Below are positions 1 through 39,489 of a stretch of 39,489 bases of DNA, piece by piece. Location: positions 1-39,489 of IMG/VR virus record IMGVR_UViG_3300050139_000359; one strand, given 5' to 3'. A model generated the notes under the pieces. The model had not been told where the DNA came from and did no database searches. It was given only the letters and a program-made list of their open reading frames with translations. The position numbers and the translations under genes were made by a program. This DNA is from a virus. How positions within the stretch are numbered: position 1 is the stretch's first letter; every line of letters starts with the position of its first letter.

Positions 1-3
1 CAT
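1..3 (-). CDS. Start codon of a gene leaving the window (partial)
   Basis: On the minus strand a strong GGAGG (positions 13-9) is followed 5 nt later by an ATG at 3-1; another ATG at 7-5 is only 1 nt from the GGAGG and so less likely. It lies directly downstream of the fourth copy of the 31-nt leader element and downstream of the lysozyme gene, so it is probably a small accessory ('moron'-type) gene added after the lysis genes. Nothing can be said about its product. Confidence 0.4.
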
Positions 4-28
4 TCATTCCTCCGTTGCAGTAGATGAC

Positions 29-59
29 ATGAACGCGCTGTTCGGTCCTGAAGCCAAGC
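29..59 (-). promoter_or_regulatory. Leader element copy 4 (minus strand)
   Basis: The minus strand reads GCTTGGCTTC (59-50), 7 variable bases, then AACAGCGCGTTCAT (42-29), followed by a GGAGG and a start codon at the window edge. The same two blocks with the same 17-nt register occur at three plus-strand sites more than 23 kb away (23587, 24909, 25384). It lies between the end of the lysozyme gene and the next gene start. Function unknown: promoter, operator or 5' UTR element. Confidence 0.8.
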
Positions 60-78
60 TCTTCCGCGCGGTTTGGGA

Positions 79-546
79 TCATTCGTTGCGGAGCAGCCAA
101 GCGGCCTCCGCCTCCCGTCGCGTGACAAGACCCGGCAGCACTTTTCCGCTGCCGTAGATCCATCGGCGTAGCTCTTGGGCTGCGCTCGACCAATCTCGCT
201 GGTTGATTCGTCGCCGCAGCGTCGAGGTCTGCAATCGACCGGCACCGAGGTTGAAAGTGAAGTCGATGATGGCAGCGAACCGCCCCTCCAACTCGGTGGC
301 CAGCACCGGGCAGTAGCGCAGGGTTGCGGTGAGCGCCGATTGGAGGTCGCGCGCCAGATAGACCTCGGCTTCGGCCTCGGTGATTGGCGGATGCTTCGGG
401 TCGCACAGATGGCCGTACCCGATCGTCCAGAAGCCTGCAGGGCAAACGTAGGGGACGGCGGTGATTTCCGTGCCGCGCTTCACCTTGCGTTCGAATCCCT
501 CGAAGCGCTTGGCGAGCTCGATGGCCGTTTTCGGTACCTCGATCAC
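79..546 (-). CDS. Phage lysozyme (GH24 muramidase), endolysin
   Basis: The 155-aa product is a T4/P22-type glycoside hydrolase 24 that would cut the MurNAc-GlcNAc bonds of peptidoglycan for host lysis. The catalytic Glu16 sits in an RFEGF motif; Cys35 and Thr41 in the stretch VCPAGFWTIGYGH match the (D/C)-X5-T part of the family signature. No N-terminal signal or SAR segment is visible, so release would depend on the holin encoded just upstream. The start is GTG and overlaps the holin stop (GTGA); with little Shine-Dalgarno sequence, translation is probably coupled. Length is normal for the family. Confidence 0.92.
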   Translation of the reverse strand: MIEVPKTAIELAKRFEGFERKVKRGTEITAVPYVCPAGFWTIGYGHLCDPKHPPITEAEAEVYLARDLQSALTATLRYCPVLATELEGRFAAIIDFTFNLGAGRLQTSTLRRRINQRDWSSAAQELRRWIYGSGKVLPGLVTRREAEAAWLLRNE

Positions 547-1019
547 GACCGCACTCGGTCAAACACGCGCCCGAGGAACCAGAAGTTCAGCACGCCAGCC
601 CACAGCGCCTGATCGGCTTCCGTCCAAGCGTGCAGGACCGCCGTGCCCCAACCAGCACCGGCAGTGACGGCAGCGACGAAGGCGGCGGTTTTGGCGGCGC
701 AATAGAGCAACATGAACCAATAGGTGATCACCGGTCTGACGCTTATCGACAGCGCATCGGCCCAGCGCACTCCCGAGCGTTGGCCTTGTGCCGCAACTGC
801 TTCCTTCAGCGCATCGATAGCGCCGGTGTTCCAGGCCGCGTCCGCATTGGCCCCGATCTCGGACATGCGCTGCGCGCCACGCAATTTCTCGAACTCCAGT
901 GCCTTGTCTTGCATAGACAGTTCGTGACTGCGCTCGCCATTACGATCCATCCACTTCAAAACCTCCGGGGCAAGCCGGAACGCCCCGCCGAGGAGACCAC
1001 CGAGCAACGTCTCGATCAT
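543..1019 (-). CDS. Holin, 3-TM phage type
   Basis: 158 aa. The N-terminal part is amphipathic and charged, and the C-terminal half has hydrophobic stretches (about residues 90-125 and 138-150: VITYWFMLLYCAAKTAAFVAAV, then LWAGVLNFWFLG). This fits the 3-TM holin family seen next to lysozymes in proteobacterial phages, which forms inner-membrane holes that release the endolysin. It overlaps the upstream DUF6127-like gene (ATGA) and the lysozyme gene (GTGA), forming a tight lysis cassette. The family assignment is from recall and the membrane topology is only read by eye. Confidence 0.75.
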   Translation of the reverse strand: MIETLLGGLLGGAFRLAPEVLKWMDRNGERSHELSMQDKALEFEKLRGAQRMSEIGANADAAWNTGAIDALKEAVAAQGQRSGVRWADALSISVRPVITYWFMLLYCAAKTAAFVAAVTAGAGWGTAVLHAWTEADQALWAGVLNFWFLGRVFDRVRS

Positions 1020-1309
1020 GGTTGGCCTCCGAACAACTTGAGTTTCACAAAAGCGCCGGCCAACAAGGCCATCACCATTCCTGTCACCAGCATCTTGATG
1101 ATGGTGAGGCCGGCGGTTTTCTTGGCCTCGTTGAAGGCATCGAGCAGATTGCGCAGTTCTCGAATGTCGTGTGCTGCATCCTCGCCATCCAGGCCAACCT
1201 CATGCAGTGCATGCCGAGCCCCGCGCTCGGCGGCGCGCTCCAGAATTTCCTCAAACTCCTCCTGCGGCAGCGTCACCATCTTTCGCCGCTCCACTTGGGT
1301 TGCTTCCAT
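1016..1309 (-). CDS. DUF6127-like small membrane protein of the lysis cassette
   Basis: 97 aa. A charged N-terminal two-thirds (EEFEEILERAAERGARHAL, then DIRELRNLLDAFNEAKKTAG) is followed by one C-terminal transmembrane segment (about 72-92, IIKMLVTGMVMALLAGAFVKL). The layout and motif style match DUF6127, a family found beside holins. A good GGAGG precedes the ATG. It may be an accessory holin or holin regulator; that is inference from its position as first gene of the cassette. Confidence 0.75.
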   Translation of the reverse strand: MEATQVERRKMVTLPQEEFEEILERAAERGARHALHEVGLDGEDAAHDIRELRNLLDAFNEAKKTAGLTIIKMLVTGMVMALLAGAFVKLKLFGGQP

Positions 1310-1333
1310 GTTGTCCGTCCTCCAGAAATACGA

Positions 1334-1354
1334 AGCCCACCTCGTGGGTGGGCT
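1334..1354 (-). terminator. Hairpin between tail and lysis genes
   Basis: AGCCCACC (1334-1341) and GGTGGGCT (1347-1354) form a perfect 8-bp stem with a 5-nt loop. On the minus strand the stem is followed by TTCGTATTTC, a weak U-tract. It lies between the last tail-region gene (ends 1378) and the lysis cassette (starts 1309). It may be a partial terminator or processing site. Confidence 0.45.
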
Positions 1355-1377
1355 CGCAGGGTTGAAATGAACACCGG

Positions 1378-1614
1378 TTAGGCCGGTCGCCCCCGACCTC
1401 GGCCATGACCAGGTGTTCGGTTACTCGCATTGACCGTGCTGTCGATCTGCGTCAGCCGGCGCAGCGCCCGGGCGCGATCCTTTGGCGGCACATCCGTCCG
1501 TTCGACGGTGTCCTGCGATTTGATCAGGGCCAGCAGCTTTTCTTTATCGGGGCCCTCGGGCATTGCATCGAGTACCGGCTGCATGCGTTCCAAAAACGTT
1601 TCGTGTGTTGCCAT
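1378..1614 (-). CDS. Hypothetical protein, basic C-terminus
   Basis: I chose the ATG at 1614 because GAGGAGG lies immediately upstream on the minus strand; a longer reading frame from 1674 has no such site and overlaps the previous gene. The 78-aa product is charged and helical in the middle (LLALIKSQDTVERTDVPPKDRARALRRL) and ends in a Gly/Arg-rich tail. I do not recognise a family. It is the last gene of the tail block. Confidence 0.65.
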   Translation of the reverse strand: MATHETFLERMQPVLDAMPEGPDKEKLLALIKSQDTVERTDVPPKDRARALRRLTQIDSTVNASNRTPGHGRGRGRPA

Positions 1615-1624
1615 TGCATCCTCC

Positions 1625-1843
1625 TCAAACGGGATATATCTGCCGCGCCACCGGCGATCGGGTGGCCATGCCATTGCGAACCTGCACCCGGTCTCCTACC
1701 GCCAGCGTATCGACGGTGCGCGCCATGACGGCCCCACGGGCGGTCGCGACACGGATCAGACTGCCCTCGATGCCCACCACCGACCCAAGCACGGAGGATT
1801 CGGGAGTCAGCAGTTGTGTCAGTGCCTTCAGTGGAAACGTCAT
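1625..1843 (-). CDS. Hypothetical small protein
   Basis: 72 aa, start overlapping the previous stop (ATGA). The middle (VVGIEGSLIRVATARGAV and DTLAVGDRVQVRNG) looks like a small beta-barrel, similar to the short domains found in phage baseplate or connector proteins. No family recognised. Its place at the distal end of the tail operon suggests a structural role. Confidence 0.6.
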   Translation of the reverse strand: MTFPLKALTQLLTPESSVLGSVVGIEGSLIRVATARGAVMARTVDTLAVGDRVQVRNGMATRSPVARQIYPV

Positions 1844-2136
1844 CGCGGCTGCTCCAGCGTCAGGTTGGCGTCGATGGCCGCTTCGGAAACCGTGATCTGG
1901 ATGCCGGTTACCTTGGCCCGGTAGGGTCTGGCGGTCGATGGATCCGTGGCCTCGATGATCTGGCCCAACCGGAAGCCTGGCCGGAACACCACGGCCATGT
2001 CGATCTGGTTGAAGGCATGGGCATTGGCATCCATCTCCGCCGTGCCCCGATGAATCAAGGCATCGTCAGCCAACAATGGCTCGACGATGGGCGAGCCCTC
2101 GCGTGCGCCATCATGGCGATACACCTCGATAATCAC
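1840..2136 (-). CDS. Hypothetical tail-region protein
   Basis: 98 aa, GTG start coupled to the previous gene's TGA. It contains a predicted beta-strand-rich core (FNQIDMAVVFRPGFRLGQII, then YRAKVTGIQITVSEAAID), of the type that follows OB-like or carbohydrate-binding folds in tail proteins. Not recognised. Likely a minor structural protein because of its tight coupling with both neighbours. Confidence 0.6.
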   Translation of the reverse strand: MIIEVYRHDGAREGSPIVEPLLADDALIHRGTAEMDANAHAFNQIDMAVVFRPGFRLGQIIEATDPSTARPYRAKVTGIQITVSEAAIDANLTLEQPR

Positions 2137-2639
2137 GCTGCCGTCCCCTTGATCAGGGCCAGGATCGAGAAGTCAGACTCGCCATTGAGTGTCGAGGGCG
2201 AGGACAACGCATAGACCTGGGCCAGAGCGTCGTAAGTGACCTTGGCAACGCCCACGCCCTTGGCGGCCGCCTTCACCGTCACCTTGTCCGACTGGAGTGA
2301 CAGACTGCCCAGGCTGCGGCCGTACCAGACGGTCTGCGCGAGGCCGGTACGTGCCGGCTTACCCAGATTCGCGGTATCAGCATCCTCGAACATGATTTCC
2401 TCGGTCACGCTAACCATCGCCGACCCTTGGCCGGAGAGTGACCCGGCCGAGCAGATGGTGTCGGTAATGCTGACGTTGTCGGACTTGTAGACCAGGATGT
2501 AGGCCGTCTCGCCCGGGTTGAAGGAGGTACGTCCGCCGTTCAGACCACCGGGCCGGGTATCGATCTCGGCCGACAGGTGGCCGGCAGCCTCGGACCCGTC
2601 CGGGTTGCCAAACTGGACACGAATGGTGGCATTGGCCAT
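2133..2639 (-). CDS. Hypothetical tail-associated protein
   Basis: 168 aa, ATG with a good GGAAAACC-type upstream region. The sequence is Ser/Thr/Gly/Ala-rich and beta-strand-like throughout (ETAYILVYKSDNVSITDTI, KVTVKAAAKGVGVAKVTYDA), as in virion decoration or tail-tip proteins. No family recognised. It follows the large 511-aa putative hub protein. Confidence 0.65.
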   Translation of the reverse strand: MANATIRVQFGNPDGSEAAGHLSAEIDTRPGGLNGGRTSFNPGETAYILVYKSDNVSITDTICSAGSLSGQGSAMVSVTEEIMFEDADTANLGKPARTGLAQTVWYGRSLGSLSLQSDKVTVKAAAKGVGVAKVTYDALAQVYALSSPSTLNGESDFSILALIKGTAA

Positions 2640-2665
2640 GGGTTTTCCTCTTCAGTGCAAGGTGA

Positions 2666-4201
2666 TCAGGCGTCGACCAGAACGAACTGCACTTCCTCAT
2701 CGACCGGAAGTGCGACGCGCCAGTCGAGCGATGTCGTCGTATAGGTGATGCGCAGCAGGCTGTAACCGGGCGTGGCGGCCACCAGAGTCTGGCCATCGGC
2801 AACGACCGCCCCCAAAGCGCTGTGTTGCCAGACACTGCTGGAGATGGCAGTGACCGGATAGCGCGTACTGGACTGCCCCTCGATGAACTCCACCGTCTCG
2901 GATTCCGTGCGCGTCACCGCGCCCATGCTGGCGACCACCGTGCTGGCGTGGCCGGTATGCACCAACACCACCGGCCGCGACAGCGACAAATACGCGCGCA
3001 CCACGCCGCGATACCGGTCGTCGGAGTCAGCCACAAACTCGATGCGGTCGGACACCGAACCGGTCGCCCCTTCTTCGTTGGCGATCGTGACCCGGTTGTA
3101 GCCGCGCATCGGCGCAATCTGCGAGCGCACCGAGATCACATCGGCGTCGAACAGGCTGCCGGCAGGAATCGCTAAACCGTACTGCGGGATGCTGATCGGA
3201 TGACGGCGTCGGCACACCACCGAGCCCTCGGGATTGCTTTCGATGATGCCGCCGATGGCCGCGACGATGTTTCGGGCGGCGGCCAGTGGGGTAACGTTTT
3301 CCAGAAGAAGTCGGCCGGCGGGGATGACCCAGCCCGGCAGTTGCCAATCGACTGCACCGATCAGGTTCTCGACAGCGGTTTCGGCCGCGATGGCTGACGC
3401 CGCGTAGTAACGCGTCGTGCCGGCGAACGGGGCATCGAGCAAGGCCAGCGGCGATACCGCCGTCAGGTTGCAGCGCTGATTGTCGATGCTCTCACGCGAC
3501 AGGGTCTTGCCATCGATGACCAGGACAAAGGTTTCCAGACCGAGCGTCAGGGTGATGGTGTCGCCAATCGCGATCAGCGCAAAGTCAGCGACAGCGGCCA
3601 CTTCGATTTGGGCAATCCAGACCGGGCTTTCCTCGTCGCACGAGAGCGTGGCCTGGACGATACGGATCCGCTGTCCCGACCAGATCAATTCCGGACTATT
3701 CATCACCGCCTGCAGACGCGCGCCTTCAAGCAATGACCAGGAGGCCGTCAGCCGCTTCGTCACAGGATCGACATTGGTCACGGCATAGGCCAACTGATGC
3801 GCGACATCCACGCGCTGGGTCAGCCAGTACGTCGTCCGGAAAGATTTCCGGCAGCGTCCGAGATCGGTATAGACGATCCGATGCTGCGCGCGCGTGAGGT
3901 GCGCGTCACCATAGGCCAGCGCCAGCTGCCGGCGATGGAGCCGTAGATCCCCATACAACACACGGTGGCCACCTTCCAGGCGCAAGCCATAGGGGGCGAC
4001 ATGATTCGAGGCAAAGCGAATCGACCAGCCTTCGGTGTGCTGCCAGGCGCGCTCCCGGGTCAAATCCCAGTGCGAGGCATTGCGAACGAACACCTCGGTC
4101 TTGCCCCAGTTGGTGCTGAAGCGCTGTTTGAGGATCGTCGGTCCAGAATCGGCAAAGAGGCCTGCGCCCAGTGCAATAGCCAGGGAAATGCCGTGCGTCA
4201 T
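2666..4201 (-). CDS. Putative tail-tip hub protein
   Basis: 511 aa, start overlapping the previous stop (CTATGA). The N-terminal 15 residues are hydrophobic and end near an Ala-Asp-Ser, but I do not read a clean signal peptide. The middle (about 225-275: ADFALIAIGDTITLTLGLE and FVLVIDGKTLSRES) resembles the beta-barrel domains of tail hub proteins (gp27-like), and the C-terminal third is beta-rich. It is in the place where a lambda-like phage has its tip genes, but I cannot assign gpK/I/J. Hub identity is inference from position and fold style. Confidence 0.55.
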   Translation of the reverse strand: MTHGISLAIALGAGLFADSGPTILKQRFSTNWGKTEVFVRNASHWDLTRERAWQHTEGWSIRFASNHVAPYGLRLEGGHRVLYGDLRLHRRQLALAYGDAHLTRAQHRIVYTDLGRCRKSFRTTYWLTQRVDVAHQLAYAVTNVDPVTKRLTASWSLLEGARLQAVMNSPELIWSGQRIRIVQATLSCDEESPVWIAQIEVAAVADFALIAIGDTITLTLGLETFVLVIDGKTLSRESIDNQRCNLTAVSPLALLDAPFAGTTRYYAASAIAAETAVENLIGAVDWQLPGWVIPAGRLLLENVTPLAAARNIVAAIGGIIESNPEGSVVCRRRHPISIPQYGLAIPAGSLFDADVISVRSQIAPMRGYNRVTIANEEGATGSVSDRIEFVADSDDRYRGVVRAYLSLSRPVVLVHTGHASTVVASMGAVTRTESETVEFIEGQSSTRYPVTAISSSVWQHSALGAVVADGQTLVAATPGYSLLRITYTTTSLDWRVALPVDEEVQFVLVDA

Positions 4202-5037
4202 AGCACCGTGAAACTAACCGGAGCCGGCACGGCATAAGGCTGGTCGTTGTCATCACCCGTCATCGCCACCCAGCCGGGAATCACCATCTCCTCCTGTGCG
4301 TAGCCATCAGTCAGGACCAGGATCTCGTTGAACTCGCCGAGGATGCAGGCACTGATGTCGCCATCCCGGTTAGGGAACTGCGGCACGGCCATCTTGGGCA
4401 GGGGCGAACCGGCATGGCGCTTGCCATTGAAGGTCCAGCCCTCGCCAAACGGTGACCATGTACCGGTCCAGGGTTGCAGTTCGACGAGTCCTTCCTCAGT
4501 GATCGAGTAGGCCGGCTCCCAGTCTCCCCACGCATCCCATATGCCATACCGGGAGCAGAGGCCCTGGTGCATATCGGCGGGGTAGCGGCGGGAGGTGGTA
4601 CCCGCCACGGCAAAGCGCATCGACACACCGGTGGCGCTGTTCGTATCGACCTGGGTTGCATGCAACCACCACCAGCCGGCTGCACCATCGCAGGCAAACC
4701 AGAGTGTGATTTCCTCATTGACCCAGCCAGAATTGACGATGGTGTAGTCGTGCTTGTAGGCGGCCGCGTCCAGGTAATGATTGCCGTAGACCGAGTAGGC
4801 CCGGATCTCACCATAGCTGCCCTGATCGACGTACTCGAAGGCCCAATGCGGCACATCATCGTTCGCCGTTCCTGCGGGCGAGCCCATGCGCAGGAAGTCA
4901 ATGGCGGTGGGAATCTCGAAGGCCACTTCGAAGCCGGCGTCGACCACCATGTTTCGCAGATGGCCGTACAAGGCTTCGACAGCGGCTTTGTCGAAGCTGC
5001 CGTTCAGATAGGTTTTTTTAAGGCCGAGGCGTGCCAT
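4198..5037 (-). CDS. Trp-rich tail-tip protein, unknown family
   Basis: 279 aa. The ATG at 5037 overlaps the previous gene's stop (TGATG); a GTG one codon earlier is possible. The protein is very rich in Trp and Tyr (for example DVPHWAFEYVDQGSYGEIRA and GAAGWWWLHATQ), much like the 841-aa protein encoded nearby, and probably forms a compact beta-structure on the virion surface. No family recognised; its position suggests a tail-tip or receptor-binding component. Confidence 0.65.
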   Translation of the reverse strand: MARLGLKKTYLNGSFDKAAVEALYGHLRNMVVDAGFEVAFEIPTAIDFLRMGSPAGTANDDVPHWAFEYVDQGSYGEIRAYSVYGNHYLDAAAYKHDYTIVNSGWVNEEITLWFACDGAAGWWWLHATQVDTNSATGVSMRFAVAGTTSRRYPADMHQGLCSRYGIWDAWGDWEPAYSITEEGLVELQPWTGTWSPFGEGWTFNGKRHAGSPLPKMAVPQFPNRDGDISACILGEFNEILVLTDGYAQEEMVIPGWVAMTGDDNDQPYAVPAPVSFTVL

Positions 5038-6047
5038 CACGCACTCTCCCCATGGATCGCCAGCGAGGCATAGTCGTTGGCCAGACTGAAAGTTCCTGCC
5101 GGCACCTGGCGGCGATACCAGATCGGGCTCGCGGCCGGCGTTGTATCGAACATGGCCTGATTGCCGCCCTGAAAAGTGCCTGCCCAGGCCGATGCCTTGA
5201 GCGTGAAATAAGGCGTGCCAGTGACCGGGTTGATCGGCATGAAGTCGGCCGTGGTGGAACCGCCTTCGGGCAGACCGCCCACCACGACGCCGGAAACCGT
5301 GAAACCGGTGTCGCTGAAGAAGGACAGCGTCCAGTGTTCATCGATGGCACCCTTGTTGTGCGCCACGAAGTTGCCAACGGTCGCCGAGTCAAATGTTCCG
5401 GTCCCGCTGGTCAGGGCAAAGTTGTTCCCAACCGCGACGACACTGGCCTGCTCATAGACAGTGGATACCAGAGTATTGGCCGTCGCATAGCCATTGGCGA
5501 GCGGCGTGGCCAGATCGAGCGTGGCAAAGTCCGCCGCATAGACCACGTTGGTCAGTTGCACCCATTCCTCGTTGCCGGCACCGCCGGTGCTGGGTCGATC
5601 CGAGATGCGCACCAGATCACCCGTGCGAAACGGTTGCAGGCTCGTGTACTGGCTGTTGTTCTCACAGGCCACCTGAATCTGCGTGGCACCGCCACCGGCA
5701 TCCGCATGCAGCGTCCCGATGCCATAGGGACGGCTCCCCACCTGATCCTCAGTATCGGTCTGGGTTCCCGGATGGAAGGTCACGAAGTCCCCTGCGGGCG
5801 TCAGCGCATCGAGAAACAACCGGGCATTCAGCAGCGCCGTGTCCTGCGCGCTATTGATGTGAATGAAGGCCTTGCGCCACTTCACCGCGCCGGCCAGCCG
5901 CTCGGATTGCGAGACGTCGGGGAACAGATTGTTCTTCACGCCCGACACCAGTTGGGCAAAGCTCATCCGGCCACCGTTCTGGGTGGGCATCACGTCCGAC
6001 ATCAGGGCAGCAGGTCGCCAGACGATTTCGTTGTCGAGTATGGGCAT
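5037..6047 (-). CDS. Tail-tip structural protein, unknown family
   Basis: 336 aa, ATG start. The N-terminal 60 residues are mixed; the rest is beta-rich and Gly/Thr/Ala-rich (GDLVRISDRPSTGGAG, STVYEQASVVAVGNNFALTS), typical of phage baseplate or fibre proteins. It overlaps the following gene by TGATG. I do not recognise a named family. Confidence 0.65.
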   Translation of the reverse strand: MPILDNEIVWRPAALMSDVMPTQNGGRMSFAQLVSGVKNNLFPDVSQSERLAGAVKWRKAFIHINSAQDTALLNARLFLDALTPAGDFVTFHPGTQTDTEDQVGSRPYGIGTLHADAGGGATQIQVACENNSQYTSLQPFRTGDLVRISDRPSTGGAGNEEWVQLTNVVYAADFATLDLATPLANGYATANTLVSTVYEQASVVAVGNNFALTSGTGTFDSATVGNFVAHNKGAIDEHWTLSFFSDTGFTVSGVVVGGLPEGGSTTADFMPINPVTGTPYFTLKASAWAGTFQGGNQAMFDTTPAASPIWYRRQVPAGTFSLANDYASLAIHGESA

Positions 6048-6057
6048 GGTTTAACTC

Positions 6058-6438
6058 CTAGACAGTCATGAGTTTCAAAGTGGCGATGTAGAAGTCGCCG
6101 GCTTGGGGATTGGCCACCGACACCAGCGGCTTGGCCTCGAAGGCCGGCGCGTCCTGGTGGCGGAACATCACCGTCCAGGTCTGGCCGCGCAGGACAAGCG
6201 GGTAGACGCCGCCGGGGCTCGCAGCCCGCAAGGCCAGCGCCTCGATCTGCGTTCGGGTCAGCCAGCCGGCATCCGGTTCGGACTCCAGGGTGATCGGCAA
6301 ACCAGCGCGCAATCCGCCGTAAAACACCACCACCGAACCATCGAGGGTGCGGCGCACCGTCTGGGCCACGCGGGCGATGGCGAATTCATCGGACCATAGG
6401 AGTCCTGCCGGCAAGGCAATGCCGTCCAAAGTAATCAT
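6058..6438 (-). CDS. Small tail protein, possibly Dit-like
   Basis: 126 aa. The beginning (MITLDGIALPAGLLWSDEF) and the two-part beta layout (RAGLPITLESE and YPLVLRGQTWTVMF) resemble the N-terminal domain of distal tail or baseplate-ring proteins. It lies two genes after the tape measure, where a tip adaptor would be expected. The Dit analogy is weak inference. Confidence 0.55.
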   Translation of the reverse strand: MITLDGIALPAGLLWSDEFAIARVAQTVRRTLDGSVVVFYGGLRAGLPITLESEPDAGWLTRTQIEALALRAASPGGVYPLVLRGQTWTVMFRHQDAPAFEAKPLVSVANPQAGDFYIATLKLMTV

Positions 6439-6465
6439 GGCGAGTGTCCTCGGCTGCCTGGGCAG

Positions 6466-8991
6466 CTACTGGAAGGTAGTGGCGATGTGGTACAGGAACT
6501 TGGTGCTGACCGAACTCAGCGCCGACAGACTCGATACCTCGGTGAACTCAGCGTTTTCGCCAAGAAGGTAGTCACCGACCTCGAAGCCGCCGTTGTCCAG
6601 AAAGCTGCCGAAGCGCACCGAGGGATGAATGACGATGTTGCGGTAGTTCGACCAGTTGCCGGCGTTGTTGGCGATCACGGTCTGAAACGCGTTGCGCATC
6701 GCCGTCTGGTCGAGCATCGTGCCGCCGCGTGTATAGAAGCGGTCGATCCACAACACGTTGTGCCAGGCCCCGGTGGTCGGGTGCGGCACGAACCACCGGA
6801 TATCGTCGCCGTCCATGACGCAGTATTCCGTCACGCCGAGCAAAGCAGCCACTTGCTGCATCATGACGCGGGTCAGCGAAATCGTGATTTCACTGACCGG
6901 CACCCAGACAAGTTGCGAGCCGTTCCAAATCTGCTGCTCACCATTGATCTTTATCGGGGCTGACAGGCTGCCCCATCCCGAGTATCCGGGCCACGGCCGC
7001 TTGTGCCAGGGGTTCGACCAGTCGTACATATCGGTGTTGTAACCCGTGAAGAAATACGTCGCCGGGTTGATCGGCGTCTGGTAACTCGGCTTGGTGATCG
7101 AACGGTTGATCGATGCCAGCGCATTGGCTGACAGATTGAATTGACTCAGGACGTATTCGTAGTCGTAGCGGCCATCCGTGGCGAACTTCTTGATCGCCCC
7201 CCATTCCGTTTCGTACTGCGGTCCCCAATCCGCCAGATTCCAATACCAGCGCTGTGTGGCTTTTTTCGCGGGCAGATTCGTCGGCGTGGTCTCGGGTGCC
7301 GTAGGTGCCGTCAGAAACAGGCTGAAGGAAATATTGCACTGGCCGTTGTACATGCTGATGTAACTGCTGCCCCAGTTGCCATTCCAGCCGTAGTACGTGC
7401 TCAAAGGATGCAATGGGTAGGCATTCCAGTTCGCCATCCCGGAAATCGATACGGCACCGGCCAGATACTTCACTTCGCCCGGTTCCAGATGGACCCAGCA
7501 TTGCCAGCCGGACGCCTGGACGACGACACCGATGGCGAAGTCGTGGTTGTTGCCGACCTTCAGCACACAGCGGAAGGTTGTGATGTTCTTCATGTCGAAC
7601 ACCGCATCGAAGACGATGCCATTGGTGAGTACCGGGCTGCGCGTGTAGGTGTATTCGAACGGCGGGATGATGCCGTCGGTCATGCCCGGGGTATAGCCAA
7701 TCAAACTCGGCATGTGCGAAAGCCAAAGCGACTTCCACGTCATGCGTGTGTCGCCGCTGAGACCGAGCGCATTGCTGGTTACCTGACGCGAGTAGGTCTG
7801 ATAGCCATACGCCAGCAGGATGTAGCGCATCCGGTAGGTGCCGGTCGTCGGCAGTCCGATGGCACCCGGATCCAGCGTGTTGATCCAGTAAAACCAATCG
7901 ACGTTGTAATGCCGGATGACACCGCCAGCGTCGGGCGACATGTTCTCCCAGCCGCTGCCATTGGGCCACCAGCCGTAGCCCGGCATATACCCGGGCGCGT
8001 AGTTACCATGTACGCTGGTGCTGTAGATCTGGCCCGACTCGATGTGCAGGACTTCGATGGCCGCAGCGATATTGAAGAAGCCACCACCTTTCGAGACCTC
8101 GTAGCGCAGCGGCTGAGCCGGATCGATGCGATTAGCCAGTGCCGGCGGAATGGGCCGCTGCTGGAACCGCACCCAAAGATCAGCCAGTTTGTCGATGACC
8201 AGATGCAGGCCGCCAAGGAACTCATAGCCGTTGCCACCGGTAAAGCGCAGGGTGCGCTCGTAGTGGATGAAGTACGGATCGCCTGCCGGCAGGGGATTCG
8301 GCTGATCGCGCCATTCCCAGCGGAAGTTGCCGCCGCCAGGCCCGTGAATCACGTAGCCGAAGTCGATCGGCTCCATGAAGAGTTCGAGCGGTACCAGGGG
8401 TGGCGTACCACCCCCTGAACCACCACCACCGGATCCGCCACCTCCACCACCCGTGCCACCTCCACCCGAACCACCACCGGTGCTGCCGGTGCAGGCATAG
8501 GGATCGTTGTTGTTGCTGCCTGAACCGCTATTCGGATTGAACGGCACGTTCAAACGTGCGGCAAGGCCGGAATTTCCACTCGCGTCGGCATAGCCCAGTG
8601 CGCCGCCATCCAGCCGTGACGCTACCCGGATACTGAGTCCCGGCGTAGGCGTGTCGGTGACATAGCGTCGTGCTTCACAACTACCGACGGACTGACTGAT
8701 CGTGTTATTCAGTTCGGCGGTGACCTGGTCGTAATAGCGCCGGGCCAGCGGACTATGAGCCGGCATCGGCTGCATCCACCAGTAGTAGTTGCCGAACAGC
8801 CAGTAATAGTCGGTACTCGGCCAGTCAAAGATCCACCAGTCGCAGGGCCGCTGGCGATGCACTTCATCTTGCGCATCGGTCCAGGTACAGACGAAGTAGT
8901 TGAGTTTGAGGCCCTCTTTCAGGAGGGCGCGTACCGGGCCGCCAGACGTAACCGGGACTTCAGTCGATGCTTCCTTATCCGGGGCTTGCAT
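6466..8991 (-). CDS. Large aromatic-rich tail protein with poly-Gly/Ser linker
   Basis: 841 aa. The ATG overlaps the tape-measure stop (TGATG). The N-terminal domain (about 1-165) is extremely rich in Trp/Tyr (CDWWIFDWPSTDYYWLFGNY). A natural Gly/Ser linker (about 171-196, encoded near 8478-8406) separates it from a 640-aa beta-rich domain that is also Trp- and Tyr-rich. The layout suggests an anchoring domain, a flexible hinge, and a host-binding or tip domain. No family recognised. It directly follows the tape measure, so it takes the place of the lambda M/L/K region. Confidence 0.7.
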   Translation of the reverse strand: MQAPDKEASTEVPVTSGGPVRALLKEGLKLNYFVCTWTDAQDEVHRQRPCDWWIFDWPSTDYYWLFGNYYWWMQPMPAHSPLARRYYDQVTAELNNTISQSVGSCEARRYVTDTPTPGLSIRVASRLDGGALGYADASGNSGLAARLNVPFNPNSGSGSNNNDPYACTGSTGGGSGGGGTGGGGGGSGGGGSGGGTPPLVPLELFMEPIDFGYVIHGPGGGNFRWEWRDQPNPLPAGDPYFIHYERTLRFTGGNGYEFLGGLHLVIDKLADLWVRFQQRPIPPALANRIDPAQPLRYEVSKGGGFFNIAAAIEVLHIESGQIYSTSVHGNYAPGYMPGYGWWPNGSGWENMSPDAGGVIRHYNVDWFYWINTLDPGAIGLPTTGTYRMRYILLAYGYQTYSRQVTSNALGLSGDTRMTWKSLWLSHMPSLIGYTPGMTDGIIPPFEYTYTRSPVLTNGIVFDAVFDMKNITTFRCVLKVGNNHDFAIGVVVQASGWQCWVHLEPGEVKYLAGAVSISGMANWNAYPLHPLSTYYGWNGNWGSSYISMYNGQCNISFSLFLTAPTAPETTPTNLPAKKATQRWYWNLADWGPQYETEWGAIKKFATDGRYDYEYVLSQFNLSANALASINRSITKPSYQTPINPATYFFTGYNTDMYDWSNPWHKRPWPGYSGWGSLSAPIKINGEQQIWNGSQLVWVPVSEITISLTRVMMQQVAALLGVTEYCVMDGDDIRWFVPHPTTGAWHNVLWIDRFYTRGGTMLDQTAMRNAFQTVIANNAGNWSNYRNIVIHPSVRFGSFLDNGGFEVGDYLLGENAEFTEVSSLSALSSVSTKFLYHIATTFQ
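8406..8478 (-). repeat. Low-complexity Gly/Ser-linker coding stretch
   Basis: On the plus strand this reads as tandem ccacc/ccaccacc units; on the coding strand it is GGN/AGY-rich and encodes a run of Gly with scattered Ser and Thr inside the 841-aa tail protein. Such repeats can change length by slippage. Confidence 0.7.
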
Positions 8992-11960
8992 CACGCCCCC
9001 CGCGACAGTTCGCGCAGGGCCTGCGCCAACTGCATGGCCGTCTGGCGCGAGGACTGCACGGTGTGCGTCTTGCCACCGACGTTGAAGCGCAGATCAATCA
9101 CATCCCGGGTCGGCTCTCCCGAGTCACCCGCCATCATGGCTACCTGGCTGACCGTATTTCCCACCGCGCCACCCAGCGCGAAACGCGCCACGTTGGGAAC
9201 AGGCGGAAGGAAGCCTGCATTGAGCGACGCAAAGAAACTCTCGCCAAATTTGCGCACGCTGGCGGCACGGATGACGAATTCACCATGCGACAGCAAAGCC
9301 GGTACCGAGTCAGAGGTCTCCGTACCGGGCCCGGTAATTCGCCCGGTCATGCGGCGAAAGCCTGTCGCGATCGCTTGACCACCCTCGGCCAGTTTCTGGA
9401 TCAGGCCACCTTGGGCATTGGTATAGACCTTGGTGACGTAGATCGTGTGGTTGCTCGACGTCGGCCGCAGCAGTTCCGACACCGCCGCCCGGTACTGGTT
9501 GAGATCCGGCTGGACGGTGTGCGTGGCCGAGGTCGGGGCCGACAAGACCGTCTTGGCATCCTGCGCAAACGACGCCAGTTGCTGGCGGGGTTGATCGAAG
9601 GAGACGGTGGCCGGAATGTCGACCTTGGCGCTGGCCAGCGTGCTTTTGAGTTGATCGATGTCCGCGATTGCCTTGCTGGTGTCGGCTTCGACCTTGGCCA
9701 GCAGTTCCAGATTGTCGGCGTCGGACTTGAGCTTTTCCAGGGAGGCTTGAGCTTCCTTGGTATCGGCCTGGATCTTCGCCACCAGTTCCAGTGCCTCGGT
9801 CAGCGCCTTGATTTTCTCGATGCCGGTCTTGGCGGCTTCGATGTCGACGTCGAGTTTGAGTTTGTCCTGAGCGAGCAGTTGCTGGCGCAGTTTGTCGAGC
9901 TCATCGGACACAGACGCCAGCGCACGCTTGGCTTCGTCAGCCCCCTGTCCGGCAGCCGTGGCGGCCTGCTTGTGCGCATCACCCAAACCTTTGAGCGCCG
10001 CATCGGCAATGCCGGCGGCCTCCTTGATTTCACCAATGGCAGTTGCGGCAGCCTGGCCTTCTGACACCACGGTCTGGGTGACCGTCTTGCCGTTCTGCTC
10101 GACCTGCTTGGTTACGGCAGAGGCGGTGCGTTCGGCCAGGGAGATCGCTTCCTCGGCGAGTTTCTTGGCCTGGTCGTAGTTGCCTGCCGCGAGCGCGGCA
10201 CGGGCTTGTGCCTGCTTCTCGTCGATCTGGCGCAGCCGGTCCTGATAGGCCGCGTACTCGTCCATGCCCTTGCGGGATAGTTCGCGAATGCGGTCTTCAA
10301 CCGACATGCGCAGGTTGAGCCGGGCTTCATCGGCTGCCTTGGCCGCCTGCAGGTGGCGCTGCTCCTCCGCAATCAACCGGTCGACGGTGGCGCGGTAGGC
10401 CGACTCCAATTGGCTGTAGATGGCGATGCGTGCTTCAACCGCTTGCCGCTCGATCGCCTGCACATCCTGACCGGCGGCACGGGCCAGTGCCACGGCCTGC
10501 CCATAGGAGGCCTTCCAGGCCGACTCCATCTGCTTCGCACCCGCCTCGACGGCTGCGAGCTTTTCGCGTTCGGCGGTCAGAAGATTCTGTGCCGACTCGC
10601 GAATCGCTGCCGACTCTGAGCGAGCCGCATTCTGCGCCGCCGCTTCCTGCCGCTTGTAGTTCGCTTCGATCTCACTGACGCGGGCATCCCAGATCGCCTT
10701 GATATCGGCGGCGACCTGCTTGTAGCTGGCCGAGAGTTGCTTGACTGTCTCTGCCGCCTTCTTGGTTTCGGCCTCGAGTGCCTGCCGGATCGCTTCGCCA
10801 GCCTGAGTAGCTGCCCCCTGAATCGCGCGCAGTGCATCGGCCGTGGCCGGGAGTGACGACTTCAGGCGTTCGGCGGCTTGTGCCGCCAGCATCATCTGGG
10901 TTTTGACGCTCAAGGTGCCGGTATTGGCCAGTTCTTCCATCGCCGCCGTCAGTTGTTGCAACTGCTGACGTTGCCGATTCAGATCGTCGATGGCCTTGTT
11001 GGTCGCCCGGATGTCCTCGACCATCTTGAGGATGCCCCGGCCCATCTCCCAGACGGCCACGGCAGCCAGCACCGGCAGAAAGCGCATCAGGACGGCCTTC
11101 AGCGCCGTTATCACGCCACCCAGTGCCGCGACCGCCGCCACACCGCGCACGGCCAGCACCGTGACGATCACTTCACCCAGCACGCGCAGCACGGTCATGA
11201 TTTCTTCGCCGTGACTGGCGATCTTCACAAGGCCATCAGCCAGAGACTGCAAGGCCGGCAACGCCGCCTCGGCGACCTTCATGGCGATGGCTGACAGTGC
11301 CTGCTTGACCGTGTCGAGCGTGTCGTTGAACTTCTCGGCGGCCTTGGCGGTGTCGCCGCTGATCTCAAGGCCGAGTTCCTTGAACTTCTGCTTAAGTTCC
11401 TCGATGCCGGCCCGCCCTTGGTTGAGGAACGGAATCAGCTCGACACCACTTTTGCCGAAGAGCTTCACCGCAAGTGCCGATTTCTCGGCACCATCCGGCA
11501 TGGCGGCAAAGGCATCGGCCAGATCGAGCAGCACATCTTCGGTCGGACGCAGTTGCCCGGCAGCATCCTTGACTGACACGCCGAGCCGGCTGAAGACTTC
11601 GATTTGTTCCTTGGAGCCACCGGCCGCCGCGACCATCGCGGTCGCCAGTTTCTGCATGCCCTTCGCCAGTCCCTCCAGCGACACACCCGATTGCTCGGCG
11701 ATGGGCTTCAGGAGCGACAGCGATTCGACCGAGATCCCGGTCTTCTGCGACAGCTTGGAGAGATTGTCAGCGGTATCCAGCGCGGCCTTGCCGGCAGCGA
11801 CCAGGGCGCCGAGCGACAGCGCCGCACCCAGTCCGGCCAGCACGCCATTGACCTTGCTGGCGGCCGACGAGAGACCCTCGAGATTGGCCTTGACCTGGGC
11901 GAGCGCCGACCGGGTCTGGTCAACGGCAGTAATCAGGATCTGGGCGCGGTCAGAGGCCAT
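8991..11960 (-). CDS. Tail tape measure protein
   Basis: 989 aa. The N-terminal part has the typical tape-measure opening (SDRAQILITAVDQTRSALAQ, then long Ala/Lys-rich helices), with hydrophobic patches around 45-60 and a longer one around 255-310 that may be membrane-inserting. The central 400 residues are coiled coil rich in Ala, Glu, Gln and Lys. The C-terminal part ends in a small conserved-looking domain with GPGTETSDSVPALLSHGEFV, a motif common near the C-terminus of these proteins. It sets tail length and helps DNA delivery. It overlaps the upstream gene by 11 bases. It is the longest gene in the window, as expected. Confidence 0.93.
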   Translation of the reverse strand: MASDRAQILITAVDQTRSALAQVKANLEGLSSAASKVNGVLAGLGAALSLGALVAAGKAALDTADNLSKLSQKTGISVESLSLLKPIAEQSGVSLEGLAKGMQKLATAMVAAAGGSKEQIEVFSRLGVSVKDAAGQLRPTEDVLLDLADAFAAMPDGAEKSALAVKLFGKSGVELIPFLNQGRAGIEELKQKFKELGLEISGDTAKAAEKFNDTLDTVKQALSAIAMKVAEAALPALQSLADGLVKIASHGEEIMTVLRVLGEVIVTVLAVRGVAAVAALGGVITALKAVLMRFLPVLAAVAVWEMGRGILKMVEDIRATNKAIDDLNRQRQQLQQLTAAMEELANTGTLSVKTQMMLAAQAAERLKSSLPATADALRAIQGAATQAGEAIRQALEAETKKAAETVKQLSASYKQVAADIKAIWDARVSEIEANYKRQEAAAQNAARSESAAIRESAQNLLTAEREKLAAVEAGAKQMESAWKASYGQAVALARAAGQDVQAIERQAVEARIAIYSQLESAYRATVDRLIAEEQRHLQAAKAADEARLNLRMSVEDRIRELSRKGMDEYAAYQDRLRQIDEKQAQARAALAAGNYDQAKKLAEEAISLAERTASAVTKQVEQNGKTVTQTVVSEGQAAATAIGEIKEAAGIADAALKGLGDAHKQAATAAGQGADEAKRALASVSDELDKLRQQLLAQDKLKLDVDIEAAKTGIEKIKALTEALELVAKIQADTKEAQASLEKLKSDADNLELLAKVEADTSKAIADIDQLKSTLASAKVDIPATVSFDQPRQQLASFAQDAKTVLSAPTSATHTVQPDLNQYRAAVSELLRPTSSNHTIYVTKVYTNAQGGLIQKLAEGGQAIATGFRRMTGRITGPGTETSDSVPALLSHGEFVIRAASVRKFGESFFASLNAGFLPPVPNVARFALGGAVGNTVSQVAMMAGDSGEPTRDVIDLRFNVGGKTHTVQSSRQTAMQLAQALRELSRGA

Positions 11961-12603
11961 GGGTGTTCAACTGCTGAAGGATGGAGGCGGACAATTTCGG
12001 TAGTTGTGAACGGACAATACCGGGCAGATCCAGCCGGCCACGCAAGGTGACCGTTGGGACCAGCACGGCAATCGGAATCTCCTGGCCACGTTTGATGGAC
12101 TTGGCACCGGTACGACCACGCTCGGCCCGTTTGAAGCGGCGCAGTTCGGCGGTGTTTTCTTTGATGACTTCCGCCATCAGGATCACCTTGCCGTTCTTCT
12201 GGATGAAGAAGGCGTTACCGGTGCGCATCAGGCCATCGATCACGCGGCGGAAGGCTTTGCGACCCAGACGCTGATGTTCCGGCAGCAAGGGAATCAGCAT
12301 CCGGCCAGCAATCGTGCCGCCCCGCATATGAATGCCGAGCCAGGGAATCTTCGAGCCGATCAGCAGTGCCGGAAACTTCTCCGGGCTGCCAGCGTAGAGC
12401 TTGTGCCGCATTGACCTGACGAAGCCGACCTTCCTGACCTTGAAAGCGGCTTGCATGCGCGACTGCACGGTTTGCGCGATCTCCTTGCCAGCGGACTTCA
12501 TGCCGGCTTCCACCGCCTTGCGGATCGCCCGGCGTTTCTCGGGGATCCAGCTATCGAGCCGCTTCGGATCGAGTAATCCGGAGGTGGTCAGCGATAGCTT
12601 CAT
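11950..12603 (-). CDS. Phage tail assembly protein (DUF6441-like)
   Basis: 217 aa, basic. The beginning (MKLSLTTSGLLDPKRLDSW, then EKRRAIRKAVEAGMKSAGKEI) matches my memory of DUF6441, a phage family encoded between the tail chaperones and the tape measure. The start is embedded in the stop of the frameshift-extended chaperone (ATGA), which supports the reality of that extension. Role unknown; perhaps tail completion or HK97 gp10-like. Confidence 0.7.
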   Translation of the reverse strand: MKLSLTTSGLLDPKRLDSWIPEKRRAIRKAVEAGMKSAGKEIAQTVQSRMQAAFKVRKVGFVRSMRHKLYAGSPEKFPALLIGSKIPWLGIHMRGGTIAGRMLIPLLPEHQRLGRKAFRRVIDGLMRTGNAFFIQKNGKVILMAEVIKENTAELRRFKRAERGRTGAKSIKRGQEIPIAVLVPTVTLRGRLDLPGIVRSQLPKLSASILQQLNTHGL

Positions 12604-13171
12604 GGGTTGAGTTCCTTGAGCAAGGACTTGATCTCGGCACTGCCGCCGTGGGTGGCTGTCACCAGCAAGGCAAAGTGGGCTGCGAGTTGGACCCGGTCAG
12701 CCCGATCTGCGGCTGCGAGGAATGCGCTGACCTGAGCCAGCGTGTAGTTCAGGAGGTCGGCGTAGTGATGTCCGGCCCCGAGGAGCCGGGTGATGGCATC
12801 GCCCCAGGGATCACCGTCGTGATTTGCTGACTCACCCGGGTGATTTCCGGGACCACGCGCTGGATAAAAAAATCGGCATTGGCCCCGAAGATTGCTTCGG
12901 CCAGACGAATGGCCTCATCGATCGCCAGCGCGGCCACCCAGTCGGGCGGACGCCGACAGGCAATGGCGAGTGCCAGAATGACCGATTCACCATCTTCCGA
13001 GAGCAAACGCAGCCAGTCCGGATCGGACGTGACTTTGCTGGCGATAGAACGAACCGCCCGGGCGAAGGCCGGCAGTTCGCCGACCTTGAGTGGGCTGATT
13101 TCCAGGGTTTCGCCGGCAATGACCAGCGGCTCAGGTACGGGCGGCAGCGCTGCGAGGGTATTTTCTGTCAT
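12600..13171 (-). CDS. Tail assembly chaperone, long form by -1 frameshift (gpGT-like)
   Basis: The 140-aa chaperone frame (stop at 12749) contains the heptamer T TTT TTT (12872-12866) in the exact phase needed for a -1 slip (Ala-Asp-Phe-Phe). After the slip the -1 frame stays open for 88 codons, to a TGA at 12602-12600 that overlaps the next gene's ATG. Its product (about 190 aa in total) continues as YPARGPGNHPGESANHDGDP, followed by a helical domain ending LLKELNP. No ATG was found in that frame after the slip, so it has no evident start of its own. This matches the lambda G/GT arrangement, in which the two forms bind tail tube and tape measure during assembly. Confidence 0.8.
12749..13171 (-). 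CDS. Tail assembly chaperone, short form (gpG-like)
   Basis: 140 aa, acidic/helical, located between the tail tube and the tape measure, the invariable place of this chaperone. The helical core (VGELPAFARAVRSIASKV, then WVAALAIDEAIRLAEAIFG) resembles the DUF6631-type chaperones of proteobacterial siphophages. Zero-frame translation ends at 12749 with a Pro/Ser/Thr-rich tail. A fraction of ribosomes is predicted to shift at the T7 run at 12872-12866. Confidence 0.85.
   Translation of the reverse strand: MTENTLAALPPVPEPLVIAGETLEISPLKVGELPAFARAVRSIASKVTSDPDWLRLLSEDGESVILALAIACRRPPDWVAALAIDEAIRLAEAIFGANADFFIQRVVPEITRVSQQITTVIPGAMPSPGSSGPDITTPTS
12866..12872 (-). promoter_or_regulatory. -1 ribosomal frameshift heptamer T TTT TTT
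   Basis: Seven consecutive T on the minus strand, with the first T in the third position of the GAT codon at 12874-12872 (counted from the ATG at 13171). It is the canonical X XXY YYZ arrangement for tandem tRNA slippage. I did not identify a clear downstream pseudoknot. See the finding for the open -1 frame. Confidence 0.8.
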
Positions 13172-13176
13172 GGCGC

Positions 13177-13932
13177 TTAACCCAACTGGACGATGCGACC
13201 AAACTGGCCGAGCACCGCGTCGTATGGTTTGGACGAATCCGCCAGCAGAGAGCCTTCCATTTCGAACTTGTTGAGATCGTTCGAGATGATGTCGAACTTC
13301 TTCAGAGGATCGAAGGCGACGCGGTACAACTCGATCAGCACCTTGGCATTGCTGGCCGCCGTATTGACGCCTTCGAGACGCAGGAAGCGTTCCGGTAAGG
13401 GCTGCGTGAAGATGCCGATCTCGGTCACTGCACCGTAGGTGTAGCTGGCCTTGAAAGGAGCCGTCAGACCCGTCACATCAAGGAACTGGATGGCACCGAA
13501 ATCCACGTCCGCCGTGTAGTGCGTGCCCAGCGTCAGGGTGGCCGGCGTGCCCGCTGAATCGACAATCGACAAGGCCGAGACCTTGGGATGGGCGAGGAAG
13601 TAGCGGTCGCCAACCACCGGGGTGGCACCGCCGATGGTTTCGTTGGTGACGCTGCCGCCCGTGCCAGTTTCGTGATTGCCGTAAAGGGCCAGGGCGAGGT
13701 TTTCTTTGGTGAATTCTTCGATGGTCAGTGCGACGGTGGCGGACTTCTGTTTCACCAGGCGCAGATCGACGGCGCGCTGGCCGGTCTGGCTTTCGTAGTG
13801 CTCGATGACGTCCGTCTTGAGCGATAAGGACAGATCAGCCACGTTGCCCGGCGTGCGAACATTGATCGGTTCGCCATTGACGTTGCGTTCGCCGAGATAG
13901 ACCCGGCCTTGGAAGCTTGCGTAGTAGGACAT
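13177..13932 (-). CDS. Major tail (tube) protein
   Basis: 251 aa, beta-rich (RVYLGERNVNGEPINVRTPG, then DVIEHYESQTGQRAVDLRL), in the expected place between connector genes and chaperone. It would polymerise into the tail tube. The C-terminal 30 residues (KKFDIISNDLNKFEMEGSL) have the look of the conserved end of proteobacterial tail tube proteins. It is preceded by a small gene for a possible connector accessory. Confidence 0.82.
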   Translation of the reverse strand: MSYYASFQGRVYLGERNVNGEPINVRTPGNVADLSLSLKTDVIEHYESQTGQRAVDLRLVKQKSATVALTIEEFTKENLALALYGNHETGTGGSVTNETIGGATPVVGDRYFLAHPKVSALSIVDSAGTPATLTLGTHYTADVDFGAIQFLDVTGLTAPFKASYTYGAVTEIGIFTQPLPERFLRLEGVNTAASNAKVLIELYRVAFDPLKKFDIISNDLNKFEMEGSLLADSSKPYDAVLGQFGRIVQLG

Positions 13933-13938
13933 GGTGAA

Positions 13939-14139
13939 TTACTCCTTGGGGGTCTTAGCGGAACGGGGTTTGATAGGCTCCACCGGATCGGCAACGGGCA
14001 CGGGGTCGCTGTTGGCAGGAGTACCGATATCGCGTTCGGTGAGCCAACGGGCTGTGTGGTCATCGACGTCGATGACATGACCGGGGGGATAGGCCACACC
14101 GGCATGGGTGTGGGTGACTTTGAGTCGTAGGTTGGGCAT
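13939..14139 (-). CDS. Small connector-region protein
   Basis: 66 aa. The start at 14139 is chosen because AAGGAGG lies just upstream; a longer frame to 14208 runs into the previous gene. The domain (LRLKVTHTHAGVAYPPGHV, then DDHTARWLTERDIGTP) is a short beta-unit of a type common in phage connector regions (DUF7210-like in style), followed by a Pro/Lys tail. Function unknown. Confidence 0.7.
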   Translation of the reverse strand: MPNLRLKVTHTHAGVAYPPGHVIDVDDHTARWLTERDIGTPANSDPVPVADPVEPIKPRSAKTPKE

Positions 14140-14140
14140 C

Positions 14141-14569
14141 TCAGCCTCCTTGAGAAATGTCTGAAACGAGGGTTCGGTAGGTGATGCGATAGAACGCCGG
14201 GATGGCAATGGCTTCGACGTCGGCGTCTTCAGCCTGGTAGTCCGCCTCCATCTCGGCCAGACTCAAGGCGAGTCCGCCGAGCGTGGTGTCTGTCAGCAGC
14301 GCCAGATGCGCACGGCACAACAGATCGTCGGCCACGGCATAGCCATCGGTCGGGTCGCGGGCGTATCCGGTTAGACGGATCACCAGTTCACGTTCCATCC
14401 GGTCGTTACTGCGCTTGACCGGTGCGTCCGAGACGATGACAAGGATGAGTACCGGCGTTTGGTCACGGGCAATCGCGGTAGTGGGTTGCCGCAGCACCGA
14501 TGCTGGTGCGACGGCCGTCTGGCAGCAACCCATGACCGCCCGGATCAACAACTCCCGCCGCGAATTCAT
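14141..14569 (-). CDS. Tail terminator/completion-like protein
   Basis: 142 aa. Alternating alpha/beta pattern (RELLIRAVMGCCQTAV, RELVIRLTGYARDPTDGY, YRITYRTLVSDIS) resembling tail terminator proteins of the gpU type, which cap the tail tube. It starts in the stop of the preceding head-tail connector gene (ATGA) and comes before the tail tube gene. The assignment rests on position and fold style. Confidence 0.65.
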   Translation of the reverse strand: MNSRRELLIRAVMGCCQTAVAPASVLRQPTTAIARDQTPVLILVIVSDAPVKRSNDRMERELVIRLTGYARDPTDGYAVADDLLCRAHLALLTDTTLGGLALSLAEMEADYQAEDADVEAIAIPAFYRITYRTLVSDISQGG

Positions 14570-14850
14570 GACAACCTCGTGAGTGTTGCCCGAGCCTCCG
14601 AGCCATCGCCCACCAGTCGCACCTCACGGACGCGATAGCTCACACCGCCGATGACGAGTTCGTGCCCCGAGTCCAGCATGACGTCGCTGGCCGGGTAGCG
14701 AATCGCATAGTCGGAACTCAAGCCCAGGCCATCCAGCACCTCGGCATCGGGAGCACGGAAATCCACCAGCACTTCCGTACTCCCGATCACCGCAGGCGTC
14801 AGCAACCCGGCCCGGCCGGCGGCCGCGTAGAGGTCTGTCAGCGAGACCAT
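14566..14850 (-). CDS. Head-tail connector protein
   Basis: 94 aa, starting at the ATG that overlaps the capsid gene's stop (TGATG at 14852-14848). A longer reading of this frame through the capsid gene is a shadow. The fold is beta-rich (GSTEVLVDFRAPDAEVL, VIGGVSYRVREVRLVGDG), as in lambda gpFII-like stoppers or other small adaptors. Function inferred from position. Confidence 0.72.
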   Translation of the reverse strand: MVSLTDLYAAAGRAGLLTPAVIGSTEVLVDFRAPDAEVLDGLGLSSDYAIRYPASDVMLDSGHELVIGGVSYRVREVRLVGDGSEARATLTRLS

Positions 14851-15857
14851 CACGCCGCTGCGGTCAGTTTCAGCAGAACGCCGGGACGGTGGCACATCGG
14901 CAACGGGTTCGACTGCGTGTGCAGATCGGTACCGCGCTCGAACTTGCGTGGCTCCTGCTTGGCGTACAGCGACTGCCCCAGCGTATTGACCGTCTCGTTG
15001 AAGTCGGCCGGCGCGAAATAGGTGCCGAAGGTGTCGACCGTGCCGAGCGGGAAAGCATGGGCTTCTCCCGGTGCGATGAACTTGCGCACGGTGCCGTTGC
15101 CGTCGGAGGCTTGGCCGCGATACTCCTCGAAGGTCACCCCGGTATAGGTAAAGCCGGAGCGCACATCGCTGATGAGCATGATGCCCTGCTGCCAGTTGGT
15201 GTAGGCGGTCTTGACCTCCTTGTGCGTGGTGAGCGCACGGAAGAACTCTGGCGAACACAGCACATGGACACCGGTCATGAACTCGCCTTGCAACTTGTCC
15301 TCGATTGCCGTCAGCAAGTCATAGCAATGCCCCTTGATGTCGCTGTTGGCATTGGCCAGATCGAAGCCGACCGTTTCCTGCGACAGACCGAATTCGCCGA
15401 ACAGGTCGTAGATGGTGCTGCCGTCGGCATCGAGGATCTGGCCCTTGAGGGCGCCCATGCGCAGATGCTCCAGGGTGATCGCATGCTTGTTACGCATGGT
15501 CTCAAGATGCCGTGCCATCACACCCGAGATGGCTTCCATCTCCGTTTCGGAACCGAAGGCACGGATGCCCTGGACTTCTTCGGGCAGCACCACATCGTCG
15601 TGCGGGATGTGGGGGATGACGAAGGAGCGCAGCTTGCGGGTACCACGCTCACCGACCGTACCGGGCGAGCCAATCGGACGGGTCGGCAGCAGGTTCAGCT
15701 TGCCGGCGTATTCCTCGACGATGATCTGGCGGGTGCGTACCGGTTTGGCCGGAAATAGGTTGAGTTGCTCGAGGCGGCCATAACGGTTGGGCAGGATATT
15801 GATCGCTGCCGTCAGACTTGCCATCGCGAAGCCGGGATTGTCGAAAGGATTTTGCAT
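14850..15857 (-). CDS. Major capsid protein, lambda gpE family
   Basis: 335 aa, a typical size for the Phage_cap_E family with HK97 fold. Characteristic segments are NRYGRLEQLNLFPAKPV near the N-terminus, FVIPHIPHDDVVLPEEVQGI and RAFGSE around 85-115, and the Gly-rich C-terminus. It assembles the procapsid together with the protease/scaffold and decoration proteins encoded upstream. Confidence 0.93.
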   Translation of the reverse strand: MQNPFDNPGFAMASLTAAINILPNRYGRLEQLNLFPAKPVRTRQIIVEEYAGKLNLLPTRPIGSPGTVGERGTRKLRSFVIPHIPHDDVVLPEEVQGIRAFGSETEMEAISGVMARHLETMRNKHAITLEHLRMGALKGQILDADGSTIYDLFGEFGLSQETVGFDLANANSDIKGHCYDLLTAIEDKLQGEFMTGVHVLCSPEFFRALTTHKEVKTAYTNWQQGIMLISDVRSGFTYTGVTFEEYRGQASDGNGTVRKFIAPGEAHAFPLGTVDTFGTYFAPADFNETVNTLGQSLYAKQEPRKFERGTDLHTQSNPLPMCHRPGVLLKLTAAA

Positions 15858-15892
15858 GTTTGGATCTCCAGATAGGTGGGGTTAGGCCCGCA

Positions 15893-16270
15893 TTACGCAG
15901 ATTCGCGCACGAGGATGCCGAGGGCTGTGAGCTGCGCCGTGGCGGCAGTCTTCTGCGGTGCCGTGATGCCTGCCGGCCAGATCAGTCCGTTACGCGCGAC
16001 GATGGCGTGGCGAGCAATCAAGAGGGCGTCCTCACGATCGATCAGCGTGGCATCGGTGTCGGTGGCCAATACGCCGATAGCGGCTTCGGTGCCGTCGCTG
16101 GCAGCAGGCGCCAGAGCGTGCAACTTGCCGTCAGCGGTTTTACGGCCGAGCACGGTGCCGATACCGAGGTTCTGGCCGGCAGCCACAACGGCGGCTTCGC
16201 GGGAGTACAGATTGGGGGCCTCGTACTTCAGGATGTCACCGAGGTTTTTGCTTTGGGTCATGACAGGCAT
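15893..16270 (-). CDS. Head decoration protein, lambda gpD family
   Basis: 125 aa. It has the gpD/HDPD beta-tulip style (NLGIGTVLGRKTADGKLHAL, then EAAIGVLATDTDAT), trimerises on the capsid lattice and stabilises it. AAGGAGT lies at a good distance from the ATG. Its position between protease/scaffold and capsid matches lambda exactly. Confidence 0.9.
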   Translation of the reverse strand: MPVMTQSKNLGDILKYEAPNLYSREAAVVAAGQNLGIGTVLGRKTADGKLHALAPAASDGTEAAIGVLATDTDATLIDREDALLIARHAIVARNGLIWPAGITAPQKTAATAQLTALGILVRESA

Positions 16271-16273
16271 GGC

Positions 16274-16606
16274 TTACTCCTTGGAAATGAGTTTCTTGAC
16301 GGCGCTGACGATCGGCGAGGCTTCCGGACGGGAGACCTCGTGGGTGCCGGCATCAGCTGGGATGGTTGATTGAATCGGTGTCGCGTCCGAGCGAGCCGCC
16401 CTGGCCTCGATCAGCACCCGGCGCACTTCGGCTTCGGTTTTGCCAGCCGCGATGAACTCGGCCGCTTTGTCCGGCGTGCCGGCGATCAAGCACAACTCGG
16501 CGATCGCTTGTGCCGACTGCGTTACTTCGCGTTTGGCTTCGGCGATCATCACTGCCGCTTGATCAACGCCGATCATCTCGGCCACCTGGGTTTCGTTGTC
16601 TTGCAT
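16274..16606 (-). CDS. Nested capsid scaffold protein (Nu3-like, internal start)
   Basis: Within the protease gene, in the same frame, an ATG at 16606 is preceded by AAAGGAG at 6-7 nt spacing. It would yield a 110-aa helical, charged protein (MQDNETQVAEMIGVDQAAVM, then later ARAARSDATPIQSTIPADAG) that equals the scaffold domain. This is the same logic as lambda C/Nu3. The internal start is sequence-supported; expression is inference. Confidence 0.7.
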   Translation of the reverse strand: MQDNETQVAEMIGVDQAAVMIAEAKREVTQSAQAIAELCLIAGTPDKAAEFIAAGKTEAEVRRVLIEARAARSDATPIQSTIPADAGTHEVSRPEASPIVSAVKKLISKE

Positions 16607-17497
16607 TGAATGCTCCTTTGAAGGAATGACCGCCTCGGTTCGAGTGCCTGCCCGAGCCTGAGGCGACTTGCGGCTTCGGGAGCTAAGAAACAGTGAGAAA
16701 TCGGTCAAGGCCGACTCGAAGGTGCCGACTGCATCTGCCAGTCCGGCGGCGATGGCATTGCCACCGAAGTACAGACCGGCTTCGGTGGAGCACACGTCAT
16801 CGGTGGCCAAGGTGCGCATCGCGGCCACGTGGTCGACAAACAGTCCGTAGAGCCGATCGACCTCGGCCTGCAGTTCGGCCTTCGCTTCATCGGTCAGAGG
16901 CTGGTGCGGCGAGAAGTCGTTCTTGTGCGTGCCTGCGGTTACTGCCGTGTAGCGGTAGCCGTCGTTGGCATCCTTGACCGACTGATCGATGTGCAGCGCA
17001 ATCACGCCGATGGAACCGACCCCACCGGTCTCGGACACGATGAGGCGGTTGGCCGCTGAGCCGATGGCGTAGGCTGCCGAGTAGGCCGCATCATTGGCTA
17101 CGGCCCACACGGGTTTGACGGCGGACGCCTCACGTACTCGCCGCGCCAGTTCAAAACTGCCTGACGCTTCGCCACCCGGAGAGTCGATATCGAGCAGGAT
17201 GCCGGCGACCTGTGGATCGGCCAGTGCGGAATCCAGCATGGCGGCGATCTCGGTGTAACTGGTGAGGCCCGAGGCCGCATCGAGGCCAGCGGTGCGTTTG
17301 ACTAGGGTGCCATGCACCGGGATGACGGCAATGCCGGGGGTTCCCGAGGGCAATTTGCGTGGTCCCGGCAGCGCTAAGTCGGCGGCAGGCGGTTGGATGT
17401 TTAGTCGGTCGCCGAGCACGGCCAGGATCACGTCCAGTTTGGCGCGATGGACGAGCAGTGGCGTCCCGAACAGGCGGGAAGCAAGATGAGGCAGCAT
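16274..17497 (-). CDS. Prohead protease, S49/SppA family (lambda gpC-like), with C-terminal scaffold
   Basis: 407 aa. Residues about 55-250 form a ClpP/SppA-fold serine protease domain, with GILLDIDSPGGEASGSFELA, a likely nucleophile in SETGGVGSIGVIA, and downstream helices. About 297-407 is a charged helical scaffold region, separated by a Ser/Arg/Lys-rich hinge. In lambda the protease matures the prohead and the C-terminal part is also made alone from an internal start (Nu3); an internal start with a strong ribosome site is present here too. Start with GGAG upstream. Confidence 0.92.
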   Translation of the reverse strand: MLPHLASRLFGTPLLVHRAKLDVILAVLGDRLNIQPPAADLALPGPRKLPSGTPGIAVIPVHGTLVKRTAGLDAASGLTSYTEIAAMLDSALADPQVAGILLDIDSPGGEASGSFELARRVREASAVKPVWAVANDAAYSAAYAIGSAANRLIVSETGGVGSIGVIALHIDQSVKDANDGYRYTAVTAGTHKNDFSPHQPLTDEAKAELQAEVDRLYGLFVDHVAAMRTLATDDVCSTEAGLYFGGNAIAAGLADAVGTFESALTDFSLFLSSRSRKSPQARAGTRTEAVIPSKEHSMQDNETQVAEMIGVDQAAVMIAEAKREVTQSAQAIAELCLIAGTPDKAAEFIAAGKTEAEVRRVLIEARAARSDATPIQSTIPADAGTHEVSRPEASPIVSAVKKLISKE

Positions 17498-17500
17498 GGG

Positions 17501-19012
17501 TTACTCCGTTGGTTGGTCGGCGGGTTCTGCCGGATCTGCCGGGTCAGGCCGAGCCGGTGTCTCGGCAACCGGGACACTGGGCACGTTGTCGTGCCGTGGG
17601 TCCGAGTCAAAGACGAGCCCCAGTTGGTCGGCCCGCTGGTTGTCCGTCGCAATCTCGCGATCGACATCTTCGGCGTCGTAGCCATAGGCCGAAATGGCTT
17701 CCGACCGGCTCATCAGGCCCGCCCGGATAGCCAGCTTCATGGCATTGAATTCCTTCTGCGGATCGACCCACTGCCAGCCCTGGGGAATCCACTTGACCGC
17801 CTGGTACTCGCGCTGGCGTCGGCTGTAGCCTGGCAGCGGTAACGCACCTTCCAGTGCGGCCTGATCCATCCAGGCTCGCCAGATTGGTCGACATAGCTGA
17901 TGGACGATCACGCCATGCTGGAGGGCTTCGCAGCGACGGCGAAACTCCAACAGTCCGGCGCGTATCGAGGAGTAGTTAACCTGGGTGAGATCCCCGGTGA
18001 GCATCTCGTAGGTAATCCCCATCGCGGCGGCCACGGCACGGAACTGCTGGCGCATGAACTCGGAGTAGGAACTGCCGACATCAGCCGGGGCCGAGAACTT
18101 GATGTCCTCTCCCGGCTCGAGGATTTGCAGCGTGCCTGGCTCCAGACCAGCAAGGGCGACCCCGTTGGCGTCCGCCGAGCCTTCGCCGAGCAGGTTGTCC
18201 TCCGGGCTCATGCGCGTGATGAAGCCGGCGAACATGGCGGCGGTTTTCTTGCGCACCAGTTCGGCATCGTCGTACTGGTCGAGTTCGTTGAGCTTGACCA
18301 GGGCACGGGCGAGCCAGGGTTCCCCGCGAATCTGGCCGGGACGCAGCGGCCGGAACAGATGGATCAGTTCGTCGGCCGGTACGCGCACCGTGTCGAGACC
18401 ACCCGATCCCGACATCGGCGCCAAAGCACCATCGTTCGGATGGGAGCGGTACAGGTGGTAGGCCACACGACGACCAAGCCGGTCAAACTCGATGCCGGCC
18501 CGGATCACGTTGCCGTTGGTCAGTTCCCGATTCATTCCCATAGGTAGATGCTCGGCTTCAAGCACCTGAATCTGCAGAGCCACCGGTAGGCCATCTTCCG
18601 GACGCCGCCAGCGCAGCCGCACCAGGGCTTCGCCACCTTCGAGCATGGCCCGGCAGGCCAGTGCCTGCAGACCATAGAAATCCGTGAGACTCGAGGCATC
18701 GGCAAACTCGCACCAGTCCCACCACAGGCGCTGGATGGCTTCGCGTTGCGCGGCATCCGCCACCATGCTCTGCGGCTTGATGCCGGTGCCGATCGCGTTG
18801 GCGACGAAGGCATCGACGCCAGCCGCCGCCCAGGCATTGCGTCGAACCAGATCACGGCTCTTGGCGCGCAAGCTTTCCTGTGAGTAGGCCAGTGCTGCAA
18901 CGGCCCCCGGATTCGATACTGCCCACGAGAGCGTGCGACGACCCTGTCCGGCTCCGTCATAGAGCGGGGTTCCGCCGAACAAGCGGCGACGGATGTTTTT
19001 GAGCCAGGCCAT
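17501..19012 (-). CDS. Portal protein, lambda gpB family
   Basis: 503 aa, the length of lambda-type portals. The N-terminal region (MAWLKNIRRRLFGGTPLYDG, then RRTLSWAVSNPGAVAALA and RDLVRRNAWAAAGVDAFVAN) and the long helical middle match Phage_portal_2. It forms the dodecameric DNA gate at the capsid vertex and binds terminase. The C-terminus is Pro/Ala/Asp-rich. The start is overlapped by the gpW stop. Confidence 0.94.
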   Translation of the reverse strand: MAWLKNIRRRLFGGTPLYDGAGQGRRTLSWAVSNPGAVAALAYSQESLRAKSRDLVRRNAWAAAGVDAFVANAIGTGIKPQSMVADAAQREAIQRLWWDWCEFADASSLTDFYGLQALACRAMLEGGEALVRLRWRRPEDGLPVALQIQVLEAEHLPMGMNRELTNGNVIRAGIEFDRLGRRVAYHLYRSHPNDGALAPMSGSGGLDTVRVPADELIHLFRPLRPGQIRGEPWLARALVKLNELDQYDDAELVRKKTAAMFAGFITRMSPEDNLLGEGSADANGVALAGLEPGTLQILEPGEDIKFSAPADVGSSYSEFMRQQFRAVAAAMGITYEMLTGDLTQVNYSSIRAGLLEFRRRCEALQHGVIVHQLCRPIWRAWMDQAALEGALPLPGYSRRQREYQAVKWIPQGWQWVDPQKEFNAMKLAIRAGLMSRSEAISAYGYDAEDVDREIATDNQRADQLGLVFDSDPRHDNVPSVPVAETPARPDPADPAEPADQPTE

Positions 19013-19233
19013 CAGAACCCCTTGCCGGTAAGGACGCGGATCTGTCGCGGGGCTGGAGGGATCAGGCCCGTGTTGGCCGCCTGTGTGGACAAGCCACGCT
19101 CGACAGCACGAATCGCCTCTTTTAGTTCCTCGACCGAGCGGTACTCGACGGTCTTGTCGCCAAAGGTCACGCGCTTCTCGCCTTTGGCGAGTGCGGCTTC
19201 AAGGGCAGTCAGTTGATCTTCTGTGTAGGCCAT
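19012..19233 (-). CDS. gpW-like head-tail joining protein
   Basis: 73 aa, the typical gpW size. TEDQLTALEAALAKGEKRVT and DKTVEYRSVEELKEAIRAVE match the small alpha+beta fold that closes the portal and allows tail attachment. It overlaps the portal start. In lambda it sits directly after terminase; here three other genes separate the two. Confidence 0.93.
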   Translation of the reverse strand: MAYTEDQLTALEAALAKGEKRVTFGDKTVEYRSVEELKEAIRAVERGLSTQAANTGLIPPAPRQIRVLTGKGF

Positions 19234-19238
19234 AGATG

Positions 19239-19823
19239 TCAGGCGACCTTGATCGCCACCAGATTGCTGCCTGCCTTGACCACGGCGTTGGAGCCACCGA
19301 CTTCAGAGGCAAAGCGGAGTTGAAGAGTGCCGGCCGTCGCCCCGGTGATGACCAGGAAGGAACCGGTCGCGAGCGTGTTGGCATTGGCGGCATCCACGCC
19401 GGTACTTGCCGCTCCCGTATCGGCGGCACGCTGGTTGGCCAGCGTTCTTGCGGTCAGTGACGTCGGTGTGTTCCATTGCGCGACATGGGTTGCGCCACCT
19501 GGTACCGTCTGCGTGAGGCGGAGACCGGTATTGGTCGCAGCCGTCTGGAACATCACGCGCGCATCGATCGCATAGGTGCTGTTGGCTACCAGGGCGATGG
19601 CCAGACCGGTGACATTCGCCAGTGTCGTCGTGTTGTTAGTGACGTCAGCGGCCAGTCGAACGGTGGTTAGACGCGGCTCCGGCACCAGATCTATCCATGC
19701 CGTGCCATCGCACCAGTACGGATGGTTGTCGGACGACAGGCGCACAACGACCCCGGCGATAGCGGTCGACGCGGCAGGCAGCGCCGCGACGACAGGCACC
19801 ACGCGATAGGACAGATCCTTCAC
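19239..19823 (-). CDS. Fibre-associated protein (beta jelly-roll-like)
   Basis: 194 aa, GTG start preceded by GGGG. The N-terminal part is a short anchor with SDNHPYWCDGTAWIDLV, a motif common in phage fibre and appendage proteins. About 50-194 looks like a compact beta-domain (LTTVRLAADVTNNTTTLANV, then NSTYAIDARVMFQTAATNTG). It is probably a virion appendage. It is tightly packed behind a fibre-like gene and in front of gpW, an unusual position. Confidence 0.7.
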   Translation of the reverse strand: MKDLSYRVVPVVAALPAASTAIAGVVVRLSSDNHPYWCDGTAWIDLVPEPRLTTVRLAADVTNNTTTLANVTGLAIALVANSTYAIDARVMFQTAATNTGLRLTQTVPGGATHVAQWNTPTSLTARTLANQRAADTGAASTGVDAANANTLATGSFLVITGATAGTLQLRFASEVGGSNAVVKAGSNLVAIKVA

Positions 19824-19826
19824 TGA

Positions 19827-20618
19827 TTACCCCATCACCACGACACGGTAGGCATTGCTCGCCGGCGCTGCAGCGAAGTTCAGACGTGCCGTGTTGGTCG
19901 TAGGCAGACTCACATCGCAGGTCACCTGCTCGTAGTTGCCGGAGGCTTGATAGACCTGAACCACGACATCGCGGGTGGCAAAGTTGTGATTGACGTCGAA
20001 CTGGGTGCTGCTACCGTCGCCGATCGTGGCTTGGGCGCGACGGGTCTTGTTCGCCCAGGCATTGAGTTTCAGCGGCGTGATGGTGCGCTGATCGTCAGTG
20101 CCAGCGTCGGTTTCGGATTGAGTTGCAATCTCGGCAATGCCGGAACTGGTTTCTGACGCCGCACCGATTGCGGTACCGAATTGCAGCCAGGTCACATCAG
20201 CCGAATCAAGAATGAAATTGACTACCGACTGCCGCCAACTGGTGCCGGCCGAGGTACCTTCCTCGACGGTGGCAACCGCCTGTTCCAGTTCGCCGCTGCT
20301 CGAGGCATCGAGGCTGCGGGTCATGGCGACGGCCGCGCCGTTCCAGATGTAGAGTCCGTTCTCCGAGCCGACCGTCTGTGCCTTGACCAGCACGCGATCG
20401 CCAACAGTCAGCGTGATGCCATCAATGGAAGCGCCGGGCGAGGACAGATTGACGTTGGCCTGGCTGGCAACGCGACAGGAATCTTTCCACGCCAGACCTT
20501 CGACGGCAGAGTTGAGATCCTGCTGGCGAACCGGTTCATCCGGATTCACCGGGGCCGGCAGATTGCGGATGCGGGCAACGCCGCCAAAATCGAGATCAGA
20601 GAGTTGCTTGCGGGACAT
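19827..20618 (-). CDS. Tail fibre-like protein
   Basis: 263 aa. The beginning (SDLDFGGVARIRNLPAPVNP, then PVRQQDLNSAVEGLAWKDSC) and IDGITLTVGDRVLVKAQTVG, GLYIWNGAA are the well-known shaft and repeat units of phage tail-fibre and tail-collar proteins. TSSGIAEIATQSETDAGTDD and TITPLKLNAW are a classic fibre junction. The C-terminal domain (about 190-263) is a probable receptor-binding tip. It is encoded between terminase and portal genes, away from the other tail genes. Confidence 0.85.
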   Translation of the reverse strand: MSRKQLSDLDFGGVARIRNLPAPVNPDEPVRQQDLNSAVEGLAWKDSCRVASQANVNLSSPGASIDGITLTVGDRVLVKAQTVGSENGLYIWNGAAVAMTRSLDASSSGELEQAVATVEEGTSAGTSWRQSVVNFILDSADVTWLQFGTAIGAASETSSGIAEIATQSETDAGTDDQRTITPLKLNAWANKTRRAQATIGDGSSTQFDVNHNFATRDVVVQVYQASGNYEQVTCDVSLPTTNTARLNFAAAPASNAYRVVVMG

Positions 20619-20653
20619 TTGATTCTCCTGTGTTGTGACTACGTAACAAGTGA

Positions 20654-21016
20654 CTAGGTGAGTCGGGCCACCCCGGCGACCGGAATGGCGAAGTGAATGA
20701 CCAGTTGGTTGGGACCGGTGTGCACGACATCGGCCTCGACTTCGTTACCGCCGCTATCGAGAATCGCCACGGCGGGTCGGAACCCCAGGTTGTGGTTGAT
20801 CGTCCAGGGCGTCGCTGCCGACACCTGGCTGTGCGTGAAGGCAATGCCACTGCCTCCGCTGCCGATCTCGCGTGCAGCCAGTTCGTTGATCGCGGTGACC
20901 AGATCCGACTTGGCTGAGGTATTGAGTTGGTGCAACGGGCCGGTGCGGGACTCGACCTGCTGGAACATCTCGGCAACCCGCGTCACGAAGCTGTTCAGTT
21001 GCGACTGCAGGCTCAT
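20654..21016 (-). CDS. Small fibre or appendage protein
   Basis: 120 aa. A helical N-terminal third (QSQLNSFVTRVAEMFQQVES, then LNTSAKSDLVTAINELAARE, a frequent start of short tail-fibre trimerisation stalks) is followed by a beta-domain (AATPWTINHNLGFRPAVAIL) that resembles the C-terminal domain of the 263-aa fibre protein. Likely a short fibre component. Start chosen with GAGGA upstream. Confidence 0.7.
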   Translation of the reverse strand: MSLQSQLNSFVTRVAEMFQQVESRTGPLHQLNTSAKSDLVTAINELAAREIGSGGSGIAFTHSQVSAATPWTINHNLGFRPAVAILDSGGNEVEADVVHTGPNQLVIHFAIPVAGVARLT

Positions 21017-21025
21017 GCGTCATCC

Positions 21026-22993
21026 TCAGTTAAGCCAACGGCTGCGGATCAGGCGGCGTGCTGGTCGTTGATTGGCTCCAGAAACGCTAAGGCCACCAGA
21101 ATCGGTGGCCTCGGCGGGTTGTTCATTGACCACCTCCGGTGGAGACAGTCCGAGTTGTCGTTCAAGTTCGCGCCAGTGCCGATCCTCGAAGCGATCGAGG
21201 CCGGAGGCGGCGGCAGCGGCCCGGGCATAGACATAACAGTCCAGTGCCTCATTGCGTTCCCGCATCTTTTGCCACTCGCGGATGGCGAAGCCGTTCCGAT
21301 CGCGCCGGGTAATCAACTGCTCGGCGCACAGTTGCTGCAAGAACTCGGCATCCACCTTGGGTAGATGCACGAAGCCAGCGGGGTAACGGATCGTTATGCC
21401 GTCCTCGGCCACTTCCGGCGACTTGCGCAGGTTGTTGTAAAACTCCAGCTTGGCGATGCCACCAGCCACTGAGAACACCTTGATACCCCGGCGCAGTTTT
21501 TTGCCGCCAGACGTTGCATCGACCGCAGTTGGAGTGCCTACCAGGGCGGCACCCCGGGCCACCCCTTTGACGGCCATCAGACGCGGGTCGCGCACTCCCC
21601 GGACAAACGCATAGGCTTCCTGCGTCGCGAAGCCGGTATCCAGGGCAAGACGACCCAGTCCAAGCTGGCAGCCAGTTTTATGTGTCCAGGTTTCCCGCAG
21701 CACGCTCGCCAGTGATTTCCAAACCTCGTCGCGCGCCGTATCGCCCATCAGCACGCGGTGCTCGACCAGCCAGGATTCCTTGCCACGACCGAAGGCCCAG
21801 ATCGAGACTTCGATTCGATCCTTCTGCACGTCAGCACCGGCGGTGAGCAGCAGGCCACCAACCGGGATGGTCCCGATCCTGTAGTCCTCGCGACGTTCCA
21901 GCAAGCGCTGCCAGTCGGGCGCTTCGCCTTCCTCGACCCAGGTTTCCCCGAGTTCGGTGTTCTTGAAGGTCTTGATCGCAGCGGCGGATCCGGCTTCCTT
22001 ACTGATGGCACTCTCCCAGGCAGCCGCGACATCTTTCCAACTGCGCCAGCCGATCGGGCTGTACAAACTCGACAAGTGAAAGCCGGCAGTGCGGCTGGCA
22101 CCGTCGGCCATGGCCCGCCATTCGCCGTGTTCGAGCATCCATGTTTTATGGTGCTCGGGAATTGGCACCTCACAGGATTCGCATACGTAGGCAGCGGTAT
22201 CCGGGAAGTTGCCATCCTCACCACGCTCCCAGCGCAGTTGCTCGAAGCGCAGCCACTGCCGGTGACCGCAGTGCGGACAAGGCACAAAGTAGCGGCGCTG
22301 ATCACTGGCCTCGTATTCCCGCTCAATCGTGCTAACACCGGCAATCGTCGGCGTCGATACGATGAAGATCTTGCGCCGGGAAAATGTCCGGGTACGGGCC
22401 TCGGCCAGCGCTACGGCACTGCCTTCGCCGTCGACGTCAATCGGATAACCATCAACCTCGTCGAGAAAGAGATACCGCACCGGCATCGAACGCAGGCCGA
22501 CCGCGCTGTTCGCGCCGGTCATCACTAGGACGCCACCGCGAAACTCCTTCGCCAGAATCGTGTTGCCCGAGTCGCGGCTCCTGGCCGGTGCGATCAATTC
22601 ACGCAGGATCGAGGATTCATCGATCAGCGGATCAATCCGTTGCTTCGAGTTGCGCTTCGCCATTTCCACGGTCGGCCAGACCGCCATCATCGGACCCGGG
22701 GCGTGATGAATTACGTAACCGATCCAGTTGCTGCCCATCTCGGTTGCTCCCAATTGGGCGGCTTTCATGAACACCACCCGCTCGACCGGCGAGGTCGGCG
22801 ACAGGCAATCCATGATCGCCTTCAGATACGGGGTGCGACTGGTGCGCCAGCGGCCCGGTTCTGACGATGCCTTGGAGGACAGCATGCGATGCCGATCCGA
22901 CCATTCCGATACCGACAGCAGCGGATCTGGGACGAGCCCCTCCCGCCAGGCACGCTCGATATCGAGGGCGCCTTCGTACTCTTCCTGTTCCAT
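21026..22993 (-). CDS. Terminase large subunit, lambda gpA family
   Basis: 655 aa. The motor and nuclease that packages DNA. In order: an ATPase domain with adenine/Walker-A-like FMKAAQLGATEMGSNW (about 76-90) and Walker B RYLFLDEVDGYP (about 173-184); a CX2C...CX2C zinc-like pair (about 239-275); and a C-terminal nuclease with LTAGADVQKDRIEVSIW (key Asp about 388) and LALDTGFATQEAYAFV. The ATG at 22993 overlaps the small-subunit stop (TGATG); a TTG one codon earlier is unlikely. The GpA family implies cos-type packaging, although I have not located a cos site. Confidence 0.95.
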   Translation of the reverse strand: MEQEEYEGALDIERAWREGLVPDPLLSVSEWSDRHRMLSSKASSEPGRWRTSRTPYLKAIMDCLSPTSPVERVVFMKAAQLGATEMGSNWIGYVIHHAPGPMMAVWPTVEMAKRNSKQRIDPLIDESSILRELIAPARSRDSGNTILAKEFRGGVLVMTGANSAVGLRSMPVRYLFLDEVDGYPIDVDGEGSAVALAEARTRTFSRRKIFIVSTPTIAGVSTIEREYEASDQRRYFVPCPHCGHRQWLRFEQLRWERGEDGNFPDTAAYVCESCEVPIPEHHKTWMLEHGEWRAMADGASRTAGFHLSSLYSPIGWRSWKDVAAAWESAISKEAGSAAAIKTFKNTELGETWVEEGEAPDWQRLLERREDYRIGTIPVGGLLLTAGADVQKDRIEVSIWAFGRGKESWLVEHRVLMGDTARDEVWKSLASVLRETWTHKTGCQLGLGRLALDTGFATQEAYAFVRGVRDPRLMAVKGVARGAALVGTPTAVDATSGGKKLRRGIKVFSVAGGIAKLEFYNNLRKSPEVAEDGITIRYPAGFVHLPKVDAEFLQQLCAEQLITRRDRNGFAIREWQKMRERNEALDCYVYARAAAAASGLDRFEDRHWRELERQLGLSPPEVVNEQPAEATDSGGLSVSGANQRPARRLIRSRWLN

Positions 22994-23547
22994 CAATCCA
23001 CCCGAGGCCGCATATCACCGAGTTCGATCAGGTGATCGCGCACGGCAGATTCCAGTGCGACGTGCAGTCCATGGGCATCGACTTCCAATCTGGCAGCCAT
23101 CTCGGCCGATATCCGGGCTGGCCAGTTGAGCCAGGCATCACGTTCCGTGCGGGCCAGGCGAAACACATGGGCGATGGCTTGTGACCGATCAACGAGGTCA
23201 CCCTTGAGTTGGGCGAGGCGCACCTTGTTGGTCTGCGCCTTGACGACCTCGTTGACGGTCCTGGCCTGCAACAAGGAGGTGCCGCCAGTAGAGAGTGGTG
23301 GTGCGACAGGTTCAACCGAAGCACTCGCCGGGCGAACTGGTTCCGCTGCCGGCGAAGGTGTTTTTGCAGCGGCAGGCTTGCGTGCCGCCAGGGTGTTCTG
23401 CGCCCATTCGAGATCGGCGCGATTGGGTTCAATCGAGCCATCTGCCTCCGGCGTAATGCGGCCGGTATCGATCGCCTTTTTGACCGCTACATGAGAGACG
23501 CCGCGATGGCGGGCGTAGGCGCGTATCGACAGACCCATGATGTACAT
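22993..23547 (-). CDS. Terminase small subunit, Nu1-like
   Basis: About 184 aa. An N-terminal winged-HTH region (SIRAYARHRGVSHVAVKKAI, then EADGSIEPNRADLEWAQNTL) would recognise the packaging site, followed by a Pro/Ala linker and a C-terminal helical region (TNKVRLAQLKGDLVDRSQAI) that interacts with the large subunit. The exact start is uncertain: ATG at 23547 or 23538, neither with a strong ribosome site. It is divergent from the first accessory cassette. Confidence 0.88.
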   Translation of the reverse strand: MYIMGLSIRAYARHRGVSHVAVKKAIDTGRITPEADGSIEPNRADLEWAQNTLAARKPAAAKTPSPAAEPVRPASASVEPVAPPLSTGGTSLLQARTVNEVVKAQTNKVRLAQLKGDLVDRSQAIAHVFRLARTERDAWLNWPARISAEMAARLEVDAHGLHVALESAVRDHLIELGDMRPRVD

Positions 23548-23586
23548 CAAGCCGATCGCAGAAGCTTTTAAACGACGCGATTCAGT

Positions 23587-23617
23587 GCTTGGCTTCCCTC
23601 CAGAACAGCGCGTTCAT
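23587..23617 (+). promoter_or_regulatory. Leader element copy 1
   Basis: GCTTGGCTTC, 7 variable bases, then AACAGCGCGTTCAT. It lies 34 nt upstream of the ATG at 23651, in the intergenic region shared with the divergent terminase genes. Same register as the copies at 24909, 25384 and on the minus strand at 59-29. Confidence 0.8.
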
Positions 23618-23650
23618 GCAATCACCATCACCACACACGAGGAAGACAGC

Positions 23651-23899
23651 ATGAACAGCAAACAAAGCATCGAGGCCAAAGTCATCGACACCAACCATAA
23701 CCTGCGCGGCTGGATGGACATCCAAGTCGAGTTTCACCAGGGCAAACCGGTCGAGGTCGTCCATGACGGCAAGACCTACACCTTTACGGGCAAGGACGGC
23801 GTCTGGATGTCCACTGGCCGCGAGACGCGGGAGATGGCCACCCCCGAAGATGCCCGCCTCTGGATCACGCAGGACGGGCGCATCGTCCTCGAAGACTGA
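23651..23899 (+). CDS. Small accessory protein of cassette 1
   Basis: 82 aa; ATG chosen for the upstream GAGGAAG. The product is a small beta-rich protein (LRGWMDIQVEFHQGKPVEVV, then YTFTGKDGVWMSTGRE and DARLWITQDGRIVLED). I do not recognise a family. It comes first after leader element copy 1 and is followed 28 nt later by the DUF3489 gene, in one probable operon on the strand opposite to the phage genes. Confidence 0.75.
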   Translation: MNSKQSIEAKVIDTNHNLRGWMDIQVEFHQGKPVEVVHDGKTYTFTGKDGVWMSTGRETREMATPEDARLWITQDGRIVLED

Positions 23900-23927
23900 A
23901 CCACACCCCACTTACACGGAGCTCAAC

Positions 23928-24482
23928 ATGACCACCACAAGCAAACTCACCGACACCCAACACCACGTTCTGACCCACGCGGCCGATCAACCGGATGGCC
24001 GCCTCACCTGGTTCCCGGAAGGGGTCAAGGGCGGGGCCCGGCAAAAAGTCATCGCCGGCTTGTTCAACAAAGCCCTGATCACCAGCAACGGTGGCCAGGA
24101 CTGGTTTGTCGCGGCCGAGGGCTACGACGCCCTGGGGCGCGCACGACCGACGCCGGCGGCCATTCACCCCGACCTGGAGGTTGAGGCCGCCGTGTCGGCG
24201 GCTGAGGCCAACTGGGCGCAAGAAAAACAGGAAGCGGCCAAGCAACTGATAAAGGTCGGCGTCGAGGGGAAACCCCGCACCCGCGACAACAGCAAGCAGG
24301 CCACCGTGATCCAAATGTTGCAACGCCCCGAGGGCGCGACGATCCAGCAGATCATGGACGCCACGGGTTGGCAGGCGCACACGGTACGCGGAACCTTTGC
24401 CGGAGCCTTCAAAAAGAAACTCGGGCTCAACCTCACCTCGGACAAGGCCGACGGCGGGGAGCGTACTTACCGAATCGCTTGA
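23928..24482 (+). CDS. DUF3489 domain protein
   Basis: 184 aa. The C-terminal half (KQATVIQMLQRPEGATIQQI, MDATGWQAHTVRGTFAGAF, KKKLGLNLTSDKADGGERTY) is an unmistakable DUF3489 domain, a small winged-helix-like unit in proteobacterial mobile elements. The N-terminal region (DTQHHVLTHAADQPDGRLTW, KVIAGLFNKALITSNGGQDW) looks like a second winged helix. It may bind DNA; function unknown. GGAG at 6-7 nt. Confidence 0.9.
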   Translation: MTTTSKLTDTQHHVLTHAADQPDGRLTWFPEGVKGGARQKVIAGLFNKALITSNGGQDWFVAAEGYDALGRARPTPAAIHPDLEVEAAVSAAEANWAQEKQEAAKQLIKVGVEGKPRTRDNSKQATVIQMLQRPEGATIQQIMDATGWQAHTVRGTFAGAFKKKLGLNLTSDKADGGERTYRIA

Positions 24483-24484
24483 GC

Positions 24485-24528
24485 CAAAAACGATCAGGGC
24501 GGCCCAGTCACCCGGCACCGCCCTGATC
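24485..24528 (-). terminator. Rho-independent terminator of the HU gene
   Basis: GATCAGGGCGG (24492-24502) and CCGCCCTGATC (24518-24528) form a perfect 11-bp stem; on the minus strand it is followed by GTTTTTGG, as expected for a terminator downstream of the HU gene that ends at 24548. It may also block plus-strand read-through from the DUF3489 gene. Confidence 0.8.
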
Positions 24529-24547
24529 TATCCCAATGGAGATGGGA

Positions 24548-24841
24548 TTACTTTTTGGCTTTTTTCTTCGGAGCGACAGCCGCTTTGAAGCCAGCACCAG
24601 CCTTGAAGGTCGGAACCGTTGTCGCAGCAATCTTCAGAGCCTCGCCGGTCTTGGGATTCTTGCCAGCACGGGCTGCACGCTTGGATGCCTTAAAGGTACC
24701 GAAGCCAATCAGTGCAACGTCATCACCTTTGGCCACGGACGCGGTAATGATTTCGAGCAGTGCCTCGATGGACTTGCCGGCAGCCGCCTTGGTGACCTCA
24801 GTCTTGGTGGCCAGTGCTTCGATCAGTTCCGATTTATTCAT
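24548..24841 (-). CDS. HU/IHF-family DNA-bending protein
   Basis: 97 aa. MNKSELIEALATKTEVTKAA, then GDDVALIGFGTFKASKRAAR and NPKTGEALKI are HU hallmarks (DNA-binding arm with the GKNPKTGE beta-ribbon), followed by a Lys/Ala-rich C-terminal extension (APKKKAKK). Start at 24841 because the upstream 38 codons have no HU similarity. It sits alone on the minus strand within the plus-strand accessory island, and could condense phage DNA or help the recombinase; that is inference. Confidence 0.93.
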   Translation of the reverse strand: MNKSELIEALATKTEVTKAAAGKSIEALLEIITASVAKGDDVALIGFGTFKASKRAARAGKNPKTGEALKIAATTVPTFKAGAGFKAAVAPKKKAKK

Positions 24842-24908
24842 AGTGGTGTCGCTCCCTTGGCTTGGAAAACCAATGATTCTCCCACCAATTGAACTTCCAT
24901 CATAAAGA

Positions 24909-24939
24909 GCTTGGCTTCGTGATTGAACAGCGCGTTCAT
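24909..24939 (+). promoter_or_regulatory. Leader element copy 2
   Basis: GCTTGGCTTC, 7 variable bases, AACAGCGCGTTCAT, 36 nt before the ATG at 24976. Between the element and the start, ATCAAYYCGAAGGAGAT is shared with copy 3. It lies in the intergenic region shared with the divergent HU gene. Confidence 0.8.
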
Positions 24940-24975
24940 ACGCACAGCGCATCAATCAACTCGAAGGAGATCACC

Positions 24976-25170
24976 ATGCAAACCAACACCGCCCTCCATC
25001 TGCACACGAATTACGACGCCGACGACCATGCCTACCTGACCGCCAAGGGCTGGACGGAGGCGGAGATCCTCGCGCGATGGGACGCCGAAGCCAAGTGCGG
25101 CAAATGCCCTTGCCGGTGGCAAACCGAGTCTGCCCGCAGCAAGCTCGCCGCCGTGACGGGTCGCAAGTAA
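24976..25170 (+). CDS. Small Cys-motif protein of cassette 2
   Basis: 64 aa, ATG after a strong GAAGGAGAT. Acidic N-terminal half (HLHTNYDADDHAYLTAKGWT) and a CGKCPC cluster around residues 41-46 that could bind metal. No family recognised. Followed after 25 nt by the next small gene. Confidence 0.75.
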   Translation: MQTNTALHLHTNYDADDHAYLTAKGWTEAEILARWDAEAKCGKCPCRWQTESARSKLAAVTGRK

Positions 25171-25195
25171 GCCCCCAACTTTTGAGGAGTGACAG

Positions 25196-25384
25196 ATGGA
25201 ACCCACCAACACAGGCAACGACCAGGAATCATCGATTCGCTGGCTGCTTGAAAACCGTCGGCCCGAGGTGTCGCGTGATGAAGCACTTCGCACCCTGCGG
25301 ATTGCCCTTGCCGGAGACTGCCAGGCAGTACGTCTGCTCGATCAGATGGACGGCGAAAATGATTCAAAAATGTTCGACAAATAG
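25196..25384 (+). CDS. Small helical protein of cassette 2
   Basis: 62 aa, ATG after TTGAGGAG. Helical (SSIRWLLENRRPEVSRDEAL, RTLRIALAGDCQAVRLLDQM). Its stop codon TAG overlaps the first base of leader element copy 3, so the two cassettes abut directly. Unknown function. Confidence 0.7.
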   Translation: MEPTNTGNDQESSIRWLLENRRPEVSRDEALRTLRIALAGDCQAVRLLDQMDGENDSKMFDK

Positions 25385-25414
25385 CTTGGCTTCACAATCA
25401 AACAGCGCGTTCAT
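25384..25414 (+). promoter_or_regulatory. Leader element copy 3
   Basis: GCTTGGCTTC, 7 variable bases, AACAGCGCGTTCAT. It starts on the last base of the preceding stop codon and lies 36 nt before the ATG at 25451. Confidence 0.8.
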
Positions 25415-25450
25415 ACGGGTGTCGCAACGATCAACCCGAAGGAGATAACG

Positions 25451-25828
25451 ATGACCACCCAGCAAACCATCCCCGCCACCCAGAACGAAGCCTGGGGTTT
25501 TTTTGGCACGATGAACGACAACGCCGAAGCCGCCTGGCCAATCGCGATGACCGCGATCTCGGATGCCACCTACCAGCCCTTCGAATCGGTCAGGCTGTTC
25601 CTCGACAGCCGCCACGGACGCCACTTTGCCGACGACGTCCTCAACGAGATGCTCAGGGGCCACACGATCCAGCAAGCCATCGACGCCGCAGTAACGCGGT
25701 GGATGGGCTGGACGATTGGCCGCCAGACCAGCAAGGACTTCGGCATCCCCAAGGGGCTGCCTTACCTCACCGGCTTCGTGATCCACTGCGAAGTGACCGA
25801 CGAGTCCTTCGAAGCCGAAGCAGCGTAA
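25451..25828 (+). CDS. Conserved-looking accessory protein of cassette 3
   Basis: 125 aa, ATG after GAAGGAGAT. The order is AWGFFGTMNDNAEAAWPIAM, SVRLFLDSRHGRHFADDVLN, AVTRWMGWTIGRQTSKDFGI, PKGLPYLTGFVIHCEV; from memory such proteins accompany proteobacterial mobile elements, without known function. No membrane segments. First gene after leader element 3. Confidence 0.8.
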   Translation: MTTQQTIPATQNEAWGFFGTMNDNAEAAWPIAMTAISDATYQPFESVRLFLDSRHGRHFADDVLNEMLRGHTIQQAIDAAVTRWMGWTIGRQTSKDFGIPKGLPYLTGFVIHCEVTDESFEAEAA

Positions 25829-25838
25829 GGAGATCATC

Positions 25839-26045
25839 ATGGCCGCCGTCGTCACCACCCAGCAACTCGAAGCGAACTACGAGACGTTCATCGCAGAACT
25901 GACCAAGCTCAGCCGCAAGTACGGGGTCGCGATCCAGTCAGTCGGCGGCGTCTACCTCGCTGACGATCCCAGCGAATTCACCCACGTCCGCTACGATGCC
26001 GACATCACCAGCGGCGACCTCCTGCCGGAGTTCCGCACCGACTGA
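25839..26045 (+). CDS. Small accessory protein, 3' end overlaps the methyltransferase gene
   Basis: 68 aa, ATG after TAAGGAGAT. TTQQLEANYETFIAELTKLS and VAIQSVGGVYLADDPSEFTH suggest a small alpha+beta protein. Its last 108 bases are also antisense to the C-terminal codons of the convergent methyltransferase gene. Second gene of cassette 3. Confidence 0.65.
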   Translation: MAAVVTTQQLEANYETFIAELTKLSRKYGVAIQSVGGVYLADDPSEFTHVRYDADITSGDLLPEFRTD

Positions 26046-27284
26046 TAGCGCGTCGAACGCCACGCCATCGGACTGCCGGGTGGCTTGCGCCCCAGCGTAG
26101 TCTTGCCAGCGGCGCACGATCACATCGACGTACTTCGGATCCAGTTCGATCAGCCGCGCCTTGCGGCCTGACTTGTGCGCCGCGATCATCGTGGTGCCTG
26201 ACCCGCCGAAGGGATCCATCACCACATCACCCGGGCGACTGGAGTTGCGTATTGCCCGCTCCACCAGTTCCACCGGCTTCATGGTCGGGTGCAAATCGTT
26301 CTTCTGCGGTTTCTTGATCTGCCAGACATCGCCCTGGTCGCGATCTCCGCACCAGTGACGATCGGCGCCCTCGGGCCAGCCGTAAAGAATCGGCTCGTAC
26401 TGACGCTGATAGTCGGCACGCCCCAGGGTGAAAGTGTTCTTGGCCCAGATAACAAAGGTGGACCAGTGGCCACCGGCAGCACGGAACGCCGCCTGTAAGC
26501 GGTCAAGTTCGCTCGACGACATGGCCACGTAGATTCCGCCCTGGCAATGCACCACGGTGGGCGTCAGTGCTGCCAACAGAAAATCATAGAACCCGTCGCC
26601 GAGGTTGTCGTTGAGGATCGCGCGATCCTTGCCGCGCATCTTGTCCTTGGCTGAGTTGGCGTAATTGACGTTGTAGGGCGGATCGGTAAATACCATGTCT
26701 GCGATCTCGTCGCCCAGTAAAGTTGCGTAGGCATCGGCATCAGTCGAGTCCCCGCAGAGCACGCGGTGTTCGCCGCAGATCCAGACATCTCCGACCCGGG
26801 AAACGACCGGTCCAGAATCTTCCGGAACGGTATCCTCGTCAGTATCGCCTTCTGTGGTCGTTTCTTCCCCGGCCAGCAGATCAGCGAGTGCATCGGCATC
26901 GAAGCCGGTCAGGGACAGATCGAAGTTGTCATCCTGCAGTGCAGCCAGTTCGACCTGGAGCATGGCGTCGTCCCAGCCTGCGTTCTCGGCGATGCGGTTA
27001 TCTGCGATCACCAGGGCGCGACGCTGAGTCGGAGTCAGGTGATCAAGGATAACGACCGGCACTGTAGCGATGCCGAGTTTCTGAGCCGCAGCCAGACGGC
27101 CATGCCCGGCAACGATAACGCCGTCGCTACCAGCCAGGATCGGATTTGTGAATCCGAACTCGGCAATCGACGCAGCGATCTGTGCCACTTGCGAGTCCGA
27201 GTGCGTCCGGGCGTTGCGAGCATAGGGCACCAGCTTGGCCGTTGGCCACTGCTCGATCTTGTCGGCAAGCCACGAAATCGTCAT
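25938..27284 (-). CDS. ParB-like nuclease domain + DNA methyltransferase fusion (DPPY type)
   Basis: 448 aa. Residues 1-110 form a ParB/Sulfiredoxin-like domain with AGHGRLAAAQKLG (GHGR 60-63) and ADNRIAENAGWD. A linker rich in Asp/Glu/Thr follows, then a beta-class methyltransferase with motif IV DPPYNVNY (201-208), usually adenine-N6 or cytosine-N4, and motif I MDPFGGSGTT (356-365). It would modify phage DNA, possibly against host restriction. The last about 35 residues look like an extra tail that is antisense to the 25839-26045 gene. Start overlaps the stop of the second fusion (ATGA). Confidence 0.93.
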   Translation of the reverse strand: MTISWLADKIEQWPTAKLVPYARNARTHSDSQVAQIAASIAEFGFTNPILAGSDGVIVAGHGRLAAAQKLGIATVPVVILDHLTPTQRRALVIADNRIAENAGWDDAMLQVELAALQDDNFDLSLTGFDADALADLLAGEETTTEGDTDEDTVPEDSGPVVSRVGDVWICGEHRVLCGDSTDADAYATLLGDEIADMVFTDPPYNVNYANSAKDKMRGKDRAILNDNLGDGFYDFLLAALTPTVVHCQGGIYVAMSSSELDRLQAAFRAAGGHWSTFVIWAKNTFTLGRADYQRQYEPILYGWPEGADRHWCGDRDQGDVWQIKKPQKNDLHPTMKPVELVERAIRNSSRPGDVVMDPFGGSGTTMIAAHKSGRKARLIELDPKYVDVIVRRWQDYAGAQATRQSDGVAFDALSVGAELRQEVAAGDVGIVADVGEFAGIVSEVDAAD

Positions 27285-28678
27285 GTCTGTGCTCCCAAGC
27301 GTTCTGCGGCAACCGCATCAAAGGTCTGGCCAGTGGTTGCCAGCGTGACAGGCACCTCCGGGAAGTTCTGCTGGAAGCGCTTGATCGTCACATCGACATA
27401 CTCGGGCGCAATCTCGGTGGCCCGCACTACGCGGCCAGTCCGTTGTGCAGCAAGCAGCGTGGTGCCGGATCCGCAGAACGGTTCGAACACGATGTCGCTG
27501 GCGTCGGTGTAGGTTTCCAGAATGTGCTCTGGCAGTGCCACCGGGAATACCGCCGGGTGATCGATGTCTTGTCCGATCTTTCCCTTGTGCCGCATGATGC
27601 GAATCACGGAATCGGGAATCTTGGTGTCTTGAGTGGGCGTGCCGGCGGCCGTCCAGCCACCGATCGTTCCATCTTTCTTGCGCATGGCCGTGGAACTGCC
27701 ATCCTTGCGTAGATGGGTTTCCTGGCCGGCGAATTTGCAGGGCACGATCTTGTTGGCCTGCCTTGCCTGGCGGTTGAAGTGAAAGACAAACTCGAACGAA
27801 GGCGCCAGCCGACCGTTCCAGTCGCCGGGCAACCCCGGGCCTTGGTCCCAGACGTACCAGGCAAAGCGCCGCCAGCCCTGCGTGCGCATCCAGTCGAGCC
27901 AGCCATCCCAGTACGGAATGACTTCGTTGTCGCGGTGGATCAGACCGAGATTGACCAGCACCTGGCCGTTCGCGGCCAAGGGCAGGTTGGCGAAAACACC
28001 CCGCATCAGGGCATCCCAATCAATGATGGTGTTCGTGTAGTCCCGCTGGTTGCCGTAGGGTGGCGAGGTGAAACACAGCACTGCTAGCTCGCCAGCCATC
28101 AGCGTTTGGACGACGGTCGGATCGGTGGCATCGCCGCAGATCAGGCGGTGCGTGCCGATCTGCCAGACATCGCCAAGGCGAGAGACCGGGTTCGATGGCA
28201 CCTCAGGCACCTCGTCGGCAGCGTCATCCTCGGCATCTGCGGGAGCTTCTTCCTGCAACGCCTGCTCGGCACCGACCAGTAGCTCCTCGATCTCCTCGTT
28301 GGAAAAACCGGTCATGGTCAGGTCGTAACCAGCCTCGGACAACTCGGCCAGTTCGAGCGAGAGCAGTTCCTCGTCCCACCCGGCGTCCAGTGCAAGGCGA
28401 TTGTCGGCAATCACGTAGGCACGTTTCTGTGCTGGCGTCAGGTGGCCAAGTTCGATGACGGGCACCTCAAGCAGATCCAACTTGCGCGCTGCCGCCAGAC
28501 GGCCATGGCCGGCAATGATGCCGTTGGCGCCGTCGACAAGGAGGGGCTGAGTCCAGCCGAACTCGACGATGCTTGATGCCAGCTTGGCGATCTGCGCCTC
28601 GGAATGCGTGCGCGGATTGCGGGCAAAAGGGATCAGCGTCTCGATCTTGCGATACTCGACGTGCAGTTGTTTGGTCAT
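27281..28678 (-). CDS. ParB-like nuclease domain + DNA methyltransferase fusion (TSPPY type)
   Basis: 465 aa from the ATG at 28678. N-terminal ParB-like domain (IAGHGRLAAARKL, GHGR 57-60), acidic linker, then a methyltransferase with motif IV TSPPYG (204-209), usual for cytosine-N4 enzymes, and motif I FEPFCGSGTT. It is a distant paralogue of the neighbouring DPPY fusion. It has no good ribosome site; 9 nt upstream is a terminator hairpin. A GTG seven codons earlier lies inside that hairpin and is less likely. Confidence 0.93.
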   Translation of the reverse strand: MTKQLHVEYRKIETLIPFARNPRTHSEAQIAKLASSIVEFGWTQPLLVDGANGIIAGHGRLAAARKLDLLEVPVIELGHLTPAQKRAYVIADNRLALDAGWDEELLSLELAELSEAGYDLTMTGFSNEEIEELLVGAEQALQEEAPADAEDDAADEVPEVPSNPVSRLGDVWQIGTHRLICGDATDPTVVQTLMAGELAVLCFTSPPYGNQRDYTNTIIDWDALMRGVFANLPLAANGQVLVNLGLIHRDNEVIPYWDGWLDWMRTQGWRRFAWYVWDQGPGLPGDWNGRLAPSFEFVFHFNRQARQANKIVPCKFAGQETHLRKDGSSTAMRKKDGTIGGWTAAGTPTQDTKIPDSVIRIMRHKGKIGQDIDHPAVFPVALPEHILETYTDASDIVFEPFCGSGTTLLAAQRTGRVVRATEIAPEYVDVTIKRFQQNFPEVPVTLATTGQTFDAVAAERLGAQT

Positions 28679-28686
28679 TGGAATGC

Positions 28687-28710
28687 AAAAACCCGCCACG
28701 AGGGGCGGGT
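28687..28710 (-). terminator. Terminator or attenuator hairpin just before the methyltransferase start
   Basis: The minus strand reads ACCCGCC (28710-28704), loop, GGCGGGT (28697-28691), then TTTTG, a textbook intrinsic terminator. The ATG of the TSPPY methyltransferase is only 9 nt further. With so little room for a promoter after the hairpin, it may be a conditional terminator that controls the operon. Confidence 0.78.
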
Positions 28711-28996
28711 CATCAAAGGGTGGTAACTCAGTTCAGGTGGTAACCAGAGTGGTAACTGGTAACCTCAATTTGCGGTCTGACGGTAGAGAAATGCCGGGCT
28801 GTCGCCTCCCGCATGGGATTTTGGACAGGAAGGACCCGTCGAATTTTCTGACTGAGAGCGATGTGGTTTCACACCCACACCGCTCGCCAGATCATAGCTG
28901 TCATACTATCCAAAATCCGGGGTAGATGTTGCACGCCCAAAAACCGCTGATTGCCGTTGATTGCAGCGCTTGCACGCACATTCGAGCCAATTCAAG
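28711..28996. promoter_or_regulatory. Non-coding control region with palindromes
   Basis: No plausible gene on either strand. Contents: the TGGTAAC repeats; an inverted repeat GGATTTTGGA (28816-28825) / TCCAAAATCC (28909-28918); and inside it a hairpin AGCGATGTGG/CCACACCGCT (28857-28866 / 28875-28884, one mismatch). Probably control of the methyltransferase operon or an origin. Confidence 0.6.
28721..28763 (+). repeat. Four direct TGGTAAC repeats (iteron-like)
   Basis: TGGTAAC occurs at 28721, 28738, 28750 and 28757 (spacings 17, 12, 7), three of them preceded by G. They lie immediately upstream of the hairpin in front of the methyltransferase operon. Such arrays are usually binding sites for a replication initiator or a repressor. 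Confidence 0.7.
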
Positions 28997-29395
28997 TCAA
29001 AACACTACCGCGCGCTGAGCCTGCTCGTTGAGTCGTTCAGCGACGATCTGCAATGCCCGTTGCCACCGTCTCCACGCCGTCGTCCGCTCACAACCAAAGC
29101 GACGACAGATGACCCTCCACTCGTATTGCTTGGCACGCATCCAGACAAGGTGTCGTTGTTCCACCTCGAGCCATTGCACCCAGCGCATCGTCTCCATCAT
29201 TCGATCGATGGCCTGCGGGGTGGGCGGCACGGGTCGGTAGACGTGCTCGTCATCGGGGCAGGACTCCCATACCTCCCGAGCGAAGGCAGGCCAGACATTG
29301 AAGTAGCCCTGCACCCTGACTCGAGGCAGTCGCCGTCCGGTCTCTGCCGCATCAGAAAAGCGTGCTGCCACATCCTCCATCGTCCACTCAGCCAT
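28997..29395 (-). CDS. DUF6362-like protein
   Basis: 132 aa. The middle (VQGYFNVWPAFAREVWESC, PPTPQAIDRMMETMRWVQWL, VWMRAKQYEWRVICRRFGCE, RTTAWRRWQRALQIVAERLN) matches DUF6362, a phage family with a C-terminal HTH that resembles sigma-factor region 4. It could regulate late or middle transcription; unproven. It overlaps the upstream gene by 8 bases. Confidence 0.85.
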   Translation of the reverse strand: MAEWTMEDVAARFSDAAETGRRLPRVRVQGYFNVWPAFAREVWESCPDDEHVYRPVPPTPQAIDRMMETMRWVQWLEVEQRHLVWMRAKQYEWRVICRRFGCERTTAWRRWQRALQIVAERLNEQAQRAVVF

Positions 29396-29591
29396 GACGC
29401 TTCCCTCCGTACAAGCGTTCCCCTATCCGTCGCACGAACTCCCGCTCGACGAAATCCAACCGCGCGTCTTCCTCGGACACCACCAGGATGTGCTGGTCAC
29501 GCCAGCCGGTTTGCTTGATGGCTTCCAGGTCGGAGGTCTGCGGTTGCAGGCGACCGAGAGGGCAGCGGTATTGCTGTGCCGGGATCTTCAC
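29388..29591 (-). CDS. Small hypothetical protein, GTG start
   Basis: 67 aa. The GTG at 29591 is chosen because AGGAGG is 7 nt upstream; a longer frame without a ribosome site overlaps the RuvC-like gene. The product (IPAQQYRCPLGRLQPQTSDL, then ILVVSEEDARLDFVEREFVR) is often seen in phages near RuvC-like genes; function unknown. Confidence 0.75.
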   Translation of the reverse strand: MKIPAQQYRCPLGRLQPQTSDLEAIKQTGWRDQHILVVSEEDARLDFVEREFVRRIGERLYGGKRHG

Positions 29592-29592
29592 G

Positions 29593-30057
29593 TCACACCT
29601 CCTGCGTCTCGATGGCCCAGTGCAGCAATGCCAGGGCATCGGCTTCGTTGTCGTCCTTGGGGGCGTGACCACGTGACCGTGCGGCTGCGATCACCTCGTC
29701 TTTGCCAGCATTGCCTTTGCCGGTCGCGTGTTTCTTGATCGTGCCGACTGGCACGCCTTGGTACGGAATGTTCTGATGCTCGCACCACGCGGTCAGGTGT
29801 CCCATGAAACCGCCGTAGGCATGTGCGGCATCCACGCCTGCGTGACGCCGTACCTCTTCGAAATACACCGCGTTGATGGACTGGCTCGCCGATAACAATT
29901 CGTTGAGCCAGCGCTTGAATCTGAGGAAGCGCATGCCACCGCCTTCGAACCGCTGCGGCTTGAAGCATTCCGTGCCACTGAGGATGCTGCCGTCCAAGTG
30001 GTGCAGCGCCCACCCCGTTTTCGTGCCCAGATCGAGGGCCAGGATCGTCGTATTCAT
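29593..30057 (-). CDS. RuvC-like crossover junction resolvase
   Basis: 154 aa from the ATG at 30057. RNase H-fold nuclease: ILALDLGTKTGWAL holds the first catalytic Asp, VYFEEVRRH the Glu, and DDNEADALALLHWA the C-terminal acidic residues. It would resolve branched DNA before packaging. A longer frame upstream contains no RuvC similarity. AAAGGA upstream. Confidence 0.92.
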   Translation of the reverse strand: MNTTILALDLGTKTGWALHHLDGSILSGTECFKPQRFEGGGMRFLRFKRWLNELLSASQSINAVYFEEVRRHAGVDAAHAYGGFMGHLTAWCEHQNIPYQGVPVGTIKKHATGKGNAGKDEVIAAARSRGHAPKDDNEADALALLHWAIETQEV

Positions 30058-30081
30058 GTGTTCAGTCCTTTCTTGCTCTTG

Positions 30082-30178
30082 GTCTGACGCAGCCGACACG
30101 GTTTGTCGAAACATTCCATGAGGCGCGCACGCGCACACGTGTGGTGAGTTACGTGAAAGAGCGTCGGCTGCGTCAGAC
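30082..30178. repeat. Perfect 16-bp inverted repeat around a 65-bp spacer
   Basis: GTCTGACGCAGCCGAC (30082-30097) and GTCGGCTGCGTCAGAC (30163-30178). It fills the space between the primase-helicase stop and the RuvC-like start. In the spacer there are further short palindromes (ACACGTGT). Could be an operator pair, an origin/initiator site or an RNA stem. Confidence 0.9.
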
Positions 30179-30197
30179 GGATGGTTTTTCATGAGCG

Positions 30198-32480
30198 TCA
30201 GTTATCGGCGTAGGGGGTGTAGGCGGGTGCGGGCGGGTTCTTGAGACCGATCCCCTGAAATCCACGCACCCCCATGCTGTTCCGCCATTTCTCGATACCG
30301 CGCGTGATGAGCAAGTCGGAAAAGCGCCGCTGCGACCCGCTGAATTCGCCCGCTGCCTCCGACCATTGCTTCCAGTCGGTGAAAAGTTCGGCAGTCAGCG
30401 ACTTGGCGTTGGGCTCGCGCACGCAACACTCATCAAGCCAGCGGCCCAGCGCATCCTCAGCTTCGAAATACTCCTCGGTTGCCTCCACGACCCGCTGTGG
30501 AGGATCGAGCCGTCCCATGCGTTGCCAGTCGAGACAGCCCTGCACCGCCCAAGCCAGGATGCCGTCACGCTCGGCCAGCAATTTCTGCTGCAGATGCTTG
30601 TCACGACGCTCGGGCGGCACGGTGATCGTGAACGGGATCAGATGCAGGCGCCGCTTCATCGCCTCGTCAATGTTGCGAATGGCCGGCTTGTGGTTGCCCG
30701 CCACGAACAACTTGAACTGCGGGAAAAATTCGAAGAAGTCCTGGCGCATAAACCGCGCGGAGATCTTGTCACCCCCGGTCAGGTTCTTGACCTTCGATTC
30801 CGCCCAGCGTCGCCCCTGTTCGGTTTCGATGGCTGCCACGAAGCGTGCGCCGCGCAGGCCAGCCATATCTGTTGGATGCCGGTCGGTGCGCGTCTCCATG
30901 AAGGTGTCCATCGGCGCGTTGGTGGCGTAGTCCCCGAGGATGGTGGCCAGCGTGTTCACGAACACCGACTTGCCGTTAGCGCCCGTGCCGTGCAGAAAGA
31001 AGAGCGCATGCTCTCGCGTCGAGCCGGTGAGGGCGTAGCCGACCATTCGTTGCAAGTAGCTCTGCAACTCTTTGTCACCACCCGTGACCTCGTCAAGGAA
31101 TTGACGCCAGATCGGGCAGTCACCCCCGGGCGTTGCCGTGGTGATTTTCGTCATCCGGTCAGCACGGTCGTGTGGACGCTGTCTGCCGGACTTGAGATCG
31201 ACCACGCCGCCCGGGGTGTTGAGCAACCACGGGTCGGCATCCCATTCCTCAGTGGTGGCCGCATGCCTGCGGTCTGCGCGTGACAGACGCTCCACGCCAC
31301 CGACCGTACTCGCGCTGGCGAGCTTCGCCGCGACTTTGGGATTCTCGGCACGCACGGCGGCATGCCGGCAAACGCTGCGGATCAGATCGGTGGCGGCCAG
31401 TGTGTCCTCGGTGCGCCAGCGGTTGCCGTCCCACACCAACCAACGGCCCCAGGTCGCCACGTAGCGCCAGTCGCGGTGGTAGCGCCGGGTGAAGGCCAGC
31501 GCCAGTGCATCCTCCGTGCCCCATACCGACTCGTCGCTGCTAGCCACAGGATCGGCATCCACGGTGATGTCGTGCATCTGCAGGCGTGGGCCGTGCGCGA
31601 GAAATGCCGCAACGTCAAAGCCCTCGGCGATGGCGTCGGCCGCATCCCATCCTTCAGCCGCTTCCTCGGGCGGGTACAGGATGTGGCAGGTTTTGGCGCC
31701 CGCCGACAGGATGGCCTGCGCTGCCTGCGTCGCATAGTCCCAGCCCGGCTTGTCGCGGTCAGGCCAGATCAGCACGGACTTGCTGGCCAAGGGCGACCAG
31801 TCGGTTTTCTCCACCGGGGCATTCGCACCGTGCATCGCCGTCGTGGCAGTGACGCCCGCATCTATGAGTGCCTGGGCGCATTTCTCGCCCTCGACCAGAA
31901 CAACCTGACTAGCCGAGGCCAGACCCGGCTGGTTGTAAAGCGGGCGCGGATCGGGCGGTGTCATCTTTCGGCGTTTGGCATCCCACGGACGAAACTCCTT
32001 CTTTCGTCCGGGCGGGTCGTAGCGATAGACCACCGCGATCAGATTGCCGGTTGCATCGTGGTAATCCCACTTTGCGGTGGCCGGGCCAAGGTCATCGACG
32101 GGTGGCTCCTTCTTCGCCTTGCGGGAGGGCGTCGGCGGCGCTTGCCCAAGCAGATCTGCCGCGTGCTGAAGCACACGCGGAAAATCTGTCTGCACATTGG
32201 CACCCAAGTGGGCCGCGATGAGATCGAAGATGTCACCGCCATCACCGGTTGCACGATCGGTCCACAGGCCGGTCTTCTCACCATCGAGGACAACCTCGAG
32301 GCTATCGCCGGGGCTGCCAAGCACATCGCCGATGAGAAATTTCCCTTTGCGCTTCTTGCCCGCAGGGAACAGTGTGGCCAGAACCGATTCCAGTCGAGCG
32401 ACGAGATCGGCTCGCAACGACTCACGGGTCACCCCACTGTCCTGTGGCAACTCAGCAGGGGCATCGTTGAAATCAAGCAT
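30198..32480 (-). CDS. Primase-helicase, TOPRIM + SF3/D5 type
   Basis: 760 aa from the ATG at 32480. N-terminal region with a zinc-ribbon-free primase-like part; TOPRIM-like motifs VVLVEGEKCAQAL (about 193-205) and IWPDRDKPG (about 238-246); a D5-like domain; an SF3 ATPase with Walker A GTGANGKS (about 498-505) and Walker B region FVAAIETEQG; and an arginine-finger region FKLFVAGNHKPAIRNIDEAM. It would prime and unwind phage DNA. The ATG overlaps the upstream gene's 3' end. Confidence 0.94.
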   Translation of the reverse strand: MLDFNDAPAELPQDSGVTRESLRADLVARLESVLATLFPAGKKRKGKFLIGDVLGSPGDSLEVVLDGEKTGLWTDRATGDGGDIFDLIAAHLGANVQTDFPRVLQHAADLLGQAPPTPSRKAKKEPPVDDLGPATAKWDYHDATGNLIAVVYRYDPPGRKKEFRPWDAKRRKMTPPDPRPLYNQPGLASASQVVLVEGEKCAQALIDAGVTATTAMHGANAPVEKTDWSPLASKSVLIWPDRDKPGWDYATQAAQAILSAGAKTCHILYPPEEAAEGWDAADAIAEGFDVAAFLAHGPRLQMHDITVDADPVASSDESVWGTEDALALAFTRRYHRDWRYVATWGRWLVWDGNRWRTEDTLAATDLIRSVCRHAAVRAENPKVAAKLASASTVGGVERLSRADRRHAATTEEWDADPWLLNTPGGVVDLKSGRQRPHDRADRMTKITTATPGGDCPIWRQFLDEVTGGDKELQSYLQRMVGYALTGSTREHALFFLHGTGANGKSVFVNTLATILGDYATNAPMDTFMETRTDRHPTDMAGLRGARFVAAIETEQGRRWAESKVKNLTGGDKISARFMRQDFFEFFPQFKLFVAGNHKPAIRNIDEAMKRRLHLIPFTITVPPERRDKHLQQKLLAERDGILAWAVQGCLDWQRMGRLDPPQRVVEATEEYFEAEDALGRWLDECCVREPNAKSLTAELFTDWKQWSEAAGEFSGSQRRFSDLLITRGIEKWRNSMGVRGFQGIGLKNPPAPAYTPYADN

Positions 32481-32688
32481 TCGACGCGCCCCCCTGTGCC
32501 AGCATCCAAGCTTCCAGCTCCTGCAATTTGAAGCGCACGAGCTTGCCGACCCGGTAATGCGGTATGCCAAGCCGCTGACGCTCCTTGGGATGGGTGAGCA
32601 AGTACCTCGGCAGATTTAGGCAATGGGCAGCCTCGCTTGCATCGACCAAGCGCTCGCCAAGTACATCGGTAATGGATGAAGGGTTCAT
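32473..32688 (-). CDS. Small HTH (AlpA/excisionase-like) protein
   Basis: 71 aa. DVLGERLVDASEAAHCLNLP and then YRVGKLVRFKLQELEAWMLA are the MerR-like winged helix used by AlpA and excisionase proteins. It could be a transcription factor or directionality factor. Overlaps the primase start. Confidence 0.78.
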   Translation of the reverse strand: MNPSSITDVLGERLVDASEAAHCLNLPRYLLTHPKERQRLGIPHYRVGKLVRFKLQELEAWMLAQGGASNA

Positions 32689-33422
32689 GGTGTATTACTC
32701 CAGCACCGGTCCTGCCATGCGCACATCCGGCACTCAAAGTGGGCGGGGTCGAGAAAGCTGCGTGGCAGCAACTCTCCAGCATCAGTTGCCGAGATCACCC
32801 TCAGCGCGCGGTCGGACATGCGCTGAGCCAGCGCCGCGTCAAACGGCACCAGTTCGGTGTAGATCTCCATGGTGTCGGCATTGATCGCCGTGAAGATTGC
32901 CGGCTGTTCATGCAACTCCAGATAGGCCTGGTAGATCGCTACCTGCGCGGCGTAGATCGGCTTGGCCACGGCCAGCCGGTTTTTCTCGAGGTCACGCCAG
33001 GACTTCGAGCCGAGGCATTTGCATTCCCAGAGAGCTGGGTAAGCAAAGCCCTCGGGGCCATCAACGATGACGCCATCGATGTGCCCCTGCAGGCGTCCGC
33101 CGACCGCCGAGAAGCCGAACTGATCGCCATTGGGCTTACGGGTGCGCAGATCGAACCCTGCTGCCCGCAACCACTCGACCATGCAGTCCTCCATGACGTG
33201 GCCGCGCTCAAAGATGCGTAACAAGCGGCCATCATGGTCACGGCCATGATCGACCGGCGCCTTGGCAAACTCATACTGCAGGGCACGTTCGCATGACGCC
33301 CCGAGACGCGAAGCACCGAGGTACTCACGCTGCACCTCAGTGGAACGCACGCGCTGCATTCCGGCATCGACCAATGTGGTGATCTGTCCAGAAATGCTGG
33401 AAGAGGAGTTGAAGTCCATCAT
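32685..33422 (-). CDS. RecB/Cas4-like PD-(D/E)XK exonuclease
   Basis: 245 aa. The core is GHIDGVIVDG (Asp) and WECKCLGSKSW (ECK), the D...EXK nuclease signature. An early Cys (ASCERAL, about 44) together with the C-terminal CRMCAWQDRCW cluster could bind an Fe-S cluster, as in Cas4 and AddB. It probably processes DNA ends in the phage recombination pathway. Start after GGAGG. Confidence 0.88.
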   Translation of the reverse strand: MMDFNSSSSISGQITTLVDAGMQRVRSTEVQREYLGASRLGASCERALQYEFAKAPVDHGRDHDGRLLRIFERGHVMEDCMVEWLRAAGFDLRTRKPNGDQFGFSAVGGRLQGHIDGVIVDGPEGFAYPALWECKCLGSKSWRDLEKNRLAVAKPIYAAQVAIYQAYLELHEQPAIFTAINADTMEIYTELVPFDAALAQRMSDRALRVISATDAGELLPRSFLDPAHFECRMCAWQDRCWSNTP

Positions 33423-33913
33423 GACTTACCTCCCTTCCCGTCTTCCCAGGGCAGGTCATCCTCCAGATCGGCGAACGGACTCGCCAGTGGATCGGGTGTA
33501 GGCGCCATGCCCCGCACTGGTGGGAATTTGGTCGCCTCGTGGTGCACGACCATCGCATCGGTGTAGCAGGTCACGATGGCATCGATCACGCGCAGCGCCT
33601 CGGCTTCGGAGTACTCGCCGAGCGGCTTGGTGAACCCGATTGCACCTGCTGCCTCGCCGAACGCTTTGAGACAACTGCGCATGGCAGCCAACTCGACATC
33701 AGACGGATCGATCATGACGACCTCCCTGATGTCCTTGCCGCCATCCTTGACGCGAAGCCAGTTGCCATACAGTGCGTGAAACGCGTCCTGGCAGCGTCGG
33801 GAGCAGAACACCCAGTCGACGGGGTAGCGACAAGGGTTGCCGATGCGATGCTGGTTGTCGGAATAGCCGAAGCCCCTGGCCTGTCGTTTGCAGATCCAAC
33901 ACTTTCCGCTCAT
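33419..33913 (-). CDS. DUF6511-like Cys-rich phage protein
   Basis: 164 aa. N-terminal zinc-finger-like unit with CWICKRQARGFGYSDNQHRI and VFCSRRCQDAFHALYGNWL; C-terminal acidic tail. From memory this is DUF6511, a family of phage early regions. Function unknown; possible DNA or protein binding. Confidence 0.8.
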   Translation of the reverse strand: MSGKCWICKRQARGFGYSDNQHRIGNPCRYPVDWVFCSRRCQDAFHALYGNWLRVKDGGKDIREVVMIDPSDVELAAMRSCLKAFGEAAGAIGFTKPLGEYSEAEALRVIDAIVTCYTDAMVVHHEATKFPPVRGMAPTPDPLASPFADLEDDLPWEDGKGGKS

Positions 33914-34122
33914 ACATGACCACCTCCCGGCTGCACTCCACGCCGGGCACGGACGACATGCTCAGCGCAGAAGGCATCCAACTCGACATAGTCGTTCCGA
34001 ATGGCAGTCGTGCCGATGCGCACACCTTTCGGATGGCGGCAGCGAGCGATACGCAAGCCGCCAATGTCGCTGGCACTTGTTGGATCGAGATGGTGGCAAT
34101 TGCCACAACGTTTTCCGTTCAT
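33910..34122 (-). CDS. Small Cys-rich protein
   Basis: 70 aa from the ATG at 34122 (AGGAGC upstream). CGNCHH, then CRHP and FCAEH suggest one zinc-binding site. Overlaps the next gene by ATGA. No family recognised. Confidence 0.75.
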   Translation of the reverse strand: MNGKRCGNCHHLDPTSASDIGGLRIARCRHPKGVRIGTTAIRNDYVELDAFCAEHVVRARRGVQPGGGHV

Positions 34123-34132
34123 GCCGACGCTC

Positions 34133-34748
34133 CTACTGTGCCCATGCCGGCTTGCCGGTTGCAGCCGGACGCTGAGGAGTCGCATGTGACGGAGTCGCCT
34201 GCGCTGGCGCAGCGGAACTGCCGCCACTCGGCACCTTTGGCACCATGCCCATCAGCGCCGCGTAGTCCTTGTGATCGGGTTCGACGGCAAGCTTGACCAC
34301 GTTGCGGTTCTCGCCCTTGGCGTCCTTTTCGACATCCACGCGGGCCAGGAACTCAATGCCATCCAGGTCGGCGAAGCCGTTGATGCGCCGGGAGTTTGCG
34401 GCCTGGGGTGAGTTGTCCTGAGGCGAGACATTGCGAATTGAGGATGCCGCGAATCATGCTGCGGCCCATCTGACCCCAGGCTGGCCCTTTCCGGGATTGC
34501 AGGCCGATGTTCGACCACATCTTGCGTTTGGCAAACGGGCCTTCCAGCACGACGAACTCGCAGGCGAGGTAGACGCTGCCGGTGTCGAAGCTTTCGGTGG
34601 CATAGCCCCCGGTCCAACCCTGAGCAGGATCGTCGTGACCGCCCGGCTTGATCGTCATGCGCACCTTGACGAGCGCGCCCTTGGGGACGAGATCGAAACC
34701 CTGCTGCTGTTCTGCATCGTTGAAGTCCTGCCATGTGTTCTGGTTCAT
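34133..34748 (-). pseudogene. DUF669 protein gene with a frameshift
   Basis: The first part (from ATG 34748, AAGGAGA upstream; DFNDAEQQQGFDLVPKGALV, EFVVLEGPFAKRKMWSNIGL, GRSMIRGILNS) and the last part (RRINGFADLDGIEFLARVDV, KLAVEPDHKDYAALMGMVPK, Pro/Ala linker, KPAWAQ) are both typical of DUF669, but they are in different frames. The break is close to 34427, after GILNS. Relative to the usual ILNS...DTSPQA pattern about 2 or 5 bases are missing, or one is extra. Without a repair the protein ends early at about 34353. DUF669 proteins go with Sak4-type ATPases and may be ssDNA-binding. Confidence 0.78.
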
Positions 34749-34794
34749 GTGTTTCTCCTTGAATTGGGTAAATGCGATGGATTGGCCTGCGGCC

Positions 34795-35598
34795 TCAGTT
34801 GCTCTGGGTGCCGAGGCATTTCTGGATGAGCTTGCCGAGATCCGGCTCCTCGATAGCGTCGAGGCGGCCACTACGGTCCTTGCTCGGGTAGCCGAAGGTG
34901 TTGTCGGCTCGGGTGACAAACCCCCGGTAGGTCGTGCCGTCGTCGGCCTTGAGAATGGCCAGGGTCACGACCTCATCAAGGACACCCGGTAACTCCAATG
35001 CGGTCTTGCTGCCTTCCAGTTGCAGCTGGTAGTAGCGCCGGTTGAAGTCATCGGTCTTCTCCTCGAGGATGGCGACGTAGATGACGTGCTTGTCTCGGAC
35101 GTGTTGCAGGTGCGTGAGCGCGGTGATCATTTCCTGGCCCAGCAGGCCGTAAGCGCCACGGCTGTCCGGTTTGCCGTTCTTCTCGCTGAAGGCCTGCGGC
35201 TGGGTCTTGCACCAGGCGAAGCACAGGCGCGAGAGCACGGTCAGGCTGTCGACGAAGTAGGTGTCGTATTTGGCCAGCTGCGCCGGATCGCCATATCGGG
35301 TGCAGACATGCTCGAAGTGGGCCTGCGAGAACGACTGCTCGGCGGTAGCGGTCGGCATCGGGCCGGCGAGGAACACCACGAGATCGCGGAATTCTTGCCA
35401 AGTGCGCGGCCGCACGGTGTCACCCGGCCAGTCGCGCACCGAGAGATCGCCAGCCTCGAGATCGACGAACAGCGTCGAATCGGCCGGCAGGGTCTTGAGT
35501 TGGGTGGTCTTGCCGACGCCAGGGAAACCAACCAAACCGACCTTGGCGCTGTGCCGCTCGCGCATACGCTCGTCGGCTGAAATGATGGGCAGAGACAT
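34795..35598 (-). CDS. RecA-like ATPase, Sak4/AAA_24 type
   Basis: 267 aa. Walker A GFPGVGKTT (24-32), acidic DLEAGDLSVRDWPGDT and Walker B-like TYFVDSLTVLSRL. It matches the AAA_24 family of short phage RecA-like proteins (Sak4), which support single-strand annealing together with a DUF669-type partner encoded next to it. C-terminal YPSKDRSGRLDAIEEPDLGK is usual. Confidence 0.88.
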   Translation of the reverse strand: MSLPIISADERMRERHSAKVGLVGFPGVGKTTQLKTLPADSTLFVDLEAGDLSVRDWPGDTVRPRTWQEFRDLVVFLAGPMPTATAEQSFSQAHFEHVCTRYGDPAQLAKYDTYFVDSLTVLSRLCFAWCKTQPQAFSEKNGKPDSRGAYGLLGQEMITALTHLQHVRDKHVIYVAILEEKTDDFNRRYYQLQLEGSKTALELPGVLDEVVTLAILKADDGTTYRGFVTRADNTFGYPSKDRSGRLDAIEEPDLGKLIQKCLGTQSN

Positions 35599-36347
35599 TA
35601 CGCGGCCTCCTTGAGCAGATCGGCGACTTCAGGCCGCCAGAGGATCTGGTAGCCGGAGTGCCCGTTGCGGGAGTACGGCAACGCTTCGCCACATGCCTGG
35701 CCGGCATCGGTCAGTTCCCACTCATCGCGGTCGTTGCGACTCTGGAAACCCAGAGCGGACAGCCTGAGGTTGACCGCCCTGGCAGAAAGTCCGATTTGCT
35801 CACCGAGCTTTGTCGGGTTCACTGCCGCCAGTGGATCGTTGCAGGCAGGCAATGCCCTGCGCATGGTCTCCACCGACAGACCGGTGTTCTCTTGGATGCA
35901 GGTGAGCGTTGCCGCCATGGCGATGCCTTGCTTGACACCGGGCACCTTGGCCACCGCCTCGCCGATCATCAGGATGGCGGTGACGCGGTCCTGGGTGGGC
36001 GCCGGCAATGCAGCCACGGAGCCGGGCACGGCATAGGAACCAGTCTTGCGGATCGAGGGCAGCACCTCGTGGGTCACCCAGCGCTTGAAGCGCTTGGCTT
36101 CGGGTTTACGGCTGCCGAGCACCAGGTTGAAGAGGCCGGACTCGTTGACCACGGTCATTTCCTGCTGCCCGCCAGGGGTGTGAATTGAACTCACATCCTT
36201 CTCGTCGTCGTCCAGGCGCTCAAGCGCCTTGCGATCGAGGTTCAGAGTGGACAGCAGGTCGGCAGCGACGAACCTCGGCTCGCCGTCCTGGCCAATGACA
36301 ACACGCACATCATGCGACTCGAAGTCGAAAGCGACGATCTGGTTCAT
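35598..36347 (-). CDS. BRO-N domain antirepressor-like protein
   Basis: 249 aa. Residues about 5-110 form a BRO-N domain (DVRVVIGQDGEPRFVAADLL, then VVNESGLFNLVLGSRKPEAK, RFKRWVTHEVLPSIRKTGSY). The C-terminal half (KLGEQIGLSARAVNLRLSAL, WELTDAGQACGEALPYSRNG) resembles the DNA-binding C-domain of phage antirepressors. It may inactivate a repressor during induction, though no repressor is apparent nearby. Overlaps both neighbours. Confidence 0.9.
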   Translation of the reverse strand: MNQIVAFDFESHDVRVVIGQDGEPRFVAADLLSTLNLDRKALERLDDDEKDVSSIHTPGGQQEMTVVNESGLFNLVLGSRKPEAKRFKRWVTHEVLPSIRKTGSYAVPGSVAALPAPTQDRVTAILMIGEAVAKVPGVKQGIAMAATLTCIQENTGLSVETMRRALPACNDPLAAVNPTKLGEQIGLSARAVNLRLSALGFQSRNDRDEWELTDAGQACGEALPYSRNGHSGYQILWRPEVADLLKEAA

Positions 36348-36634
36348 TTCGTCACCTCCACTGCGACTGCGCCCACCGTGTCAGAGCCGAGACAGCCATT
36401 CTCACGGGCCAAGGTATAAAGGCTGTCGAGCGCACTGCGGCGGCGGTGGATGCTCGCGCTCTCGGCACTGAGTGTCTGGATGGCGAAGGCCACTTCATCG
36501 AGAGTGGCGTCGAGCAGGGGCTTCTCCACCAGATTGCCGTAGCGATCCTGATAGCGAATCGCGGCGGTCAGGTGTTCGCCGGTATAGGCGCCGAGCTTGG
36601 CTTGCAGGGATTGATGCAGGGTTGGGGTTTTCAT
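36344..36634 (-). CDS. Small early protein, helical
   Basis: 96 aa from the ATG at 36634 (AGGAGG at 7 nt). A longer frame to 37315 is a shadow of two other genes. TPTLHQSLQAKLGAYTGEHL, RYQDRYGNLVEKPLLDATLD, HRRRSALDSLYTLARENGCL; helical. Unknown. Confidence 0.75.
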   Translation of the reverse strand: MKTPTLHQSLQAKLGAYTGEHLTAAIRYQDRYGNLVEKPLLDATLDEVAFAIQTLSAESASIHRRRSALDSLYTLARENGCLGSDTVGAVAVEVTK

Positions 36635-37134
36635 TCGTGATCCTCCTGGACTAAGGCAATTCGGTAGCTGGTTTTGCCGGGTTTGACGGTACGGGCCTTG
36701 GCGAACGTCTCCTTGAGGGTCGAAGGCCAAGCGTTGAAGCGGGACTCGGAAATCGAGTAGTCGGTGTCGATGTAGTCGCCGACCTTGTCGCCGGCAGCGG
36801 CGATGCGCTGGGCGATTTCGGCCAGTTGCGGCTGATCCCAAACGACCTTCTTGGGCACGTCGACCGTGATGCGCAGAGGGCCATCGGAGAGATGGCAGAC
36901 GCCGAAGTCCTTGCCGGAGGCATGTCTCACCGCCACAGCCTGCTCGGAGTAGCGCTGGTCGAGCGCAGCATGGAAGCGCTCGAGCACGCCCTTGACCAAG
37001 GACTGCAAGGTCAGCAGATTGGTGTGTGCCTCTTGCAGCTGTGCTGCCGGCAGCGCGGCGATCTGAGCAACGCTCATTTCGGCCAACGGCATGGCCTGCT
37101 CGATGTCGACAGGTGAAGTGTGGGAAGTCATCAT
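36631..37134 (-). CDS. Early protein, unknown family
   Basis: 167 aa, start after GGAGGGCAAGC. The N-terminal half is a coiled-coil-like helix (LTLQSLVKGVLERFHAALDQ) and the C-terminal half (RITVDVPKKVVWDQPQLAEI, YSISESRFNAWPSTLKETFA) is a probable alpha+beta unit. I do not recognise it. It has the look of conserved proteins in siphophage early operons. Confidence 0.78.
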   Translation of the reverse strand: MMTSHTSPVDIEQAMPLAEMSVAQIAALPAAQLQEAHTNLLTLQSLVKGVLERFHAALDQRYSEQAVAVRHASGKDFGVCHLSDGPLRITVDVPKKVVWDQPQLAEIAQRIAAAGDKVGDYIDTDYSISESRFNAWPSTLKETFAKARTVKPGKTSYRIALVQEDHE

Positions 37135-37409
37135 GCTTGCCCTCCTGACTTCGCCACGCGCTCGGAGGTCGAGTCGTGCAGCGCGCTATATTCGAAGTCG
37201 ATGACAGCCTCGAGGGGATAGCTGACTCTTTTCGACAACTTGAGGTAGCGAGGTCCGCGACCTTCACTGCGCCAGCGCTGCAAAGTTTTGGGGCTGAGAC
37301 CCCAACGCTGTGCAAGCTCGTTTTCGTTCAGGACCCGGCGGTCGCCAGGTGCCAGGCTGTTGATCGCCGGGTGGGACGACCGAGGGATGTTGCTTGCCGG
37401 TGTCGGCAT
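37131..37409 (-). CDS. HTH DNA-binding protein (AlpA/excisionase-like), first early gene
   Basis: 92 aa from the ATG at 37409, with GGAGG at 5 nt spacing; an ATG at 37421 overlaps the ribosome site. NENELAQRWGLSPKTLQRWR, then RGPRYLKLSKRVSYPLEAVI is a MerR/AlpA-type winged helix. As first gene after the control region it may regulate the early operon or act as excisionase for the serine recombinase. Confidence 0.82.
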   Translation of the reverse strand: MPTPASNIPRSSHPAINSLAPGDRRVLNENELAQRWGLSPKTLQRWRSEGRGPRYLKLSKRVSYPLEAVIDFEYSALHDSTSERVAKSGGQA

Positions 37410-37416
37410 ATAAACC

Positions 37417-37451
37417 TCCAATGACGTTGTTGAGGAACAGGTGTCATTGGA
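37417..37451 (-). promoter_or_regulatory. Hairpin at the ribosome site of the first early gene
   Basis: TCCAATGAC (37417-37425) and GTCATTGGA (37443-37451), perfect 9-bp inverted repeat with a 17-nt loop. On the mRNA the 3' arm runs into the GGAGG of the 37409 gene, so folding could hide the ribosome site. Confidence 0.65.
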
Positions 37452-37460
37452 AAATTTCGG

Positions 37461-37517
37461 TGGCGAACATAAGAGGGACGGAATGGCGAACCACGAGGAA
37501 ACTTCTGGTTCGCCATT
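37461..37517. promoter_or_regulatory. Operator-like TGGCGAAC sites
   Basis: AATGGCGAACC (37482-37492) and GGTTCGCCATT (37507-37517) form a perfect 11-bp inverted repeat with 14-bp spacer; a third TGGCGAAC lies at 37461-37468. Situated upstream of the early operon and downstream of the integration genes, the arrangement looks like a repressor-binding region. No promoter hexamers could be assigned with confidence. Confidence 0.7.
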
Positions 37518-37539
37518 ACCGGGATCGTAGAAGCGGAAA

Positions 37540-37560
37540 CGGCGAGCACAGGGCTCGCCG
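37540..37560 (-). terminator. Hairpin after the integration genes
   Basis: CGGCGAGC (37540-37547) and GCTCGCCG (37553-37560), 8 bp with loop 5; minus-strand U-tract short (TTTCC). It separates the recombinase operon from the early control region. Confidence 0.55.
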
Positions 37561-37588
37561 TCGTGGCAGATTTATTGGCGTAAGTGGT

Positions 37589-38074
37589 TCAGGTCGCGAA
37601 CCCCAGAACTTTGCGTTGCTCGCCCCAGTCACGTGGCAGCTGGTCACGGCGACCCCGCAAGGTATGAAGGTTCAGGTCGCGAGGCTGACGCCCTTCAAGG
37701 ACGGACTCGATGATGTCGGGTGCCAGCGTGGTCAAGCGCAAAACTTCCGCCACCCAACCAGGCTCAAGCTTCAACGAGCGGGCCAAGTCATTCGCGGTGG
37801 GATATCGCCCCTCATCGAGCAGGCGCTGCCAGTAGAAGGACTTGCCCAACATTTTGATCATCGGCAGGTCGTGCCCTCCCGTGCCCTGAGCGGGTCCGTC
37901 GCCAGGGGGAGGAATCATGACCTTACGATTCTGTTTGCGACGGATAGTCAGCGGCACCACCGTCACCCGCTGCTGGCCTGTGGTGTAGTCGCGAGCCTCA
38001 CCACCGCTATCGATACGGACGCTGCGCAGTCGGGGATTGTCAGATCTCATGGTTGGTTTGGCCGTAGTTCTCAT
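37589..38074 (-). CDS. HTH partner protein of the serine recombinase
   Basis: 161 aa. The ATG at 38074 overlaps the recombinase stop (ATGA) and has GGAGGAG upstream; a longer frame lies in the recombinase gene. The C-terminal part (PTANDLARSLKLEPGWVAEV, LRLTTLAPDIIESVLEGRQP, then DQLPRDWGEQRKVLGF) resembles a ParB/RepB-style HTH. N-terminal part basic (IRRKQNRKVMIPPPGDG). Such partners accompany this class of recombinases in proteobacterial mobile elements. It may control direction of recombination or transcription; not shown. Confidence 0.8.
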   Translation of the reverse strand: MRTTAKPTMRSDNPRLRSVRIDSGGEARDYTTGQQRVTVVPLTIRRKQNRKVMIPPPGDGPAQGTGGHDLPMIKMLGKSFYWQRLLDEGRYPTANDLARSLKLEPGWVAEVLRLTTLAPDIIESVLEGRQPRDLNLHTLRGRRDQLPRDWGEQRKVLGFAT

Positions 38075-39489
38075 GCGTAAGACTCCTCCGGGGATTCCTT
38101 CATTTCCTCGACCAGAGGATGCCGTGCAATGTCCGCCCCCAGGCCGATCCACCCATCCTCGCGCCAAAGGATGTCCAACCCTTGCCCGTGCACTTGGATG
38201 CGCTCGATCAAAAGCTGCGTGATACGTTGCTGCTCAATCGGGAAAAGTTGCTCCCACACTGCGCCGATTCGCTGCATCGCGATCAGCACATGCGCTTCGT
38301 CAAGATCTGCGCCGGCAGGATGCCTCTGGCAAGCACGCCAGGTGGCGACAAGCATCTCCGGCGAGCGGAGCGCCAGGTGAATTTGTTCGAGGACTGCAGT
38401 CTCGATCTCGGCAGCTGGGAGGGCCCCAATATCTTCCGTACCGGGCTGCAATGTGGCCCCGGCATTGCGCCGCTTGTGCAGGTAGGGCACGTAATAGCGG
38501 TAGAGCCGTCCGTTTTTCTTCTTGGTGAAATGGTGAATCATGCGCTGCCCATCGGGTGCAAACAGCAGACCAGCCAGCAATGCTGGGTGTTCGGTGCGAT
38601 GCTCGCGCGGGCCCTGCTTCCGCCGTTCGATGAAAGCGTGGACGGCATTCCAGAGCTCTGAAGAAACGATCGCTTGGTGCTGCCCCGGATAACTCTCGCC
38701 CTTGTGCACCATCTCGCCAAGGTAGATGCGGTTGCGCAGCATGGCGAACAAGTATTGCTGATCGATCGGGCGACCAGGTCGATGCAGGCCACCCTGCGTG
38801 ACCCAGGACTTCGTGGTCTGGCCTTCGATGGCAAGCTCACGGACAAGCTGCGCCGCAGAACCATGCTCGGCATATCGGCAGAAGATGCCGCGCACCAGCT
38901 CGGCTTCGGCGGCATTGACGATCAGCTTTCGCTCGACGACGTCGTAGCCGAGTGGTGGCATACCGCCCATCCACATGCCTCTGGCCTTGCTCGCGGCGAT
39001 CTTGTCGCGGATGCGCTCGCCGGTGACCTCGCGCTCGAACTGCGCGAAGGACAGCAGGATGTTGAGTGTGAGCCGCCCCATGGAGGTGGTGGTATTGAAC
39101 TGCTGGGTGACAGAGACGAACGACACCCCGTTGCGGTCGAACACGTCGACCAGTTTGGCAAAGTCTGACAAGGCTCGAGTTAAGCGATCGATTTTGTACA
39201 CCACGACAATATCGACCTCGCCGGCCTCGATATCGGCCATGAGGCGTTTGAGGCCGGGACGATCCAAGTTGCCGCCGGAATAGCCACCGTCGTCATAGCC
39301 ATCACCAACAGCAACCCATCCTTCGTGACGCTGGCTGGCGACAAATGCCAAGCCGGCATCCCGCTGCGCTTCCAGGCTGTTGTACTCCTGGTCCAGTCCT
39401 TCGTCGGTGGATTTGCGCGTATAGATGGCGCAGCGTTTTTTGGGGACGATAGGCTGCGAAGGTGTCGCCATGGTGCGGTTCGCTCTCAT
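38071..39489 (-). CDS. Large serine recombinase (integrase)
   Basis: Up to 472 aa; the start is either the ATG at the very edge (39489) or the one at 39471, and the upstream region is not in the window. Resolvase domain: YTRKSTDEG with catalytic Ser27, DDGGYSGGNLDRPGLKRLM, VVYKIDRLTRALSDF; then a Recombinase domain (MPPLGYDVVERKLIVNAAEA), and a helical C-terminal part. The place of the usual Cys pairs of the zinc ribbon is taken by LLAGLLFAPDGQRM and YRYYVPYLHKRRN, without Cys. It would integrate or excise the element at att sites that I cannot see. Confidence 0.93.
   Translation of the reverse strand: MRANRTMATPSQPIVPKKRCAIYTRKSTDEGLDQEYNSLEAQRDAGLAFVASQRHEGWVAVGDGYDDGGYSGGNLDRPGLKRLMADIEAGEVDIVVVYKIDRLTRALSDFAKLVDVFDRNGVSFVSVTQQFNTTTSMGRLTLNILLSFAQFEREVTGERIRDKIAASKARGMWMGGMPPLGYDVVERKLIVNAAEAELVRGIFCRYAEHGSAAQLVRELAIEGQTTKSWVTQGGLHRPGRPIDQQYLFAMLRNRIYLGEMVHKGESYPGQHQAIVSSELWNAVHAFIERRKQGPREHRTEHPALLAGLLFAPDGQRMIHHFTKKKNGRLYRYYVPYLHKRRNAGATLQPGTEDIGALPAAEIETAVLEQIHLALRSPEMLVATWRACQRHPAGADLDEAHVLIAMQRIGAVWEQLFPIEQQRITQLLIERIQVHGQGLDILWREDGWIGLGADIARHPLVEEMKESPEESYA

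Follow-up and report, generated by a model that had tools for sequence, protein, structure and literature searches.

A conserved T TTT TTT heptamer and a predicted G/GT tail-chaperone pair in a putative temperate siphophage

Organization of the tail region

The window, meaning the whole stretch of 39,489 nucleotides that was analysed (IMG/VR record IMGVR_UViG_3300050139_000359), carries a series of tail genes on its minus strand. The most upstream of the genes considered here encodes a major tail protein with an Ig-like domain (13177..13932, minus strand; PHROG 807, 4.3e-79). Relatives of this tail tube protein were found in 232 phage records; most of these are Pseudomonas phages of the D3112 and B3 types, Vibrio phages and Stenotrophomonas phages. 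It is followed on the same strand by an ORF of 140 aa (12749..13171), which corresponds to a G-like tail assembly chaperone, and by an open -1 frame (12600..12866) that partly overlaps it. The gene directly after this extension encodes a DUF6441 protein (11950..12603, minus strand; PF20039, 1e-82), and the gene for the tape measure protein of 989 aa (8991..11960, minus strand) lies one gene further on. The tape measure protein was recognized by the PHROG tail length tape measure families, the best named one at 1.7e-45. The overlapping frames accordingly lie downstream of the major tail protein gene and upstream of the tape measure gene, which is the layout of a G/GT pair.

The DUF6441 gene also belongs to PHROG 6367, a family of unknown function, and its start is kept in most of the homologous loci. 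A tblastn search of 50,697 phage records gave no match to the DUF6441 protein. GT is immediately followed by the tape measure gene in MP38, Suso and Summit, unlike in the window.

Elsewhere in the window, genes for a lambda-type portal, a gpA-type terminase, capsid E and an S49-type head protease were identified, together with a serine recombinase, a primase and an anti-repressor. Because of the presence of these genes, the window is, by inference, a temperate siphophage.

Reading frames at the slippery heptamer

The codons at the T7 run were read from the sequence as GAT (12874-12872) TTT TTT ATC, divided as GA|T TT|T TT|T ATC. Within the 140-aa frame, the slippery heptamer T TTT TTT (12866..12872, minus strand) therefore has the correct X XXY YYZ phase. 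A slip of one base backwards makes TAT, with its first base at 12866, the next codon. From here the -1 frame is open for 88 sense codons (12866-12603), encoding YPARGPGNHPGESANHDGDPWGDAITRLLGAGHHYADLLNYTLAQVSAFLAAADRADRVQLAAHFALLVTATHGGSAEIKSLLKELNP, and it is closed by a TGA at 12602-12600, which overlaps the ATG of the next ORF (12603-12601) as ATGA. The coordinates and the phase given in the initial annotation were thus confirmed. The first 118 nt of the extension (12749..12866, minus strand) are used in two frames, and would encode both the C-terminus of G and the N-terminus of the T part.

On the upstream side the -1 frame is closed by a TGA at 12917-12915. The extension had been described as having no ATG of its own; the first ATG, GTG or TTG in the -1 frame of the window is a TTG at residue 67 of the extension. 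It had also been noted that the extension would be taken for 150 bases of apparent spacer; such an apparent spacer is present, but its length is 145 bases (12604-12748). Gene callers would miss the 88-aa T part, and annotations in this phage group are corrected by the finding.

A frame of this length may also arise by chance, or an open -1 frame next to a T7 run may result from a sequencing indel. At the composition of this region, 88 codons stayed open in 21.6% of dinucleotide shuffles (P about 0.22), and the open -1 frame by itself is weak and only suggestive evidence. The comparison with homologous loci was decisive on this point.

Conservation and selection

A total of 33 loci was compared, consisting of the window, 31 viral or MAG contigs and one named phage (VW-6B). 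Searches with the chaperone in viral and genome contigs, together with VW-6B, yielded the 32 further usable loci, whose protein identities are 27-98%; 30 of the 33 loci are distinct at the DNA level. Comparison of homologous phages had been proposed as a check in the initial annotation, and both the heptamer and the open -1 frame proved to be kept throughout. T TTT TTT was present in exact form and in the same codon context in 33/33 loci, and each locus has an open, alignable and homologous -1 extension of 86-102 aa. Because of this conservation the heptamer and the extension are real beyond chance. Chance or a sequencing indel is refuted as an explanation by the same heptamer in all loci and by the purifying selection on the extension, and its probability is practically nil.

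The codons of the site are invariant among the 32 aligned loci, GAT being used in 31/31 cases where the residue is Asp and TTT in 64/64, and the codons adjoining the heptamer vary synonymously. Outside the site, the same genes use TTC for Phe in 94 of 114 cases (82%) and GAC for Asp in 147 of 223. In the stretch that is covered by the -1 frame only, dN/dS was 0.24 in the -1 frame, compared with 1.9 and 2.4 in the remaining two (20 sequences). In the same 20 sequences no stop codon was observed in the -1 frame of this stretch, and stops were present in the other two frames. Judged from these substitutions, the extension is under purifying selection at the protein level, and in the -1 frame only. 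At one of the loci (L002:3306-3614) the extension is 14 residues longer and has an unrelated end, yet its stop codon is still located at the ATGA overlap.

Alternatively, the -1 frame could be a separate gene, translated from its own non-canonical or reinitiating start and never fused to the chaperone. Some homologues do have a possible start in this frame ahead of the site (GTG or TTG), such as a GTG at residue -24. However, the window, loci L002, L004, L006 and L014, and others have no ATG, GTG or TTG from the upstream stop to at least residue 39, and in those loci residue 39 or later is already inside the conserved helices. A separate gene would furthermore leave unexplained why the third codon positions in the heptamer are invariant. 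An independent start for the T part was rejected, as no ATG, GTG or TTG occurs early enough in the window and in several homologues, and a separate gene is considered highly improbable.

Identity of the chaperone and its extension

The zero-frame protein was assigned to the tail assembly chaperone family PHROG 1442 (1.3e-26), and homologues of it are present in the 32 other loci. Profile-profile comparison (hhalign) supported homology of the chaperone to the D3112/B3-type G (E 1.8e-15) and of the extension to the D3112/B3-type T part (E 6.9e-12); the intermediate VW-6B was part of both comparison sets. The extension also matched PHROGs 13355 and 14432. On the basis of selection, profile match and PHROGs, the extension is regarded as a putative T-like domain of GT.

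The structural model of the chaperone had a pLDDT of 80. Its best viral match was a 164-aa protein of Stenotrophomonas phage DLP_5 (7.1e-05), and among the weaker matches were several tail assembly chaperones and the "Pre-tape measure frameshift protein G" of Xylella phage Sano. Nothing resembling the chaperone was found among solved structures in a fold and sequence search of the PDB, a point that weighs against the proposed pair. The extension was predicted to be helical, with low confidence (pLDDT 65).

Neither part matched a lambda-type G or T Pfam family at E <= 1. The heptamer of lambda, GGGAAAG, is also a different one. Since a sequence match to the lambda G or T families is lacking, the term G/GT-type, as used in the initial annotation, holds for the layout, the functional class and the kinship with D3112-type pairs. 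In lambda gpG/gpGT the layout, the -1 direction, the position of the site near the 3' end of G and the expected role are alike (PMC5009743). The tail chaperone pair of phage Mu belongs to the same functional class, but the Mu shift is -2 (PMC5009743) and not -1 as in the window. Judged by sequence comparison, the window locus has the features of a G/GT pair: the upstream frame is a member of a tail assembly chaperone family, the slippery heptamer is conserved and sits in frame, close to the 3' end of G, and the downstream frame has no start of its own and is selected at the protein level.

Slippery sites in related phages

Among the relatives examined, the gene that follows the tail tube gene usually has a slippery heptamer and a -1 extension. 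The heptamer is TTTTTTC in MP38, PaMx73, Cline, phiSHP3, Suso and pAN, CCCTTTC in B3 and Ps59, and TTTTTTT in VW-6B and Summit. More distant pairs have AAAAAAG (a Vibrio phage) and GGGAAAG (AchV4). An exception was Pseudomonas phage PA_L9 (L046, 3299-3577): its ORF following the tail tube gene yielded no XXXYYYZ heptamer accompanied by a -1 extension. In the window and in the D3112/B3-type relatives the slippery site is located at homologous N-x-x-F-F codons.

The D3112/B3-type pairs (MP38, PaMx73, phiSHP3, B3) are similar to the window pair in their place after the major tail protein, in the homologous chaperone and -1 extension and in the slippery site at the FF codons. They differ in having T TTT TTC or C CCT TTC and in having no DUF6441 gene after the extension. 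The tape measure chaperone pair of Stenotrophomonas phage Summit (MZ326862) shares GAT TTT TTT with the window, and a frameshift product is annotated for it. The tail tube protein of Summit is 44% identical to that of the window, and DLP_5, a relative of Summit, gave the best match in the structural comparison of the chaperone model. The Summit pair differs in that its chaperone has 164 aa and is directly followed by the tape measure gene. Joined products are annotated in MP38, phiSHP3 (gpG/gpGT), Suso, HXX_Dennis and Summit. The T TTT TTC site of PaMx73 has been predicted in print (PMC4378225), SPP1 is credited with UUUUUUC (PMC6316719), and the G/GT mechanism and the roles in lambda have been reviewed (PMC5009743). 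Nothing direct was found in a literature search for the literal heptamer. The arrangement is textbook for long-tailed phages and already annotated in named relatives, and the window locus adds another G/GT pair.

A homopolymeric site can also be used by RNA polymerase, which would add a U in the T7 run so that ribosomes read the altered message unshifted. The run is strictly T7 in this group, and transcript insertions are known at A and T runs, rising exponentially with run length (PMC5574713). The T7 run, however, sits in the phase for tandem slippage. The homologous sites TTTTTTC and CCCTTTC, as well as AAAAAAG and GGGAAAG in the distant pairs, fit slippage of two tRNAs, and due to these non-homopolymeric heptamers at the homologous site of relatives, polymerase slippage is disfavoured as the mechanism of the family. 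A run of 7 nt is also short for efficient polymerase slippage. Transcriptional slippage is therefore seen as a very unlikely source of the fusion.

Proposed expression by ribosomal frameshifting

With a probability of roughly 95%, the window encodes a G/GT tail-chaperone pair whose expression depends on programmed -1 ribosomal frameshifting. The frameshift proposed in the initial annotation was supported by PHROG 1442, the gene order, the conservation in 33/33 loci, the homology to D3112/B3-type pairs and the annotated relatives. From sequence comparison we infer both the slippage and its ribosomal nature; ribosomes very probably slip at the T7 run. Most ribosomes would read 13171-12749 and produce the 140-aa chaperone G. 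A small fraction would slip back one base at T TTT TTT, where both Phe tRNAs could re-pair with UUU. The resulting junction would be ...ANADFF|YPARG..., in a G-T fusion of about 190 aa that ends at the ATGA overlap. If the roles are as in lambda, the tape measure protein would be coated by G and the tail tube protein recruited by the T part of GT (PMC5009743).

The efficiency of slippage is probably a few per cent. In E. coli, U_UUU_UUU is much less shift-prone than A_AAA_AAG, which counts against the site, but low efficiency suffices for lambda-type pairs, where the ratio is 30:1 (PMC5009743). The 33 loci have a fixed T TTT TTT instead of the TTTTTTC or GGGAAAG of better-known relatives, and therefore constitute a natural data set on slippery-site choice. 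Knowledge of tail assembly is unchanged by the finding.

Downstream RNA structure

A stem of 9 bp, 5 nt past the heptamer, was visible in many homologues. It was 79% paired across the homologues, and its covariation was within the range of shuffled alignments. RNAalifold gave no consensus structure downstream of the heptamer across the homologues. A conserved downstream hairpin was consequently rejected, and this negative result for a shared stimulatory structure counts against the proposed frameshift. The 75 nt downstream of the heptamer in the window folded with z -2.55, in a fold that is not common to the homologues; a hairpin is possible in the window. It is conceivable, though very unlikely, that the group fixes U UUU UUU without a conserved stimulator because slippage by RNA polymerase and by ribosomes both feed the fusion.

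Other genes of the window

The tape measure gene is followed by a gene for an 842-aa protein (6466-8994, minus strand) with a long glycine/serine-rich stretch, for which no Pfam or PHROG match was found. Two adjacent and slightly overlapping genes on the minus strand (25938-27284 and 27281-28699) both match the same ParB-like plus DNA methyltransferase families (PHROG 498) and are, from their sequences, apparently a tandem paralogous pair.
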